A stretch of DNA of 64,000 nt, taken from positions 682,001 through 746,000 of the forward strand of contig NZ_BIXZ01000001.1 in assembly GCF_005406125.1 (NCBI RefSeq). The letters run 5' to 3'. Each line of letters starts with the position of its first letter. Position 1 is the stretch's first letter. The stretch is from Haloarcula mannanilytica. GTDB taxonomy: Archaea > Halobacteriota > Halobacteria > Halobacteriales > Haloarculaceae. The notes beneath the pieces were generated by a model that had not been told where the DNA came from, did no database searches, and saw only the letters and a program-made list of their open reading frames with translations. A program made the translations under genes and the position numbers. Shown here piece by piece: positions 1 to 64,000 of the stretch.

Positions 1-75
1 GGTCTCGGAGAGTCGAGCGGTGAACGGAGTGAGCCGCGAGACAACGAATCGGTGAGCGGTCCCGGCCGCGAACAG

Positions 76-108
76 CGAGGGGCGCGAACGTAGTGAGCGG
101 CACTCGGA
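76..108. repeat. Dispersed intergenic repeat, copy 1
   Basis: About 33 bases (CGAGG, GGCGCGAAC, two variable bases, AGTGAGCGGC, then CGGAA) match 34401-34433 with only a few differences. Both copies lie in gene-free DNA and are flanked by degenerate versions of the same GCGAAC and GTGAGCGG words. The function is unknown. Confidence 0.55.
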
Positions 109-244
109 AAAGCAAGCGGTGGAACCGCGAGCAACGTTGTTTTAACGAAGTGCACGGTTTGAGCGACCATCGGGAGCGAGAACCCGTCCCGAGTACGTCT
201 ATTTTCGACGCAAGCGAGTCACGACTTCGGCAGCTATCGAAGAT

Positions 245-390
245 TCTCGGGCGCGGCGGGGCCTGAACCGGCAAAAGTAACAGCGACACGCGACGCCCGA
301 GACCGGAACAGTCTCTGGCGGTTCTTTCAGAACCCCGTTGGGCGAGAGCCAAAGGTGTTCGTAACGGGGCTGCTTGAACAGCAAGGCCCC
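245..390. other. Foldable intergenic segment, possible relic of a mobile element
   Basis: TCTCGGGCG at 245-253 is complementary to CGCCCGAGA at 294-302. GGTTCT at 320-325 pairs with AGAACC at 329-334 around a three-base loop. GGGGC at 366-370 can pair within GGCCCC at 385-390. GAGAC at 299-303 can alternatively pair with GTCTC at 311-315. The minus strand has an open frame of about 61 codons across it with no recognisable protein. It could be a structured RNA or the decayed 3' end of an IS1341/TnpB-type element; neither is proven. Confidence 0.25.
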
Positions 391-680
391 GATCCGCTAA
401 ACATACAGAATCTTATAATTCTACGAAGTAACCGCCTAAACAGAAGGAAACAGAAACCAGATTTATTCGACAGATATCGAACTACCCATCGACTCGGGCA
501 GAAAACATCTGTTGAAATACCAATAATATAAGGGGCTTCCGTATTCAGGTAAATTCTCTATATTATGGGTACAGAGAGCTTGATACCCCATTTTCCCGCA
601 ACAAAATTCATGCCAATTGCTAGCAGGTATATCTGGGAAAGAGTTTTGAGGGATTCCGGAGAAGCTAGCGACGAGAACCT

Positions 681-1193
681 ATGACAGAGGACACACACCT
701 TCGGGCGGAACTGTATCTTCGGGGCGATACCTACGGCACGTTCGACGCACAGCAGCAGGTGCTCAATCGGGTCAAGCGACTGGAGGCAAACGGTGTGTTC
801 AGCGAGTCGATGGTCGCCGGGGAATGGCAGCGGATCAGGACGATGGCGGAGGACAAGCGCTCGGAAGCCATCCAGACCTACGAGGAGTTCCAGGACTGGG
901 CGGACCGGAACGGCCACTCGCTCAAGCCGGCGTTCGAGCGACGGAATCGGAGCTACGTCGGGATGGACCGCGTCGACGACGTGGTCGTGTTCCCGGTCGT
1001 CTCGCTGGCGATCTACGACGGCGACGACCTGGAGGGCGTGTTCCCGTGTTCGGACGACGAACGGACCTACACCGTCGGTGACGCGCTGGAGGCCTTCGAG
1101 CGCGGTGACGAGAACTGGCTCGCACAGTTCGATTCGCTGTCGGTTGACCGAACCGAACCGCTGCTAGAACCGGGCGTCGACGCGATAGTCTAA
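681..1193 (+). CDS. Conserved haloarchaeal protein, possible HTH-type regulator
   Basis: This is a 170-residue soluble acidic protein with no signal peptide or membrane segment. The first 60 residues (through VLNRVKRLEANGVFSES) are helical and read like a winged-helix or coiled segment. The C-terminal half is beta-rich (VVVFPVVSLAIY, then YTVGDALEAFERGD). I do not recognise a catalytic motif. Proteins of this general look are common in haloarchaea and often annotated as HTH-domain or unknown. It converges with the ABC permease gene, the two stop codons overlapping by four bases. The function is unknown; a DNA-binding role is only a guess. Confidence 0.75.
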   Translation: MTEDTHLRAELYLRGDTYGTFDAQQQVLNRVKRLEANGVFSESMVAGEWQRIRTMAEDKRSEAIQTYEEFQDWADRNGHSLKPAFERRNRSYVGMDRVDDVVVFPVVSLAIYDGDDLEGVFPCSDDERTYTVGDALEAFERGDENWLAQFDSLSVDRTEPLLEPGVDAIV

Positions 1194-2323
1194 CCGCGCA
1201 AGGCGTCGACCGGTTCTTCGCTCGCTGCTTTCCAGGCCGGATACAGCCCGCTGACGATGCTCGTCAGCACCCCAAAGGTGAACGCCGCGCCGACGTACCA
1301 GGCGTTTGGCAGCCTGAAGACGGCCATCGCGTCACCGACGGCGTAGTGATTGATGGCGAGTCCAGCACCGATACTCAAAACGACACCAGCGATGCCGCCG
1401 AGGACGCCAAGCAGCGTCGCTTCCATCAACATCACTTTGAGGACATCCCGCTTCTGGTAGCCGACCGCTCTGAGGACGCCGATCTCTTCCCGGCGCTCAA
1501 CGGTGGACATCAACATCACGTTGAGAATGGAGATGCCGGCCACGAGCAGCGAGATCGACGCAATGCCGGCGAGGACGGTGTTGATGATCTGGAACTGCTG
1601 TTCGATGGTGTCGACGATAGAGCCCAGTTCCTGAACGAACACCCGTTCCTCGCGCTCGTTGAGCGATTCGCGTATCCCCATGGCCGTTTCGTTGGCCGCT
1701 GTCCCGGTGGACTCGATGACGTACACCTCCGAGTAGCCGCGCTGGCTGAAGGAGTTCGTCGACATGATGACCCGGTTGTCGGGGTTCGTCGAGGAGAACG
1801 GTTCGCCTTCTTCGAGGACGGCCTGAACACGAACGTTAGTGCCGTTGACAGTAATCTGGCTCCCCGGGTGGAGATCGTGTTCATCCGCGACACTCGACCC
1901 GACGAGTGCACCGGTCCGGAACGGGGAGACCCGCCCCTCCTGGGCCTCGTACAACTCAGCCGGATTCTCGACGCCATAGATGGTTTCCCGGACCGGATCA
2001 CCGCGGTTGTACGACACCGGCTCCACACGCGTCATCACCGGCGAGACGGTTGCTGTTGCACTCGCCTCCCGGCGGATCGCACGGATATCGCGCTCGGTGA
2101 GTTCGGTGACGTTCTCGCCGGAGTTCGGGTACACCGTGAGCTGGTTCCCGACATCGCCGAGGTTCTGCGTAAAGGAGTACTGAAGGGCGACACCGAACAT
2201 CCCCAGTGAGGCGATTGCGACAACACCGATGACGATACCGAGCGACGCCAGCAGCGACCGCATCTTCGTCCGCGTGAGGTTGCGCCGCGCCATCAGCGCG
2301 GCCGGGAAGAACCTACCCGCCAT
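1190..2323 (-). CDS. ABC transporter permease, MacB/FtsX type
   Basis: This 377-residue integral membrane protein has one membrane helix near residues 22-45, a large extracytoplasmic MacB core-like domain (about 50-250), and three C-terminal helices forming the FtsX domain. The cytoplasmic loop VERREEIGVLRAVGYQKRD is the typical FtsX coupling segment. I start at ATG 2323; the upstream part of the open frame reads through the ATPase gene in another frame and is not plausible. The start overlaps the end of the ATPase gene by 11 bases, implying translational coupling. As a MacB-like exporter it would use ATPase strokes to move a substrate at the outer face of the membrane instead of importing one. 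Confidence 0.92.
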   Translation of the reverse strand: MAGRFFPAALMARRNLTRTKMRSLLASLGIVIGVVAIASLGMFGVALQYSFTQNLGDVGNQLTVYPNSGENVTELTERDIRAIRREASATATVSPVMTRVEPVSYNRGDPVRETIYGVENPAELYEAQEGRVSPFRTGALVGSSVADEHDLHPGSQITVNGTNVRVQAVLEEGEPFSSTNPDNRVIMSTNSFSQRGYSEVYVIESTGTAANETAMGIRESLNEREERVFVQELGSIVDTIEQQFQIINTVLAGIASISLLVAGISILNVMLMSTVERREEIGVLRAVGYQKRDVLKVMLMEATLLGVLGGIAGVVLSIGAGLAINHYAVGDAMAVFRLPNAWYVGAAFTFGVLTSIVSGLYPAWKAASEEPVDALRG

Positions 2324-2996
2324 TCTTCCGTTCCCTCCCGATGGTGCCGTCGACCAGATGGACGGTCCGGTCGACGTATTCGTTGACAAGGTCGTCGTGG
2401 GTGACTGCGACGATTGCCACGTCGTCCTCGTCGGCGATACGGCGGAACTCGTCGAGTATCTGCCGCCCGGTCTCGCTGTCGAGGTTACCCGTCGGCTCGT
2501 CGGCGAGTACGACCTTCGGGCTGTTGATGAGCGAGCGCGCGATGGCGACGCGTTGCTTCTGGCCGCCGGAGAGTTCGTCTGGCTTGTGGTCGAGTCGCTC
2601 ACCGAGTCCGAGTCGCTCCAGGAGCGTTCGAGCCCGTTTCGTGACCCCTGGATCGCTGTCCAACAGCAGCGGGACCTCTACGTTCTCGACGGCAGTTAGC
2701 GTCGGCAAGAGATAGAAATGCTGGAACACGAAGCCGATCGTCTGTTTGCGGAGCGAGGTCCGTTTGCTGTCACCGAGTCCGGTCACGTCCTGCCCTTCCA
2801 GCAGCACGGTTCCTTCCGTCGGCGTATCCAGCAGCCCAAGGATGTTTAGCAACGTCGTCTTGCCACTCCCGCTGGGGCCCATGATCGAGACGAACTCGCC
2901 GGGTTCGAGCGCGAAGTCGATGCCCGCCAGTGCGTACAGGGTCTGGCCGCCGGTTCGATAGCGCTTGACCAGCCCCTGTGCGTCGATGACCGTCAT
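2313..2996 (-). CDS. ABC transporter ATP-binding protein, MacB/LolD type
   Basis: A complete 227-residue nucleotide-binding domain. Walker A GPSGSGKT lies at residues 40-47, the Q-loop at Q92, the LSGGQ signature at 142-146 and Walker B VVLADE at 162-167, followed by the D-loop and a switch histidine in VAVTHD. The short length and sequence style match LolD/MacB ATPases that pair with FtsX-type permeases. Its ATG overlaps the stop of the upstream CARDB-like gene (ATGA), and its end overlaps the permease start, so all three are probably one transcript. Confidence 0.95.
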   Translation of the reverse strand: MTVIDAQGLVKRYRTGGQTLYALAGIDFALEPGEFVSIMGPSGSGKTTLLNILGLLDTPTEGTVLLEGQDVTGLGDSKRTSLRKQTIGFVFQHFYLLPTLTAVENVEVPLLLDSDPGVTKRARTLLERLGLGERLDHKPDELSGGQKQRVAIARSLINSPKVVLADEPTGNLDSETGRQILDEFRRIADEDDVAIVAVTHDDLVNEYVDRTVHLVDGTIGRERKNGG

Positions 2997-4486
2997 ACCT
3001 CGATATCGTCGTCACCGCGGCGGTACCGGCGCACGAGGACACCGACGACGACCAGCAGCGCCAGACCGCCGGCGACGAACACCGGCAGCATGTTGTTCTG
3101 GCTCCCGCCCTCGTTGCCGCCGTCCTGGTCCGGTTGCTGTGCCGCCCCGCCCATCTGATCGATAGCCACATCGAACCGCTGTGTCTTGCGCGTGTCGTCG
3201 ACGAGGTACGTTACCTCCAGTGGCACCGACGTGGCGTTCCCCTCCGTGCGGGCGTAGACGTTGAAGGAGACGAAGTCGCTGTCCGGGACCGTGCCGACGA
3301 AGTAATCGCGGCCCGGCGTGGCCGGCGTTACGGTTTCGGTATCGACGACGCTCACCAGAACGCTGTCGGCATCCGTCGATCCGACGTTGCTCGCACTCCC
3401 CGATATCTGGAGCCTGCCGCCCTGTCTGACGACATCGAGACCGGTGAGATCTATCGTTCCCGGGACCGACCGGATCGTCGTTTCGGTGGTGGCCTGCTCC
3501 GTCTCGGTGCCGAGGTCGTAGTTGGCCGTGACAGTGGCATCCGCACGAGGTTCGTCCAGGGTGGCGTTCAGCCGCACCTGGCGAGTCGTACTGGCTGAGA
3601 CGTTCTCAAGCAGCACGCGCTGGAACGTCGCGTTTTCCGAGTCTGCCGCGACCATAACGTCCGTTATCGGGGCGTTAGCCCCGTTTGAGACGGCGACACG
3701 CAGTGCGCGATCGGTACCGCTACCGACTGCGGTGGTGTCGAGTTCGACGCTGTTGCGGAGCGGATCCGACTCGATGACCGTCGTTCGGGTCGTGTTACGC
3801 GTGGTGTCGCCAGCAATCGTGTAGCTGAGCGTCGCAGTTAGCGAGTGCTCGCCGGCGGAGTCGGGCCGGAACCGGAACGGGGCGGTCATCGACCCGTTTT
3901 CCGCGATACTCGATTCGACCGTTCGGCTCTGTGTCATCTCGACGCCCTCGCCCTCGACGGCGACTTCGACGTTCGTTATCCGAGAGTCGAGGCCGTTTGC
4001 GACGGTGACTTCGCCGCTGGATTCGATGCCGGCGACGGAGTCGTTGACCGAGAGGTCCATCTGCGGGTGCCGCTCCTGAACGTTCAGTTTCACCGGGTAT
4101 CTGAGTTCGACGTTGTTGCCGTTCCCCCGGTCACGACCGTACACGATGACGCGGAGGTCCTTGCTCCCCGACGATTCAAAGGAGGCAGTCAGGGGCACTT
4201 CCAGCGTGCTGCCCGGCGAAATCGAACCCAGATCCGAGACGCGTTCGTACTCCGTGATACCGCTCCCACCTGCTTTTCGGATCGCGATATCGTTGATTTC
4301 GAGCGGGGCGTCGCTGTTCTCGAGGTTTCGCACCGTCGTCTCGAACGTGACGGTTTCGCCCGGTGCTGGTGACGACGGCGACACCTCGACGTTCGAGATC
4401 GATGCGTTGACGCTCGCGCCGGCGACCGAGAGCGGCAGCGAGCCGACGACGACCAGACACGCGAGTACAGCCACACCGCGGCGCAT
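2993..4486 (-). CDS. Secreted, membrane-anchored CARDB-like surface protein of the ABC operon
   Basis: A 497-residue protein with an N-terminal signal peptide (hydrophobic VAVLACLVVVGSLPLSVAGA), several repeated immunoglobulin-like beta domains (SPSSPAPGETVTFETTVRN and similar, the CARDB/NEW3 style of COG1361 proteins), a Gly/Asn/Gln-rich linker, and one C-terminal membrane helix (about residues 463-485) with a short basic tail. The start at 4486 is supported by GAGGTGA seven bases upstream. It is first in the operon with the ATPase and permease. It may act as the extracytoplasmic adaptor that MacA supplies in bacteria; that role is inferred from gene order only. Confidence 0.9.
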   Translation of the reverse strand: MRRGVAVLACLVVVGSLPLSVAGASVNASISNVEVSPSSPAPGETVTFETTVRNLENSDAPLEINDIAIRKAGGSGITEYERVSDLGSISPGSTLEVPLTASFESSGSKDLRVIVYGRDRGNGNNVELRYPVKLNVQERHPQMDLSVNDSVAGIESSGEVTVANGLDSRITNVEVAVEGEGVEMTQSRTVESSIAENGSMTAPFRFRPDSAGEHSLTATLSYTIAGDTTRNTTRTTVIESDPLRNSVELDTTAVGSGTDRALRVAVSNGANAPITDVMVAADSENATFQRVLLENVSASTTRQVRLNATLDEPRADATVTANYDLGTETEQATTETTIRSVPGTIDLTGLDVVRQGGRLQISGSASNVGSTDADSVLVSVVDTETVTPATPGRDYFVGTVPDSDFVSFNVYARTEGNATSVPLEVTYLVDDTRKTQRFDVAIDQMGGAAQQPDQDGGNEGGSQNNMLPVFVAGGLALLVVVGVLVRRYRRGDDDIEV

Positions 4487-4595
4487 CACGCAATCACCTC
4501 TACCTGCAGTAGTCGTCTGCCGGCCCAACCACTCATCGGGAGGACGCTATCGGGGACCGTTACCATGTGCGCCGGTCCGTCCCGATCAATGTTAA

Positions 4596-4608
4596 ATATA
4601 CTGTATAT
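4596..4608. promoter_or_regulatory. Palindrome ATATAC-T-GTATAT, candidate operator/TATA region
   Basis: A perfect 6-1-6 inverted repeat in the 168-base gap between the divergent sugar kinase gene (start 4655) and ABC operon (start 4486). It overlaps the most TATA-like sequence of the gap, so a bound regulator could block either promoter. Confidence 0.4.
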
Positions 4609-4654
4609 GCCCCGGTGGGAAACTGCTATCACAGCGCCCCTCCCAGCGGTGAAC

Positions 4655-5539
4655 ATGCGTGTCATCTGTGCCGGCCACGTCAACTGGGACGTGACGCTCC
4701 ACGTCGATCAGCTCCCGAAGCCCGACGGCGAGGGGCGCATTACCGACCGGGCACAGTCTAGCGGTGGGAGCGCGGCGAACGTGGCTGTCGCGCTTGCCGG
4801 GCTTGATGCCGACCCGCTAGTTCTCGGTAGCGTCGGTCCAGACGACCACGGGACCAAGGCTCGGCGCGAACTGGCGGCGATGGGCGTCGAAACGCTGCTG
4901 GTCGAGGCTGACGAGCCGACAGCGGTGAAGTACCTCATCGTGGACGAGAACGGCGATGTGGTGGTGCTTGGAAACGACGGGGCCAACGAGGCGTTCGGGC
5001 CGTCGAATCTCCCGGCGGAAACCCTGGCCGAAGCGGATCACCTCCATTTGACAGGTCAGGACCCCGGGACAGCCGCGGCGCTCGCACGCGACGCCGCGAC
5101 TGCGGATATTCCAGTGAGCTTCGATCCCGGCCGTCGGCTCCCGTTTCGGGATTACTCTGCGGTGCTCCGACATGTCGAGATCCTGTTCTGTAACGGCCCG
5201 GAGGCCGACCACGCCAGGGACAGCGGGCTTTTCGAGACAGTGCCGACAGTCGTCGTCAAACACGGAGATTGCGGTGCAACGGCATACACGGACGGGCGGA
5301 CGATAACGAACGCCGGGTATCCGATAGAACCGGTCGACACCGCTGGCGCGGGAGACGCCTTCGCCGCCGGATACCTCCTCGCCAACGCACAGGAGAGCGA
5401 CCCGAAGCGGGCGCTCGCCGTCGCCAACGCGTGTGGCGCGCTCGCAACCCGGTCGACCGGCGCACAGGCGTCGCTCGACTGGGAATCAGTATGGAAACTG
5501 GTCGACGACGGGCCACCTTCTGAGACCGAGACGCCCTAA
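4655..5539 (+). CDS. PfkB-family carbohydrate kinase
   Basis: A 294-residue ribokinase-fold kinase transferring phosphate from ATP to a sugar or nucleoside hydroxyl in the cytoplasm. The N-terminal signature SGGSAANVAVALAGL (36-50) and the C-terminal DTAGAGDAFAAGYL (229-241) with catalytic D234 are both intact. The start at 4655 places MRVICAGHVNWDV at the N terminus as expected for this family; the longer open frame adds an unlikely 30 residues. The substrate cannot be told from sequence; ribokinase, 2-keto-3-deoxygluconate kinase and phosphofructokinase relatives share these motifs. It converges with the next gene, the stop codons overlapping by four bases. Confidence 0.92.
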   Translation: MRVICAGHVNWDVTLHVDQLPKPDGEGRITDRAQSSGGSAANVAVALAGLDADPLVLGSVGPDDHGTKARRELAAMGVETLLVEADEPTAVKYLIVDENGDVVVLGNDGANEAFGPSNLPAETLAEADHLHLTGQDPGTAAALARDAATADIPVSFDPGRRLPFRDYSAVLRHVEILFCNGPEADHARDSGLFETVPTVVVKHGDCGATAYTDGRTITNAGYPIEPVDTAGAGDAFAAGYLLANAQESDPKRALAVANACGALATRSTGAQASLDWESVWKLVDDGPPSETETP

Positions 5540-6558
5540 TCCGCCTGGATCTCCTCGACGAGCCGCTCGAACTGCTGGCGGTACTGGGCTTCGGCGCGAG
5601 CGACGGCGAGACCGGACTCGTCAGCGAAGACGGCCTCGAAGCCGGCCATCCGCCACAGGAGCGTCGAGAGCTGATACAGGGGCCGTCGCCGCTCGTAGCC
5701 CTCGTCGAACGACATCGGGCGCATCTCACGGTACCCATCGCGGAACGCCGTCCGGAGCGACGTTTGCAGTTCCGGGTCCTGAAACGACGAATCGATGAAC
5801 AGGAACTCCGTCTGTGCGAGGTTGTACTCGGGTAGCGCCGCGAGCACGTCCTGCCAGTCGAGGACGGCCGTAACCGGCGCATCCGCCGACGGGTCGAACA
5901 TCAGGTTCGCCGGCCGGAAGTCGTCGTGAACCAGTCGGGGGACGCCGTCTTCCGGCACCATCTCAAGAGCCGGTTCGATGTGGGCCCGCGCTCGCTCGGT
6001 CAGGTCCTCGAAGGGCGTTCCATCGAGGTGTGCGAGGTGGGATCTGGTGAGCGTCTCGAAGTACTCCCGCCAGTTGCCCATCCAGTCCCGGACGATGATT
6101 CGGTCGTCGTGGAGCGTGAGCCGACCGAACGCCTCGAATCCGATCTCGGAATGCATGTCACCCAGCATTCGGCCGGCCTGTGCTAGCACCCGCTCGCGGT
6201 CCTCAGTCGAGAGGCCGGCGAACTCCTCGGCCAGGTTCTCGCCGTGGATGCGCTCAGTCACGAAATACGGTGGCACGTCGGCGTCGGGGTCGTCCTCGTA
6301 GACAAGGATGCGCGGAACGGGGACCTCAGTCCGGCTGGCGACGAAGTCGTGGAGACAGGGCTCGACGGCGAACGGGACATCCCCGGGCGGCTTGAACTTC
6401 ACCACCACCTCGTACGCCTCACCGTTGTGACGTAGCGTCACCATGTAGACATCGCTCTGATGACCGCCACCCGGGGTCTCGAACCGGAACCCCTCGTAGT
6501 CCGGTCCCGACTCGTTCAGCACGGCTTCGATGGCCTGTTCCGGAGTCTGCACTGGCAT
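5536..6558 (-). CDS. Aminoglycoside phosphotransferase (APH)-family kinase
   Basis: A 340-residue protein with the eukaryotic-like kinase fold of the APH/choline kinase family. HDDFRPAN at 211-218 is the catalytic loop (Brenner motif) and LDWQD at 233-237 carries the metal-binding aspartate; K54 in VVVKFKP is the likely ATP-contacting lysine. In haloarchaea such proteins are more likely small-molecule kinases than antibiotic resistance enzymes. The ATG at 6558 is chosen because a TATA-like GATTTATTTG (minus strand, 6576-6585) lies the right distance upstream for a leaderless transcript; upstream start codons in frame lie inside or before this promoter. Confidence 0.88.
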   Translation of the reverse strand: MPVQTPEQAIEAVLNESGPDYEGFRFETPGGGHQSDVYMVTLRHNGEAYEVVVKFKPPGDVPFAVEPCLHDFVASRTEVPVPRILVYEDDPDADVPPYFVTERIHGENLAEEFAGLSTEDRERVLAQAGRMLGDMHSEIGFEAFGRLTLHDDRIIVRDWMGNWREYFETLTRSHLAHLDGTPFEDLTERARAHIEPALEMVPEDGVPRLVHDDFRPANLMFDPSADAPVTAVLDWQDVLAALPEYNLAQTEFLFIDSSFQDPELQTSLRTAFRDGYREMRPMSFDEGYERRRPLYQLSTLLWRMAGFEAVFADESGLAVARAEAQYRQQFERLVEEIQAD

Positions 6559-6575
6559 ACCGTATATGCGGCGAC

Positions 6576-6585
6576 CAAATAAATC
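6576..6585 (-). promoter_or_regulatory. TATA-like box for the APH-family gene
   Basis: GATTTATTTG on the minus strand, ending 18 bases before the ATG at 6558, fits a haloarchaeal leaderless promoter. Confidence 0.5.
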
Positions 6586-6657
6586 TGTCAATCCCATCGG
6601 CGACAGCGACGCCGCCGATGGAGACGCCCTGTCGGCCGTCGTCACCTGGTCAACCGG

Positions 6658-7845
6658 TCACCAGGAGTGAAACGGCGAAACCGGTCTGGTGTCGTCTGTT
6701 ACTTCAAAGCGTGCGCCGCCGGCCCTGCTCTCGGTCACCGAGAGGTCCCAGCCGTGGGCGTCGGTGATCTGTGCGACGATAGAGAGGCCGAGGCCGGTAT
6801 CACCGGTGGCTAGCCGGTCGACCGACAGCACGTCCGCCAGTTCGTCCGGCGAGATTCCGGGGCCGTCGTCGGCGACGTAGAAACCGGTCACTTGGTCGTT
6901 GCCTTGCTCACCGACGGTCCCTGTCTCGGCTGTGTCGTCCTCGACAATCGGGCCGACCCAGACGGTCACGTCCTCGCCCGCGTGGTCCGCCACGTTCCGA
7001 AAGAGGTTCTCGAACACCTGTTTGAGGCGGGTCTCGTCGCCAAACACAGGTATCGACGCCTCGACCGACAGCGTTGCGTCACGCGTTCTGGCCATCTCCC
7101 AGGTCTGCTTAGCAAGGGTCTCAAGGGCCACAGCAGTCCGCTCGTCGACGGCGTACCCTTCCCTGGCGAGCGTCAGCAGGTCGTCGATGAGCGTCTCCAT
7201 ACGAGCGACCCCTTGCTCCGCGTCTTCGAGATGGGACAGGTCACCGGTCTGGCGTGCGAGTTCGAGCCGTCCCTTGACGACGTGGAGTGGGTTCCGCAGG
7301 TCATGGGAGACGACACCGATGAACCGCTCCATCCGGTCGCGCTGGACGCGGAGATCGTGCTCGCGCTCGGCTTTCTGCAACGCAGCCTGGATGTGCGTCG
7401 CGTACATCCGGGCGAGCCGGACCGTCTCGTCGTCGAACTCGACCGCAGTGAGCGAGCCGATGTTGATGACGCCGTAGTCGTCGATGGGGAGGATTATCTC
7501 GCTGCTGACGGACGAATCCGCGTTGTATTGGCTCCGTTCGGCGTCAAGTTCGGAGTACGTCCGCACCTCGTCCTGTTCGAATGCCTCCCAGGAGAGGCTG
7601 TTACCTGGACGGTAGGTGACCGGCCAGTCGAACACTTCGTCCGCCCGCTCTGTCGACGCCGCCAGCTGGAGTTCCGAAGCGTCGCTGTCGTACAGCCACA
7701 GCGCCCCAAGCGATACGTCGAACACCGACGGAATCTCCGAAATCGCTATGTCACAGATTTCCCGCTCGGACTCCGCGGCGATCAACCGCTGTGTTACATC
7801 CTCGAACGAATCGAGGTCGAACGCGACCATTGACTCCCCACCCAT
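6658..7845 (-). CDS. GAF-domain sensor histidine kinase
   Basis: About 395 residues, no membrane segment, so a cytoplasmic sensor. A GAF-like domain (roughly 10-155) is followed by a short coiled coil, the HisKA H-box HDLRNPL with phospho-acceptor H181, and a HATPase_c domain with the N-box LFRNVADH, DDGPGIS and TGLGLSIV. No response regulator gene is adjacent, as is common for orphan haloarchaeal kinases; the output is unknown. The ATG at 7845 sits behind a TATA-like TTTATGTA near 7870. A second ATG at 7830, preceded by GGGGAGT, is an equally possible start. Confidence 0.9.
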   Translation of the reverse strand: MGGESMVAFDLDSFEDVTQRLIAAESEREICDIAISEIPSVFDVSLGALWLYDSDASELQLAASTERADEVFDWPVTYRPGNSLSWEAFEQDEVRTYSELDAERSQYNADSSVSSEIILPIDDYGVINIGSLTAVEFDDETVRLARMYATHIQAALQKAEREHDLRVQRDRMERFIGVVSHDLRNPLHVVKGRLELARQTGDLSHLEDAEQGVARMETLIDDLLTLAREGYAVDERTAVALETLAKQTWEMARTRDATLSVEASIPVFGDETRLKQVFENLFRNVADHAGEDVTVWVGPIVEDDTAETGTVGEQGNDQVTGFYVADDGPGISPDELADVLSVDRLATGDTGLGLSIVAQITDAHGWDLSVTESRAGGARFEVTDDTRPVSPFHSW

Positions 7846-7967
7846 CCCGTATAATTCATGCAAGATAGTACATAAAGTCAGGTGATCCGGTGTCACTGAG
7901 GGTGAACGTGATAAGCCGCCCCGCCGATGTCGCGGGGTCTTTGTATCCACAGTCCTCACGAAGCGGT

Positions 7968-9125
7968 ATGCGAACGGTCGAAATCGACGGCCTCCCGGTT
8001 GGCGACGGCCACCCGACTCGCGTCATGAGCGTGTTAAATATGAGTTCGAACTCCGGGTACAAGCCGAGCGTGTATCTGGACCCGGAGGAGGCCGCCGATG
8101 CCATCGAGGAGAACCTCGTTCCCGCCGGCGCAGATATCATCGATGTGGGACTCCAGTCGGCCAACCCCAAATACGAGTCCAAGCCGGTCGAGATGGAGAA
8201 AGACCGGCTCCAAGAGGTCGCACCGTTGGTCGACGAACTCGACGCCGACGTGCCGCTCTCGCTTGAAACTCGGTACGCCGAAGTCGCCGAGGAAGCCATC
8301 GGGCACGGCTTCGACCTCATCAACGACGTGTGTGGCTTCGCCGACCCGGACATGAAAGGCGTAATCGAGGACCACGACATGCCGGTCGTGAAGATGGCTA
8401 GCCCGCCGGATCTGGCTCGACCCGGCGCGCTGAAGACCATCGACGACATCTTCGAGGCGCTCCAGCGCGACGGCTTTACCGACAAGACCATCATCGACCC
8501 GGCCTTCGGCGGCTGGTACGACGGCAAGGAGTTCGCGGACAACTGGGAGATGTTCCGCCGCCTCCGGGAGTTTCGCGCCTTCGACCGACCGATGCTCACC
8601 GCGACCAACCGCGAGGACTTCCTCGGCGACCTGGCCGACCAGCCCGAGACCGAGAACCAACTGGCCGTCTCGCTCGCCGCAGCGACGATGGAAGTCGAAC
8701 GCGGCTCGCACATTATCCGCACGCACGACACCCGCGAGACCTACGACGTGGTCAAGGTCGCCGACGCGCTGGGCGACGAACGGACGACCCGCGCCGAAAC
8801 CGAGCCTGGCCACACCGTAGCGGAGTTGACCGACGTAACACTCCGAGAGGTGGCCCGGCATCAGTCGCTGGGCGAGACGGTCGCCGGCGGCACTGACGAC
8901 GGCGCGACGCTGACGTTCCTGCTCGGCGACCTGACCGACGACGCCCGCGCGAGCCTCCGCGCCGTCGCCGAGGTGACCGACGTAGTGCTGGTCGAGAAAG
9001 ACAGCGGCGGGCGCTACGTCGGTGGCTCCGCGGCCGCGCTGAAGGTCGTCGCCGACAGCCTCGCCGAGGACGGCCACCGGGAGCTTGCTGGCGAACTGCG
9101 GACCTCGCTGTCCCGGCGCGTCTAA
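7968..9125 (+). CDS. Divergent dihydropteroate synthase-like protein with extra C-terminal domain
   Basis: A 385-residue protein whose first 270 residues follow the DHPS TIM barrel: MSVLNMSSNS, GADIIDVGLQSANP, LSLETR, GFDLINDVCGF, TIIDPAFGGW and HIIRTHD align with the classical motifs in the FolCP protein of this window. Key positions differ: the usual GGEST is VGLQSA and SVDTR is SLETR. About 110 C-terminal residues form an added alpha/beta domain. It may bind a pterin or a related ring; since FolCP already supplies DHPS, this is probably a different reaction. The ATG at 7968 opens the conserved barrel; an upstream in-frame GTG is less likely. Confidence 0.82.
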   Translation: MRTVEIDGLPVGDGHPTRVMSVLNMSSNSGYKPSVYLDPEEAADAIEENLVPAGADIIDVGLQSANPKYESKPVEMEKDRLQEVAPLVDELDADVPLSLETRYAEVAEEAIGHGFDLINDVCGFADPDMKGVIEDHDMPVVKMASPPDLARPGALKTIDDIFEALQRDGFTDKTIIDPAFGGWYDGKEFADNWEMFRRLREFRAFDRPMLTATNREDFLGDLADQPETENQLAVSLAAATMEVERGSHIIRTHDTRETYDVVKVADALGDERTTRAETEPGHTVAELTDVTLREVARHQSLGETVAGGTDDGATLTFLLGDLTDDARASLRAVAEVTDVVLVEKDSGGRYVGGSAAALKVVADSLAEDGHRELAGELRTSLSRRV

Positions 9126-9137
9126 CCCGGCCTGTCG

Positions 9138-9818
9138 TTACGCCAGTTCGTCGTGGAGGTCGTGGAACGACCCGATAGTGAGGTCCGGTTCGCCGGCGAA
9201 GGAATCCCACGGGCCGTCGTCGCGGTTGACCCACACACCTTGCATCCCCGCGTGCATCGCGCCGTACACGTCGAAGTACCCCGCAGTGACGTGGGCGATG
9301 TCTTCGATATCCGTCTCCGTTCGCTCCGCTGCGTGGCGGTACAGTTCCGCTGCCGGCTTGAACGTCTCAATCTCGTCAGCGCTGACGGTGTCTTCGAGCA
9401 GGCCGCCGATGCCGGCGAAATCGACCATGGATTCGAGCATCTCGGGGTTGCCGTTCGAGACGACATAGAGGTCGTAGCCAGCGTCGTAGAGCTTGTTCAT
9501 GCCGTCACGCACGTCGTCGAACACGTCGAGTTCGTGGTAGACTGCGAGAATCTCGTCGCGTTCCTCCGTCGTGATATCGACGCCGTGGACCTCCAGCGCG
9601 TACTGGAGTGCGTCGCGGTTCATCTCGTAGAAGGGCTTGTAGGCGTCGATCTGGTTGGCGAGAAACGTGTAGGCGAGCGAGCGAGAGCGCCAGAGTCGGG
9701 AGACGGGCTGGGGGTCAGCCACCCGGTCGGCCAGGGCTTTCTGGGCCGCCTCGACATCGACGATGGTACTGTACGAGTCGAACGTAATCGTCGTCACGTG
9801 GTCCGGGTCGAACGGCAT
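9138..9818 (-). CDS. Haloacid dehalogenase type II-like HAD hydrolase
   Basis: A 226-residue HAD-superfamily protein. The nucleophile D14 lies in TFDSYSTIVDV, motif II is YVVSNGNPEML, and the C-terminal region has the motif III/IV pattern HVTAGYFDVYGAMHAGMQGVWVNRD. The overall layout resembles L-2-haloacid dehalogenases, which hydrolyse 2-haloalkanoates through an aspartyl ester, but family members also act on phosphate esters. The ATG at 9818 is used because a TATA-like CTATATGTGG lies about 30 bases upstream. It converges on the DHPS-like gene with a 12-base gap. Confidence 0.88.
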   Translation of the reverse strand: MPFDPDHVTTITFDSYSTIVDVEAAQKALADRVADPQPVSRLWRSRSLAYTFLANQIDAYKPFYEMNRDALQYALEVHGVDITTEERDEILAVYHELDVFDDVRDGMNKLYDAGYDLYVVSNGNPEMLESMVDFAGIGGLLEDTVSADEIETFKPAAELYRHAAERTETDIEDIAHVTAGYFDVYGAMHAGMQGVWVNRDDGPWDSFAGEPDLTIGSFHDLHDELA

Positions 9819-9860
9819 AGGCACACGTAGAACCGGCGGCCACATATAGCCGGTCGCCGC

Positions 9861-10193
9861 TCAGTGTGCAGACATCTCGGAAAGGACGTTGACACAATAC
9901 ACGCCGGCGATGATGAGCAAGATACCGACAGCGCCGGCGATGTCGATAGGCTCATCGAACACGACGATACCGATGGCGGCCACGCCGACGATACCAAGTG
10001 CGGCCCAAGTACCGTAGACGACGCCGATGGGGAGGTCCTCCAATGTCAGCGACACCAGGTAGAAGGCCAGGCCGTAGCCGAGGACGACGCCGAGGCTGGG
10101 CACCGGGCGTGAGAATCCTTCTGAGAGTTTTAACGACGTTGTCCCGAGCAGTTCGGACACGATAGCGGCTCCGAGGAGGGCATAGGGATTCAC
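9861..10193 (-). CDS. Small multidrug resistance (SMR) family transporter
   Basis: A four-helix membrane protein. The essential proton- and drug-binding glutamate is present in helix 1 (AIVSELLGTTSLK), and helix 3 has the family pattern PIGVVYGTWAALGIVG. With the GTG start at 10193 it is 110 residues, the usual SMR length, and begins VNPYALL as relatives do. A TATA-like CTAATATC near 10220 supports a leaderless GTG start; a longer form from ATG 10232 would add 13 residues. SMR proteins work as dimers and exchange protons for cationic compounds; the substrate is not predictable. Confidence 0.9.
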   Translation of the reverse strand: MNPYALLGAAIVSELLGTTSLKLSEGFSRPVPSLGVVLGYGLAFYLVSLTLEDLPIGVVYGTWAALGIVGVAAIGIVVFDEPIDIAGAVGILLIIAGVYCVNVLSEMSAH

Positions 10194-10330
10194 GGGTACA
10201 TTCGCCGACACCTGTGGACAGATATTAGACATTTCGACTGTGGCGGACCGACTGTCGAATCACTGCCGATGCGCTCACAGTCCCGGTGAATAAACCGCGG
10301 ACAACGGGCCAGACTCCCCCTCTCATGTGG

Positions 10331-10338
10331 CTTTATCC
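10331..10338 (+). promoter_or_regulatory. TATA-like box for the leaderless ORF and F420 oxidoreductase
   Basis: CTTTATCC lies about 30 bases before an ATG at 10362, the spacing expected for a leaderless transcript starting at that ATG. Confidence 0.45.
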
Positions 10339-10361
10339 GCCGTGCGACCCCACTGCGAGCC

Positions 10362-10439
10362 ATGACAGAGGACCATCCGTTTCAGGCCCCGCCGGCAACC
10401 GTTTTGGTCGCTGCTCGGTCCGTGGGGGACGACAGATGA
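10362..10439 (+). CDS. Putative 25-residue leaderless ORF coupled to the F420 oxidoreductase gene
   Basis: ATG at 10362 opens a 25-codon frame (MTEDHPFQAPPATVLVAARS, then VGDDR) whose TGA overlaps the ATG of the next gene as ATGA at 10436-10439. A TATA-like box lies one leaderless distance upstream. The arrangement suggests the short ORF is translated first and ribosomes re-initiate on the enzyme gene. The peptide has no recognisable family. It could be a regulatory leader peptide, a microprotein, or chance. Confidence 0.4.
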   Translation: MTEDHPFQAPPATVLVAARSVGDDR

Positions 10440-11434
10440 CAGCGCGGGACATGTATCTCCCGGTCGCTGCACAGCCCTCGGTCGATACGCTGGTCGAAAT
10501 GAGCCAGCAGGCCGAGGCCAGCGGCTACGACCGGGTCTGGCTCCCTGAAACGTGGGGACGTGATGCAGTGACGACGCTGACCAGCATCGCCGAGCGCACG
10601 TCGACAGTCGGCCTCGGGTCCTCCATCCTGAACGTGTACTCGCGGTCGCCGGCGCTGCTGGGTCAGACCGCAGCGACGCTACAGGAAGTGTCGGACGGCC
10701 GCTTCCGCGCCGGCGTCGGCCCGTCCGGCCCCATCGTCATCAAGGGCTGGCACGGCAGAGAGTTCGAGAAGCCGCTCAAGTACACGCGGGAGGCCGTCGA
10801 GATCATGAAACAGGTCCTCTCCGGCGAGTCGGTTGAGTACGATGGGGACATCTTCTCGCTGTCGGGGTTCCGACTTCGTTGTGAACCGCCCGAACCCGCG
10901 CCGTCCGTCGACGCCGGCGGCCTCGGCCCGAAGTCGGTCGAACTCGCCGGGCGCTTCGCCGACGGGTGGCACGCGCTGATGCTGACCGCGGACGGCCTCC
11001 GGGACCGATTGGAAGACTTCGAGCACGGGGCGGACCTCGGCGACCGCGACCGGGCTGACCAGCGGGTGACGCTGTCGCTGACCTGCTGTGCGATGGCCGA
11101 CCGAGAACAGGCCCGCGAACTGGCCCGCCAGCACGTGGCGTTCTATATCGGCGGCATGGGGACGTTCTACCGCGACGCGCTGGCCCGCCAGGGGTACGAG
11201 GACACCGCGTACGAAATCGCCGAGCAGTGGGGGTCGGGCGAGAAAGCGGCTGCCGCCGATGCCATCGGCGACGGCCTGCTAGACAGTATTGCCGCTGCCG
11301 GCACGCCCGAGGAGTGTCGCGACCGCGTGGCGCAGTTCGAGGCCATCGAGGGAGTCGACGCCGTCAACATCACCTTCCCCCGCGCTGCTGACCGGGAGAC
11401 TATCGATACGACTATCGACGTGTTAGCGCCCTGA
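10436..11434 (+). CDS. F420-dependent LLM-class oxidoreductase
   Basis: A 332-residue luciferase-like monooxygenase fold. MYLPVAAQPSVDTLVEMSQQ, GYDRVWLPETWGRDA and VGLGSSILNVYSRSP are family landmarks of the F420-binding branch, and the protein looks like the haloarchaeal NP1902A-type subgroup. It would reduce or oxidise an unknown substrate with coenzyme F420, which haloarchaea make. The ATG at 10436 is preceded by GGGGGA and overlaps a short upstream ORF. The longer open frame includes promoter sequence and is rejected. The downstream neighbour MptE is convergent. Confidence 0.88.
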   Translation: MTARDMYLPVAAQPSVDTLVEMSQQAEASGYDRVWLPETWGRDAVTTLTSIAERTSTVGLGSSILNVYSRSPALLGQTAATLQEVSDGRFRAGVGPSGPIVIKGWHGREFEKPLKYTREAVEIMKQVLSGESVEYDGDIFSLSGFRLRCEPPEPAPSVDAGGLGPKSVELAGRFADGWHALMLTADGLRDRLEDFEHGADLGDRDRADQRVTLSLTCCAMADREQARELARQHVAFYIGGMGTFYRDALARQGYEDTAYEIAEQWGSGEKAAAADAIGDGLLDSIAAAGTPEECRDRVAQFEAIEGVDAVNITFPRAADRETIDTTIDVLAP

Positions 11435-11449
11435 GCCCGGCGACTGGGG

Positions 11450-12142
11450 TCAATCGCCGCCGACCGACTCGATGGCGTCGCGTCGGCCGTCGAGCACGTC
11501 GAAGCGCTCCCCGCGGCGCTGTTCAAGCCAGAAGAGCAGGCGCTCGGCCCACCTGAGTTTCCGGGCCTTTTCTGCAGTCACGGCCGGGTCGTCGAAGTCC
11601 CAGCCGGGGAACACCAGCGATGTGGCACCGAAGTGGTCCGCGAGGAACGCGGCGCGGTCGCCGTCGGTGAATCCGCCGTAGTTTTGCACCGGCGGGGCAG
11701 GGGTGGCCTGCGTCGTCGGCACGACGAACTCGCTGTCGTAAGCCGGAACATACTCTTCCAGTGCCGGGATATTGTCGCCGTGGGCGTGGACGACGACCGG
11801 CGTTCCTTCTGCGGTCAGTTCTCGTCCAGTGTCGGCGTTCTTGTCCAAGTCCGTGACCATACAGTCGACGGCGACGCCTTCCGCCCGGAGGCGGTCGGTA
11901 GCCGTCGACGCCGCCAGAACCACGTCGGCGGCAGCCGCCCGGTTGGCTTCGGCTTCGAGTGACGGCCCAGCGCCAGCAACGGCCACCGTCGCGCCGTCGA
12001 GTCCGAGGTCGTCCGGGTCGTAGGTTCCGGCGTCGCCGAGCAGATCGACGAACTGGTCGCGGGCCTGTTCGTCGCCGTCGCGGGGATAGCCGAAGTCATC
12101 GAGGACGGCCTCGTACACTGGTTCCCAGGTGCGAAACTCCAT
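11450..12142 (-). CDS. mptE: 6-hydroxymethyl-7,8-dihydropterin pyrophosphokinase, archaeal MptE type
   Basis: A 230-residue DUF115-family protein. AVAGAGPSLEAE (nucleotide-binding glycine loop), CMVTDLDKN and VVVHAHGDN are the conserved blocks of MptE, the archaeal enzyme that transfers pyrophosphate from ATP to 6-hydroxymethyl-dihydropterin, replacing bacterial FolK. Its product is the substrate of dihydropteroate synthase, whose gene (folCP) lies about 37 kb away, with a DHPS paralog nearer at 7968. The gene is single and convergent with the F420 oxidoreductase. The assignment rests on family motifs. Confidence 0.88.
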   Translation of the reverse strand: MEFRTWEPVYEAVLDDFGYPRDGDEQARDQFVDLLGDAGTYDPDDLGLDGATVAVAGAGPSLEAEANRAAAADVVLAASTATDRLRAEGVAVDCMVTDLDKNADTGRELTAEGTPVVVHAHGDNIPALEEYVPAYDSEFVVPTTQATPAPPVQNYGGFTDGDRAAFLADHFGATSLVFPGWDFDDPAVTAEKARKLRWAERLLFWLEQRRGERFDVLDGRRDAIESVGGD

Positions 12143-12484
12143 GTCCTGTCAGAGACCACGCCGTGGACGGGCTTTTGTCTTGTTCACCCTCGCTGTGTCA
12201 GGGAGCGGTGGCTCCCGGATTCGCTTCGAACCGCCACACGGCGTGGCTGTCGCTATCGGATTAGTGTCCAGATAAACCGAGTTGAGCCGAAATGGCACGT
12301 CCGTGTACCCCTACCCGGGTGCCCTTTCGGCTTTCACCCCTGTCTTTCGAGGCCTCCGGTATAAGTTTTCTCTTACCGTCAGACAGAGAGACGGTTGTCA
12401 CAGGCTGAGACGACTTGTTACGCTGTTCACAGGAGTCAATAGCCCACGACAGTCTCAAGACGGGGCGGTCCCTACCGGGGGCAA
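12143..12484. other. Divergent gap between mptE and otsA, with otsA promoter and leader
   Basis: No gene is visible. A TATA-like GGTATAAG lies at about 12358-12365, predicting an otsA transcript start near 12388 and a leader of roughly 97 bases, unusual in a window full of leaderless genes. An inverted repeat ACCGTC (12375-12380) / GACGGT (12390-12395) overlaps that predicted start. A tight hairpin GGGAGC-GGTG-GCTCCC lies at 12201-12216, closer to mptE. Confidence 0.5.
12358..12395 (+). promoter_or_regulatory. otsA promoter with inverted repeat over the predicted transcript start
   Basis: TATA-like GGTATAAG is followed by ACCGTC-AGACAGAGA-GACGGT, placing the repeat where RNA polymerase would start. 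This is a plausible operator or the first hairpin of the leader. Confidence 0.4.
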
Positions 12485-13939
12485 ATGGGTCCGGATCTCT
12501 CGACGGACGTGCGAGACGGGGCAGTTCCGGACTCGCTGGTGGTCGTCTCGAACCGCGAACCGTACAGTCACGAGCGGGACGACGATGGGGAGATACGGGT
12601 CCGGTCCGCAGCTGGCGGGCTGACGAGCGCGCTCGACCCGGTGATGCAGTCACGGGGCGGCACCTGGGTCGCCTGGGCCAGCGGCGACGCGGATATGGCC
12701 GTCGCCGACGAGGGCATCGTCACGGTCCCGCCGTCGGACCCCGCATACGACCTGAAACGCGTCCCGCTCTCCGACGCGGCCGTCCAGGGCTACTACTACG
12801 GCTACGCCAACCAGGTGCTGTGGCCGCTCTGTCACGAGGACACGGGCCGAATGTGGACCGAACCCGCCTACTGGGAGCAGTATCGTGCTGTCAACGAGCA
12901 GTTCGCCGAGGCCGTCGATACAGTCGCCGACGCGGGCCAGCCAGTCTGGTTTCAGGACTACCATCTAGCGCTCGCCCCCAGAGTGGTCCGGGAGCAGCGG
13001 CCGGATGCGACGCTGCTGCAGTTCTGGCATATCCCCTGGCCCGCACCGTCAGTGTTCAGCCACTGTCCCCACAGCGACGCGCTCCTCGACGGGCTGCTGG
13101 CCTGTGACGTGGTCGGCTTCCACACGGCGGCCTACGCCGAGCAGTTCCTGCACTGTGTCGACAGCGCGTTCCCGGCGGCGACCGTCAACACCGACACCGG
13201 CAGCGTGACCTACAACGGCCACGAGACGCGAGCAGTCGCGAATCCGCTCGGCGTCGATGTCGAAGCGGTCCGAGAACGGGCACGGGCCGCTGACGTGGCC
13301 AGTATCCGGGACACCGTATTGGGCGACAGCCGCTCGGACCCCTCGATTCGACTCGCGCTCGGCGTCGAACGCCTCGACTACTCGAAGGGGATTCCGGAGC
13401 GCATCGAAGCGCTGGCGCATCTCTGGGAGCGTCGGCCGGACCTCCGTGGAGAGTTTACCTACGTGCAGAAAGCGAGCCGAACGCGGGAGGGAATTGCCGC
13501 CTATCGCCGGTATCGAGCGGACGTAGTCGACGCCGTCGAGCGCGTCAACGACCGCTTCGGGACCGACGACTGGCAACCCATCGTCTACACCGAGGCCCAA
13601 CTGGACAACGAGACGCTCGCCGGCCTGTACCGGGCCGCAGAAGTCGCGGTCGTGACGCCTCACCGAGACGGGATGAACCTCGTCGCCCACGAGTACCCGG
13701 CGGCCTGCGTCGACGGCGACGGCGCGCTCGTGTTGAGCGAACTGGCCGGCGCGGCGACGCATCTCGACGGCGCGCTGACGGTCAACCCACACGACATCGC
13801 CGCGATTGCGGACACAGTTGAAGCGGCGCTGGAACTCGATACGGCAGAAACCCGCACCCGGCTAGAACAGCTTCAGAACAGCGTCGCTGCACTCGACAGT
13901 TCTGAGTGGGTCGCTAGGCAGTTCAGCGTCCTCAAATGA
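12485..13939 (+). CDS. otsA: Trehalose-6-phosphate synthase (GT20)
   Basis: A 484-residue retaining glycosyltransferase of family GT20, making trehalose 6-phosphate from a nucleotide-glucose and glucose 6-phosphate. Seen motifs: SNREPY near residue 22, the RSAAGGL loop, WFQDYHLALAPR, HIPWPAPS, ERLDYSKGIPER and TPHRDGMNLVAHEY. Full length for the family. No trehalose-phosphatase gene (otsB) is adjacent, although the two are often paired; it must lie elsewhere or be replaced. Trehalose is a known compatible solute in some haloarchaea. The long predicted leader suggests regulation beyond a simple leaderless promoter. Confidence 0.93.
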   Translation: MGPDLSTDVRDGAVPDSLVVVSNREPYSHERDDDGEIRVRSAAGGLTSALDPVMQSRGGTWVAWASGDADMAVADEGIVTVPPSDPAYDLKRVPLSDAAVQGYYYGYANQVLWPLCHEDTGRMWTEPAYWEQYRAVNEQFAEAVDTVADAGQPVWFQDYHLALAPRVVREQRPDATLLQFWHIPWPAPSVFSHCPHSDALLDGLLACDVVGFHTAAYAEQFLHCVDSAFPAATVNTDTGSVTYNGHETRAVANPLGVDVEAVRERARAADVASIRDTVLGDSRSDPSIRLALGVERLDYSKGIPERIEALAHLWERRPDLRGEFTYVQKASRTREGIAAYRRYRADVVDAVERVNDRFGTDDWQPIVYTEAQLDNETLAGLYRAAEVAVVTPHRDGMNLVAHEYPAACVDGDGALVLSELAGAATHLDGALTVNPHDIAAIADTVEAALELDTAETRTRLEQLQNSVAALDSSEWVARQFSVLK

Positions 13940-13963
13940 TCCTACTGCCCGACCATTCCGGTC

Positions 13964-14809
13964 CTACGCCTCCGATAGCCAGTCCGGTTCCGCGACGGTG
14001 GTGTCGTCGACCTTCGAGACGGAGAGCGACAGCGTCACCGTCACCGGTCGACCCTCCCGCTCGGTCGTCACACTGTACTCGAACATTCGGACGACGCCGT
14101 CCTCGTCGACGAGGACGGCTGCACTGGCCGACTGTGTCGTCCCGTTGGCCGAGACGTTCGTCGAGACGGCATCGTCGGCTGCGAAACCGGTGACGTTGCT
14201 CCCAGCCGCTTCGAACCGCGAGACGCTATCGCCGTCAACCGTCTCTGTTCCGGCGTAGCTCCAGTTGATATCCGAACCCAGCGACTGCAACAGCGAGCGG
14301 TCGATGACGCTGCTCTCGTTGACGGGCTGGACCTCGCCCTCGTATGGGGCCGATGCAGAGCGGTAGTCCGTCATCGTGTCGTCGCCGCGGGTGAGAATCC
14401 GGCGCTCGGCGGTGGCCTCATCGGTGGTGTAGGTCGTTGTCGCCAGCGTGTCGCCGGTGGCCTGGACCAGTTCGCCTGTCGACAGCGACCGGTCGCTCTC
14501 GCGGTCGATGGCGACCGTCCGGTTGATGAACACCGACCGGTTCTCGCCGTCGCGGACCGTCGAGAGCTGGAAGGACAGCGAGGTGGTGAACGACGAGTCG
14601 GACAGCGTCTCGAAGTGGCCGCGTTCGATAGCCGCCGCGTCAAACCCGGAGGACCCCGGCGCGGGACCGTTGCCGTCCGCCGGCGTCGTCGTTCCGCCGG
14701 TGTCTGTCCCGCCGGTTTCCGGCCCTGAGCCGAGTAGGCCGGTACAGCCGGCGGAGGCTGTCAGTAGAACTACGAGTGCAACCAAGAGATGGCGTCGTTC
14801 GAGTGGCAT
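13964..14809 (-). CDS. Haloarchaeal surface lipoprotein of unknown function
   Basis: A 281-residue exported protein. The hydrophobic leader LLVALVVLLTASAGC ends in a lipobox with C22, followed by a Gly/Thr/Pro-rich spacer, typical of haloarchaeal lipid-anchored proteins. The mature part is beta-rich with many Thr/Ser pairs and two recognisable stretches, SFTTSLSFQLSTVRDGENRS and MFEYSVTTEREGRPVTVTLS, the latter a repeated strand near the end. It resembles the haloarchaeal lipoprotein families of unknown function. It converges with otsA, about 24 bases apart. Confidence 0.85.
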   Translation of the reverse strand: MPLERRHLLVALVVLLTASAGCTGLLGSGPETGGTDTGGTTTPADGNGPAPGSSGFDAAAIERGHFETLSDSSFTTSLSFQLSTVRDGENRSVFINRTVAIDRESDRSLSTGELVQATGDTLATTTYTTDEATAERRILTRGDDTMTDYRSASAPYEGEVQPVNESSVIDRSLLQSLGSDINWSYAGTETVDGDSVSRFEAAGSNVTGFAADDAVSTNVSANGTTQSASAAVLVDEDGVVRMFEYSVTTEREGRPVTVTLSLSVSKVDDTTVAEPDWLSEA

Positions 14810-14975
14810 ACCGGAGTCACTGTATCGACGGAGTAGTTCGTTATGGCCGTTCAGCTGTCACGTTCTCGCTGGTAGCGGGTTTGCTGGACTGGTCATGGTG
14901 GCCAGAGCATCAGCTATCCGTTTCGTGTCGCTCCGTCCGACCAGCGTCAGACGCCCGTCATGCGCTTCATGAGGG

Positions 14976-14980
14976 TTTAA
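14976..14980 (+). promoter_or_regulatory. TATA-like box for the bactofilin-like gene
   Basis: TTTAA about 30 bases before GTG 15006; it fits a leaderless transcript and supports the GTG start. Confidence 0.45.
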
Positions 14981-15005
14981 GACCGACGAAACCGCTATGT
15001 AAACC

Positions 15006-16082
15006 GTGCCTCTCGGCTCCGACCCGCTATCCGAACTCGACATTCCCGACGGGACGACCGTCGAGGAACACGATCTGGTGACCGACGGTGATGTCATCGT
15101 CGGCGGCCAGTCCACCGTGGAGTTCGGCGTGCGCGGGCGGACGGTCATCGCCGACGAGCGGGTCCGCTTTGGCGGCCACATCGAAGCCGAAGGTGACTGT
15201 CGGCTCGACATGTGGTGTGACGTGGCGGACAACGTGCTGGTCGGCGAGGACGCCTACATCGGCGAACGGGTGCATATCGGCGGCGAACTACGGGTCGCGG
15301 GCGACCTGGACATCGGCGACGACGTGGACATCGAGAACGGGTTCGAGGCGAACGGCTGGATCGTCATCCGCAACCCGATGCCGACCATCGTCTTCCTGTT
15401 CGTTTACCTCTCACAGCTCCTCCGAATCGGCGAGGAGGACGCGGCCGAGGAAGTCATCGACGAAATGCTGAACGACGGGGACGACGAGCACGACCCAGTC
15501 CTCATTCCACGCGGTGCGAGCGTCTCGGACGACGCCTGGCGCGTCTCGACGCCGGCGACGGTCGGCGACGACTGCCGGCTCCACGGCAACATCCGCGCGA
15601 AGTCCCTCGAAGTCGGCCGTGACACGGTCGTCTTCGGGAGCCTCCGCGCGAAGGACGATATCGTGGTCGGCCGAGGCACGGAGATCAAAGGGGACGTGAC
15701 GACTCGCAGCGGCACCGTCCGCGTCGGCCCAGGCGCGAAGATCTGGGGCGACATCTCCGGGACGACCGTCGAACTCCACGAGAACGCGACGGTCGATGGG
15801 ACGATCCGCACCAGCGAGGAGATGCGGATGCACACCGAGTCGGTGCTTGACCGGCCCGACGAATCCGCGGTCGCGATGGCCGAGATGGCCGAATCTCTCG
15901 AAGGGGACACTGACACTACGGAGCCATCTACGACACAGCGCGACGACAGCGCGGACGACGCCGCTCCCGACGACGGGGATGCTGCCGGTGACGACGGTGA
16001 CGCGGACGGGACAGAGGCCGGGGAGTCCGCGGACACAGAGGCCGGGGAGTCCGCGGACACAGAGGCCGAAGCGACGGAGTAG
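15006..16082 (+). CDS. Bactofilin-like polymer-forming protein with acidic repeat tail
   Basis: A 358-residue protein built mostly of short hexad-like beta repeats (VIVGGQSTVEFGVRG, GELRVAGDLDIGDDVDIENG, GSLRAKDDIVVGRGTEIKGD), the pattern of a right-handed beta-helix seen in bactofilins and polymer-forming cytoskeletal proteins. A hydrophobic stretch MPTIVFLFVYLSQLL near residue 125 interrupts the helix and may contact membrane. The last 75 residues are disordered Asp/Glu/Ala-rich and contain an 8-residue repeat. Bactofilin homologues (halofilins) are reported to affect cell shape in Haloferax; a shape role here is inference. GTG start, leaderless. Confidence 0.8.
   Translation: MPLGSDPLSELDIPDGTTVEEHDLVTDGDVIVGGQSTVEFGVRGRTVIADERVRFGGHIEAEGDCRLDMWCDVADNVLVGEDAYIGERVHIGGELRVAGDLDIGDDVDIENGFEANGWIVIRNPMPTIVFLFVYLSQLLRIGEEDAAEEVIDEMLNDGDDEHDPVLIPRGASVSDDAWRVSTPATVGDDCRLHGNIRAKSLEVGRDTVVFGSLRAKDDIVVGRGTEIKGDVTTRSGTVRVGPGAKIWGDISGTTVELHENATVDGTIRTSEEMRMHTESVLDRPDESAVAMAEMAESLEGDTDTTEPSTTQRDDSADDAAPDDGDAAGDDGDADGTEAGESADTEAGESADTEAEATE
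16011..16068 (+). repeat. 24-base tandem repeat in the tail of the bactofilin-like gene
   Basis: Two identical 24-base units (16011-16034, 16035-16058) and a 10-base partial third unit encode the repeated acidic octapeptide TEAGESAD. In-frame units allow length change by slippage without frameshift. Confidence 0.85.
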
Positions 16083-16182
16083 CCGGTCGGTAGCGGTCTT
16101 TCTGCGAACCGAGAGCCCGCTGAGCGGTGGCGTTTCCGTGGCCGCCTGAGAGATGTGCCACTGTTTGTGGGCCCGGAAACTC

Positions 16183-16189
16183 TTTATCC
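16183..16189 (+). promoter_or_regulatory. TATA-like box for the nucleoside hydrolase gene
   Basis: TTTATCC 20-26 bases before ATG 16209; leaderless promoter geometry. Confidence 0.45.
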
Positions 16190-16208
16190 AGTGCTGAGAT
16201 GCTGTGCT

Positions 16209-17168
16209 ATGCGACGCGTCATCATCGACACGGACACAGCGGGCGACGACACCCAAGCGATCTTGCTAGCCTGTCTCAGTGACCGGCTTGCTGTCGAGGC
16301 GGTCACAGTCGTTGCCGGGAACGTCCCTTTCGACCGGGAAGTCGAGAACGCGAAGTACACGCTCGGTCTCGCTGCTTCCCGCGACGTACCCGTCTACGAG
16401 GGCGCGAGACAGCCGCTTGCCAAGGAGTTCGAACACGCGACGTATATCCACGGCGAGGACGGCCTCGGCGGAGACCTGTTTCCCGACACCGACATCGAGT
16501 CGGCGGCAGGGTTCGGCCCTGACGAGATCATCGAGCGCTGTCGAGCGAACCCAGGGGAAATCACGCTGCTCTGTATCGGGCCGCTGACCAATCTGGCGCT
16601 GGCGTACGCCCGCGAGCCCGAGCTTCCAGACCTCGTCGATGAGGTGTGGGTGATGGGCGGGAACGTCAACTGTGAGGGGAACGTCACCCCCGCCGCGGAG
16701 TTCAATCTCTGGGTTGATCCTGACGCCGCCAAACGCGTGTTCGATGCCTTCGAGGTGACGCTCGTCGACTGGGGGCTGTGTCTCCGGGACGCGGTGTTCG
16801 GGCCATCGGAGTTCGAAACCGTCTCGGCCTTCGACACTGAACTGGCGTCGTTCTTCAAGTCGGTAACGGAGAAAGCCCGGGCGTTCAATAGCGACGGCCC
16901 CAACGATCCCGGATGGACGGCACTCCCGGACAGCGTCACTGCCGCGCTGCTGGCGTATCCGGAGCTTCGAGAGGACGTGTCGACGTATCACGTCGCGGTG
17001 GACGACCGTGAGGGCCTCACCCGCGGCTACACGAGCGTCGATGTCAACGGCGTGACCGACGGGGAGCCGAACACGCGCGTCGTGGAATCCGTCGACAGCG
17101 AGGCCTTCGAGTCGGTCATGTACTCGCTACTCCGGTCTCGGGACCCTGACGCCGGCCTGCCAGAGTAA
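16209..17168 (+). CDS. Inosine/uridine-preferring nucleoside hydrolase
   Basis: A 319-residue member of the IU-NH family, hydrolysing the N-glycosidic bond of ribonucleosides. The calcium-binding aspartate cluster DTDTAGDDTQA lies at residues 6-16. CIGPLTNLALAYA, VWVMGGNV and the later EFNLWVDPDAA match the rest of the active site. Full length for the family. The ATG at 16209 opens directly on the DTD motif and has a TATA-like box at leaderless distance. Likely a nucleoside salvage enzyme; base specificity cannot be read from sequence. Confidence 0.93.
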   Translation: MRRVIIDTDTAGDDTQAILLACLSDRLAVEAVTVVAGNVPFDREVENAKYTLGLAASRDVPVYEGARQPLAKEFEHATYIHGEDGLGGDLFPDTDIESAAGFGPDEIIERCRANPGEITLLCIGPLTNLALAYAREPELPDLVDEVWVMGGNVNCEGNVTPAAEFNLWVDPDAAKRVFDAFEVTLVDWGLCLRDAVFGPSEFETVSAFDTELASFFKSVTEKARAFNSDGPNDPGWTALPDSVTAALLAYPELREDVSTYHVAVDDREGLTRGYTSVDVNGVTDGEPNTRVVESVDSEAFESVMYSLLRSRDPDAGLPE

Positions 17169-17299
17169 GTGGGATGCCGGAGGCCTATCTGTGAACGGTG
17201 CCGCACCGCAGATTCCATTTTCCGGTGTGCTGTCATAGCCGTCCCTGCTGTCGAATGCTCTCCTTGGATTTTACTACCGATGGGTGTCATGTCCGGAGC

Positions 17300-18382
17300 A
17301 TGACGCTCACAGACCGTCTCGACCAGTACCTCCAGACAGCGAAATTGGAAGCCGTATGGTTCGCCCGACCGAACTCCTTCGCGTGGCTCACCGGCGGCGG
17401 TAACAACGTCGTCGACCGAGAAGGCGACATCGGCGTCGCCGCCGCGGGCTATGATGGCGACGAGATTCGAGTCGTCACCGACAACATCGAAGCGCAGCGG
17501 TTGCTCGACGAGGAACTCGACAGCGATGTGGCCGTGGAGACGTTCGACTGGCACGCGGAGTCGCTGGCTGACGCCGTGGCAGAAGCGAGTCCGACCCCTG
17601 CGGCGGCGGATTTCGACGTGGCTGGCTTCGAGTCGGTCGACGCCACACAGCTCCGCCAGCCCCTGACCGACGCACAGATCGAGCAGTACCGTGAACTCGG
17701 TCGGGACACAGCGGAAGCAGTCGAGACCGTCGCGCGGAACGTGGAGCCGTCACACACCGAACTCGACGTGACTGCGGGGCTGCGGCGGGAGCTCGAAAGC
17801 CGAGGCATCGCCACGCCGGTCGTCCTCGTCGGCAGCGCAGAGCGCGCGCAGTCCTACCGACACTACACGTCGACCGACGCCGAACTCGGCGACTACGCGC
17901 TCATGTCGGTGACCGCTCAGCGCAACGGCCTGCACGTCAGCACTACCCGCGCGGTCGCGTTCGATCCGCCGGAATGGTTCGGGGAGCGGACCCGCAAGGC
18001 CACCAGAGTCGAGACATCGGCGCTGGCCGCGACACAGGCGGTCGGCCAGGAGGGCGGCACAGCGGGTGACGTGTTCGCCGCCGTTCAGGACGCCTACGCC
18101 GAGGTCGGCTGGGAAGGCGAGTGGCAGAACCACCACCAGGGCGGCGCTGCGGGGTTCGCCGGCCGCGAGTGGATCGCCACGCCCGGCCACGAGGCCGAGA
18201 TCGTGCTGCCCCAGGGCTACGCCTGGAATCCGACTATCGCCGGCGCGAAGAGCGAGGACACACACCTCGTCACAGCTGAGGATGTCGAACTGCTGTCGAC
18301 GACTGGCGACTGGCCGACCGAGACGGTCGAGGCTGTCGGCTACGATCTCGAACTGCCGCGACACACGGTACTGGAACTGTAG
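17300..18382 (+). CDS. M24-fold (creatinase/aminopeptidase P) protein lacking most metal ligands
   Basis: A 360-residue protein with the N-terminal creatinase domain and the C-terminal pita-bread fold of M24 peptidases. Compared with aminopeptidase P, the two metal aspartates are replaced (the block reads AQRNGLHVSTTRAV), and the usual EPG glutamate is asparagine (AWNPTIAG). The histidine (NHHQGG) and the last glutamate (KSEDTHLV) remain. So a normal dinuclear metal site is unlikely. It may act like metal-free creatinase, bind a ligand only, or have an unknown reaction. The ATG at 17300 matches the domain start. Confidence 0.85.
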   Translation: MTLTDRLDQYLQTAKLEAVWFARPNSFAWLTGGGNNVVDREGDIGVAAAGYDGDEIRVVTDNIEAQRLLDEELDSDVAVETFDWHAESLADAVAEASPTPAAADFDVAGFESVDATQLRQPLTDAQIEQYRELGRDTAEAVETVARNVEPSHTELDVTAGLRRELESRGIATPVVLVGSAERAQSYRHYTSTDAELGDYALMSVTAQRNGLHVSTTRAVAFDPPEWFGERTRKATRVETSALAATQAVGQEGGTAGDVFAAVQDAYAEVGWEGEWQNHHQGGAAGFAGREWIATPGHEAEIVLPQGYAWNPTIAGAKSEDTHLVTAEDVELLSTTGDWPTETVEAVGYDLELPRHTVLEL

Positions 18383-18414
18383 CGACGCTGGAAACCGCTC
18401 CCAAGGCGTTTACA

Positions 18415-18435
18415 ACGGGTGTTGTATGAACCCGT
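18415..18435. promoter_or_regulatory. Inverted repeat before the glucosidase promoter
   Basis: ACGGGT (18415-18420) and ACCCGT (18430-18435) form an inverted repeat with a nine-base spacer, ending just before the TATA-like GCTTTAAGG. It is a candidate operator for sugar-dependent control; it does not match the TrmB motif I know. Confidence 0.35.
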
Positions 18436-18436
18436 A

Positions 18437-18445
18437 GCTTTAAGG
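18437..18445 (+). promoter_or_regulatory. TATA-like box for the first GH13 gene
   Basis: GCTTTAAGG 24-32 bases before ATG 18469; leaderless promoter geometry. Confidence 0.5.
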
Positions 18446-18468
18446 AAAACGTCAGGCTACCTCTGTGT

Positions 18469-20172
18469 ATGACCGCAGGACGCGCCTGGTGGAAGGAAGC
18501 GGTCGTCTACCAGATTTACCCACAGAGCTTCAACGACAGCGACGGCGACGGCGTCGGTGACCTCCAGGGTATCATCGAGCGACTGGACTACGTCGCCGAC
18601 CTCGGCGTCGATGTCATCTGGCTCAACCCCGTATATCAGTCACCGCAGGCTGACAACGGTTACGACATCAGCGACTACCGCGCCATCCACGAGGCGTACG
18701 GCACACTCGATGACTGGGAGGAACTGCTGGCGGAGATTCACGACCGTGACATGAGACTCGTCATGGACCTCGTGGTCAATCACACCTCCGACGAACACGA
18801 GTGGTTCCAGCGCTCACGCCGGGACGAGGACGGGTACCGCGACTACTACATCTGGCGCGAGGGCGACAGGGACGAGGACGGTAACCCTGTCCCCCCGAAC
18901 AACTGGACCAGCGGTTTCGGCGGCTCCGCGTGGACCTACGACGAGGAGGTGGGGGAGCAGTACCTCCACCTGTTCCACGAGAAGCAACCGGACCTGAACT
19001 GGGAAAATCCCGAGGTTCGGTCGGACATTTATGAGATGATTGAGTGGTGGCTGGAGAAGGGTATCGACGGTTTCCGGATGGACGTTATCAATCTCATCTC
19101 CAAGCCCGAAGGGCTCCCCGACGGCGACCCGGATTCAGGGTGGGTCGGCATCGAGCACTTCGCTGACGGCCCCCGGACACAGGAGTTCTTCGACGAGATG
19201 GCCGCCGAGACGTTCGACGACTACGACTCGATGACCGTCGGCGAGTGTGTCGACATCGACGTTGACACGGCCGGCGACTACGTCAGCGCTGACGGACCGC
19301 TGGACATGGTGTTTCACTTCGAACACATGCAACTCGACCAGCAGGACGGGTGGTGGTCAATCGAGGACTGGTCGCTGCCCGACCTGAAGGCGGTGATGGC
19401 CGAGTGGCAGACCGACCTCGACGGCTGGAACACGGTCTATCTGGGCAACCACGACCAGCCCCGAATCGTCTCCCGCTTCGGTGACGACGGGGACTACCGC
19501 GAGGAATCGGCGAAACTGCTGGCGACGCTCCTGCTCACACATCAGGGAACGCCGTTCCTGTTCCAGGGTGACGAAATCGGCATGACGAACTGTCCGTGGG
19601 AGTCCTTCGAGGAGATGCGAGACGCAGACGCGACGAACCGTGTCCGACTCGCTCTGGAATCGGGCGACATCGAGGACTACGACGAGGCCCGCGATGTCGT
19701 CGAGTTCCGTTCGCGTGACAACGCTCGGACGCCGATGCAGTGGGACGACTCGCAAAACGCCGGCTTCACCGACGGCGACCCCTGGATAAAAGTCAATCCG
19801 AACTACGAGGACATCAACGTCGCTGCGGCCGAAGCACGCGAGGACGGAATCCTGTCGTACTACCGTGACCTCATCGACCTGCGGAGTGACCTGGACGTAC
19901 TCGTCTACGGGGAGTACGAACTGCTACTCCCCGACCACGAGTCGGTGTACGCCTACCGGCGGACGCTCGATGACCCGGCGGTCGACGTGGACGACGTACT
20001 CGTCGTACTGAACGTTTCACCGGCAGAGACAAGCGTCTGTGTCCCGGTCGACGCCGACGCCTCGTTCCTGTTCGGGAACGAACTGGACGGATCGGACGAT
20101 GCCACGGACCACCACGAGGGCACCGACCTGCACCTGCGACCGTACGAGGCGCGTCTCTACGAACTCTCATAG
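18469..20172 (+). CDS. GH13 alpha-glucosidase, first of a tandem pair
   Basis: A 567-residue cytoplasmic GH13 enzyme of the oligo-1,6-glucosidase/alpha-glucosidase type. The nucleophile is D205 (GFRMDVIN), the acid/base E259 (MTVGEC) and the transition-state aspartate D329 (GNHDQPR). WWKEAVVYQIYPQSFND opens the barrel. No signal peptide. It hydrolyses terminal alpha-glucosidic bonds in maltose-, isomaltose- or sucrose-like substrates. The next gene is a close paralog four bases downstream, so the two share a transcript. The acid/base is followed by CVDID here but MPQLT in the paralog, hinting at different specificity. Confidence 0.94.
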   Translation: MTAGRAWWKEAVVYQIYPQSFNDSDGDGVGDLQGIIERLDYVADLGVDVIWLNPVYQSPQADNGYDISDYRAIHEAYGTLDDWEELLAEIHDRDMRLVMDLVVNHTSDEHEWFQRSRRDEDGYRDYYIWREGDRDEDGNPVPPNNWTSGFGGSAWTYDEEVGEQYLHLFHEKQPDLNWENPEVRSDIYEMIEWWLEKGIDGFRMDVINLISKPEGLPDGDPDSGWVGIEHFADGPRTQEFFDEMAAETFDDYDSMTVGECVDIDVDTAGDYVSADGPLDMVFHFEHMQLDQQDGWWSIEDWSLPDLKAVMAEWQTDLDGWNTVYLGNHDQPRIVSRFGDDGDYREESAKLLATLLLTHQGTPFLFQGDEIGMTNCPWESFEEMRDADATNRVRLALESGDIEDYDEARDVVEFRSRDNARTPMQWDDSQNAGFTDGDPWIKVNPNYEDINVAAAEAREDGILSYYRDLIDLRSDLDVLVYGEYELLLPDHESVYAYRRTLDDPAVDVDDVLVVLNVSPAETSVCVPVDADASFLFGNELDGSDDATDHHEGTDLHLRPYEARLYELS

Positions 20173-20176
20173 GACA

Positions 20177-21901
20177 ATGACGACAGTTCAGATGCTCTCC
20201 GACGACGAACTGAACAGAGCCTGGTGGAAGGAAGCGGTCGTCTACCAGATCTACCCCCGGAGTTTCAACGACAGCGACGGGGACGGTATCGGCGACCTAC
20301 GGGGGACCATCGAACGGCTGGACTACGTCGCCGACCTCGGCGTCGATGTCATCTGGCTCAATCCGGTGTACGACTCCCCCCAGAAGGACAACGGCTACGA
20401 CATCAGCGATTATCAGGCGATCTACGGCGAGTTCGGAACGATGGCCGACTGGGAAGCGCTCTTAGCGGAAGTCCACGACCGGGATATGCGACTGGTCATG
20501 GACCTCGTCGTCAACCACACCTCGGACCAGCACGAGTGGTTCCAGAAGTCCCGCCAGCGCGACCCGGAATACGAGGACTACTACATCTGGCGGGATGGCG
20601 GTACGGACGAGCACGGCAATCGAACGCCGCCGAACAACTGGGAGTCCTTTTTCGGTGGCTCCGCCTGGGAGTACGACGCTGAACGCGGCGAGTACTTCCT
20701 GCACCTGTACGACACCTCCCAGCCGGACCTGAACTGGCGCAACGACGCCGTTCGACGGGACATCTTCGACACCATCGAGTGGTGGCTGGAGAAGGGTATT
20801 GACGGCTTCCGGATGGACGTTATCAACCTCCTCTCGAAAGTCAAGGGGCTGCCCGACGGCGACCCCGACAGCGAGTGGATCGGGGCCGAGCATTTCATCG
20901 ATGGACCGGCGATGCTGTCGTATCTCGAAGCCATGGACGAGGAAGTGCTGTCGGACTACGACGTGATGACCGTCGGCGAGATGCCCCAACTGACCGTCGA
21001 GTCGGCCCGCGAGTACGCCGGCGCTGACGGCCCGCTGGACATGGCGTTTCACTTCCAGCACACGAAGCTGGACTACGACGACGGGGAGCGCTGGAGCGTC
21101 GGCGACTGGAGCCTGCCGGAGCTGAAACGTCTCACCGACCGCTGGCAGAACGGACTGGCGGCGGACGGCTGGAACACGCTCTACTGGGAGAACCACGACC
21201 AGCCCCGGAGTGTCTCCCGCTACGGCGACCCCGAGAACTACCGCCGAGAGTCGGCGAAGCTGCTGGGGACGTTCATCCTCACACTCCGCGGGACGCCCTA
21301 CATCTACCAGGGCCAGGAACTCGGGATGACCAACGCCGACTGGGAGACGATGGACGACCTCCGTGACGTGGACGCCATCAACCACGCGCGGGAACTGCTC
21401 GACCGGGACGGCGTCGAGGACTACGACGACGTGAAAGACATCGTCGGCTACCGGACCCGCGACAACGCCCGGACGCCGATGCAGTGGGACGACTCGCACA
21501 ACGCCGGCTTCACCGATGGCGATCCCTGGATTCAGGTCAATTCGAACTACGAGGCGGTCAACGCCGCCGACCAGCGAGCGGACGAGGACTCCGTTTACAG
21601 CTACTACCGACGGCTCATTCAGTTGCGCTCGGACCGCGACGTGCTGGTGTACGGTGATTACATGGGCCTGCTGCCCGACCACGAGAGCGTCTTCGCCTAC
21701 ACGCGGTCGCTTGCGACGGAAGACCGAACCGAGCGAATGCTCGTCGTCCTGCACTTCGACGGCGACACCGAGACCGTCGACCTCCCGGTCGACTACGTGG
21801 ACGCGACGCTGGTAGAGAGCAACTACGACCACGACGACGCGGACCCGGGGACGGTGACGCTGGCACCCTACGAGGCTCGCGTCTACGAGCTGTTCGACTG
21901 A
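20177..21901 (+). CDS. GH13 alpha-glucosidase, second of a tandem pair
   Basis: A 574-residue paralog of the preceding protein with the same fold. Nucleophile D214 (GFRMDVIN), acid/base E268 (TVGEMPQLT) and D341 (ENHDQPR) are intact. The start at ATG 20177 is preceded by AGGA and lies four bases after the previous stop, indicating translational coupling; a longer frame overlapping the first gene is rejected. Blocks such as the two around the nucleophile are nearly identical at the protein level, so the pair arose by tandem duplication, while the C-terminal domains have diverged more. Confidence 0.94.
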   Translation: MTTVQMLSDDELNRAWWKEAVVYQIYPRSFNDSDGDGIGDLRGTIERLDYVADLGVDVIWLNPVYDSPQKDNGYDISDYQAIYGEFGTMADWEALLAEVHDRDMRLVMDLVVNHTSDQHEWFQKSRQRDPEYEDYYIWRDGGTDEHGNRTPPNNWESFFGGSAWEYDAERGEYFLHLYDTSQPDLNWRNDAVRRDIFDTIEWWLEKGIDGFRMDVINLLSKVKGLPDGDPDSEWIGAEHFIDGPAMLSYLEAMDEEVLSDYDVMTVGEMPQLTVESAREYAGADGPLDMAFHFQHTKLDYDDGERWSVGDWSLPELKRLTDRWQNGLAADGWNTLYWENHDQPRSVSRYGDPENYRRESAKLLGTFILTLRGTPYIYQGQELGMTNADWETMDDLRDVDAINHARELLDRDGVEDYDDVKDIVGYRTRDNARTPMQWDDSHNAGFTDGDPWIQVNSNYEAVNAADQRADEDSVYSYYRRLIQLRSDRDVLVYGDYMGLLPDHESVFAYTRSLATEDRTERMLVVLHFDGDTETVDLPVDYVDATLVESNYDHDDADPGTVTLAPYEARVYELFD

Positions 21902-21979
21902 GTCTCCCTCGTCGGTCCGGGCTAGTCTCGTCCCCGAAAGAAGCACAGATTGAAGACGCGCCCGTCACCACCAGATCGT

Positions 21980-22750
21980 ATGTATCTTGCCGACGAGACT
22001 TGGCCGGACCTCGGCGAGTATTTCGAAACCGAGTCGCTGGCACTGGTCCCGCTCGGGTCGACCGAGCAACACGGACCGCATCTCCCGCTGGCGACGGACC
22101 ACCTCATCGGGGAAGCCTTTGCCCGTGAAGCCGCCGACAGGACTGGCTATCTCTGTACGCCGACTATCAACGTCGGGGTGAGCCCCCACCACAGACAGTT
22201 CAACGGGACGATGTGGGTCGACGCGCCGGTGTTTCGGGACTACGTCGAATCCTTCACCCGGAACCTGGCGTACCACGGCATCGACCGGGTCATCTACGTG
22301 AACGCCCACGGCGGCAACGTCGAACACCTCCGTGAGGTCGGCCGCCGACTCCGGGACGACGAAGTGCTGTACGCCATCGAGTGGATGTGGAACGAGAGCA
22401 TCCCGGAGCTCGTGGACGACCTCTTCGAGCAGAACGGGCCACACGGCGGCCCGAAAGAGACATCCATGATACAGCACCTGCGGTCCGAACTGGTTCACGG
22501 CGACCGCCTCGAAGACGCACGCGACGGCGGCGTCCCGAGCGTCGAGGCGGCGGACACGGAAAAGTTCGGCTCGCGGACCTTCTACGACGCCGCCGACAAC
22601 ACCGACAACGGCGTCCTTGGCGACCAGACCGACGCCTCGGCCGAGAAGGGCGCGGAGATGTTCGAGGCCGCGACCGAACAGCTCGTCAGGCTCTGTGAGT
22701 GGCTGGATGCCCAGGCATTCCAGGACCTGCTGCCGAAGAAACACGTCTAA
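21980..22750 (+). CDS. Creatininase-family amidohydrolase, possibly ArfB
   Basis: A 256-residue creatininase-fold protein. The metal-binding motif STEQHGPHLPLATD lies at residues 26-39 and YVNAHGGN near 110, with a further glutamate-containing block KETSMIQHLRSE. Relatives include creatininase, MftE and archaeal ArfB, the deformylase of an early step in riboflavin and F420 synthesis. ArfB is the more likely role in an F420-making archaeon, but motifs alone do not separate these. It is on the same strand as, but 78 bases from, the glucosidase pair. Confidence 0.85.
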   Translation: MYLADETWPDLGEYFETESLALVPLGSTEQHGPHLPLATDHLIGEAFAREAADRTGYLCTPTINVGVSPHHRQFNGTMWVDAPVFRDYVESFTRNLAYHGIDRVIYVNAHGGNVEHLREVGRRLRDDEVLYAIEWMWNESIPELVDDLFEQNGPHGGPKETSMIQHLRSELVHGDRLEDARDGGVPSVEAADTEKFGSRTFYDAADNTDNGVLGDQTDASAEKGAEMFEAATEQLVRLCEWLDAQAFQDLLPKKHV

Positions 22751-22854
22751 GACAGGACCGCTAGAGTGTGAGGATGGACCCGTTCGGCGGCGTCGTCACT
22801 CCCGTAGACCGTCCCGTGGGTTGGATTTTTGCGACAGGCCGGTGTAGGTGGGAT

Positions 22855-23019
22855 ATGGCCCTCCTCCTGTTCCCCGGCATGCCCGGAGCCATTGAACTGT
22901 TCATCCTCCTCATCATGATGGGAATATTTCTCATCGTCCCACTCGCGCTCATCGTCGCTGCGTACCTGTTCGGAAAGCGCCGCGGCAAAGCCGAAGCGAG
23001 CGAGTCGGCCGATTCCTGA
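22855..23019 (+). CDS. Small single-span membrane protein
   Basis: A 54-residue protein with a long hydrophobic segment (residues about 10-41, AIELFILLIMMGIFLIVPLA then LIVAAYLFG) and a basic then acidic tail (KRRGKAEASE). GGTGGG just before ATG 22855 resembles a ribosome-binding site. Very short hydrophobic proteins of this layout are common in haloarchaeal genomes. The function is unknown. Confidence 0.7.
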   Translation: MALLLFPGMPGAIELFILLIMMGIFLIVPLALIVAAYLFGKRRGKAEASESADS

Positions 23020-23078
23020 CAAACCGACAGACGGCGGCCAATCGGTCCGTTCCGGCGCTCTCGACCGGAATCGACTCG

Positions 23079-23084
23079 TTTATC
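23079..23084 (+). promoter_or_regulatory. TATA-like box for a 54-residue leaderless gene
   Basis: TTTATC 25-30 bases before GTG 23109; leaderless promoter geometry. Confidence 0.45.
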
Positions 23085-23108
23085 GGTCCCACTCTATGAG
23101 AGGTAGGT

Positions 23109-23273
23109 GTGTCCCCACCGCGTCCCCATCCGGAGTCGCTGCGTAGCCGAGCGTTCGAAATAACGGTCGACGACGGACGAGAGACGTTCAACGCGCTCAG
23201 CATCGAACACGCCGACTGCGAGACGGAGTGGCTGATGTCTGACACCGTCTACGCGCTTGAAAACATGCGATAA
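23109..23273 (+). CDS. Small haloarchaeal protein, GTG start
   Basis: A 54-residue acidic protein starting at GTG 23109, the first start codon after an in-frame stop at 23097, with a TATA-like box at leaderless distance. The C-terminal half (FNALSIEHADCETEWLMSDT, VYALENMR) has the aromatic-then-Leu-Glu-x-x-Arg ending seen in a class of haloarchaeal micro-proteins of unknown function (DUF7511-like, from memory). The promoter fit and codon composition support a real gene. Confidence 0.65.
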   Translation: MSPPRPHPESLRSRAFEITVDDGRETFNALSIEHADCETEWLMSDTVYALENMR

Positions 23274-23349
23274 CGTTCCCGGTCGTACGCACCTTTTTCG
23301 GCGGCACGATAGCGAACTGAACCAGTAGCCACGGGCGGTCCCGCCCGAG

Positions 23350-23547
23350 TCATTCCGCGGTGAACCGCCGCCAGACTGGCATGAAAACGGCGTAGAACGA
23401 GCCAAAGAACAGGACGACAGCCGCGATAGCTAACTCCAGGCCGTCGACGCCGAGTACGTCGTACAGAAACCGGAGAACAATCACAACCCCGATACCCCAG
23501 ATAGCGAACGCAGTTGTCTCTTTCCAGGAGAGACCGCGACGGAACAT
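23350..23547 (-). CDS. Small two-helix membrane protein
   Basis: From ATG 23547 it is 65 residues with two hydrophobic helices (AFAIWGIGVVIVLRFLYDVL and LELAIAAVVLFFGSFYAVFM) and basic ends (MFRRGLSWK, WRRFTAE). The longer open frame adds 32 residues without conserved character and is rejected. The function is unknown. It is convergent with the preceding small gene. Confidence 0.65.
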   Translation of the reverse strand: MFRRGLSWKETTAFAIWGIGVVIVLRFLYDVLGVDGLELAIAAVVLFFGSFYAVFMPVWRRFTAE

Positions 23548-23695
23548 GAATCCATGTCCGTAACAGCCGGTATCAAACCCAGCGATTGACACTCGATAAA
23601 ATATCGCAGGGACGCCGCGGTAGCGAACCGGCCACGGCGTCAAATCGCCCGCGGCGGACGCAGGTCATGTGGCGCACGTGGCGGGACCTAACTCG

Positions 23696-23983
23696 TCACT
23701 CGGTCGGGATTGGACCGGTCCCGATGACATCCCGGACCGCGCTCTCGAACTCCTGACGGTCGGCGAAGTACGGCACGTCAACGTCTTCAAGCACCGTTGC
23801 GAGTTCCTGTGGGCCGTCCGGCGTGCGGATCATCGTGTTGCCCTCGCGGTCGACGATGGTGCTGTGTTCAATGCCCCAGGTGAGCCGCGCCGAGACGCGG
23901 GCCAGCGGCGCACCGGTAACGTCGGAGCCGTCGCCGAGTTCAACAGCCGGCTCGTCCGCGTCTTCGCTTTCGTCGTCGCTCAT
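23696..23983 (-). CDS. DUF5789-like haloarchaeal protein
   Basis: A 95-residue acidic cytoplasmic protein. The blocks DVTGAPLARVSARLTWGIEH, IRTPDGPQELATVL and DRQEFESAVRDVIGTGPIPT match the style of the DUF5789 family, widespread in haloarchaea and without known function. The N-terminal 20 residues are a low-complexity acidic tail. Divergent from the next membrane protein gene. Confidence 0.8.
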   Translation of the reverse strand: MSDDESEDADEPAVELGDGSDVTGAPLARVSARLTWGIEHSTIVDREGNTMIRTPDGPQELATVLEDVDVPYFADRQEFESAVRDVIGTGPIPTE

Positions 23984-24111
23984 ACTCGAACTGTGCCCGC
24001 GGGTCCGATTAGTGCTTTCGGAACGACTCGCGTGGCAGCGGCGTCACGACACCGAGCCTGTCCGCGCTTCTGCTCGCGCGTGCCCGCGTCACGCGTCTGT
24101 CTGACGGGTAG

Positions 24112-24118
24112 TTTTATC
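24112..24118 (+). promoter_or_regulatory. TATA-like box for the 24141 gene
   Basis: TTTTATC 23-29 bases before ATG 24141; leaderless promoter geometry. Confidence 0.45.
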
Positions 24119-24140
24119 GGATGTAACGGTAGTATAGAGC

Positions 24141-25247
24141 ATGACTAGTCTCACCGACGTGTACGAAGGGGAGGTTGGGCGCGTCGCATCGCGTCGCCAG
24201 CAACTCGTCGGGACAGCCCTGTTTCTCGCGGGGGCCGCCGGACTCGTCGGGGCGATTGCGCTCGCGACGACGACGGTCGGCAACAGATACGGGCTTGACG
24301 CCTACGCAGCCAGGCGGATCGCCGGAATCATCGCCGGGCTCGGGCTTCCGGCGGTCATCCTCGGCGTGTTCGCGGTGTTGCCGGCGAGCCGGCGGATTCG
24401 GCTGACGGCTCTCGGCGGAACGGGCGTCGCGATGGTCGGCGTCGGGCTGTTCCAGTCGCTGTACCCCTACAACTGGACCAGCAGTGACCCGCTGCTGGCA
24501 CTGCTGACGGGATGTGTTTACTTCGCGGGCATCGTGACGACGTTCTGGTGTCTGTTCGCGTCGCTTGCGACGTTCAAGACGCGCAACGACCCCGGCGGAA
24601 CGGCGCGTATGGAGGTAACAGAGGAGGGAACGATTCGTCTCGTCGAAGAAGCCCGGACGATCCCGGGACTGGGCGGCATCGGGTTTTTCGGACAGGACCC
24701 GGACGGCGCAGTCGAGACGCAGACAAACCGACCTCGGACGGCCGACGACGGCGCTGTCAGTGACGGCGGAACTGGACAGCGCTCGGGAAATACGCGCGCG
24801 GCCAACGGCCGCAGTCGCCAACCGACGGGCGATACGCGGTCCGACCGCACTGCACAGTCCCAGCGACAGTCCGATAACGGAACGGCGACGGGGCGACAAT
24901 CGGACCGTCAAGCGGCCACCGATACGTCGGCTCGCTCGAACAGCGGTCGGCGGAACACTTCCTCGAACGGGACGGGACGCTCCGGCCCCTCAGAGAACGC
25001 GCTCGACCCGACGATAGCTGAAGCCGGCCCGGAAGCGTCCACGTCGACCGACGGCGGGACGGCGACGACCGGCCACGACGCGATTACCGAGACAGCGGTC
25101 CATCAGGGCGAACCGGACACCTACTGTGGCAACTGTCGGCACTTCCAGTACGTGATGCAGGACGGCGACATCGAGCCGTACTGCTCGTTCCACGGCGAGG
25201 TCATGGACGATATGGACGCCTGCTCGGCGTGGGTTCGCAACGACTGA
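24141..25247 (+). CDS. Four-helix membrane protein with C-terminal Cys/His zinc-binding motif
   Basis: A 368-residue protein. The first 150 residues hold four membrane helices (for example LVGTALFLAGAAGLVGAIAL and LLALLTGCVYFAGIVTTFW). A long disordered Ser/Thr/Arg/Gly-rich cytoplasmic linker (about 200-320) follows. The last 40 residues contain YCGNCRHF, YCSFH and ACSAW, a probable zinc-binding knuckle. It resembles the haloarchaeal DUF7139 group from memory. A membrane-tethered zinc module suggests a protein-protein or redox sensing role, which is inference. It lies 89 bases before tfs. Confidence 0.8.
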   Translation: MTSLTDVYEGEVGRVASRRQQLVGTALFLAGAAGLVGAIALATTTVGNRYGLDAYAARRIAGIIAGLGLPAVILGVFAVLPASRRIRLTALGGTGVAMVGVGLFQSLYPYNWTSSDPLLALLTGCVYFAGIVTTFWCLFASLATFKTRNDPGGTARMEVTEEGTIRLVEEARTIPGLGGIGFFGQDPDGAVETQTNRPRTADDGAVSDGGTGQRSGNTRAANGRSRQPTGDTRSDRTAQSQRQSDNGTATGRQSDRQAATDTSARSNSGRRNTSSNGTGRSGPSENALDPTIAEAGPEASTSTDGGTATTGHDAITETAVHQGEPDTYCGNCRHFQYVMQDGDIEPYCSFHGEVMDDMDACSAWVRND

Positions 25248-25336
25248 GATCCGTTATCGCTTCCGTACAGCACGGCTGACTGTCGAAGGCGAACCCGGGC
25301 GTTTAACACGGTCGGCAGGCAAACGGTGGTACTACA

Positions 25337-25663
25337 ATGGAGTTTTGCGACGAATGCGGTTCGATGATGAAAACGGAAGACGAACGCTGGGTCTGTGGCA
25401 GCTGCGGGTACGAGAAGGCTCGGAACGCCGAGACCGAACAGGAGATGGCCGTCACCACGCAGGGCCAGGAGGAGTCGGAAGTCGTCGACACCTCCGAAGT
25501 CGACGCCGAAGACATGGGGCCGACGACGGGTGCCCGCTGCCCCGAGTGTGGCAACGAGCGGGCCTTCTACGAGATGAAGCAGATTCGCGCGGCCGACGAG
25601 TCCGAGACGCGCTTTTTCACCTGCACCGAGTGCGAGCACAAGTGGCGCGAGGACGACCACTGA
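25337..25663 (+). CDS. tfs: Transcription factor S (TFIIS-like RNA cleavage factor)
   Basis: A 108-residue protein with two zinc ribbons: N-terminal CDEC (4-7) and CGSC, and C-terminal CPEC and CTEC. The C-terminal ribbon carries the acidic pair in RAADESETRFFTC that reaches into the RNA polymerase active site and stimulates transcript cleavage in backtracked complexes. Length and layout match archaeal TFS/RpoM. The following gene starts nine bases after the stop, so they are likely co-transcribed. Confidence 0.95.
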   Translation: MEFCDECGSMMKTEDERWVCGSCGYEKARNAETEQEMAVTTQGQEESEVVDTSEVDAEDMGPTTGARCPECGNERAFYEMKQIRAADESETRFFTCTECEHKWREDDH

Positions 25664-25672
25664 GGCCGGCCC

Positions 25673-26281
25673 GTGGCTGACCCAGCGTTCCCGGACGTGC
25701 CGACGGACCGGCTGCGCGACGGCGGCTGGGAGCTTGTCGACGAGAGCGTCGAAACCGTCTTCGAACTGCCCACGGCTCGCGTCGAGGGCGCGACGAAGGT
25801 GTACGACGCTGCCGAGACACGCGAGGCGGTCCGGGACGCGGTTGGACTCGACCACCAGTGGCGATTCTTTTTCGCGACCGCCCTGTCGTTTACCCCGTCG
25901 CTTGCGCCGGGTATCGGACCGGCGATGATTCTGCCGACGGTCCGTTCGGAGGCGCAGTCGGCCTTCGCCGACGAACTGGCCGACAGGGGGTTCGAGTCGA
26001 TTGACCGCGGACGAACTGAGCGGGTCCGCGTCGACAGCGGCGACCGCGCTCGACTTCGGACCTACAGCGCATCGCTCGACCTCGAAGCGGTCGATGTGAC
26101 GCTGTCGATCACCGGCTGGGTGGGCGTCTGGCACGGCGACGGGTTCCGCATCGCCGCCGGCGCGTATCCGGACCAGTCGCTGTCGTCACTGCTTGCCATC
26201 GAAAATCCGTCGGAAACGCTCCGGCGGACGCCATCGGACTACCAGTCCGAACTGCTAGACCTCATCCGCGCTGTGGCGTAA
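25673..26281 (+). CDS. Conserved haloarchaeal protein of unknown function downstream of tfs
   Basis: A 202-residue soluble protein from GTG 25673. It has an N-terminal beta-rich part (TVFELPTARVEGATKVYDAA), a mildly hydrophobic middle (FFFATALSFTPSLAPGIGPA) and a C-terminal alpha/beta part. No catalytic motif or signal peptide is visible. Short spacing to tfs suggests one transcript. It overlaps the convergent next gene by 20 bases. I do not recognise a family. Confidence 0.75.
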   Translation: MADPAFPDVPTDRLRDGGWELVDESVETVFELPTARVEGATKVYDAAETREAVRDAVGLDHQWRFFFATALSFTPSLAPGIGPAMILPTVRSEAQSAFADELADRGFESIDRGRTERVRVDSGDRARLRTYSASLDLEAVDVTLSITGWVGVWHGDGFRIAAGAYPDQSLSSLLAIENPSETLRRTPSDYQSELLDLIRAVA

Positions 26282-26642
26282 GCGCCAGGAGCAGTCCGTC
26301 GGCGAGGAGTTCGAGCGGGCCGAGACCGAGCCGGTTTGCCAGCCTGCTCGGCACGGCGTCCGAACCGAGTCTGACGACGGGCGCTCCGCGAACGCGAATC
26401 TCGGCGGTCAGTCCGACTGCGGCCAGTGCCGCGGCGGCGTCCGTCCTCTCGACCGGTCGGTCTCGCCAGAGCTCCAGCGCCGCCCCGAAAGAGGGCAGGT
26501 CGACGGCGACGAGGTCGTCGTACCCACGGACGGCAAACGCGGTCCCGTCTTTCTCGACGGTCAGGTCGGCGTCGACCAGGAGGTCCGGTCGGCGCTCGAT
26601 GACGGCGAACAGGTCACCGACCGTCGTCGCCGTGGCGGTCAC
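26262..26642 (-). CDS. Conserved haloarchaeal protein of unknown function
   Basis: A 126-residue soluble protein with TVGDLFAVIERRPDLLVDAD at the N terminus and a helix-rich rest. No catalytic residues stand out. It lies two bases after the stop of the 26645 gene on the same strand, so they form a two-gene operon, and it overlaps the convergent 25673 gene by 20 bases. Confidence 0.7.
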   Translation of the reverse strand: MTATATTVGDLFAVIERRPDLLVDADLTVEKDGTAFAVRGYDDLVAVDLPSFGAALELWRDRPVERTDAAAALAAVGLTAEIRVRGAPVVRLGSDAVPSRLANRLGLGPLELLADGLLLALTPQRG

Positions 26643-26644
26643 TG

Positions 26645-26854
26645 TTATTCGTTGTCGCGTGTCGTGATAGTGAGCGTCCCGTCAACCCGCCACCGGGCGT
26701 GATCGGCGTCCTCGCCGGCCTTGCTCGGAACATCGACCTCCATGTCGTCGAAGTCGTATGTTATCTCCGCGTTGCGTCCGGTCAAGCGGTCGTACAGTCC
26801 GATTGCGAGATCGGGCCAGGTTGTCGTCTCCGACGGCGTTTCTGTTTCACTCAT
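26645..26854 (-). CDS. Small acidic haloarchaeal protein
   Basis: A 69-residue soluble protein, strongly acidic, with a beta-rich C terminus (AEITYDFDDMEVDVPSKAGE and RWRVDGTLTITTRDN). First gene of a two-gene operon with the 126-residue protein, two bases apart. I do not recognise the family. Confidence 0.7.
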   Translation of the reverse strand: MSETETPSETTTWPDLAIGLYDRLTGRNAEITYDFDDMEVDVPSKAGEDADHARWRVDGTLTITTRDNE

Positions 26855-26930
26855 GCAAGCGAATTGACGGGCTATAGACAGTTCAAAACAGCACCCAACG
26901 AATAGGGGTCGCCCGGCTCGGCCAGGGGTT

Positions 26931-27653
26931 TCAGGGCCGGCGCGCGAACGTCAAATATCCGGTGTGGCCGACCCCACCGGTCGAGGGACGGGAGCCGCGG
27001 TCGTCGAAGTCCATCTCCCGCTGGATGGTATCCAGCGTCTCGATCCCCTCGAGGCCGACTTCGCTGGCTGTCTCCACGACCTCGCGGGTGTTCTCCACGA
27101 ACGGCGAGTACACCGCCAGCGACCCGCCGCGGTCCAGCAGCGTGGGCGTTCGCTCGACCACAGTGGGTGCGTCCTCGGTATCGAGCGTCAACACGTCAAA
27201 TCCCGAGAGGTCGTCGAGGTCGTCAGTGATATCGCCAGTCCGAACCTCAACGCTGTCGGCGACGCCGGCGATCTCCATGTTCTGGCGCGCGACCTCGGCG
27301 AAGTCGGGGTCGCGCTCGTAAGTCACCACGTCAGCGCCGATACGGCCCATGTACGCACTGAGGATACCGGTCCCGGTACCTGCGTCGAGGACGCGGTCAG
27401 CGGCGGCCACGCCGGTCTTACCGACGACCAGCCCCACGTCGCGGGGCATCATCGGCGCACCGGTCCGTTCGAGGTGGGTGAACAGGTCCGGACCGCGGAG
27501 TCGACGGACGGTGAAGCCCGTTCCCAGATGCGTCTCGACGACATCGCCCGGTTCCACGTCCTCGGGCACCTCCAGAATGCCGAGGTCGGACTCGAAGCGC
27601 TCGCCGGGGTCCAGCAGGTACTCGCGGTCCTCGTGGACGAAGAGATACGCCAC
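26931..27653 (-). CDS. trmI: tRNA (adenine-N1)-methyltransferase, TrmI family
   Basis: A 240-residue SAM-dependent methyltransferase making m1A at position 57/58 of archaeal tRNA. The N-terminal beta domain (YLLDPGERFESDLGILEVPE, VVETHLGTGFTVRRLRGPDL) is typical of TrmI; SAM-binding motif I is VLDAGTGTGILSAYMG and motif IV LDTEDAPTVVE. The protein starts at GTG 27653, one base after the NAC stop, so the two are coupled; the longer frame overlaps NAC and is rejected. TrmI tetramers act in the cytoplasm. Confidence 0.92.
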   Translation of the reverse strand: MAYLFVHEDREYLLDPGERFESDLGILEVPEDVEPGDVVETHLGTGFTVRRLRGPDLFTHLERTGAPMMPRDVGLVVGKTGVAAADRVLDAGTGTGILSAYMGRIGADVVTYERDPDFAEVARQNMEIAGVADSVEVRTGDITDDLDDLSGFDVLTLDTEDAPTVVERTPTLLDRGGSLAVYSPFVENTREVVETASEVGLEGIETLDTIQREMDFDDRGSRPSTGGVGHTGYLTFARRP

Positions 27654-27654
27654 G

Positions 27655-28047
27655 TTACTCCAGTTCGTCGACCGCGTCCGCGAGGTCGCCGTCGTTGGCT
27701 TCCAGCGCCTCCCGCGCGGTGTCCTCGTCGACGCCTGCTCGCATGGCAACGAGTTCGACATCGTCCTCGTCGACGCCGGAGTCGCTACCGTCCTCGTCGG
27801 CGTCCTCGGTCGTTGCGGTCGAACCGTCACCTGAGCCGAGTTCGCGGCTCTCCGGGTCGCCGACGACCTGGTACGTTTTCTGGCCCTGGGCTTCCATCAG
27901 CTGGACCTCCGCGTCATCGAAGACGAGTTCCTCGTCCGGAGTGCGGATAATTACTTCCTGTGCATCGATGTCGTCCATGTCGATGCCCATCTGTTCCATC
28001 ATCTGTTTCATCTTGCGCGGGTTCATCCCGCCGCCTCCGCCAAACAT
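27655..28047 (-). CDS. nac: Nascent polypeptide-associated complex protein
   Basis: A 130-residue archaeal NAC alpha homologue, a ribosome-bound chaperone of nascent chains. The order is a Gly-rich Met-rich start ([19 protein letters not shown]), the NAC beta-barrel ([31 protein letters not shown]), an acidic linker, and a C-terminal UBA domain ([20 protein letters not shown]). ATG at 28047. It precedes trmI in an operon, a conserved-looking translation pair. Divergent from the AEC transporter. Confidence 0.95.
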
Positions 28048-28192
28048 ACGTAGGACTGGCGGGGCAGGGCAGAAAAGCGTAGCGACCCGGACTCGGCCAG
28101 CGTTCGGTTCGGGACAGCTCCGTCGGGTGGCCGAAACCGGCACGCTCCCGCGGCTTCGTAACGGTTCTAAGGCTCGGCTGTCCATCCCCACC

Positions 28193-29143
28193 GTGTCACT
28201 GCTGTCGATCTTCGCCACGGCCATTCTCCCGGTCGTCGTCGTCGCTGCGGCCGGCTTCGCGCTCGGCCGGGTGAAAGACACCGATGCCGACGCGCTCAAC
28301 ACCATCACGGTGTACGTCCTCGCGCCCGCGCTGGTGGTCCACAGCCTGACCACGTCAACGCTGGCCGGCAGCACGATTCTGAGCGTCGTCCTCGCCGTCG
28401 GTCTGTTCACCGCGGCGATGCTCCTTCTCGCGGAGAGCGTCGGCCGCCTCACAGGGCACTCGGAACCCCTGCTTGGTGCGTTCGTTCTCGTCACTATCTT
28501 CCCCAACACCGGGAACTACGGCATCCCGCTGGCGGATTTCGCCTTCGGCGCGACCGGGCGCAGTACGGCCGTTCTCGTGACCGCGCTGCAGGGCGTGATG
28601 CTCTACACTGTCGGCATATACATCGCCGCCCGGGGCAGCGGCGGCAGCCCGCTCGCGGACATGCGACGGGTGTTCGGCGTCCCGCTCGTCTACGCCGTCG
28701 TCGCCGCGCTGGGACTGCGCTGGCTCAACGCGGTGCCGCCCACGGAGTCGACGGTGATGCAGACGCTCGAACTGCTGGGCAACGCCTCGATTCCGGTGAT
28801 GTTGCTCATTCTCGGCATCCAGCTATCGAACGTCGACGGGGACAGCGATTTCCGGTCTGTCGGGGTCGCCAGCGCGATGAAACTCCTTTTGGCCCCAGTG
28901 GTCGCGTTCGGCGCGGTACTGGCCGTCGGCTTCCAGAACCAGACCGTCGCGCGGGTGGTCGTCCTCCTGCTCGCAACGCCGACCGGCGTGACGACGCTCA
29001 TCCTCGTCGGCGCATTCAGTCACCAGGCTGGAGAGGACTCGCCGGGCGAACTCGTGAGCGCGACGGTGTTCCTGACGACCGTCGTCAGCGCGGTGACGGT
29101 CACAGTGTTAGTCTGGCTCTTGCAGTCCGGGCTGGTGCTGTGA
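28193..29143 (+). CDS. AEC (auxin efflux carrier) family transporter
   Basis: A 316-residue protein with about ten membrane helices in two inverted halves, typical of AEC permeases such as malonate carriers. Helix-breaking motifs [14 protein letters not shown] and [19 protein letters not shown] sit at matching positions in the two halves. GTG 28193 is chosen because the hydrophobic helix 1 begins there and TTCTAAGG lies about 29 bases upstream; the longer open frame runs over nac. The substrate is unknown, probably an organic anion. Confidence 0.88.
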
Positions 29144-29186
29144 CCGTCGCTGAAACGGTATTAGGCAGTCTGTCAGGCAGCGTATC

Positions 29187-29654
29187 CTACTTTTCTGCAC
29201 CCTGCCGGACCTTCACGGCCATCCCCGTCTCGAAGTCGTCCATGCCGCTGCCGGGCAGTTCCGCGCGGCCGACGGCGAGCAGAGTGCCGTCCTCGTGGAC
29301 GACGAGGGCTTCATCGCCCGGGCGGAGGGCGCTGTCGGCGGACTGCACGAACTTTGCGAAGGCGTTGCGGCCCTCGCGGATGAACGGCTCGCTCTCGTCG
29401 CCGACGACCACGCGGTGGCGCGGCGCGTCGAAGGCATCAAGAAGTCGGCTCCCGCCGGCGAGACCGAGTCGGAACCGTCCGTCATCACCGTACGTGGCGA
29501 CGCGGCCGTCCGTGGTGTGGATCTGGCGCGGGCGGCCAGAACTGGTGTGTGTTACGTCGAGGGCGTCAGCGCCGGCAAACAGCGCCGTCCCGCCACCGCC
29601 GCCGAACTGGTAGTCGGCCGCGCGCCGGAGCCCACGGAACTCGTCGTCACTCAT
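29187..29654 (-). CDS. PUA-domain RNA-binding protein
   Basis: A 155-residue protein. The last 75 residues form a PUA domain (VVVGDESEPFIREGRNAFAK, LRPGDEALVVHEDGTLLAVG), the RNA-binding module of archaeal tRNA-guanine transglycosylase and related tRNA/rRNA modification enzymes; residues 1-75 form a small TGT C2-like domain. It has no catalytic barrel, so it is a stand-alone partner or binding protein. ATG 29654 has a TATA-like GGTTTATC upstream on the minus strand. Confidence 0.88.
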   Translation of the reverse strand: MSDDEFRGLRRAADYQFGGGGGTALFAGADALDVTHTSSGRPRQIHTTDGRVATYGDDGRFRLGLAGGSRLLDAFDAPRHRVVVGDESEPFIREGRNAFAKFVQSADSALRPGDEALVVHEDGTLLAVGRAELPGSGMDDFETGMAVKVRQGAEK

Positions 29655-29674
29655 GGCCCGTGTTCGATGCCGGG

Positions 29675-29682
29675 TGATAAAC
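29675..29682 (-). promoter_or_regulatory. TATA-like box for the PUA protein gene
   Basis: GGTTTATC on the minus strand, about 20-28 bases before ATG 29654; leaderless promoter geometry. Confidence 0.45.
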
Positions 29683-29736
29683 CGCCTTTCGGTTCCGTCT
29701 CTGCCCGGCCAGTCTGAAATGAGAACCGTGCCCGAC

Positions 29737-30033
29737 CGTGGCTGCCCGAACCACGAGCGGGCAAGAGAGTCAAGTGATGTGAATGCCACTCCCCCCGTCC
29801 GATCCGAATCAACGGTTCGGCGCTGTGGAGTGACGGAGCATGAACCGGAATGCCATTGGTTCGCTCCGTCGGGTGCCCCGTCCCGAGTACGCGGGGCGTG
29901 TGCCTCTGTTTAGTTCGCGGTTAGGGACCGACCACGATGCCTGGAACTGCGGTGGGTCTCCATCTCGCGGCTGCCCTGTGACGGCCAGCCGCGAGGGTAT
30001 CCCGACACAACGGGTTTCGTCATCAAGCGACGA
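29737..30033 (+). ncRNA. Candidate structured RNA with five or more stable hairpins
   Basis: Base pairing read directly: CACTCC 29787-29792 with GGAGTG 29827-29832, enclosing CCGAA 29804-29808 / TTCGG 29816-29820; GACGGAGC 29832-29839 with GCTCCGTC 29863-29870, continued after a two-base bulge by GAACC 29842-29846 / GGTTC 29858-29862; GCCCCG 29875-29880 with CGGGGC 29892-29897; GGGACC 29924-29929 with GGTCTC 29955-29960; CTCGCGGCTG 29964-29973 with CAGCCGCGAG 29986-29995; CCCG 30001-30004 with CGGG 30011-30014. G-U pairs that extend these stems are allowed only if the plus strand is RNA. It lacks the signatures I know for SRP RNA and RNase P RNA, and no clear promoter is visible. Confidence 0.45.
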
Positions 30034-30150
30034 CACGTCATCTGTGTGACCCAACCGAACTGGGGAACTACGAGCGGATGTATATGCTGCTTCAGTTATG
30101 CAGGTGACCAGGTCAAGAACGGCCAGTGAATGGAACGATGGTCACTCTCG

Positions 30151-30168
30151 AATAAGTATATGCTTATT
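30151..30168. promoter_or_regulatory. Inverted repeat AATAAG-TATATG-CTTATT
   Basis: A perfect 6-6-6 inverted repeat about 45 bases upstream of the TATA box of the 30243 gene; candidate operator. Confidence 0.35.
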
Positions 30169-30209
30169 GGTGTCTTGTAACACACTCTCGTCGGGCGGTT
30201 TTGGGGAAA

Positions 30210-30215
30210 TTTATA
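30210..30215 (+). promoter_or_regulatory. TATA box for the small membrane protein at 30243
   Basis: TTTATA 28-33 bases before ATG 30243, the clearest TATA box in the region. Confidence 0.5.
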
Positions 30216-30242
30216 CCGGATGACTTCCAAGAGACGGGTGAT

Positions 30243-30425
30243 ATGGCTACGGACACGCGAAAAGTGATTCTGGGTGCGGTCCTGCTGGCAGTCAGTACCG
30301 TGCTTATTCTTGGCACAGGCGCAATCGACATCGGCATCCCGGCCGCCGCCGGGGCCGTGGCTGCACTGGGGATGGCCGCAGGCGCGCTCCTCGTTGGAAC
30401 GTCAGAAGACGGTCGCCCGGTCTAA
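30243..30425 (+). CDS. Small two-helix membrane protein
   Basis: A 60-residue protein with two hydrophobic helices (VILGAVLLAVSTVLILGTGA and AGAVAALGMAAGALLVGT) and polar ends. ATG 30243 follows GGGTGAT, a possible ribosome-binding site; the longer frame starting at 30201 runs through the TATA box and is rejected. No family recognised. Confidence 0.65.
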   Translation: MATDTRKVILGAVLLAVSTVLILGTGAIDIGIPAAAGAVAALGMAAGALLVGTSEDGRPV

Positions 30426-30561
30426 TCGCTACTATTGGGCTTCTGCGTTGTCGACACCAAAGCACGGCCAGACGTGAGTCCACCAACCGGAAAATCTGAG
30501 TCTGGTGAACCGGACCAAAGGGTGGGCATCAGAGCGGAGCGACCGCCTGCGCAATGGCGCG

Positions 30562-31059
30562 CTACAGCAGGAACCGGTCGGAGTCCTCGCTCATGTCGAT
30601 GAACCCGTCGACAGCCGCTTTGAGGTCCTCCGAGGATGATTCCTCGAAGCCCATGGCTTCGACGCGACAGCCCTCGTGACGGAGATACCGACAGACGCGA
30701 GCGAAGTCCCCATCCCCGGTGCAGAGCACTACCGTATCGACGTGATTTGCCAGCGAGACGGCGTCGAGGCTCATCCCGACATCCCAGTCGGCCTTCTTCG
30801 AGCCGTCCTGGAACGTCTTGATGTCCTTGATACGCGTCTCGAAACCGATATCGACCAGTGCTTCGAAGAAGGTCTCCTCCTCGGGCGAATCTGCTCGGAT
30901 GACGTAGGCGATAGCGCGGGTCAGCTCGCGGCCGTCGACGGCCTCTTCCAGTAGTGCCTCGTAGTCGATGTTCCGCGAGTAGAGACTCCGGGCAGTGTGA
31001 TAGAGGTTTTGCGCGTCGGCCAGTACGGCCACGCGCTGTCCCGGCTGTGAAACTGTCAT
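30562..31059 (-). CDS. NYN-domain (LabA/DUF88-like) putative ribonuclease
   Basis: A 165-residue PIN-like NYN domain. Acidic active-site residues are present: D15 in VAVLADAQNLY, the aspartate in KADWDVGMSLDA, and CTGDGDFARVCRYL. The C-terminal GCRVEAMGFEESSSEDLKAA matches family members. NYN proteins are metal-dependent RNases acting on structured or aberrant RNA. The gene is single; its nearest neighbours do not suggest a partner toxin or antitoxin. Confidence 0.9.
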   Translation of the reverse strand: MTVSQPGQRVAVLADAQNLYHTARSLYSRNIDYEALLEEAVDGRELTRAIAYVIRADSPEEETFFEALVDIGFETRIKDIKTFQDGSKKADWDVGMSLDAVSLANHVDTVVLCTGDGDFARVCRYLRHEGCRVEAMGFEESSSEDLKAAVDGFIDMSEDSDRFLL

Positions 31060-31517
31060 ATCAGGTGTTGGCTATCGCCCGGAATATGCTTTCGGGATAA
31101 AAAAGTGGAATATAGCCATACCTATCCCGCAATGTATCAGCTAGTGTGAATACGACAGCGCTATTCGTGGGGTGATCGGACCCGTGGCGCGATATGAGTT
31201 CTCGTATCGGGCGAAACAATGTTTCGGTGGTAGCTCCGAGATGCCGTGATAGCCCACAGCGGGAACACAAAAGCTAAGTCGATCACACGAGGTTACTCGA
31301 CCATGCGACGACGCCACCAGTCCGGAACTGCCCCGTGGCCACCCGGTGAGTGCGTCGTCCGCGCGAAACGCAAACCGACGTTTTAGTGGCTCGTGGCGGA
31401 CGTGGCGACTCCGTCTCGGGTCGGAACACCTGACAGACAGCAGCCGCCGGCATCGGCCGGCGACCCCACAGTCACGGACCGGACAACCTAACCCACAGCG
31501 ACACCACACACTCAGCA
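31060..31517. other. Gap upstream of dapA
   Basis: 458 bases. A T-rich TTTTTTATCC (minus strand, near 31095) is the probable promoter of the NYN gene. A 27-codon frame at 31303-31386 (peptide ending RAKRKPTF) has a weak AT-rich element about 30 bases upstream and lies before dapA; it could be a leader peptide but may be chance. A weak TATA-like CAACCTAAC near 31484 fits a leaderless dapA. Confidence 0.45.
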
Positions 31518-32438
31518 ATGACAGCTATCGACTTCCGCGGCGTGTACCCGGCGATGTGCACGCCGTTCCACCAGGACGGCAGTATCGACTTCGAAACACT
31601 CCAAGAGGACGCCCAGCGGCTCGAATCGGCCGGCGTCGACGGGCTCGTCCCCGTCGGCTCGACCGGCGAGTCGGCGACGCTCTCACACGACGAACACATC
31701 GAGGTCGTCGAAGCGGTCATCGACGCCGTCGACGACGTGCCGGTCATCGCCGGCTCGGGGTCGAACAACACCAAGGAAGCACTGGAGTTGTCCCAACGCT
31801 CCGCCGAGGCCGGCGCTGACGCCCTGTTGCTCATCTCGCCGTACTACAACAAGCCCGAACAGCAGGGGTTCATCGACCACTACACGACCATCGCCGATGC
31901 CGTCGACCTGCCACAGATCGTCTACAACGTCCCCTCGCGGACGGGCCAGAACATCCAACCGGACACGGCGGTCGAACTCGCCACACATCCGAACATCCAG
32001 GCGTACAAGGCCGCGAGCGGCGATATGGGCCAGATCTCCGAGGTCATCGAACGGACCCGGGGGGAGGACTTCGCCGTGTTATCCGGCGACGACGGGATGA
32101 CGCTGCCGATGCTGTCGGTCGGCGGCACCGGCTGTATCTCCGTTTCGGCCAACATCGAACCGGAGCGCACCTGCGCGATGGTCGGCGCGGCGCTGGCCGA
32201 CGACTTCGAGCGCGCCCGCCAGATTCACCACGAACTCGGCCCGCTGTTCCGCGCGCTGTTCGTCGAGACCAACCCCATTCCGGTCAAGGAGGCCATGCGA
32301 ATTCGGGGCTACGGCCCGGCATATCTCCGCTCCCCGCTCACTCGCCTCTCCGACGAACACCTCGACCACCTCCGTGACGTGCTGGCGACGCTCGAAACCG
32401 AAGACCTGGAAGACGAGTACGCGGAGGCCGAGCGATGA
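31518..32438 (+). CDS. dapA: 4-hydroxy-tetrahydrodipicolinate synthase
   Basis: A 306-residue TIM-barrel aldolase condensing pyruvate with aspartate semialdehyde, the first step of the diaminopimelate branch. The Schiff-base lysine is K164 (QAYKAASGD), Y136 is in IVYNVPSRTG, and the substrate loop reads PVGSTGESATL. Full length. Its TGA overlaps the dapB ATG (ATGA), so the two are translationally coupled. It converges with nothing; the upstream gap may contain a leader. Confidence 0.96.
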   Translation: MTAIDFRGVYPAMCTPFHQDGSIDFETLQEDAQRLESAGVDGLVPVGSTGESATLSHDEHIEVVEAVIDAVDDVPVIAGSGSNNTKEALELSQRSAEAGADALLLISPYYNKPEQQGFIDHYTTIADAVDLPQIVYNVPSRTGQNIQPDTAVELATHPNIQAYKAASGDMGQISEVIERTRGEDFAVLSGDDGMTLPMLSVGGTGCISVSANIEPERTCAMVGAALADDFERARQIHHELGPLFRALFVETNPIPVKEAMRIRGYGPAYLRSPLTRLSDEHLDHLRDVLATLETEDLEDEYAEAER

Positions 32439-33184
32439 CACGGGTGGCGGTCAACGGCGTCACCGGCCAGATGGGCGGGGCCGTTATCGAGGCCGCCACC
32501 GACAGCGAGGTCGTGGTCGGCTTCGCCACCAGCGACACGGACGCGGTCGACGGCGTCCCGGTCGTCCGCCCGGAAGACGCCGCCGAGGCGCTTCGGGAGT
32601 ACGACGTGGATGTCGTGGTCGACTTCGCCGTTCCCGAGGGCGCGCTGACCGTCGCCGACGCTTGTGTCGAAGCGGGCGTCCCGATGGTCGTCGGCACCAC
32701 CGGCTTCGACGAGGACGGAATGGCTCGCCTAAAAGACGCCAGCGAGTCGATTCCGCTACTGAAGGCGACGAACTTCTCTCAGGGGATTCAGGTCCTCCAG
32801 CGACTTGTCCGGGAGGCTGTCGGGACGCTCGATGAGTACGACCTCGAACTGATGGAGACCCACCACAACCGCAAGGTGGACGCGCCGTCGGGGACCGCCA
32901 ACAGCATCCTCGACGTGATTCAGGAAGAGCGCGACGTGGAACCGGTGTACGGTCGAGAAGGGCACGCCCCACGCGAGGACGACGAAATCGGCGTGTTCGC
33001 CCGCCGGGCCGGCGACATCCGCGGCGAGCACGAGCTGGTTCTGGCCGGCAACGACGAAGTCCTCTCGCTGTCTCACCGCGCCGAGGACCGGGGCGTGTTC
33101 GCTGCGGGAGCGCTGGACGCGGCGACGTGGCTCGTCGGCCGCGACGCCGGCTGGTACGACTTCAGCGAGGTCGTGGACGCCTGA
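32435..33184 (+). CDS. dapB: 4-hydroxy-tetrahydrodipicolinate reductase
   Basis: A 249-residue two-domain reductase, second step of the diaminopimelate branch. The N-terminal dinucleotide loop GVTGQMGGAV (residues 8-17) and the signature HHNRKVDAPSGTAN with the catalytic histidine and lysine are intact. VVVDFAVPEG and MVVGTTGFDE line the active site. It overlaps dapA by four bases. The C-terminal oligomerisation helix is present, so the protein is complete. Confidence 0.96.
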   Translation: MTRVAVNGVTGQMGGAVIEAATDSEVVVGFATSDTDAVDGVPVVRPEDAAEALREYDVDVVVDFAVPEGALTVADACVEAGVPMVVGTTGFDEDGMARLKDASESIPLLKATNFSQGIQVLQRLVREAVGTLDEYDLELMETHHNRKVDAPSGTANSILDVIQEERDVEPVYGREGHAPREDDEIGVFARRAGDIRGEHELVLAGNDEVLSLSHRAEDRGVFAAGALDAATWLVGRDAGWYDFSEVVDA

Positions 33185-33254
33185 TCGGGCGGAACCGCCA
33201 GTATTAATATGAGATAATATACACACGAACACTTCTCTCAATATTACGGGTAGC

Positions 33255-33260
33255 CTTATA
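33255..33260 (+). promoter_or_regulatory. TATA-like box for the zinc micro-protein gene
   Basis: CTTATA 25-30 bases before ATG 33285 in an AT-rich gap; leaderless promoter geometry. Confidence 0.5.
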
Positions 33261-33284
33261 CGTCAGAACCGCCGACTGTCGCGT

Positions 33285-33416
33285 ATGGCTACGAACCAAC
33301 ACGTACAACTGCCAGCGACCGACTGCCCGCGATGTTCAAGTGAATTCAAAGCGACGGCCCCACGAATCAGCATGTGCCAGGAATGCGGCTACATCCCCGG
33401 CCGCGGATCAGACTAA
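33285..33416 (+). CDS. Zinc-ribbon micro-protein
   Basis: A 43-residue protein with two CPxC-type knuckles, CPRC at 14-17 and CQEC at 31-34, forming a one-zinc ribbon. It has its own TATA-like box. One-domain zinc micro-proteins of this kind are numerous in haloarchaea and some are known to affect growth and biofilm or swarming. It sits inside the lysine gene cluster between dapB and dapD but reads as a separate gene with its own promoter. Confidence 0.8.
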   Translation: MATNQHVQLPATDCPRCSSEFKATAPRISMCQECGYIPGRGSD

Positions 33417-33505
33417 GAGCGAGACACGACCAGCGGAATGAGTCACAGTAGCACAGCCATTTCGAAACCCCGGTAAGTAAGCCCCCGGCGTCGCAACCGG
33501 GTTGT

Positions 33506-34336
33506 ATGAGCCTCGAAGCCGACATCGACGACCTCTGGCAACGGAAACAGGACGGCCTGTCAGCGACTGACGCGACTGACGAGCATCTCGCCGTACTTGA
33601 GGAGTTCCTTGCGGCGCTGGAAGCCGGCGAGGTCCGCGCCGCGGAGAAGTCAGGCGGCGAGTGGGAGGCAAACGCCTGGGTCAAACAGGGTATTCTGCTG
33701 AACTTCGGCCTGCGCGAGACCGTCGCCCGGGAGTACGGTGGTGTCAAGTACCACGACGTGCTCCCGCTGCGGGAGACCGCGGACCTCGGCGAGCGCGGGA
33801 CTCGCAACACACCGGACGGCACGACCATCCGCCGGGGCGCGTACCTCGGCGAGGACTGCATCATGATGTCGCCCTCCTTCGTCAACATCGGGGCGTACGT
33901 CGGCGACGGTACGCTCGTGGACTCCTGTGACACCGTTGGCTCCTGCGCCCAGATCGGCGAGAACGTCAAGCTCGGCGCAAACACGCTCATCGGCGGCGTC
34001 CTCGAACCGGTCGAAAACGCCCCGGTCATCGTCGAGGACGAGGTGTCGCTGGGCGCTGGCTGTCGCGTCACCAGCGGCTTCGTCGTCGGCGAGGGGTCGA
34101 TTGTGGGCGAGAACACGCTCCTGACGCCCCGGATTCCCGTTTACGACCTCGTCGAGGACGAGGTACTGTACGGCGAACTGCCGCCCGAGCGGCGCGCGTT
34201 CCAGCGGTTCGTCGACTCCTCGGTCGGCGAGAACGACCTGATTCCCGGCGGCGCGTACAAGCCCGCTGTGGTGGCGACTGACGTTGAAGAGGAGACGCTG
34301 GAAGCGACGGAAAGAGAAGACGCGCTTCGGGAGTAG
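33506..34336 (+). CDS. dapD: 2,3,4,5-tetrahydropyridine-2,6-dicarboxylate N-succinyltransferase
   Basis: A 276-residue left-handed beta-helix acyltransferase. The N-terminal helical domain is followed by hexapeptide repeats (GAYLGEDCIMMSPSFVNIGA, GSCAQIGENVKLGANTLIGG) and the DapD block GAGCRVTSGFVVGEGSIVGE. It transfers succinyl from succinyl-CoA, so this organism uses the succinylase route to lysine. A TATA-like GGTAAGTAAG about 34 bases upstream suggests its own promoter. Confidence 0.95.
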   Translation: MSLEADIDDLWQRKQDGLSATDATDEHLAVLEEFLAALEAGEVRAAEKSGGEWEANAWVKQGILLNFGLRETVAREYGGVKYHDVLPLRETADLGERGTRNTPDGTTIRRGAYLGEDCIMMSPSFVNIGAYVGDGTLVDSCDTVGSCAQIGENVKLGANTLIGGVLEPVENAPVIVEDEVSLGAGCRVTSGFVVGEGSIVGENTLLTPRIPVYDLVEDEVLYGELPPERRAFQRFVDSSVGENDLIPGGAYKPAVVATDVEEETLEATEREDALRE

Positions 34337-34671
34337 CGATATTCTGAGCGCAGCGAAGAATCTCGATACGCGAACGGTGAGTGGAACGAGCCGTGAGTAG
34401 CGAGGCGCGCGAACACAGTGAGCGGCCCCCGGAAGTGTGAGCGGGGAACAGCGTGACCCGCGAGCAGTTACGGTGCTTTACGCCTCGTCAGACGTGCGCC
34501 AAGCCGCGTCCGAGGCGTATCTTCGGACAGGAGAAAGCAAGTGCCGCATTCCTGTCAAGAAACCCTGAAACCTGATTCTCACAGCCAACAGTCGCAAGCG
34601 AACGTGTAAGGCGACATTACCGGGTCCACACTATCGACTGTTATTTGATACCATGAACTAAACATATTCGC
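34337..34671. other. Repeat-bearing gap after dapD
   Basis: 335 bases without a gene. Positions 34341-34470 are made of GCGAAC, GTGAGCGG and GAGCG words related to those at 1-120. The right part before the membrane protein gene has a TATA-like GTTATTTG near 34638. The gap marks where the lysine gene order is interrupted. Confidence 0.55.
34401..34433. repeat. Dispersed intergenic repeat, copy 2
   Basis: Matches 76-108 (CGAGG, GCGCGAAC, AGTGAGCGGC, CGGAA) with a few substitutions. It lies at the junction where dapD is separated from lysA. Confidence 0.55.
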
Positions 34672-35199
34672 ATGAGCCAGCAACACACTAGGACTCGGCT
34701 GGCGGGCCTGATACGGTTCAGATGGATCGCCGGAGCGGCGAGCGGACTGGTTGCCGGTATCGGCATGGGCATCGTCTTTCACGCCGGCGCGAACCTCATG
34801 CCCTTTATCGGGGCGTTGTACGGGTGGCCGACCGTCGTCGGCGGGTGGGTCGTCCATCTGCTGAACAGCGTTCTCGCGGGCCTGCTGTTCGCGTTCGTCG
34901 TCACCCGGCCGGTGTTTCACGGCCAGATCGAGTCCGTCGGCGAGAGCGTCGCGGCCGGCGTGGTCTTCGCGGCCGCCATCGGCCTGCTTTCGACGGGCCT
35001 CCTGCTCCCGGTCTCGATGAGCGCGCTGGGCGTCCAGTCGTTCCCCGAGCCGCTGGTCCCGCTGCCGGGCATGCTCGGGAGCCTCGTCGTCGTGGCGTCG
35101 GTGGGCGTCGCCCACCTCGCGTACGGCCTGCTCCTCGGCTGGATCTACGCCGCGGTCAGGACTCGCGACGCCTCGGGGAGCGTGGCGAGCGAGGCGTGA
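34672..35199 (+). CDS. Four-helix membrane protein of unknown function
   Basis: A 175-residue protein with about four membrane helices (RFRWIAGAASGLVAGIGMGI, VVHLLNSVLAGLLFAFVVT, AAGVVFAAAIGLLSTGLLLP, LVVVASVGVAHLAYGLLLGW). Glycine-rich helices and short loops resemble small haloarchaeal membrane proteins near halocyanins or sensors, but no motif gives a function. It lies between dapD and lysA and converges with the bactofilin-like membrane gene. Confidence 0.75.
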   Translation: MSQQHTRTRLAGLIRFRWIAGAASGLVAGIGMGIVFHAGANLMPFIGALYGWPTVVGGWVVHLLNSVLAGLLFAFVVTRPVFHGQIESVGESVAAGVVFAAAIGLLSTGLLLPVSMSALGVQSFPEPLVPLPGMLGSLVVVASVGVAHLAYGLLLGWIYAAVRTRDASGSVASEA

Positions 35200-35226
35200 C
35201 AGTCGTCGCCGCTCCGTCGACCGTCT

Positions 35227-36345
35227 TCACGCCGCCGTCGCGTCACCGCCCTCGTCGACCGCCGTCTGTCGACCGCCACGGGACTGCTCTCCGCGGCCCC
35301 GGTAGGACTCCCGGAGCGTGAGCGCCAGCGCACCGAGGCCGAGCAGGAACGCGACCAGTTCGAGCAGTCCGCCCAGAACCGGAACCGCGCCGAGGATCGC
35401 AAAGCCGACGAGACCGACGGCGAGCGCGAGCCAGCGGTTCTCGCGGTCGGCGAGCGAGAGCGCCCACGACCCGACGGCGAACTGGCCGTAGACGGCGGCG
35501 ACCCATGCCGCGATACCGAACGCCACCGCACCGACCAGCGAGAGCGGAATGCCGACGATGGTGAGCAGGAGGACCACGAGCACGACGGGGACGGCGACGA
35601 GCGTCAGCAGGCCGACGCCGCCGGACGTTGCCGGATTCTCCCCGACGCGCTCGGCGACGCGCGCCGAGAACGACGGGAAGGCGGCCAGCAAGATCACGCC
35701 CAGCAAGAGGTTCACGAAGAGGCCGTAGATGACGCCGAGCCACGACGGGAACGCGAACGCGCCGAAGTCCGGCCCGGCGCTGTCGCCGATGCTCTCGTCT
35801 TGGATGACGCTCCCGGTCACAGCGGCCTCAGGGGCGCGGGTGATCGTCGCGGCGTCGTAGCGTACGTCGCCGCCGATCGACGCCGTCGGTCCGAGGACAA
35901 TCTCCTCAGCACCGGCGCGGACCGTCCCGTCGATGGTCCCGTGGATAGCGACGAAGCCCGCGCCGGCGTCGAGGTCCCCGCCGATTCGTGCCGTCTCGCC
36001 GATCTCGATCGTGCCGCCGGCGGCGCTCACGTCGCCCCCGACGGTGCCGTCGATGCGGACGGTCCCCGCCGCCGCTTCGACGTTTCCGCCGACCGCACCG
36101 GTCTCGGTGACGTGGACGGTCCCCGCCGCGGCGGCGACGTCTCCGGTCACCGTCCCGCGGACGACGATCGTTCCGGCGACGCCCTCGATGCTGTCGTACG
36201 TCTCGTCCGCGCCGACGACAATTGTGTCGCCGGCGCCCTGATATGACTGCCCCGCGGCGACGCCGGTCACGGTTGATAGCACGAGAAGTGATACGAGCGC
36301 TAGCGCGGCGACCCGGCGGCCGCCGCTGGAGAGCTTGGAAGGCAT
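35227..36345 (-). CDS. Secreted bactofilin-like beta-helix fused to a membrane domain
   Basis: A 372-residue protein. A signal peptide (ALALVSLLVLSTVTGVAAG) leads into about ten short beta repeats (GTVRIDGTVGGDVSAAGGTI, GTIDGTVRAGAEEIVLGP) like a bactofilin helix, here outside the cell. Four membrane helices follow (IYGLFVNLLLGVILLAAF, LVAVPVVLVVLLLTIVGIPL, and two more). The ATG at 36345 has a TATA-like box upstream. It is the topological opposite of the soluble bactofilin-like protein at 15006. A role in surface organisation is inference. Confidence 0.82.
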   Translation of the reverse strand: MPSKLSSGGRRVAALALVSLLVLSTVTGVAAGQSYQGAGDTIVVGADETYDSIEGVAGTIVVRGTVTGDVAAAAGTVHVTETGAVGGNVEAAAGTVRIDGTVGGDVSAAGGTIEIGETARIGGDLDAGAGFVAIHGTIDGTVRAGAEEIVLGPTASIGGDVRYDAATITRAPEAAVTGSVIQDESIGDSAGPDFGAFAFPSWLGVIYGLFVNLLLGVILLAAFPSFSARVAERVGENPATSGGVGLLTLVAVPVVLVVLLLTIVGIPLSLVGAVAFGIAAWVAAVYGQFAVGSWALSLADRENRWLALAVGLVGFAILGAVPVLGGLLELVAFLLGLGALALTLRESYRGRGEQSRGGRQTAVDEGGDATAA

Positions 36346-36691
36346 ACTTGGAAGTCGTATTGGAAATACAATAAATCTATGCTGATATGTGGTAGCGGCT
36401 GGACCACAGTTGGTGAATACCGGCCGGGACGCGCGAACGAAGGGGCCGACGCCATCGATCGGACACCGTTCACTGAAGTGATTCGACATCTCTGGAGACA
36501 TTCCGATCAGGGTCATCTCGACCGTCGCCGCGACGGGGCCACTGCCCGCAACGCACCGACATCGCGGCCCGCCGCCGGAATCGCCTCGGCCCCGACACTC
36601 ACAGGCCGACCGGTGTTCTCGTCGCCGTTGGCGGGCGTCGCAGTGTGCCGAAACGGAACCCTTGTTAGCCGCCGACGCCGTTGTTTCCCCA
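36346..36691. other. Divergent gap before lysA
   Basis: 346 bases. The left end carries the promoter of the 35227 gene. The rest is GC-rich with no gene; a weak TTGTTAGCC near 36662 is the only TATA-like candidate for lysA. Confidence 0.5.
36369..36377 (-). promoter_or_regulatory. TATA-like box for the membrane bactofilin-like gene
   Basis: GATTTATTG on the minus strand, 24-32 bases before ATG 36345; next to a small inverted repeat GTATT-GGA-AATAC at 36357-36369. Confidence 0.5.
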
Positions 36692-37927
36692 ATGAGCCAC
36701 GACTCGCCGCCGGTCCGCCGCCTCGCGGACTGGAGCCACGAGCGCTTGGAGGCGGTCGCTGCCGAGTACGGCACGCCGCTGTACGTCGTCGACCTCGACC
36801 GCGTCGCCGAGAACTACGAGCGGTTCGCCGCGGCGTTTCCCGACGCCCACGTCATGTACGCCGCGAAGGCCCACACCGGGCAGGCTGTCCTCTCGAAACT
36901 GCTGGAGACGGGGGCCGACATCGAGTGTGCCGCCTGGGGAGAACTCCAGCGGGCCATCGACGCCGGCGCGGACCCGAACACGCTCCAGTACACGGCCGTC
37001 AATCCGCCGGACCGCGACCTCGACTACGCTGTCGACCTGGCCGCCGAAAACCCGGGACTGACCATCACCGCGGGTGCGCGGGACACCTTCGACCGCCTCG
37101 AAGAGCGGGGCTACGACGGCCGGGTCGCCATCCGCATCAATCCCGGCATCGGCACGGGCCACCACGAGAAGGTCGCCACCGGCAAGGACGCCAAGTTCGG
37201 CATTCCCTACGACGAGGTCCCCGATGTTGCCGCAGACGTGCGCGAGCGGTTCGACCTCGTCGGTTTGCACGCCCACGCCGGCAGCGGCGTCCTCCACGAC
37301 GACCTCGACGACCACTGCCGCGCTATCGGGAAAGTCGCGGACATGGGCCGGGAGGTCATCGCCGACGGCGCGGCCCTGGACTTTGTCGACTTCGGCGGCG
37401 GCTTCGGCGTGCCGTACCGCGAGACCGTCGAGCCACTGGACATGGAGGTCGTGGGCGAGAAGGTCCGCGAGGCTGTCGGCGACCTCGACGCACAGGTCAA
37501 ACTCGAACCCGGCCGCTACGTCGTCGCTGACGCCGAACTGATTCTGACCGAAGTCAACACGATCAAGGAGACGCCGGCGGCGACCGTCGTCGGCGTCGAC
37601 GCCTCGCTGGCAACGCTCATCCGGCCGGCGATGTTCGGCTCCTACCACCCGATTCGGAACGTCACCGCGCCCGAGCGCGACAGCGAACCGGTGTCGGTCG
37701 GCGGCCCCTGCTGTACGAGCGCCGACGTGTTCTGCACCGACCGGCCCATCGCTCGTCCCGAGCGGACCGACCTGCTGGCCATCGGCAACGCCGGCGCGTA
37801 CGGCTACGAACTGGCAAACCAGTTCCACTCCCAGCCGCGACCGGCCGAAGTCGCCTTCGAGGGCGGCGAGACGCGGGTCGTGCGGGAGCGCGAGACGCTG
37901 GCGGACGTGACCCGCATGGAGCAGTGA
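36692..37927 (+). CDS. lysA: Diaminopimelate decarboxylase
   Basis: A 411-residue PLP enzyme of the alanine racemase fold, last step to lysine. K59 in MYAAKAHTG binds PLP; HAHAGSGV, GGGFGVPY and EPGRYVV hold the cofactor phosphate, and GPCCTSADVFC near the C terminus supplies the active-site cysteine. ATG 36692 is chosen over an upstream frame start. Its TGA overlaps the dapE ATG (TGATG). In Haloferax the epimerase gene dapF lies between these two as I recall; here it is absent. Confidence 0.95.
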   Translation: MSHDSPPVRRLADWSHERLEAVAAEYGTPLYVVDLDRVAENYERFAAAFPDAHVMYAAKAHTGQAVLSKLLETGADIECAAWGELQRAIDAGADPNTLQYTAVNPPDRDLDYAVDLAAENPGLTITAGARDTFDRLEERGYDGRVAIRINPGIGTGHHEKVATGKDAKFGIPYDEVPDVAADVRERFDLVGLHAHAGSGVLHDDLDDHCRAIGKVADMGREVIADGAALDFVDFGGGFGVPYRETVEPLDMEVVGEKVREAVGDLDAQVKLEPGRYVVADAELILTEVNTIKETPAATVVGVDASLATLIRPAMFGSYHPIRNVTAPERDSEPVSVGGPCCTSADVFCTDRPIARPERTDLLAIGNAGAYGYELANQFHSQPRPAEVAFEGGETRVVRERETLADVTRMEQ

Positions 37928-39057
37928 TGGCGTTCGACATCCCCTCGTTCCACCGGCGGGCCGTCGAGACGCCCTCTCACGAGAGCGTCGACGACATGCG
38001 CTCGCTGCTGGTCGACACGCTGGAGGACGCCGGCGAACACCCCGAGGTAGACGACCTCGGCAACGTCGTCGCGTCCCGCGGCGGCGACGACGGGACTCAC
38101 GTCCTGCTCAACACGCACATCGACACCGTGCCGCCGCACCTGCCCTACGAGCGGCGGCGGGAGCCGCCGGGACTGGACGAGGCTGTAGATGGCACTGGCG
38201 GTGACGAGGGCGAGGGCGACATCGTCTGTGGTCGGGGGGCCTGTGATGCGAAGGGGCCGCTCGCGGCCCTACTGGACGCGTTTCTCACCGTCACGCCCGG
38301 CGACGGCCGGGTCACGCTGGCGATCTCCACCGACGAAGAGACGACACAGACCGGCGGCGCACACCTCGCAGAGACCGTCGACGCCGACGGCTACATCGTC
38401 GGGGAGCCGACCGGCCTCGACGTGTGTACGGCCGCCCGCGGGCAGTTCGAGGGCACCGTCACTATCCACGGCGAGAGCGCCCACGCCGCCGACCCCGGCA
38501 GCGGCCACAACGCGATTCGGGCCGCTGCGCCGATTCTACAGGCGATGGAGAGTTACGACGATAAGAAAGGCCCCGGCGAGCACGAGACGCTCGGCTACCC
38601 GATCCTCACCCCGTCGATGGTGGAAGGCGGTGAGGCGACTAATCAGGTCCCGGCCGAATGCACTATTACGTTCGACCGGCGGAGCGTCCCGCCGGAGACG
38701 AGCGAATCGTTCTGTGCCGACCTGCAGGCCCATCTCGAACAGTGGCTCCCGGACTCGATGGGCCTCACCGTGGAACTCATCCGCCCGGACACGCCGTTCC
38801 CCGAAGCGTTTGCGACCGACGCTGACGCGGAACTGGTCCGGACGCTACAGGAAGCCAGCGGCGGCGGGGTCCGGCAGTTCGGGGCCGCGACGGAGGCCTC
38901 GTACTTCGCGGAACACGGTCCGACCGTCGTGTTCGGCCCTGGCGAACTGAGCGACGGGGTTGGCGCGGTCGCCCACTCGAAACGCGAGTACGTCCGTCTT
39001 TCGGAGGTTCGGACGGCCGCGCGAGCGGTGCGGGAGACAGTCGAACGGCTTGTCTGA
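37927..39057 (+). CDS. dapE: M20 succinyl-diaminopimelate desuccinylase
   Basis: A 376-residue M20 metallohydrolase. Zinc ligands and catalytic residues are in LNTHIDTVP, GRGACDAKG, ISTDEETTQTGG, IVGEPTG and the C-terminal VAHSKREYV. A dimerisation domain interrupts the catalytic fold. It removes succinate from N-succinyl-diaminopimelate, matching dapD upstream. The sister functions ArgE and LysK share these motifs, but linkage to lysA and dapD favours DapE. The start overlaps lysA by one base. Confidence 0.9.
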   Translation: MAFDIPSFHRRAVETPSHESVDDMRSLLVDTLEDAGEHPEVDDLGNVVASRGGDDGTHVLLNTHIDTVPPHLPYERRREPPGLDEAVDGTGGDEGEGDIVCGRGACDAKGPLAALLDAFLTVTPGDGRVTLAISTDEETTQTGGAHLAETVDADGYIVGEPTGLDVCTAARGQFEGTVTIHGESAHAADPGSGHNAIRAAAPILQAMESYDDKKGPGEHETLGYPILTPSMVEGGEATNQVPAECTITFDRRSVPPETSESFCADLQAHLEQWLPDSMGLTVELIRPDTPFPEAFATDADAELVRTLQEASGGGVRQFGAATEASYFAEHGPTVVFGPGELSDGVGAVAHSKREYVRLSEVRTAARAVRETVERLV

Positions 39058-39082
39058 GACTGGCAGTTGCCGCCGATTCTCC

Positions 39083-39727
39083 TTACGCCGACCGCGTCTG
39101 GACGATGTCTGACAGCGCTGTCGTCGCTTCCTCGTCAGTTATGTGGCTGAACTCCTCGTAGTAGTCCGCGGTTGACTGGAACGCCGTGGGTTGCAGCGGG
39201 ACGACGACGTTGTCAGTCCAGCGCCGCACCTCTTCGAGTACGTCCGGCGGTGCGACGGGGGCAGCGGCGATGACCTCGTCAGCGCCCGCCTTCCGCAGAC
39301 GCTGCGTGGCGACGCGCATCGCCGCACCCGTCGGAATCCCGTCGTCGACCAGCAGAACCCGTTTGCCGGATACGTCCAGCGGCCCCCACGTCTCCCCGTA
39401 GGCGACCGCTCGGGTCTCGACGGTGTCGGTCGCATGGGTCTTGGCCTCCTGAACGTACTCCCAGTTCACGTCCAGAAACCGCAGCATTGGGCTGTTTATC
39501 CACGAGAACCCGCCCGGCGCGACGGCCCCGATGGTCAACTCCGGGTGGTTCGCAGCCTGTATGCGCTGTATTACGATGACATTCATCGGGAGGGCAGTCG
39601 CGTCGGCAACCACGCTTCCGACTGGAATTCCGTCCGGTGCGAGCGCGACGACGACATCACCGGCGACATCCCGCCGGTGCAGCGCGGCCACGAGCTGTTG
39701 CGCTGCATCCGAGCGGTCTGCAAACAT
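39083..39727 (-). CDS. Phosphoribosyltransferase-domain protein
   Basis: A 214-residue type I phosphoribosyltransferase fold. VLLVDDGIPTGAAMRVATQR is the PRPP-binding loop, and NPELTIGAVAPGGFSWIN follows the usual haloarchaeal pattern for this family. The family members act on an unknown substrate or regulate; the pattern differs from classical purine or pyrimidine enzymes. ATG 39727 (MFADRSDA) matches relatives that begin MF-x-x-R-x-D-A; two upstream ATGs are less likely. Confidence 0.87.
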   Translation of the reverse strand: MFADRSDAAQQLVAALHRRDVAGDVVVALAPDGIPVGSVVADATALPMNVIVIQRIQAANHPELTIGAVAPGGFSWINSPMLRFLDVNWEYVQEAKTHATDTVETRAVAYGETWGPLDVSGKRVLLVDDGIPTGAAMRVATQRLRKAGADEVIAAAPVAPPDVLEEVRRWTDNVVVPLQPTAFQSTADYYEEFSHITDEEATTALSDIVQTRSA

Positions 39728-39793
39728 ACCACAAGGTACGGAATCACGCATGGTAACGATTCCGATTGTAGATGCCAATTTCGCCCGTTGGAG

Positions 39794-41101
39794 TCAATCC
39801 TGTGCCGCTGGCTGGCCGGGGTCGCGGTCGACCGCCAGCGTCTCTTCGACCTGTGTGTACGTCAGAACGAGCGCGATGAGGGCGAGGGCGGCTCCGACGG
39901 TAAACGGCGTGCTGAACGACCCGAAGTTGTACAGCAGCCCCGACGCCAGCGGCCCGGCAGCGACGCCGAGGCCGAACGCCATCGTCAGGACCGACAGCGT
40001 CGTCCCGGACCCGCGCGCGCCGGCGAGGTCACCCGCGAGCGCGAGCGAGGGGGCGAACACGAGCGCGACAGCGATGCCCTGGACGAACCGGGCCAACAGC
40101 ATGAGCCAGGGGTCCGTGACGAGGCCCTGGACGAACACCGACGGGGCGAGAACGACGAACCCGGCGACGATGAACGGCCGGCGGCCAAAGCGGTCGCTCG
40201 CTCGCCCGATGGGGACCTGGAAGACGACGTTGGCGATGACGACGGCGGCGAACTGGACGCTGAAAAACAGCGTCGACTCGTCGAGCCGCATCCGAATCGG
40301 GCCTTCGAGGGTGGCAAACAGCGCGATGGTGGTCGCCATCATGAACGTGCCGACGCCGAGGACGAACACCGAGTCGAGCCCTTCACCGTCCCGGTCGAAC
40401 ACGGCTATCGAGAGGTTCTTGCTGGCCTCGGCGTCGACCGGCGGGTCCTGGATCAGAGCCCACACGAGAACGAAGCTCACGACAGCGCCCAACACAGCGA
40501 CGGCGAAGGCGGCGGTGAAGCCGGAGACGGCAGTGCCGGCGAGCCGGTAGGTCACCACCTCGCTCGCGGCGAGGCCGCCCGTGATGACGACGCCGGCGAT
40601 GATCGGTCCGAAGCCAAAGCCGATGAGCCGGAACGTGTTGAACACGCCGAAATTTCCGCCACGCTCGGCATCACTCGCCGCGTAGTCGTTGACCAACGCG
40701 ACCGTCGCCGGGATGGTAAAGGCCGCTCCGAGTCCTTGAAACGCCCGCGCGGCCAGCACCGTCCAGTACGAGGAGAGAAACGGGTAGGCCGCGCTGCCAA
40801 TAGCAAAGAGGACCAGCCCCGTGAGGACGAAAATACGGCGCTTGCCGGTCCGGTCCGAGAGCCGTCCGGTAAAGGGCTGGCCGAAGCTATTGAGGAGGCC
40901 AAACAGCGACAGCACCAAGCCGATGAGCGTCTCGGTCTGGAGTGTGAACCCGAGTACCTGTTCGCCGGCGATACCGGCCAGTGAGACCTGCCCGCTGGCG
41001 ATATACAGGGGAAGGACGATGATGAGAAACGAGTTGCCGAGCGCGTCCGCCATCCGGGCGAACGCGAGCGTCAGGACTCGCGAGTCGGTTCCGAGGACCA
41101 T
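39794..41101 (-). CDS. Major facilitator superfamily transporter
   Basis: A 435-residue protein with twelve predicted membrane helices and a short hydrophilic central loop (ASKNLSIAVFDRDGEGLDSV). The loop 2-3 motif GRLSDRTGKRRIFV and its repeat GRASDRFGRRPFIV are classic MFS signatures. The layout resembles drug or sugar efflux proteins; no substrate is predictable. Starts at ATG 41101. Confidence 0.92.
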   Translation of the reverse strand: MVLGTDSRVLTLAFARMADALGNSFLIIVLPLYIASGQVSLAGIAGEQVLGFTLQTETLIGLVLSLFGLLNSFGQPFTGRLSDRTGKRRIFVLTGLVLFAIGSAAYPFLSSYWTVLAARAFQGLGAAFTIPATVALVNDYAASDAERGGNFGVFNTFRLIGFGFGPIIAGVVITGGLAASEVVTYRLAGTAVSGFTAAFAVAVLGAVVSFVLVWALIQDPPVDAEASKNLSIAVFDRDGEGLDSVFVLGVGTFMMATTIALFATLEGPIRMRLDESTLFFSVQFAAVVIANVVFQVPIGRASDRFGRRPFIVAGFVVLAPSVFVQGLVTDPWLMLLARFVQGIAVALVFAPSLALAGDLAGARGSGTTLSVLTMAFGLGVAAGPLASGLLYNFGSFSTPFTVGAALALIALVLTYTQVEETLAVDRDPGQPAAQD

Positions 41102-41177
41102 CTATCGCCTATGAAGGCGGCCACACTCCTGATAGTTGCGTTCGCCAGCGGAGAGCCTGCCGGCCGGTGTGGTCCCC

Positions 41178-42560
41178 TCAGACGCCGTCGGCCTGCTGCT
41201 CCGCGATACCCGTGTAGTCGGCCGGCGTCAGCGCTTCCAGTTCGGCCCGGACCTCGTCGCTCACGTCGAGGTCCGCGAACATCTCGTGGAAGTCCTCGAT
41301 GGTGACCTCACGGCCTCGGGTCGCCTTTTTCACCTGCTCGTAGGCGTTAGCGTATCCCTCGCGGCGGAGGATCGTCTGGACGGCCTCGCCGATTATCTCG
41401 GGCGTCGCGGCCAAGTCGTCGGCCATTACCTGCTCGTTGGGGACGACCTTCGCCAGCCCGTTCTGGCACTTGCTGTAGCCGATGAGACAGTGGGCGAAGG
41501 CGGCCCCGATGTTGCGCTTGACCGTCGAGTCCGAGAGGTCCCGCTGGAGTCGGGAGTTCGTGACGTAATCGCCGAGGAAGACGAGGTCAGAGTTAGCCTT
41601 CGAGAGGTTCCCCTCGCTGTTCTCGAAGTCGATGGGGTTGACCTTGTGAGGCATCGTCGAGGATCCCGTCTCGCCCTCGACGGTCTCCTGGCCGAGATAG
41701 CGGTCCGAGACGTAGAGCCACACGTCCAAATCGAGGTCCAGCAGGATATTGTTCGCGCCACGCAGCGCGTCGAACAGCACCGCGAGGTCGTCACAGGGGT
41801 TGACCTGCGTCGTCAGCGGTTCGTGCTCCAACCCGAGGTCGGCGACGAAGTCCTCGGCGAAGGCCGGCCAGTCAACGTCGGGGTAGGCGGCGACGTGGGC
41901 CGCGTAGGTCCCCGACGCGCCGGCCAGTTTGCCGGAGAGGGCGTCGGCGGCACGTTCGACCCGTGTGATGGCCCGGCCCAGCCGGGAGGCGTAGACGGCC
42001 ATTTCCTTACCGAAAGTCGTCGGTGTCGCGGGCTGACCGTGCGTGCGAGCGAGCATCGGCACGTCGGCGTAGGTGTGGGCCATCTCGACCAGCGCGTCCC
42101 GAATCTCGCGGAGTTCGGGCACCAGCACCTCCTCGGCGGCGGGCTTGACGAGCAGCCGCTGGGCGAGGTTGTTCACGTCCTCGCTGGTCAGCCCGAAGTG
42201 GATCCAGTTGGCGGCGTCGAGGTCCTCGGGCATGCCCAGGCGGATGAAGTACTCGATGGCCTTCACGTCGTGGTTGGTCGCCGCGTAGTCGCCGTAGCCC
42301 TCGGTTTCGAGCTGTTTGACGACGCTCGCGTCCTCGTCGTCGAATGCCTCGTACAGCGCCCGGAGCGTCGCGCGCTGGTCGTCGTCGATGGACAGCGGCG
42401 TGGCGTCGAGGTCGGCGAGCGCGATGAGATACTCGACTTCGACTTCGACGCGGGCGCGCATCAGCGCCCGCTCGCTGGCGTACGGGACGAGCGGTTCGGT
42501 GTAGCGGGCGTATCGGCCGTCGAGGGGCGAGACGGCGGTCAGTGGCCCTCTTTCGGTCAT
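41178..42560 (-). CDS. purB: Adenylosuccinate lyase
   Basis: A 460-residue fumarase/aspartase-superfamily lyase acting twice in purine synthesis (SAICAR to AICAR, adenylosuccinate to AMP). The superfamily signature GSSTMPHKVNPIDFEN is intact, with the flexible serine in the loop, and TSEDVNNLAQRL and MLARTHGQPATP carry the catalytic histidine region. ATG 42560 is taken from the conserved start TERGPLTAVSPLDGRY. PurNH, two steps away in the same pathway, is encoded about 2 kb farther on. Confidence 0.95.
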   Translation of the reverse strand: MTERGPLTAVSPLDGRYARYTEPLVPYASERALMRARVEVEVEYLIALADLDATPLSIDDDQRATLRALYEAFDDEDASVVKQLETEGYGDYAATNHDVKAIEYFIRLGMPEDLDAANWIHFGLTSEDVNNLAQRLLVKPAAEEVLVPELREIRDALVEMAHTYADVPMLARTHGQPATPTTFGKEMAVYASRLGRAITRVERAADALSGKLAGASGTYAAHVAAYPDVDWPAFAEDFVADLGLEHEPLTTQVNPCDDLAVLFDALRGANNILLDLDLDVWLYVSDRYLGQETVEGETGSSTMPHKVNPIDFENSEGNLSKANSDLVFLGDYVTNSRLQRDLSDSTVKRNIGAAFAHCLIGYSKCQNGLAKVVPNEQVMADDLAATPEIIGEAVQTILRREGYANAYEQVKKATRGREVTIEDFHEMFADLDVSDEVRAELEALTPADYTGIAEQQADGV

Positions 42561-42656
42561 ACCCGAGTGTGCGCGGGAGGCGCGAAAAAGCGTGTCGTTC
42601 TCCCCCAACTGCGACCCGAGGGCACGGCGACGGGGAAAGACCGGAGGAAGGGACCG

Positions 42657-43724
42657 TCAGTTGCTGAACTCGTTGCAGACCGGGATGCCGACCGTGTTGT
42701 AGTCGCTCATCGCGGCCAGTTCGTCGGGCACCTGGTGGATGTCGACCGTCTCCTCGACCAGCGCGGTTGGATCGAGTTTGCTCGACTCGATCATATCCAG
42801 CATCTCGCTGTACCGCGACGGCTGCAAGCCGAGCGACCCCTTGAAGTCTATTTCCTTGGCCACGAACTCGTCGGTCGGGAGCGAGACCATCCCCTTCTCA
42901 TCGCTGGTGGTAAGCCCGATCTGGACGTGCGTGCCGCCTTTGCGGAGCGAGTTCACCGCGTTCTGGCAGGTGGTCGCGATACCCAGCGCGTCCGCGGACA
43001 CGTCGGCACCCCCGTCAGTGATGTCTCTGACTTCCTTGGCGGGGTCGTCTACCTCCTGTGCGTTGACGGTGGCGACAGCGCCGAGGGCTTCCGCACGGTC
43101 CAGTTTCTCGTCCATCAGGTCGACCCCGATGACGTTGCCGCCAAGCGCGTTGGCGATGTGGACCGCGGAGAGCCCGATGCCGCCACAGCCGTGGATGACG
43201 ACGTCGTCACCGGCGCTGACGGGTGCACGGTGGGCCATCGCGTGGAACGAGGTCATGAACCGACAGCCACAGCCCGCGGCCGCCTCGGCGTCGATGCCGT
43301 CCGGGAGCGGGATGGCGTTGAGTTCGGCGTTGGGGATGTGGACCTCCTCGGCGAACGCGCCGGGGGCCTGGTTCATGAACCCGAGGCCGACGTGGTTCTC
43401 GCAGATGTTCTCGCGTCCGTTCCGGCAGAGGTCACAGTTCCCGCAGGCGAAGTTGAACGGGATGGCGACCTCCTGTCCCTCCTCAAGGTTTTCGACAGCC
43501 TCGCCGACGGAGACGATACGTCCTGTGGGCTCGTGGCCGAGGATGTGTGGCGGGTCGGGCCGGTAGCCGAACCAGTCCCAGTCCCCCTGCCAGCAGTGCC
43601 AGTCGGACCGGCAGATACCGCAGCCGATGACCTCGGCGACGGCACCGTCCGGCTCGGGCTCGGGGCGTTCGACATCCTGTACTGTGAGCGGTTCCTGAAA
43701 CTCTTCTAGTAGTACTGCTTGCAT
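42657..43724 (-). CDS. Zinc-dependent alcohol dehydrogenase
   Basis: A 355-residue medium-chain dehydrogenase. Catalytic zinc ligands lie in GCGICRSDWH and GHEPTG; four structural-zinc cysteines are in CGNCDLCRNGRENIC. The Rossmann motif VVIHGCGGIGLSAV is followed by an acidic residue (VIGVDLMDEK), favouring NAD(H) over NADP(H). A tryptophan-rich substrate loop (WHCWQGDWDWFGYRPD) suggests an unusual or bulky alcohol. The ATG at 43724 lies behind a very AT-rich promoter. Confidence 0.93.
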   Translation of the reverse strand: MQAVLLEEFQEPLTVQDVERPEPEPDGAVAEVIGCGICRSDWHCWQGDWDWFGYRPDPPHILGHEPTGRIVSVGEAVENLEEGQEVAIPFNFACGNCDLCRNGRENICENHVGLGFMNQAPGAFAEEVHIPNAELNAIPLPDGIDAEAAAGCGCRFMTSFHAMAHRAPVSAGDDVVIHGCGGIGLSAVHIANALGGNVIGVDLMDEKLDRAEALGAVATVNAQEVDDPAKEVRDITDGGADVSADALGIATTCQNAVNSLRKGGTHVQIGLTTSDEKGMVSLPTDEFVAKEIDFKGSLGLQPSRYSEMLDMIESSKLDPTALVEETVDIHQVPDELAAMSDYNTVGIPVCNEFSN

Positions 43725-43748
43725 TACAAGTAATATGTAGAATATCTC

Positions 43749-43760
43749 ATTAATTAAAAT
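43749..43760 (-). promoter_or_regulatory. AT-rich promoter of the alcohol dehydrogenase
   Basis: TTTTAATTAATG on the minus strand, 25-36 bases before ATG 43724, inside about 60 bases of AT-rich DNA that stands out from the GC-rich surroundings. Confidence 0.5.
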
Positions 43761-43993
43761 TATGGATTCTTTATAACATGATTGATACGGGGCAGCAGCT
43801 CCGCTACCCACTATTTTGTGGGACATATAGTATCAAGTCTACACGTCAGAGTTCCTGACTGAGAACGACGTTTCGACTTCCGGAGCCGGTTACGCACCGC
43901 TATATGTCTGCTTTCTATCTGTTTCGATCGACCTGGAAGCGCCGCAGAGGCGCGCGGAGGCGGACCGAGAACGTGCCCGCTAACGGCATCCGC

Positions 43994-44548
43994 TCAGCCC
44001 AGCCAGCCGTAGTCGCCCTCAGCGTCACCGAAGCGGCCATCCGGCGGGTCAAACCGGTAGAGGTCCTGTCCGAGCGCGGCCCACGCGAGGCCGTAGACGG
44101 TCGCAGTCGCGGGCTGGATGTCGAACCCGAGGAACACGACAGTTCCGAACCCCAGCAGGACGCCCAGCCACGGCGGCTGGATGCGGGTCCTGACAAGGCC
44201 GACCGCGACCAGCACCGACCCGCCGACCAGCGCGAGTACGCCGATTCCGATTATCGCCTCGCCGCCGCCGGTGAGCAGGCGGAAAAGCTGGCCGACTGCA
44301 AAGACGAGCCCACCGAGCGCGCCGACCCACGCGCCGATTGTCCCGGGCCGTTTCATCCGTGCGCCGTAGAAGTCCTCGACAGCGTAGTGGCCGGCGACGA
44401 CACCGAGTGCGGAGATGATGATTCCGGCCAGGACAGGTGTACTCGTCGCAGTCTGCTCGGTCATGGACAGCGCCACGGCCCAACCGATCCAGACGACACC
44501 ACCGACGGCGGCGACCGCACCCACGCGCTGACACCGTAGCTTCGCCAT
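43994..44548 (-). CDS. Multi-helix membrane protein of unknown function
   Basis: A 184-residue protein with about six membrane helices (VAAVGGVVWIGWAVALSM, PVLAGIIISALGVVAGHYAV, TIGAWVGALGGLVFAVGQLF, AIIGIGVLALVGGSVLVAVG and more), no cleavable signal and no known motif. The start at ATG 44548 gives a short basic N terminus; a later ATG in frame is possible. It is divergent from purNH. Confidence 0.75.
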   Translation of the reverse strand: MAKLRCQRVGAVAAVGGVVWIGWAVALSMTEQTATSTPVLAGIIISALGVVAGHYAVEDFYGARMKRPGTIGAWVGALGGLVFAVGQLFRLLTGGGEAIIGIGVLALVGGSVLVAVGLVRTRIQPPWLGVLLGFGTVVFLGFDIQPATATVYGLAWAALGQDLYRFDPPDGRFGDAEGDYGWLG

Positions 44549-44692
44549 ACCGGCGAGTTGGCGGCGGGCTACAAATGCACACCGGACCTGCACACGCCGC
44601 TGGTTAGGGACGCTCGGTGTGGCCCGGTCGCACGCGACGGGGTGGGCGGGGGTTTCGCAACAACTTTGCACGGGCCGGTCCGTCGGTCGCAC

Positions 44693-46273
44693 ATGAAACT
44701 CGCCGGTATGGCCAGCAACCGCGGCCGAAATCTCATGAACATCGCGGACCGCGCCCCGGGCGGCGCGTCCTTCGCCGTCGTCCTGACTAACGACGCCGAC
44801 GCGCCGGTGCTCGAAGCGGCCGCCGAGCGCGGCATCCCGACCGAAGTCGTCGAGCGCGACGCGGACGAATCGCGCCAGTCCCACGAGGAGCGGGTTCTCG
44901 ACGCGCTCTCGGAGTACGACTTCGACCTCGTCACGCTGGACGGCTACATGCGCATCCTCAGCGAGACGTTCCTCGACAGCACGCCGACGACGCTGAACGT
45001 CCACCCGAGCCTACTGCCGAACTTCCCCGGTGCAAACGCCCACGAGCAGGTGCTGGACGCCGGCGTGAAGGTCACTGGCTGCACGGTCCACGTCGTCGAC
45101 GAGAGCGTCGACGGCGGCCCCATCGTCACGCAGGAACCGATCCCCGTCTTCGAAGGCGACGACGAGGACAGCCTCAAGGAGCGTGTGCTCTACGAGGGCG
45201 AGTTCACCGCCTACCCGCGCGTCGTCGAGTGGTTCGCCGAGGACCGCGTTACCGTCGACTGGGACTCGGGCACCGTCTCGGTCGAAGGCGACGACGGCGG
45301 CGACTTCCCCGCCCGGCGGGTCGTCTCGGACGACCTCGCGTCGAGCCTGCGCTACGGGGAGAACCCCCACCAGGACGCCGCGCTGTACACTGATACGACC
45401 GTCTCCGAGGCCAGTGTCGTCCATGCCGACCAGCTCAACGAGGGCGCGAAGGGGCTGTCGTACAACAACTACAACGACGCCGACGGCGCCTTGAACCTCA
45501 TCAAGGAGTTCGAGGAGCCCGCCGCCGCCGTCATCAAACACACCAATCCGGCCGGCTGTGCGACCGCCGACTCCGTGGCCGACGCCTACGGGAAGGCCCT
45601 GTCGACGGACCCGATGAGCGCGTTCGGGGGTATCGTCGCGCTGAACCGCGAGTGTGACGCCGCCACCGCCGAGCAGATTATCGACTCGTTCAAGGAGGTC
45701 GTCGTCGCGCCCGGCTACACCGACGCCGCGCTCGACGTGCTGTTCGAGAAGGACAACCTCCGCGTTCTCGATGTAAACGAGAACTTCGAGGTCACGGACA
45801 GCCTGACCGAGAAGCCCCTCGTCGGGGGCCGACTCGTTCAGGAGCGGGACACCCAGCACCTCTCGGCCGACGACCTGGAGGTCGTCACCGAGCGCGAACC
45901 GACCGACGAGCAGGTCGAGTCGATGCTGTTCGCCTGGCACACCCTTAAACACGTCAAGTCCAACGGCATCCTCTTCGCCAAGGGGACCGAGACCGTCGGT
46001 ATCGGCATGGGACAGGTCTCCCGTGTCGACGCCGTCCGGCTGGCCGCGATGAAGGCCGACGAGCACGCTGAGGGCAAAGACGCCGAGGGGGCGGTGATGG
46101 CCTCGGACGCCTTCTTCCCGTTCCCGGACGGCATCGAGGAGGCCGCCGACGCCGGTATCGAGGCCGTCATCCAGCCCGGCGGCTCGAAGAACGACGACAG
46201 CGTCATCGAGGCCGCGGACGAACACGACATGACGATGGTGTTCACCGGCCAGCGGTCGTTCCGCCACGACTAA
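44693..46273 (+). CDS. Fused phosphoribosylglycinamide formyltransferase and AICAR formyltransferase
   Basis: A 526-residue fusion. Residues 1-190 are PurN: NVHPSLLPNFPGANAHEQVL and VHVVDESVDGGPIV contain the catalytic Asn, His and Asp of GAR transformylase. From about residue 215 to the end is the AICAR transformylase part of PurH (LRYGENPHQ, LSYNNYNDADGAL, VIKHTNPAGCA). The IMP cyclohydrolase domain of bacterial PurH is missing; archaea use PurO for that step. Both domains spend 10-formyl-tetrahydrofolate, linking this gene to the folate genes in the window. ATG 44693 starts the PurN fold. Confidence 0.93.
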   Translation: MKLAGMASNRGRNLMNIADRAPGGASFAVVLTNDADAPVLEAAAERGIPTEVVERDADESRQSHEERVLDALSEYDFDLVTLDGYMRILSETFLDSTPTTLNVHPSLLPNFPGANAHEQVLDAGVKVTGCTVHVVDESVDGGPIVTQEPIPVFEGDDEDSLKERVLYEGEFTAYPRVVEWFAEDRVTVDWDSGTVSVEGDDGGDFPARRVVSDDLASSLRYGENPHQDAALYTDTTVSEASVVHADQLNEGAKGLSYNNYNDADGALNLIKEFEEPAAAVIKHTNPAGCATADSVADAYGKALSTDPMSAFGGIVALNRECDAATAEQIIDSFKEVVVAPGYTDAALDVLFEKDNLRVLDVNENFEVTDSLTEKPLVGGRLVQERDTQHLSADDLEVVTEREPTDEQVESMLFAWHTLKHVKSNGILFAKGTETVGIGMGQVSRVDAVRLAAMKADEHAEGKDAEGAVMASDAFFPFPDGIEEAADAGIEAVIQPGGSKNDDSVIEAADEHDMTMVFTGQRSFRHD

Positions 46274-46350
46274 GCCCGGAGACAGCGACGGCAAGTACCG
46301 GCCACATTCCAACGAAAGAGGTTTTTCGGAGGGTTCTGAACCCGCTGTCG

Positions 46351-47337
46351 ATGGCAGACAACAACGACAGGGAGGAGGCTGTCCGCGACGCTGTGGACGT
46401 GTCTCGGAGCGGTGCGCCGGCGGGTGGTAGTGTCATCCGGGACCGGTTCTCCGCCGATGAGATCTTCCAGCGTATCATCGTCGCGGCCGACGAGGAGGTG
46501 ACAGTCGGGTCCCGGGAACTGTTCTTCGCCGGCATCGCGGGCGGGTTCGCTATCACGGTGACGTTCATGCTGTACGCGTCGCTGTACGCGAAAACCGGCG
46601 GCGACCCGATACTGAGTGCGCTGCTGTACCCGCTGGGGTTCGTCTTCATCATTCTCGGCGATTATCAGCTCTACACCGAGAACACGCTCCCGCCAGTCGC
46701 GCTCGTCCTCGAACGGCTGGCGAGCCTCCCGTCGCTGCTCCGTATCTGGGTCGTCGTCCTCGTATCAAACGTCTTCGGCGGGATGCTCGGCGCGGCGGCG
46801 CTGGCGTTCACCGACGTGCTCTCGGATGACGCGGCGACAGCTGCTGCCGGCTTCGCCCAGAAGGCCATCGAAACCTCACAGATTACGCTGTTCTCGAAGG
46901 CGGTGTTCGCCGGCCTCATCGTCGCCGGTGTCGTCTGGGTCGACTACTCGCTGCGGGACAGCATCTCTCGGCTCGTGTTGATCTACATCTCGTTCCTGGC
47001 GATTCCGTTCGGAAGCCTCTATCACGTCGTCGTCTCCGCGACGGAGATGTTCTATCTGGTTTTCATTGGGGAACTGGCGCTGTCTGTCGGCCTCTGGGAG
47101 TTCGTCCTGCCGGTGCTTGTGGGTAACTCCGTCGGCGGTGTCGCCCTCGTGACTGTTGTCAACTACTTCCATACGACCGAACGGCGGCTGGAAACCGCCC
47201 GCGAGGGAGGGCGAAAACGGCAGCTAACCATCCGTGAATGGCTCTGGGGCGGGTGGTCGGCCTCCGGTCGCTCATACGTGCCAGCGACCGAGGAAATCCC
47301 TCGAAGTGATCCGGGATCGAGAGACGACGACTCCTGA
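46351..47337 (+). CDS. Formate/nitrite transporter (FNT) family channel, YfdC-like
   Basis: A 328-residue protein with a 60-residue acidic cytoplasmic N-terminal part and six membrane helices of the FNT/aquaporin-like fold. LLYPLGFVFIILGDYQLYTE, SNVFGGMLGAAALAF, FAGLIVAGVVWVDYSL and VLVGNSVGGVALVTVVNYF mark the paired half-helices. It is closer to the YfdC branch than to FocA or NirC. FNT proteins carry small monovalent anions; the anion here is unknown. Confidence 0.88.
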   Translation: MADNNDREEAVRDAVDVSRSGAPAGGSVIRDRFSADEIFQRIIVAADEEVTVGSRELFFAGIAGGFAITVTFMLYASLYAKTGGDPILSALLYPLGFVFIILGDYQLYTENTLPPVALVLERLASLPSLLRIWVVVLVSNVFGGMLGAAALAFTDVLSDDAATAAAGFAQKAIETSQITLFSKAVFAGLIVAGVVWVDYSLRDSISRLVLIYISFLAIPFGSLYHVVVSATEMFYLVFIGELALSVGLWEFVLPVLVGNSVGGVALVTVVNYFHTTERRLETAREGGRKRQLTIREWLWGGWSASGRSYVPATEEIPRSDPGSRDDDS

Positions 47338-47373
47338 CACAAACCATTTCAACGCGCTCCGGCTATCGATGGT

Positions 47374-47913
47374 GTGAGCTGGGTGAAGAACAACCGCCTG
47401 CTGCTTCTGTTTGCCGCCGTCGTCTTGACCACGCTGGGAGCTGTTGGTCTGGGCATCGTGGGCGTCGTTGCGACATTCGGGGCGCTGCTCGGCGGTGGTG
47501 CAGTCGTCCAGACTTTTGGGACGTTCTTGCTTGGCACGCTGCTGTTGATGGGCGTCGATATCGTGTTCTCGGTCGCACTGTTCCGCGAACTGGCGCGGCA
47601 AGCGTCGATACCGAAGAGCCAGCGCGTCGCTGCCGGGCTTGCTAGTCTCGAATCGGTACTCCCGCCGTTCGCGTCGCTCGCCCTCTCAGACGTGTTCGAA
47701 CCGCCCGAACCGACGGTTGACGAGCGCCACGAGGAGTTGACGCAACGATACGTCGAGGGAGAACTCTCCGAGGGCGAGTACGAGCGGGAACTGCAGGCGC
47801 TGCTCGGCGAGGCTGAGGAGTCGGATGCCGAACCGCTGGACGCCTCCGAGATCGATATTGAATCGGTACGGGCCTCGGCGACCGACACCGAACGTGAACC
47901 CGCCCGGGAATAA
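47374..47913 (+). CDS. Membrane protein with SHOCT-like C-terminal motif
   Basis: A 179-residue protein from GTG 47374, with two membrane helices (RLLLLFAAVVLTTLGAVGLG and a second of about 30 residues ending DIVFSVALF) followed by a cytoplasmic tail. ELTQRYVEGELSEGEYEREL in the tail is a SHOCT motif, a short domain often found in membrane and phage-related proteins and thought to drive oligomerisation. The next gene lies 42 bases downstream on the same strand. Function unknown. Confidence 0.78.
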   Translation: MSWVKNNRLLLLFAAVVLTTLGAVGLGIVGVVATFGALLGGGAVVQTFGTFLLGTLLLMGVDIVFSVALFRELARQASIPKSQRVAAGLASLESVLPPFASLALSDVFEPPEPTVDERHEELTQRYVEGELSEGEYERELQALLGEAEESDAEPLDASEIDIESVRASATDTEREPARE

Positions 47914-47955
47914 CACTGAGCGGGTTTTACATGGCCGCCCGACGACAGGGCCGCT

Positions 47956-48681
47956 ATGGACACTCCCACGTTCCTCGAAGTCGAGGTGGAACGGGACGCC
48001 GTCGCCTCGGCACTCGATGCCGTTCCCGGCGTCGCCGTTGTCGATGACGCCACCGCCGTCTCAACGCCACCACCGACGGGACCGGACAGCGCCGACGATT
48101 CCCAGCCTGATGGCCCCGGTCTGACGGATCGACTCGGGTCGCTGTGGCGACAGTGGGGCCTGCTCGGCACGGGCCTGTCCCTGATCGCGCTGGGCGCGGC
48201 GACGGCCGGCCTCTGGTGGTACCGCCGCCGAAACGCTGACGACACGGATGGCCAAGACGTTGACGACTACACGACGGAATGGGACACTGATAGCGCAGTC
48301 GATACGCCAGCCCCGTCGGAATCAGCCGTTGACACGCCCTCGCCGACAGACTCGGATTTCGAACTGACGGCACCAGCGGGAGACGCAGACGACACGCCGA
48401 CCCCGGGAACACAGGAGACGGCATTGGCCTCGGAGGCGACACCGACCGAGTCCGAGAACCGGCAGCGAGACACCGGACTGGAGACGGAGCAGTCTGACGT
48501 GGCTGGGTTTGAGACAAAGACCGATACCTTTGGAGAAGAGGAGACAGAGGCGGATGAGACCGACACCGACGAGCGGCCGGAGGCGAAAATCGATCCCGCG
48601 CCGCTGCTGGGGGCTGCGTTCCTGATTCTTTCGAGCGCGATTGGCCGGTGGGCCACGCGTGACCGTAGCGACCGGGCGTAA
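47956..48681 (+). CDS. Membrane protein with long acidic disordered linker
   Basis: A 241-residue protein with a small N-terminal domain (MDTPTFLEVEVERDAVASAL), a membrane helix near residue 75 (WGLLGTGLSLIALGAATAGL), a 110-residue Thr/Asp/Glu-rich disordered linker, and a C-terminal hydrophobic helix (PAPLLGAAFLILSSAIGRWA) with a basic end. No motif gives a function. It may form a pair with the SHOCT protein upstream. Confidence 0.72.
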   Translation: MDTPTFLEVEVERDAVASALDAVPGVAVVDDATAVSTPPPTGPDSADDSQPDGPGLTDRLGSLWRQWGLLGTGLSLIALGAATAGLWWYRRRNADDTDGQDVDDYTTEWDTDSAVDTPAPSESAVDTPSPTDSDFELTAPAGDADDTPTPGTQETALASEATPTESENRQRDTGLETEQSDVAGFETKTDTFGEEETEADETDTDERPEAKIDPAPLLGAAFLILSSAIGRWATRDRSDRA

Positions 48682-48811
48682 CCCCTGACTCAGGTCCGCA
48701 ACCGCGGGCACAGAGGCGAACGGATCGCGGGCTGTTCACGGCGGCCTCTCTGCCGAACACACCGACACAACAGTCCGACAGGCTAAAGCGAGCGGCTCCG
48801 ATAGCCCGACC

Positions 48812-51277
48812 ATGGAGTTCCACGAGGCCGCGAACTTCCTCTTCGAGTTGCGCCGGTTCGCCTCGCGACCCGGTACCGATGCCACGCGGAACCTGCTCTC
48901 GTCGCTCGGTGACCCACAGGAGGGGCTTCGCTGCGTGCAGATCGCGGGGTCCAACGGGAAGGGCTCTACCGCGCGGATGGTCGAGCGAACGCTTCGGGAA
49001 GCGGGCCTCGATGTCGGGCTGTACACGTCACCGCATCTCGACGACGTGCGCGAGCGAATCCGTATCAACGGCCGGAAGCTCTCCGAGGCCGCCCTCGTCG
49101 AGTTCGTCGAATCAGTCCGGACGTACGTGACCCAACGGGGTGCAGCCAACGACTCGCCCACCTTCTTCGAGACGCTGACGGCGATGGCGCTGTGGGAGTT
49201 CGACCGCCAAGACGTAGACGTTGCGGTGCTGGAAGTCGGTATCGGCGGCCGGTACGACGCCACGAGCGTGGTCGACCCCGTCGCCAGCGCCGTCACGTCG
49301 GTGACGCTCGAACACACCCATATCCTCGGCGACACTGTCGCGGAAATCGCCCACGACAAGGCCCACGTCGCTCCGGACGGCAACCCACTGGTGACCGGGA
49401 CGACCGGCAACGCGCTCGCCGCCGTCCGCGAGACGGCCGGCGATGTCGTTACAGTCGGGAGCGCTGACGAGGACAGCGAGGACGAGACAGCGACCGACGT
49501 GGCCGTCCGCTACGGCGGCCGCGACGGACTGGAAGCGGCGGTCTCGGTCGAGGGGCCAGACTGGTCGGTCGAGACGCACCTTCCGCTGCTAGGCGCACAC
49601 CAGGCACAGAATGCCGGTATCGCGGCTACGCTGTGCCGGCAGGTCGCGGACGTTTCACGGGCAGATATCGAACGCGGCCTCCGAAACGCCCACTGGCCCG
49701 GCCGGTTCGAGGTGATGAACGAGTCGCCGCTGGTCGTCCTCGACGGGGCACACAACTCCGGGAGCATCGCCCGGACCGCGGAGACGCTGTCCGCGTTCGA
49801 CTACGACGACCTCCACGTCGTCATCGGCGCGATGGTCGACAAGGACCACGAGGGCATCGCAACGGCGCTGCCGGACCCGGACCACGTCGTCGCCTGCCAG
49901 CCCGACGTAGACCGCGCGGAGTCCCACCACGTCGTCGCAACCGCAGTGGAGACGGCGACCGACGCGACAGTCGAGACGCGCCACGACGTGGCGGGCGCGC
50001 TCGGTATCGCACTCGACGCTGCCGACCCGGGCGATGCCGTCCTCGTGACGGGGTCGCTGTACGCCGTCCGTGAGGCCCGCACGCGCTGGTCGCGCTCGCT
50101 AATCCCCAAACAGGTCGACTCGCTGGCGGAGGCCCGCCAGACCATCGCGGACGCCCACGTCACCGACGCCGGAGCCTGGCGGATGCGGGGCAAGGGCATC
50201 CACCGGGTTCTGCGAACCCGTGTCCAGCCGCGACAGGCCCAGTACCTCAAGGAGGAACTGCTGTCCCTGGGCGGGGAGTGTGCCATCTCCGGCCTGAACG
50301 ACCAGGACGAGGAGTCCCTCGACGTAGTCATGATGGCAACGATGGCCCAGTACAAGCGCCTCGCGGAGAAACTGGACGGCCAGCCCTACGGACTCGCCTC
50401 GTTCGCCGACGAACTGCGGGCGGCCCTCTCAATTCAGCAACCCGAGCCCGACACATCGACGGTCCACCCCTGGGACGACGGCACGGCCGTCATGGGCATC
50501 TGTAACATCACGCCGGATTCGTTCCACGATGGCGGCGAGTACAACGCCGTCGAGGACGCAGTTACCCGCGCCGAGCGGATGGTCGAGGCCGGTGCAGACA
50601 TTCTCGACATCGGCGGGGAGTCGACCCGGCCCGGGGCCGAACCGATATCCGTCGAAGAGGAAATCGACCGCGTCGTCCCGGTCATCGAGGCGCTCTCGGA
50701 CCTGGATGTCGCGCTCTCCGTCGACACGCGGAAAGCCCCCGTCGCTCGGGCGGCACTCGATGCGGGCGCGGACATCCTGAACGACGTGTCCGGCCTCGAA
50801 GACCCGGAAATGCGACTCGTCGCCGCCGAGTACGACGTGCCCGTCGTCGTGATGCACTCCATCGAAACGCCGGTCGACCCCGACAGCGACATCCACTATG
50901 ACGACGTGGTCGAGGACTGCATCGATCAGTTGACCGAGCGCGTGCTGCTCGCGGAGAAGGCCGGGCTGGACCGCGAGCAGATCATCGTCGACCCCGGCAT
51001 CGGTTTCGGGAAGTCGCCCGCGGAGGACTTCGAACTGCTCGACCACCTCCCGGAGTTCGAGGCGCTTGGCTGTCCGATTCTGGTCGGCCACTCCCACAAG
51101 TCGCTGTTCGGATTGGTGGGCCAGGAGGCGGGCGACTGCCTGGAAGCGACTATCGCCGGGACGACGCTGGCGGCCGAGCGGGGGGCCGACATCGTTCGGG
51201 TCCACGACGTGCCCGAGAACGTCGCGGCGGTTCGGGTCGCCGAGGCAACGCAGAATCCACAGAAGTTCGAGGACTGA
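48812..51277 (+). CDS. folCP: Bifunctional folylpolyglutamate synthase / dihydropteroate synthase
   Basis: An 821-residue fusion. The FolC part (about 1-420) has the P-loop GSNGKGSTARM from residue 46, SPHLDDVRERIRING and VEVGIGGRYDAT-like blocks, and VLDGAHNSGS. The FolP part (561-821) has MGICNITPDSFHDGGEYN, ILDIGGESTRPGAEPI, LSVDTRKAPVA and IIVDPGIGFGKS, all intact. A linker of about 140 residues joins them (YLKEELLSLGGECAISGLND). It joins the pterin to aminobenzoate and adds glutamate. Such FolCP fusions are known from Haloferax and relatives. Confidence 0.95.
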   Translation: MEFHEAANFLFELRRFASRPGTDATRNLLSSLGDPQEGLRCVQIAGSNGKGSTARMVERTLREAGLDVGLYTSPHLDDVRERIRINGRKLSEAALVEFVESVRTYVTQRGAANDSPTFFETLTAMALWEFDRQDVDVAVLEVGIGGRYDATSVVDPVASAVTSVTLEHTHILGDTVAEIAHDKAHVAPDGNPLVTGTTGNALAAVRETAGDVVTVGSADEDSEDETATDVAVRYGGRDGLEAAVSVEGPDWSVETHLPLLGAHQAQNAGIAATLCRQVADVSRADIERGLRNAHWPGRFEVMNESPLVVLDGAHNSGSIARTAETLSAFDYDDLHVVIGAMVDKDHEGIATALPDPDHVVACQPDVDRAESHHVVATAVETATDATVETRHDVAGALGIALDAADPGDAVLVTGSLYAVREARTRWSRSLIPKQVDSLAEARQTIADAHVTDAGAWRMRGKGIHRVLRTRVQPRQAQYLKEELLSLGGECAISGLNDQDEESLDVVMMATMAQYKRLAEKLDGQPYGLASFADELRAALSIQQPEPDTSTVHPWDDGTAVMGICNITPDSFHDGGEYNAVEDAVTRAERMVEAGADILDIGGESTRPGAEPISVEEEIDRVVPVIEALSDLDVALSVDTRKAPVARAALDAGADILNDVSGLEDPEMRLVAAEYDVPVVVMHSIETPVDPDSDIHYDDVVEDCIDQLTERVLLAEKAGLDREQIIVDPGIGFGKSPAEDFELLDHLPEFEALGCPILVGHSHKSLFGLVGQEAGDCLEATIAGTTLAAERGADIVRVHDVPENVAAVRVAEATQNPQKFED

Positions 51278-51341
51278 CCCGAACAGGAACAATCCGCTGC
51301 GAGAGCTCCGACAACGACGGGCAATCCCAGAGTTCGCGCTG

Positions 51342-51372
51342 CTGATTTATTTTTCTCAATGGTGAGAATCAG
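51342..51372. terminator. Hairpin with T-run between folCP and hemAT
   Basis: CTGATT (51342-51347) pairs with AATCAG (51367-51372); alternatively TTCTCA (51353-51358) pairs with TGAGAA (51363-51368). The T-rich TTATTTTT lies between. This would fit a folCP terminator; being only about ten bases before the hemAT TATA box it could also be an operator. Confidence 0.4.
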
Positions 51373-51380
51373 AAGCGAAC

Positions 51381-51386
51381 ATATAA
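51381..51386 (+). promoter_or_regulatory. TATA box for hemAT
   Basis: ATATAA 25-30 bases before ATG 51411; leaderless promoter geometry. Confidence 0.5.
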
Positions 51387-51410
51387 CCCCCACGTCGTTT
51401 GACTCCCGGC

Positions 51411-52904
51411 ATGGCATTTCAAAGCGAGAGTGCGGGCTCTCGAAAGCGTATCACTGAATCTGAGAGGTCTGGCGTCGATGGGACGACGCTTACCGACCGA
51501 ATTGGGCTAGACGCTAGCGAAATTCACTGGCGCAAGGAGTTCACCGGATTCGACGACTCGGATGTCGACCATCTCACCGCGATGGCAGACGAGACGAACG
51601 CCCAAGCCGAATCTGTCGTCGACGATTTCTATGACCACCTCCAGTCGTTTGACGAGACACTCGAAATTTTCGGGCGGTCCACCAAGTCCGTCGACCAGCT
51701 CAAGCAGACCCAGGCGCAATATCTCCGCGACCTCGTCGCCGGGAGCTACGACAAGCAGTACTTCGAGAACAGGGCCCGCATCGGGAAGATCCACGACATG
51801 CTCGACCTCGGGCCGAAAATCTATCTCGGGGCCTACAGCATCTACTTCAAACACTTCTTGCGGACAATCGTCGATGACCTGCAATCGGGCGATGCCGACC
51901 GAGACGAGGCGCTCGAAGAAATGCAATCGCGTGCGCTCTCCGTCTTCAAGCTCCTCAATCTCGACCAGCAGGTGGCGATGGACACCTACATCGACTCCTA
52001 CAGCAAGCGGCTGGAATCGGCAATCGACGACCAGCAAGCACTGATGCGGGAAGTCGAAGACGGGCTCCAGCAGCCAATCGACGAACTGAGCGCCTCGGCC
52101 GAACAGGTCGCCGAGACGAACCAGCAGATCAACGCCACTGCCGAGACCCAGTCCGAGTCGATGGACGAAGTGGCGGCCGAGGTCGCGGACATGAGCGCGA
52201 CCATCGAGGAAATCGCCTCGACTGCCGAGGAGGTCGCAAGTACCAGCACGTCGGCCGAACGGAAGGCCGAACGCGGGAACGAGGCCGCACAGCAAGCTGC
52301 GTCGGTGATGAACGATGTCGATGACGCCGTCGATGCGGTCTCGACCGACATCGCCGGTCTCCGGGAGCAGGCCGACGAGATCGACGACATCGTCGAGGTG
52401 ATAAACGACATCGCGGACCAGACGAACATGCTCGCGCTGAACGCCTCTATCGAGGCCGCACGCGCCGGGGAGGCCGGCGACGGGTTCGCCGTCGTCGCCG
52501 ACGAAATCAAGACGCTCGCGGGCGATTCACAGGAACACGCGAACCAGATAGAGGATACCGTCACGGAGATTCAAGACGAGACCGTCGACGCCGTCGAGAG
52601 CCTCGAAACCGTCACCGAGCAGGTGACAGAGGGCATCGAGCAGGTCGAGGCAGCGGCCGAACGGCTCGAAGAAATCGTGTCGGCGGTCAACGAGGCGTCA
52701 CAGGGCATTCAGGAGGTGTCGGCGGCGACCGACGATCAGGCGGCCTCGACCGAGGAGGTCGCTAGCATGATCGACGAACTGTCGAGCGGCATCGAGGATA
52801 TGTCGGCACAGCTCGACGACCTCGCGGCGACGAACGAAGAACAGACGGCGAAGATTCAGGACGTGGCCGAGACCGCGCGGCGACTCGATACCGATACGGA
52901 ATAG
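51411..52904 (+). CDS. hemAT: Globin-coupled chemotaxis transducer (HemAT)
   Basis: A 497-residue soluble methyl-accepting transducer for oxygen. Residues about 40-195 form a globin-coupled sensor domain; H128 in [20 protein letters not shown] is the proximal haem ligand by comparison with Bacillus HemAT. The rest is a long coiled coil with the signalling tip [20 protein letters not shown] and EADQ-type methylation heptads. No membrane helix. ATG 51411 fits the TATA box; a TTG twelve bases earlier is less likely. It would signal to CheA to move cells relative to oxygen. Confidence 0.94.
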
Positions 52905-52931
52905 CTTCGACCAGTAGCCAGCGCGTCTGAC

Positions 52932-54797
52932 TTACTCTTCTGGCTCGGGCGGCTCGACCGCCTCGGCCTCCGTCTCCGTCACGCGGATGCCCTTCGAGGC
53001 GAGGTGGCGCATCTGCCGGCGGACGAAGTCTTCTTCGGTCGTGCCCCGCGTGGCGAGGATGACCATTCGGGCGTCGCCAGCGGGGCGCATCGTCCGCCCG
53101 GCCCGCTGTGCGCCCTGGCGGCGGGACCCACCGAGTCCAGAAGCGACGATAGCGAGTTCGGCGTCGGGGAGGTCGATGCCCTCGTCGCCGACCCGAGAGA
53201 CGACCAGCGTGTCCAGTTCGCCCCGCCGGAACTGGTCGAACAGCTTCTCCCGGCGGGCGTGTGGCGTCTCGCCGCTGATAAAGGGAACATCGATGGCCTC
53301 ACTGATTGCCTCGCCCTGGTCGAGGTACTCGATGAACACCAGCGCCTTCGCGGCGGGGTTCTCGGCCAGTGCGTACCGGATTTCGTCGATTTTGCCGCTG
53401 TTGTTGGCCGCGGCCTGCCGGCGGTCGTGGCCCGACGTGGAACTGTACTCGGACTGCTCGGTCTCGTTACCCCACGGGACGAGCCGGATTTCGACCTCCG
53501 GCTCAGCGACGTAGCCCTCGTCGAACAGTTTGCCCCAGTCCGTGCCGATTGGCGGGCCGATGAGCGTGAATATCTCCTCCTCGTCGTCGCTCTCCCGGGT
53601 CGGCGTCGCGGTGAGGCCCAGCCGGTGTTTGGTCTGGAGGTCCGCGCTCCGGCGGTGAATCGGCGAGGGGACGTGGTGGACCTCGTCGAAGACGATGAGG
53701 CCCCACTTGCGCTGGTCGAACAGCTTCCGGTGGCGGTCCATCCCGGCGGTGCGGTACGTGGCGATAGTTATTGGTCGGATGTTCTTCTCGCCGCCGTGGT
53801 ACTCGCCGATGTCGTCGTCGGTCAGGGAAGTGTGTCTGACCAGTTCGTCGTGCCACTGGGTTGCGAGTTCGCGCGAGGGGACGAGAATGAGCGTCTCGCC
53901 GCCGACGGCGGCCATCGCGCCCATCGCGGCGACCGTCTTGCCCGACCCCGGCGGGCCGACGAACACGCCCGACCCCTGCTCGGTGAACCGCTCGACCCAG
54001 TCTTGCTGGTAGTCCCGCAGGCGCAACAGGAGGTCCATCTCGATGGCGTCGCCGGTCTCCAGGTCCCGGTCGTCCCGGACTGGATAGCCCGCTTCATACA
54101 GTGTCCGTTTGATTTCGGCAGTCGCGTCCTCGTTGACCCACGACTCCGAGTCTGAGATGGGGGCCCGGAGGTGGTCGTCGTCAAGCTTCTGTCGGGCGAC
54201 GTTGCCCATCAGGTCGTCGCTCTCGGCTTCGAGGACGACGTAGCCGTCCTCGTGGGTCTTCAGGCGGAACTTCCGGGCGCGCTCCCACTGGCTCGTCACC
54301 CACTCTTCGAGGTGGGGCGAGCGCTCGCCCAGCACGTCCCGCATCGTCGCCAGAAGATCCTCCAAGGACTCGTGGGGCGCGGCCCAGATGTCCTCCTCGC
54401 GGAGTTCGTAGACGTAGCCGCCCGAGCGGTTGGTGTCCTGCAGGCGCGCGAACTGCGAGAGCTGCGCCCGGGTAAACTGCTCAGGGTGTTCGACGACCAC
54501 TTCCCGGCGGTCCGGAAAGAGAACCACGCGCTCGCGGTCAGTCACCTCGGCGATATCTGACGGGTACCACACGGACTCGACCTCGGTCACGTCCTGGCGC
54601 TCGATGTCACCGTCGGCGGCGAGACGCTCCAGTGCCGCCCGCGCCTGGTCGGGCGTCAAGTCCGTCTTCCGGGAGAGTTCCGTCGCCGTCAGATGCGGGC
54701 GGCCGACGGCGTCGATGGCGTCGTAGACGGCGTCGAGTTCGAGTTCCGTGGCGGGGTCCGAGTCGTCGTCTCGGTCGGCTGGCTCCTCGGCTGTCAC
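52932..54797 (-). CDS. XPB/Rad25-family DEAD/DEAH helicase
   Basis: A 621-residue helicase. After a winged-helix-like start (ATELSRKTDLTPDQARAALE) and a damage-recognition-like region, Walker A GPPGSGKT lies near residue 285 and the DEVHH motif II near 370; SRVGDEGIDLPDAELAIVAS and QRAGRTMRP in the second RecA domain complete the XPB pattern. Archaeal XPB unwinds or opens DNA in repair, often with nuclease Bax1; Bax1 is not adjacent here. The start at GTG 54797 is preferred; a TTG at 54824 would add nine residues. Confidence 0.9.
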   Translation of the reverse strand: MTAEEPADRDDDSDPATELELDAVYDAIDAVGRPHLTATELSRKTDLTPDQARAALERLAADGDIERQDVTEVESVWYPSDIAEVTDRERVVLFPDRREVVVEHPEQFTRAQLSQFARLQDTNRSGGYVYELREEDIWAAPHESLEDLLATMRDVLGERSPHLEEWVTSQWERARKFRLKTHEDGYVVLEAESDDLMGNVARQKLDDDHLRAPISDSESWVNEDATAEIKRTLYEAGYPVRDDRDLETGDAIEMDLLLRLRDYQQDWVERFTEQGSGVFVGPPGSGKTVAAMGAMAAVGGETLILVPSRELATQWHDELVRHTSLTDDDIGEYHGGEKNIRPITIATYRTAGMDRHRKLFDQRKWGLIVFDEVHHVPSPIHRRSADLQTKHRLGLTATPTRESDDEEEIFTLIGPPIGTDWGKLFDEGYVAEPEVEIRLVPWGNETEQSEYSSTSGHDRRQAAANNSGKIDEIRYALAENPAAKALVFIEYLDQGEAISEAIDVPFISGETPHARREKLFDQFRRGELDTLVVSRVGDEGIDLPDAELAIVASGLGGSRRQGAQRAGRTMRPAGDARMVILATRGTTEEDFVRRQMRHLASKGIRVTETEAEAVEPPEPEE

Positions 54798-54865
54798 TAC
54801 CGGATGGAGGTGGTCGACGCTCAAACGGGTTTCGTCTGTCCGGCCCGACCGCCGGCTCGAATACG

Positions 54866-54877
54866 TACATTAATGTA
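54866..54877. promoter_or_regulatory. Perfect palindrome TACATTAATGTA between xpb and nhaC genes
   Basis: A 12-base perfect palindrome about 22-33 bases before the nhaC ATG, where its TATA box should be, and the only AT-rich word in the divergent gap. It can serve both directions as TATA element or operator. Confidence 0.45.
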
Positions 54878-54898
54878 GCGCCACCCGGACCTGCCGGC

Positions 54899-56638
54899 AT
54901 GGTTGAGGGAATCGCTGCCGGACCGTGGTCTATCGTCCCCGCGCTCGTGGCCATCGGGCTGGCCTGGTACACTCGTGACGCCCTCATCGGGCTGTTCGTC
55001 GGTATCGTCGTCACGGGCGTTCTGGTCGGCGCGTTACACCCCCAGGCGGTCGGGGTCCCGTCGGACCTCATCACCGCCGGTGGCGACGTGGCGACTGTCC
55101 AGCCACAGGCCGAGGACGGGAGTCCATGGACGGTCGGCGTCGGTGGCATCGCACTCGGGGCGATATTCGGGCTGAAGCTCGTTCCCGAAATAATCGCCAC
55201 GGCCCCGCTGTTCGGGGAATGGTACGTCAAGAACGTCCTGCTCGCCATCTTCGCCATCGGCGGGCTGATCGGACTGATGATACGGGCCGGGGCGATTCAG
55301 GGCGTACTTGAGGCACTGGTGGCGCGAGCGGATTCAGCCGCAGACGCCGAGAAGGCCGCCTTCTTAGCGGGTATCGCCATCCACATCGACGACTACTTCA
55401 ACTGCCTCGTGGTCGGCTCGATGATGCGCCCGCTGACGGACAAGTTCGACGTGTCGCGGGCCAAGCTCGCGTATTACGTCGACTCCGCTGGGTCGCCGGC
55501 CTCCCGGCTGGCGTTTTACTCCACCTGGGGTGCCGCGATGGTCGGCTTCATGGGTAGCGGGCTCGTCGAGGCCCAGCAACAGGGGACGCTCCCGTCGGGC
55601 ATGGCCAACTTCGTGAACACCGGCGGCGACCAGGTCACCGCCGCGACCGGGGCCGTCTGGCCGCTGTTTTTCAACACGCTGTTTACCGGCTTCTATTCGT
55701 GGATCGCACTCGCGCTCGCGGGACTGGTCGCCTGGCAGGTTGTGCCCAACCTCTACGAGATGGGCGTCGAGGAGTCCCGCGCGAGAACCGAGGGGAAGGT
55801 CGTCGGCGACGACGCCGACCCGATGATATCGGAAGAGATGGACGAGTACGAGATGTCCGAGACCGCCACGCCGGACTGGAAGAACTTCGCTTGGCCCATC
55901 CTGACCATGATCGTTGTCGGGCTGAGCGCGATGTTCTGGCGGGCCAGCCCCGTCATCTTCGTCGAAGGGAAAGAGGGGATGGGGACCACGCTGCTCCAGC
56001 TTGGCAGTTGGCAACTGATCGCGCCGCCGAGTGGCCCGTGGGCGTTCAACATCGGCGGCGTCCAGCTCGGTCTCGCGTCGTTCTCGGCGCTGATTGTCGC
56101 CTTCCTGCTGTACCGCTGGAAGGGCGATATCCCCTCGAACGACGATGCCACTGATGCGATGCTGGTCGGGTTCAAGGGCATCTTCCTGGCGGCCGTCATC
56201 CTGATGTTCGCCAGTTCCATCCAGAACGCGGTGTCGATACTGGGCATCTCGTCGTTCGTGACGAACGTCTTCGGCGGCGTACCGGCGTTTATCATCCCGG
56301 TCGGGATCTTCCTCGTGACCTCGTTCGTCAGTTTCTCAGACGGGTCGTCGTGGTCGACCTACGGCATCATGTTCCCAATCGCTATCCCGCTCGCGTTCTC
56401 GACGGGCGCGAACCTCCCGCTCGTCCTCGGGGCGGTGTTCAGCGGCGGTATCTTCGGCGACCACACCTCGCCGATCAGCGACACGACCGTCCTGGCGTCG
56501 TCGACGAGCGGAAGCGACCACATGGTCCACGTCAGGAGTCAAGCGCCCTACGCCCTCATTGCGGCGGGCGTCGCGGCGGCGCTGTTTCTCGTGTTCGGGC
56601 TGGTGCTCCCGGAAGGGTTCCACATCATTCCGTACTGA
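54899..56638 (+). CDS. NhaC-family Na+/H+ antiporter
   Basis: A 579-residue protein with twelve or more membrane helices. HIDDYFNCLVVGSMMRPLTD, with its acidic pair, AYYVDSAGSPASRLAFYSTW and GAVFSGGIFGDHTSPISDTT are hallmark blocks of the NhaC superfamily. A central cytoplasmic loop (ESRARTEGKVVGDDADPMIS) is acidic. The reading frame extends upstream, but ATG 54899 begins a sensible N terminus. It would exchange sodium for protons, or transport a related substrate such as malate/lactate with Na+. Confidence 0.9.
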   Translation: MVEGIAAGPWSIVPALVAIGLAWYTRDALIGLFVGIVVTGVLVGALHPQAVGVPSDLITAGGDVATVQPQAEDGSPWTVGVGGIALGAIFGLKLVPEIIATAPLFGEWYVKNVLLAIFAIGGLIGLMIRAGAIQGVLEALVARADSAADAEKAAFLAGIAIHIDDYFNCLVVGSMMRPLTDKFDVSRAKLAYYVDSAGSPASRLAFYSTWGAAMVGFMGSGLVEAQQQGTLPSGMANFVNTGGDQVTAATGAVWPLFFNTLFTGFYSWIALALAGLVAWQVVPNLYEMGVEESRARTEGKVVGDDADPMISEEMDEYEMSETATPDWKNFAWPILTMIVVGLSAMFWRASPVIFVEGKEGMGTTLLQLGSWQLIAPPSGPWAFNIGGVQLGLASFSALIVAFLLYRWKGDIPSNDDATDAMLVGFKGIFLAAVILMFASSIQNAVSILGISSFVTNVFGGVPAFIIPVGIFLVTSFVSFSDGSSWSTYGIMFPIAIPLAFSTGANLPLVLGAVFSGGIFGDHTSPISDTTVLASSTSGSDHMVHVRSQAPYALIAAGVAAALFLVFGLVLPEGFHIIPY

Positions 56639-56678
56639 CCGCTAGAACAGTTCATCACCGTCAGAACGCGGAATTTGG

Positions 56679-57737
56679 TTACAACAAGCCGTGGTCTTCG
56701 ATACGCTTCTCGTATAACTGCTCGTACTCGCTGCGAACGTGCGCGTGATCGAACTCGGCGCAGGACTCGTCGACGGTCTGTCGCTCGAAGTCGGCTGACT
56801 CGGCGATCTTGTCGGCGATTTCCTGGGGGTTCGTCACCCGGAACGCGCGGTCGCGCTGCTCAATGAGTTCGTGAGCCGAGGATTCGGCCTGGTACTCCAC
56901 GATACCGATACAGCCACAGGCCATCGCCCAGAGGAGGTCGGTGGCGAAACACTCCCGGAACGCCGTTTGGACGAACACGTGCGCGCCCTTATATATCGAG
57001 ACGCGCTCCTCAATGTCACACGCACCGACAAAGGTCACGCGGTCGTCGATGCGGAGGTCGGCGGCCTCCTGTTCGTAGTGGGCTCGCTCCGGGCCGTCAC
57101 CGATAATCGTCGCCGACCAGCCTTTCTGTCTGAGCTCCGCCAGCCCGAGCAGCAGCGACTCGACGTTCGCGCTACCATCGAGGCGGTGGGCGTACACCAC
57201 GTCGATTTCCTCGTCGGCCTCAGTCTCCCGAACGAGGTCCATGTCGATGCTCTGTGGGAGAATCGCCGTCTGGTCCGCCGTCGCCCCCCGCTCGCGGACC
57301 CGCGTGCGGACGAGTTCGGAGGGGGTGATGAGACAGTCCGACGCGCGGAGCGCGAGGTCGGCCCGGCGGCTCTCGGGCACGTCCTCGTCGCCGAACCACT
57401 CCGTGAGCAGCGGCGCACGCGACAGCGCTGCGCCGGTCTTGGCCGCCAGCGCGACCGACGCCGGCGTCGGATGGACGTGGACCACGTCCGGGCGGTATCG
57501 TGCGAGCATGGCCGGCAGTCGGACACAGAAGGAGGGGACGGTCGGGGAGACGGTGACAGCGCGGTAGGTAACGCCGTCGCGTTCGCGCTGATTGTCGAAC
57601 CCCGTCCACCACTGCGAACAGAACACGGTCACGTCGTGGCCGGCGTCGGCGAGTTCGGTAGCCACCCGCTCCAGCCGGGTCCGGCCCACAGTGTCCCGGT
57701 ACTGACTCGTCTCCATGGCGACGACCGCGACACGCAT
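56679..57737 (-). CDS. Family 4 glycosyltransferase
   Basis: A 352-residue GT-B fold enzyme. The N-terminal domain has VAVVAMETSQYRDTVGRTRL and DVVHVHPTPASVAL; the C-terminal nucleotide-sugar domain has IDVVYAHRLDGSANVESLLL, ATIIGDGPERAHYEQEA and FRECFATDLLWAMACG, the last replacing the common E-x7-E. No membrane anchor. A role in surface or lipid glycosylation is plausible. ATG 57737 opens the Rossmann fold; the longer frame is rejected. Confidence 0.88.
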   Translation of the reverse strand: MRVAVVAMETSQYRDTVGRTRLERVATELADAGHDVTVFCSQWWTGFDNQRERDGVTYRAVTVSPTVPSFCVRLPAMLARYRPDVVHVHPTPASVALAAKTGAALSRAPLLTEWFGDEDVPESRRADLALRASDCLITPSELVRTRVRERGATADQTAILPQSIDMDLVRETEADEEIDVVYAHRLDGSANVESLLLGLAELRQKGWSATIIGDGPERAHYEQEAADLRIDDRVTFVGACDIEERVSIYKGAHVFVQTAFRECFATDLLWAMACGCIGIVEYQAESSAHELIEQRDRAFRVTNPQEIADKIAESADFERQTVDESCAEFDHAHVRSEYEQLYEKRIEDHGLL

Positions 57738-57853
57738 ACAGGGGCGACGACGTGACCGCTCAAAAATCCACCCGTTCGCGGCTGACGGCGAACGCCAGCA
57801 GTTCACTGGTCGGCTCGCAAAGGGTTTTGCCGATCCCTGCCCTCCCTCAAGCC

Positions 57854-59665
57854 GTGACTGCGTACGACCTCTCTCGCTATCTGAACGTCCGGAGCGCCTA
57901 CGGCAGTTCGTTCGCACCGGACGGCACGCTCGCCTTCCTGATGAACACGACCGGGGTCGCCCAGGCCTGGTCGCTTACCGAACCCCACGGCTGGCCCGAG
58001 CAGCTGACCTTTTACGACGACAGCGTGAGCTTCGTCGACTACTCGCCCGAGCGCCAGGAACTCGTCTTCGGCATGGACGAGGGCGGCAACGAGCGGGCGC
58101 AGCTGTACCGGCTCGACGCGGACGGGCACGTCCACGAACTCACAGACATGCCCGACGCGAAACACCGCTGGGGCGGCTGGTCGCCCGACGGCGAGCAGTT
58201 CGCCTTCGCGTCGAACCGCCGCGACGAGGCCGTGTTCGACATCTACGTGCAGGACCGCGATGTGACCGGCGATGCGGCAGAACTCGTCTGGGAGGGCGAC
58301 GGCTGGCTCTCAGTCGGTGGTTTCTCGCCCGACGGAAAGCACCTGCTCGTCAGCGAGGCCCACTCCAGTTTCGACCAGGACATCTACGTGCTGGACATCG
58401 ACAGTGGGGAGCTGACCCATCTCACGCCACACGAGGGGAACGTCCGCTACACCAGCGCGTCGTGGGGGCCGGAAGGCGAAGCAGTGTATCTCGTCACCGA
58501 CGCCGAGAGCGACACGCTCGACCTGGCTCGCCTCTCGCTCGACGGCGACCTCGATATCGTCCGCTCTGACGACCAGTGGAACATCGACGGGGTCGCGCTA
58601 GACAAGGACAGCGGCCGCCTCGCGTACTCGCGCAACGTCGACGGCTACAACCAACTCACCGTCGGCGAACTGACCGGTCCCACGGACATCGAGACGTTCC
58701 CGACACCGGACCTGCCGGGCGGACTGGCCGGGGGCGTCTCCTGGGGACCCGACGCCGAGCGCTTCGCCGTCAGCGTCACCGGGCGCACGGTCAACACCAA
58801 CGTGTTCGTCGTCGAGGCCGAGACCGGCGAGAGCGAGCAGTGGACGGCCGCCTCGACCGCCGGCATCCCGCGCGAGACGTTCATCGAACCCGAGGTCGTC
58901 CGGTTCGACTCCTTCGACGGCAGAGATATTCCGGCGCTGTTCTCGCTACCGGCGGCCGCCGCTGACGGGGCCAGAGACAACGGCGACACGCCCGTCATCG
59001 TCGACATCCACGGCGGCCCGGAGAGCCAGCGCCGGCCGTCCTTTTCGGGCCTGACCCAGTACTTCCTCTCGCGGGGGTACGCTGTCTTCGAGCCGAACGT
59101 CCGCGGCTCAACCGGCTACGGGAAGGCCTACACGCACCTCGACGACGTTGAAAAGCGGATGGACTCGGTGAAGGACCTGCGGGCCGGCGTCGACTGGCTC
59201 CACGACCACCCGGCGGTCGATCCCGACCGAATCGTGGCGATGGGCGGGTCCTACGGCGGTTTCATGGTACTGGCGGCGCTGACGGAGTATCCCGAGCTCT
59301 GGGCCGCCGGCGTCGACGTGGTCGGCATCGCAAACTTCGTGACGTTCTTAGAGAACACCGGCGACTGGCGGCGCGAACTCCGTGAAGCCGAGTACGGCTC
59401 CCTCGATGAGGACCGTGAGTTCCTCGAATCCATCTCCCCGATCAACAACGTCGACCGCATCGCCGCGCCGCTGTTCGTCCTCCACGGGGCCAACGACCCG
59501 CGCGTCCCGGTCGGCGAGGCCGAGCAGATAGCAGCGCAGGCGGCCGAGCAGGGCGTTCCCGTGGAGAAACTCGTCTTCGACGACGAGGGCCACGGCATCA
59601 GCAAGCGGGCGAACCGCATCGAGGCCTACACCGCTGTCGTGGAGTTCCTCGACGAACACGTCTGA
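57854..59665 (+). CDS. S9-family serine peptidase
   Basis: A 603-residue prolyl-oligopeptidase-family enzyme. Residues 1-340 form a WD-like beta-propeller (FAPDGTLAFLMNTTG, WSPDGEQFAFASNRRDEAVF), and the C-terminal alpha/beta-hydrolase carries S466 (GGSYGGF), D548 (NDPRVP) and H580 (EGHGIS). The likely role is cytoplasmic acylaminoacyl- or dipeptidyl-type cleavage of small peptides. GTG 57854 starts the propeller; no signal peptide. Divergent from the GT4 gene, with starts about 115 bases apart. Confidence 0.93.
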   Translation: MTAYDLSRYLNVRSAYGSSFAPDGTLAFLMNTTGVAQAWSLTEPHGWPEQLTFYDDSVSFVDYSPERQELVFGMDEGGNERAQLYRLDADGHVHELTDMPDAKHRWGGWSPDGEQFAFASNRRDEAVFDIYVQDRDVTGDAAELVWEGDGWLSVGGFSPDGKHLLVSEAHSSFDQDIYVLDIDSGELTHLTPHEGNVRYTSASWGPEGEAVYLVTDAESDTLDLARLSLDGDLDIVRSDDQWNIDGVALDKDSGRLAYSRNVDGYNQLTVGELTGPTDIETFPTPDLPGGLAGGVSWGPDAERFAVSVTGRTVNTNVFVVEAETGESEQWTAASTAGIPRETFIEPEVVRFDSFDGRDIPALFSLPAAAADGARDNGDTPVIVDIHGGPESQRRPSFSGLTQYFLSRGYAVFEPNVRGSTGYGKAYTHLDDVEKRMDSVKDLRAGVDWLHDHPAVDPDRIVAMGGSYGGFMVLAALTEYPELWAAGVDVVGIANFVTFLENTGDWRRELREAEYGSLDEDREFLESISPINNVDRIAAPLFVLHGANDPRVPVGEAEQIAAQAAEQGVPVEKLVFDDEGHGISKRANRIEAYTAVVEFLDEHV

Positions 59666-59746
59666 ACGGTTTCGAGTGAGAACCGGGGACGGTGGCACTG
59701 CAGGGTTTTTATACGGGTGTTTCAGTCGGCGAAAACGTTCAGGCGG

Positions 59747-59754
59747 CTTTATGG
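59747..59754 (+). promoter_or_regulatory. TATA-like box for the Nudix-fold gene
   Basis: CTTTATGG 23-30 bases before ATG 59777. A second TTTTTATACGG at about 59706-59716 could give a longer transcript. Confidence 0.45.
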
Positions 59755-59776
59755 TGTTCCCGAAGCAGCGTTTCGT

Positions 59777-60295
59777 ATGGAGATAGCCGAGCGCTCGCGA
59801 GCGCGGGTGCAGGAGCGCCTCGCCCGTCTCGAACAGGAGTTCGGCTCGACGCCGGTGGACCAGACCACCTTTTCAGTGGACGCAGCGGCGTACCAGCGTG
59901 CCGTCGAGCGCTCGCGGGAGGGACAGGTCGACGTACACGCGTTCGTCCACAACGAGTCGGGCGACGTGTTGCTCAGCGACGCCGACGGGTCCTGGGAGGT
60001 CCCACAGGGTCAGACACAGGGAGCCGAGCGGCCGGCGACGGCGGTCGAGCGGGTCGTCTCGGAGACGGCCGGCGTCGCGTGTACGATTCGGGACGCGGTC
60101 CGGGCCACTATCTGTGGCGTGCGAAACGAGTCAGACCCGGACGCCGAGACGGTGTATCGGCTCAGCATCGTCTTCGACGCGGAGATCAACAGCGCCGCGC
60201 TCGAAGACGGCGACGCCGCGGAGGCGGCCGGCGAAGCCGAGGCGTCGCTTCGCTGGGACGACTCGGGCGAGGTCGCAGTCGCTGAACTGGTTTAG
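59777..60295 (+). CDS. Nudix-fold protein with degenerate Nudix box
   Basis: A 172-residue protein with an N-terminal helical part (RSRARVQERLARLEQEF) and a Nudix-like domain. The box spacing G-x5-E-x7-R is kept, but the catalytic core that should read R-E-U-x-E-E-x-G-U is R-V-V-S-E-T-A-G-V, so two of the metal-binding glutamates are gone. It may not hydrolyse nucleoside diphosphates in the usual way. ATG 59777 fits the TATA-like box; an upstream start at 59717 is rejected. The end overlaps the convergent G1P dehydrogenase by four bases. Confidence 0.78.
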   Translation: MEIAERSRARVQERLARLEQEFGSTPVDQTTFSVDAAAYQRAVERSREGQVDVHAFVHNESGDVLLSDADGSWEVPQGQTQGAERPATAVERVVSETAGVACTIRDAVRATICGVRNESDPDAETVYRLSIVFDAEINSAALEDGDAAEAAGEAEASLRWDDSGEVAVAELV

Positions 60296-61350
60296 ATAAC
60301 GCCGGTCACTGTCGCCGCTTCTATCGCTGCCTCCTCGCTCATGCCGTCGCCAAGCACCGTGTAGCGGTCCCGTATCTGGTGGGCCGTCGTCAGCGCTTCG
60401 ATCACCGTCTCGTCGTCGATGCCGAGTTCATCCGCCGTCGTCGGTGCGCCGATGGCCGCCAGTGCGTCTCTGGCGTCTTTCCACTTGCCTTTCTGGCCGC
60501 TGTGGAGGTACTCGGTCATAATAGAGCCGACGCCGACCTGATGGCCGTGGAGCGCGCCGTCGGGGACGAGCCGATCTAACTGGTGGGAAAACAGGTGTTC
60601 CGCGCCGCTGGCCGGGCGCGAGGAGCCGGCAATGGACATCGCAACGCCGGAAGAGACGAGCGCTTTCACCACAATCCAGGACGACTCCTCTAGCCCCTGT
60701 TTTATCGAGTCGGCGCTCTCGACGAGCATCTCGGCGGTCATCTGGGAGAGCGCGCCGGCGTACTCCGAGTAGTGGACGTTTTTCAGGCGGTGGGCGAGTT
60801 GCCAGTCCCGAACCGCAGTGTAGTTCGAGATGATGTCAGCACAGCCGGCGGTCGTCAGCCGCCAGGGGGCCTCCGCCAGCACCTCGGTATCCGCGATGAC
60901 GGCCAGCGGCGGCTCTGCGGCGACGCTGTGGCGCGTATCGCCCTCAGGGACCGAGCCCCGACCGGAGACGATGCCGTCGTGGCTAGCGGCCGTCGGGACC
61001 GAGACGAAACCCAGTCCCAGGTCGTCGGCGGCCATCTTCGTGATATCGATGGCTTTCCCGCCGCCGACGCCCAGCAGGAAGCCGGCGTCGATGTCGCTCG
61101 CGTGGTCGATGACGCGCTGGACGGCGTCGAAACTGGCTTCTTCGATGACGATCTCGGAGGGGTCGTACCCCTCGTCTTCGAACTGTGCGACGACCCGCTT
61201 GCCGGCGACATCGTGTGGCGTCGGGCTGGAGACGACGAGCGGTCGGCCGGTCAGGTGGAGCTCGCTGACGGCCTCGATTGTCTGCCCGAGGACCCCGTGC
61301 CCGACCACGACGTTGCGGGGCAGGCGGATCCAGGTACGTTTCTCGAACAT
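60292..61350 (-). CDS. egsA: sn-Glycerol-1-phosphate dehydrogenase
   Basis: A 352-residue iron-alcohol-dehydrogenase-fold enzyme reducing dihydroxyacetone phosphate to sn-glycerol-1-phosphate, the stereochemical base of archaeal lipids. GFLLGVGGGKAIDITKMAAD binds NAD(P), FVSVPTAASHDGIVSGRGSV holds the phosphate and metal side, and the metal-ligand histidine block GALHGHQVGVGSIMTEYLH is present. Full length. Its presence fixes the organism as archaeal. Confidence 0.95.
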   Translation of the reverse strand: MFEKRTWIRLPRNVVVGHGVLGQTIEAVSELHLTGRPLVVSSPTPHDVAGKRVVAQFEDEGYDPSEIVIEEASFDAVQRVIDHASDIDAGFLLGVGGGKAIDITKMAADDLGLGFVSVPTAASHDGIVSGRGSVPEGDTRHSVAAEPPLAVIADTEVLAEAPWRLTTAGCADIISNYTAVRDWQLAHRLKNVHYSEYAGALSQMTAEMLVESADSIKQGLEESSWIVVKALVSSGVAMSIAGSSRPASGAEHLFSHQLDRLVPDGALHGHQVGVGSIMTEYLHSGQKGKWKDARDALAAIGAPTTADELGIDDETVIEALTTAHQIRDRYTVLGDGMSEEAAIEAATVTGVI

Positions 61351-61468
61351 GGTAGCCTGTCCCCGGCCACGCGTGAAAACAGTTTAGATGCACAGGATAA
61401 GTCAGGGCTCGATAGCGATCCGTGAGCAAATCTTTTGACAAGTATCTCATACAAGTTTTCCAAAAACA

Positions 61469-61478
61469 ATTATTAACA
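61469..61478 (+). promoter_or_regulatory. TATA-like promoter of the GH3 gene
   Basis: ATTATTAACA 23-32 bases before ATG 61501, in a distinctly AT-rich 60-base stretch. Confidence 0.5.
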
Positions 61479-61500
61479 TCCCTGTTTGGGTGCGTCTGTC

Positions 61501-64000
61501 ATGGCACATGACACGACTGACGACGGCATGCGAGCGTCTCGGCGGACGTTTCTGAAAGCGACCGGGATGGCCACGGCAGCCGCCGCGACCGGCGCGGGTG
61601 TTGGGACCGCCGCGGCGCAAGCGGACGTGGACACACTCATCGAGGACCTCACACTGGAGCAGAAAGCGGCCCAGATGACACAGGTCGCGATCAGCTCCTT
61701 CGAGGCGGAGCCGGAGGACCCGAACGTTCCCGACAGCTTCGGGGTCGACACTGTCGGCGAGTACTTCAGCGAACTCGGCATCGGGTCGATTCTCTCCGGT
61801 GGGGCCGAACCGCCGAGCTTCGACGGTAACGAAGTGGTTCAGGGCATCAACGCCCTACAGGAGTACAACTTAGAGAACGCCGACCACGACATCCCGTTCC
61901 TCTACGGCGTCGACGCGACACACGGGAACGGGTTGCTAGAGGGCGCGACAGTGTTCCCCCAGCGGCTGAACATGGGTGCGACGCGGGACCTGAGTCTGAT
62001 TGAAGAGGCCGAACGCCACACGAGCGATTCGACGGCGTCGATGGGCGCACACTGGACGTTCGCCCCGACGACGGACCTCCAGCGGGACCCCCGCTGGGGC
62101 CGCTTCTTCGAGGGCATCAGCGAGGACCCGAAACTCGAAGGGGATGTCTCGCGGGTCCGGGCGCGGGCACTGGAGGACGACGACCGGCTGACGGCGTGTG
62201 TCAAGCACTTCGCAGCCTACTCCATCCCGAACAACGGCAACGACCGCGCGCCGGCCTCGACATCCATGCGCGACCTCCGGACGAATATCTTCCCGCCGTA
62301 CCGGGAGGCACTGGCGGCCGAGCCCGGGACAGTGATGGTCAACAGCGGCGCGATAAACGGGGTCCCGGCCCACGCCTCCCACTGGCTGTTGACGACGCTG
62401 CTCCGGGACACCTACGGCTACGAGGGGATGGTCGTCTCTGACTGGGACGACCTCAACCGGATGATCACGAACCACGACTACGCGCCGGACTTCGAGACGG
62501 CGACGGAGATGGCCATCAACGCCGGCGTCGACATGTACATGATCGGCAACGGCGGCAGCGCACCGGGACCGGTGCAGTTCATCGACACCGTGGTCGGCCT
62601 CGTCGAGGACGGCGCGATCCCCATGGAGCGCATCGACGAAGCGGTTCGACGAATTCTCGAACTGAAGGCCGACCTCGGCCTGTTCGAGCAACCGACGGTC
62701 GACGAGTCCCGCATCGGGAACGTACTCGGCGGCGCACAGGAGGCCTCCGAGACGATGGCCAAGGAGTCACTGGTCCTCCTGAAAAACGACGAGGACACGC
62801 TCCCGCTATCGGGCGACGAGAGCGTCCTGCTGACTGGCCCCGGTGTCGACGGCGACGGCAACAACACACGCGCGCTGATGCAACACGGCGGCTGGACGCT
62901 CGGCTGGCAGGGAGCCAGCGCCGGCGGCCCGTATCCCCGCCAGAATCTCCTCGAAGAAGAACTGCAATCCCGCGTCGGGGATCTCACGCACGTCCCCACG
63001 TCCTACGAGAACACGACCTGGTTCAACGGCGAGGGTGACGGTGATGACCAGCAGAGCGACGAGAACGGGAACTTCGACTTCACCGACGAGCAACAATCAC
63101 AGGTCGAGTCGGCCGCGCCCGACGCCGACGCCGTCGTCGTGGTCATCGGCGAAGGGACCCACAACGAAGGCTTTGGCGACCGGGACGAACTGGTACTTGA
63201 TGAGGCCCAGCAGGCACTGCTCGATACCGTCGTCGAGTCCACCGACGATTCGACCCCGATCATCGGCGTCATGCTTGCCGGCGCGCCGCGGGGCTCTCCG
63301 GACACCTTCAGCCAGCTCGACGCCCTCCTGTTTGCCGGCCAGCCCGGCAGCGACGGCGGGACTGCCATCGCCGAGACGCTGGTCGGCGAGTACAACCCCT
63401 CGGGCAAGCTCCCGTTCAGCTGGCCCGAGAACGTCGGCACTACGCCCGTCCAGTACAACCGGTACGACCCGACATCGACGGGTGCGACGGACAACACAGC
63501 CATCTTCGAGTACGGCCACGGGCTCTCCTACACCGACTTCGAGTACGGGACCGTCTCGGTCACACAGCCGACCGTCGGCAACCCGGCTAATCAGTCCGAA
63601 GTGACCGTCAGCGTCGAGGTGACCAACACCGGGGAGATGGCCGGCGAGCACATCGTCGAAGTGTTCAACACCCAATCCTACGGCTCGGTACTCCAGCCGA
63701 TGCGCCGACTGCTGGGCTACGAGCGCGTCTCACTGGACTCCGGCGAATCGACCACGGTCGATGTGACTGCCGACCTGACGGCGCTGGAAGTCGTGCCGGG
63801 TGACGTGCTCGGACTCGCCCCGAAGGTCGTCGAAGCCGGCGAGTACGAACTCACTGTCGGGCAGGACGGCCCGACGACGACGCTGACTGTCCAGAACACG
63901 GCGAGCATTACCGACCCGGACCCCGTTCCGGGCCTTCCGAACGGGTCGGGAGGCAATCCCGGTCGGGGTAATGGGAATGGTAACAACGGAAATAGTGGGA
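61501..64000 (+). CDS. Tat-exported GH3 beta-glucosidase, truncated by the window edge
   Basis: At least 833 residues, running off the end without a stop. A twin-arginine signal (ASRRTFLKATG, R14-R15) and an AAA-rich cleavage region mark Tat export of a folded protein. The GH3 barrel follows with nucleophile D314 (MVVSDWDD) and the ACVKHFAAYS block; the second alpha/beta domain carries TKESLVLLKN-like KESLVLLKNDEDTLPL, and a fibronectin III-like domain (SVEVTNTGEMAGEHIVEVFN) ends near residue 800. The last visible residues are a Gly/Asn linker, so another domain or anchor probably follows. Confidence 0.94.
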   Translation, partial: MAHDTTDDGMRASRRTFLKATGMATAAAATGAGVGTAAAQADVDTLIEDLTLEQKAAQMTQVAISSFEAEPEDPNVPDSFGVDTVGEYFSELGIGSILSGGAEPPSFDGNEVVQGINALQEYNLENADHDIPFLYGVDATHGNGLLEGATVFPQRLNMGATRDLSLIEEAERHTSDSTASMGAHWTFAPTTDLQRDPRWGRFFEGISEDPKLEGDVSRVRARALEDDDRLTACVKHFAAYSIPNNGNDRAPASTSMRDLRTNIFPPYREALAAEPGTVMVNSGAINGVPAHASHWLLTTLLRDTYGYEGMVVSDWDDLNRMITNHDYAPDFETATEMAINAGVDMYMIGNGGSAPGPVQFIDTVVGLVEDGAIPMERIDEAVRRILELKADLGLFEQPTVDESRIGNVLGGAQEASETMAKESLVLLKNDEDTLPLSGDESVLLTGPGVDGDGNNTRALMQHGGWTLGWQGASAGGPYPRQNLLEEELQSRVGDLTHVPTSYENTTWFNGEGDGDDQQSDENGNFDFTDEQQSQVESAAPDADAVVVVIGEGTHNEGFGDRDELVLDEAQQALLDTVVESTDDSTPIIGVMLAGAPRGSPDTFSQLDALLFAGQPGSDGGTAIAETLVGEYNPSGKLPFSWPENVGTTPVQYNRYDPTSTGATDNTAIFEYGHGLSYTDFEYGTVSVTQPTVGNPANQSEVTVSVEVTNTGEMAGEHIVEVFNTQSYGSVLQPMRRLLGYERVSLDSGESTTVDVTADLTALEVVPGDVLGLAPKVVEAGEYELTVGQDGPTTTLTVQNTASITDPDPVPGLPNGSGGNPGRGNGNGNNGNSG

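Follow-up and report, generated by a model that had tools for sequence, protein, structure and literature searches.

A lineage-restricted, conserved non-coding block (about 29700..30120) was found in the 588-bp spacer (29655-30242) that separates a divergently transcribed gene pair in a Haloarcula genome, within the 64-kb stretch of DNA analysed here (the window). The block occupies one location between these genes, is restricted to a single clade, is present in single copy within its own genome, does not encode a protein and is conserved block by block. It is recognized by its identity to relatives and by its presence in 15 of 146 genomes of the family; a core of ~370 bases (29735-30105) was used for alignments, and the whole element comes to ~370-420 bp. 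Among the explanations that we weighed, the one we prefer, tentatively, is that the block yields a candidate lineage-specific, weakly structured small non-coding RNA (sRNA). In contrast to SRP and RNase P RNA, the block does not form a compact RNA of strong structure, and at present it is a modest, unproven candidate.

Location, promoters and distribution

The gene to the left of the block (29190..29654, minus strand) encodes a 155-aa protein with TGT_C2 and PUA domains (Pfam PF14810 and PF01472), and the gene to its right (30243..30425, plus strand) encodes a putative membrane protein of 60 aa without a Pfam family. The promoter of the PUA gene (29672..29685, minus strand), with a TATA-like TTTATC near 29676, sets the left limit of the block, and the gene itself is leaderless or has a short leader. 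The right limit is set by the promoter of the small membrane protein gene, GGTTTTGGGGAAATTTATACCGG (30196..30220, plus strand), whose TTTATA is conserved in 14/14 aligned spacers. This promoter also occurs in Haloarcula genomes that have no block, a few of which show minor differences in it. Its core, TTTGGGGAAATTTATACC(G)G(A)TGA (30196-30220), hardly varies across the 27 Haloarcula spacers that were compared, block-less ones included, and such promoter conservation is unusually strong for the gene of a 60-aa protein of unknown function. On the minus strand, the only TATA element conserved in all 14 aligned spacers is that of the PUA promoter, besides a palindromic read-back at 30210. A TATA scan of the same 14 spacers detected no third conserved box on either strand, only those of the flanking genes, nor did the block show the conserved promoter (BRE/TATA) of its own that is expected of a haloarchaeal sRNA gene. 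The scan weakens the case for an independent RNA gene, although one could still be transcribed without a TATA box.

The block is present at the same locus in 15 of 32 Haloarcula genomes. A 544-bp query matched 14 of the 32 over nearly its full length; the version in H. salina (L015) is more diverged, and its alignment is uncertain outside shared motifs. H. salina was found independently by a sequence profile (E = 2.7e-6). The widest profile search covered the family level (146 genomes) and, together with a motif search, returned the same 15 carriers, with a few extra matches at chance level. Named carriers include H. salina, H. argentinensis, H. amylolytica, H. vallismortis, H. japonica and H. 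sebkhae. In a tree of two flanking protein genes the 15 carriers form one clade with 100% bootstrap, a distribution that a single gain in their ancestor or a single loss in the sister clade accounts for. Another 12 Haloarcula genomes have the same flanking genes with a spacer of just 130-204 nt. No match to the block was detected in collections of phages (50,697 records) or plasmids (72,556 records), and we found no description of the spacer in open-licence papers.

The position of the block bears directly on the strongest alternative to an sRNA, namely that it is extended cis-regulatory DNA shared by the PUA and small membrane gene promoters, with the inverted repeats serving as protein-binding sites or as a DNA-structure element. 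We consider this a serious possibility, only slightly less probable than the sRNA. The block sits exactly between two conserved divergent promoters with no third one found, its conservation falls in discrete blocks, and the arms of its hairpins decay in a strand-symmetric manner, as expected of DNA (see below). However, regulatory regions of archaeal promoters are generally shorter than 420 bp, and the stretch nearest the small membrane gene promoter (30120-30170) is poorly conserved. A spacing that shrinks from 11 to 2 nt within one hairpin, H5, of the relative L014 also suits a hairpin over a fixed-spacing protein site. Moreover, both flanking genes and their promoters exist without the block in the 12 genomes with short spacers. 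Were the block regulatory DNA, the divergent promoter region would be unusually long and constrained.

Constraint and non-coding character

Identity of the block is 77-79% to four close relatives and 68% to L014. The spacers compared with it reached 54-64% (30426-30561, where alignable) and 18-52% (34337-34655), and the block is more conserved than most nearby spacers. Across 12 species, its divergence is about 0.49 of that at third codon positions in the neighbouring genes. Variable sites are clustered, and several motifs are intact even in H. salina despite an overall identity of ~60%. The block is probably under moderate purifying selection. Rates of variable sites by codon position (0.43/0.45/0.46) lack codon periodicity, and indels break the frame. 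Since there are also no Pfam relatives (five ORFs, no match at E<=1), the block is a non-coding conserved element, and a protein gene, whether decayed or intact, was rejected. The preliminary description, which had seen no sensible protein frame here, was correct on this point.

The copy in the window genome departs from this pattern of constraint. It carries 28 private substitutions in the core (L001, 29735-30105) vs. 0-8 in the 12 closest relatives (L002-L013), and its ratio to the third-position rate is 0.88, which together indicate that this copy is evolving fast. The flanking genes of L001 group inside L002-L013, pointing either to acceleration of the block or to its replacement by a diverged allele.

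These values are also what might be expected if the block were an old insertion or expanded spacer of little function, its conservation reflecting recent ancestry and its hairpins arising by chance in GC-rich DNA. A comparison of spacers over 200 kb agrees to the extent that the block's conservation is not unique: two relatives share 0.89 identity over it, a high value that other spacer-containing stretches also reach. This placement is rough, because the list, made with a simple gene caller, still contained missed genes. The excess of hairpins likewise falls merely within the top 6% of windows. On the other side stand the 12-species divergence, which is half that of third codon positions, the motifs unchanged in H. 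salina, and the faster drift of the neighbouring 30120-30170. We regard a spacer of little function as unlikely, though less so than a new structured RNA class or a mobile element.

No Rfam 15 family matched above its gathering score, either in the whole window or at five orthologous loci, and at a relaxed local threshold the best sub-threshold match scored 16.7 bits vs. the 50 required. A tRNA scan returned no match above threshold. The single covariance-model match to SRP RNA lies elsewhere in the genome (contig C4, 205 bits), as does the single match to RNase P RNA (C1:1389478-1389927), in keeping with the earlier remark that the block bears neither signature. Archaeal SRP RNA (RF01857) is, like the block, GC-rich, of similar length and provided with hairpins, but it is 99% identical across ten species whereas the block is 86% identical. 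Archaeal RNase P RNA (RF00373) is also GC-rich and similar in length, but the block has no covariance match to it.

Hairpins, fold stability and covariation

Several paired elements can be followed through the alignments. H1 (29736..29756), CCGTGG-CTGCCCGAA-CCACG(G/A), keeps 6/6 pairs in 13 of 14 genomes, and its TGCCCGAACC is kept in H. salina too. H4 (29832..29870), seen in both the alignment and a motif scan, has an inner part, CGAACC-GGAATGCC-NNN-GGTTCG, that is the most conserved motif of the block, and an outer stem that decays in several species. This is the 13-pair bulged hairpin of the preliminary description, present in the window genome as 8 bp, an AT bulge and 5 bp. H5 (29875..29900) aligns as (T/C)GCCCCG...CGGGGCG; L014 retains the stem across the change in loop length noted above, and H. 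salina has at this position a 12-bp hairpin of different sequence. The arms of H1, inner H4 and H5 are complementary in nearly all of the 14 genomes. Towards the right end of the block, the alignment reveals a motif (A/G)CTGCTTCAG...AGG (30087..30107), in which CTGCTTCAG is invariant (15/15 genomes).

Two further helices differ more among the carriers. H8 (29964..29995) has 10 bp in the window genome; a repeat search returned its arms as 29964-29976/29983-29995 (92% complementary), and L014 has A-C mismatches here. The perfect 10-base stem described earlier (29964-29973/29986-29995) is thus present, but its length is private to the window genome, relatives having 5 or 6 continuous pairs. H7 (29955..30056) is a long-range helix that joins CGGTGGGTC (29955-29963) with GACCCAACCG (30047-30056, one bulged A). 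Among the helices, it alone shows a compensatory change: 11 relatives have A-T where the window genome and H. salina have G-C. Its pair types are A-T, G-T and G-C, and the helix is retained in H. salina.

In the window genome, the block folds better than most shuffled sequences on both strands (z = -2.54 for plus and -2.48 for minus, with 2/200 shuffles as good per strand). A recount gave z = -2.4, and when the 64 kb were tiled into 213 windows, 13 had a score as low or lower, which places the block in roughly the top 6%, after having been chosen from a 64-kb scan. The stems lie where the preliminary description placed them, but the hairpin density is only slightly unusual and not exceptional. 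By the same procedure, the SRP and RNase P RNAs of this genome have z-scores of -2.2 to -3.7. The stability seen in the window genome does not extend to most orthologues, which are no better than shuffles in seven core-clade species (plus-strand z -0.90 to +0.60); H. salina reaches -1.9 to -2.1 on the plus strand, and the L014 block folds differently.

Pairing was also tallied for seven helices, each in as many as 15 orthologues, giving 626 Watson-Crick, 13 G-T, 13 A-C and 9 other cells; the high percentage of pairing is not independent evidence, as the helices were partly chosen for looking conserved. If the RNA were on the plus strand, G-T cells should outnumber A-C cells, and if it were on the minus strand, A-C cells should outnumber G-T cells. 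The equal counts consequently favour neither strand, and the earlier impression that wobble pairs work on the plus strand only was not borne out. Nor did compensatory changes, proposed as support for the stems, exceed chance: 1 of 46 pairs changed on both sides, a figure matched by 181 of 500 shuffles, and the RNAalifold covariation terms (-0.4 and +0.31) are about 0 on both strands. Consensus folds gave z = -1.6 on the plus strand and -2.5 to -3.3 on the minus strand (column shuffles), and a coding control reached -3.15, equalling the weak minus-strand signal of the block. SRP RNA scored -4.2 by the same method, with copies so similar (99% identical) that it is an imperfect positive control. 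Conservation of paired vs. unpaired columns in single-sequence folds differed little and inconsistently.

What survives of the undescribed structured RNA proposed in the preliminary description is an element that is non-coding, unmatched, distinct and conserved; it does not appear to be highly structured or tied to the plus strand. The search of related genomes divides in the same way, with sequence conserved in 15 genomes but with almost no covariation of pairing and no conserved fold stability. It is improbable, in our estimation, that the block encodes a new Haloarcula-specific ncRNA class, perhaps on the minus strand, that is characterized by a domain closed by H7 and by the conserved CGAACC-GGAATGCC-GGTTCG hairpin. 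The original view, that this is a truly new class of conserved structured RNA, appears more doubtful still, indeed very unlikely: the fold of the window genome, the compensatory change in H7 and the minus-strand consensus score speak for it, but the orthologue folds, the lack of covariation, the equally strong coding control and the different fold in L014 speak against it. Finally, a mobile element, guide RNA or remnant would fit the hairpins and the presence or absence at one locus between clades, but we give it almost no credence, as the block is single copy, lies at the same site in all carriers, lacks terminal inverted or direct repeats and matches no phage or plasmid; nothing positive emerged for the guide RNA or non-autonomous element suggested at the outset, and by-eye inspection of the alignments showed neither a conserved RUGAUGA/CUGA pair nor an ACA-flanked hairpin (C/D and H/ACA guide features).

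The block as a candidate small RNA

We return to the preferred reading, a lineage-specific sRNA. Intergenic sRNAs are common in haloarchaea. Under this reading, the element would have been gained once, or kept solely, in the lineage of Haloarcula sensu stricto and H. salina, where it sits amid two divergent promoters. The putative RNA would combine the long-range helix H7 with a few local hairpins (H1, H4 and H5), and it may act via conserved loop or linker motifs such as GGAATGCC, probably by base-pairing. Presence at the same locus in one clade, the halved divergence, the absence of codon periodicity and the steady arms of H1, inner H4 and H5 were counted in its favour, as were the change in H5 loop length, the H7 pair types and the alternative 12-bp hairpin of H. 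salina. Counted against it were the missing third TATA box, the orthologue folds, covariation near zero, the balance of G-T and A-C cells and the consensus score of the coding control. Intergenic sRNAs such as Haloferax volcanii sRNA132 (PMC6560208) are likewise intergenic, non-coding, lineage-limited and without an Rfam family, but the block differs from them as a candidate predicted from sequence, with no transcript, 5' end, promoter or target assigned to it.

We place the sRNA ahead of regulatory DNA, and regulatory DNA ahead of a near-neutral spacer. The data do not discriminate between an sRNA and regulatory DNA, so the weights given to these three are a matter of judgement. If transcribed, the block would represent an archaeal sRNA of one lineage, clearly present or absent within a single genus and available in H. 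hispanica, a genetically tractable host. It would then provide a clean test of how new archaeal non-coding genes arise and gain constraint.

Two other features of the window were observed. Fold z-scores of -3.6 to -4.2, stronger than that of the block, were obtained for windows 33001-33297, 15001-15297, 62401-62697 and 63601-63897, most of which are probably coding. The spacer between an NYN-domain gene and a dapA-like gene (31060-31517) differs greatly in length among relatives, and in L106 these genes lie ~2 kb apart.
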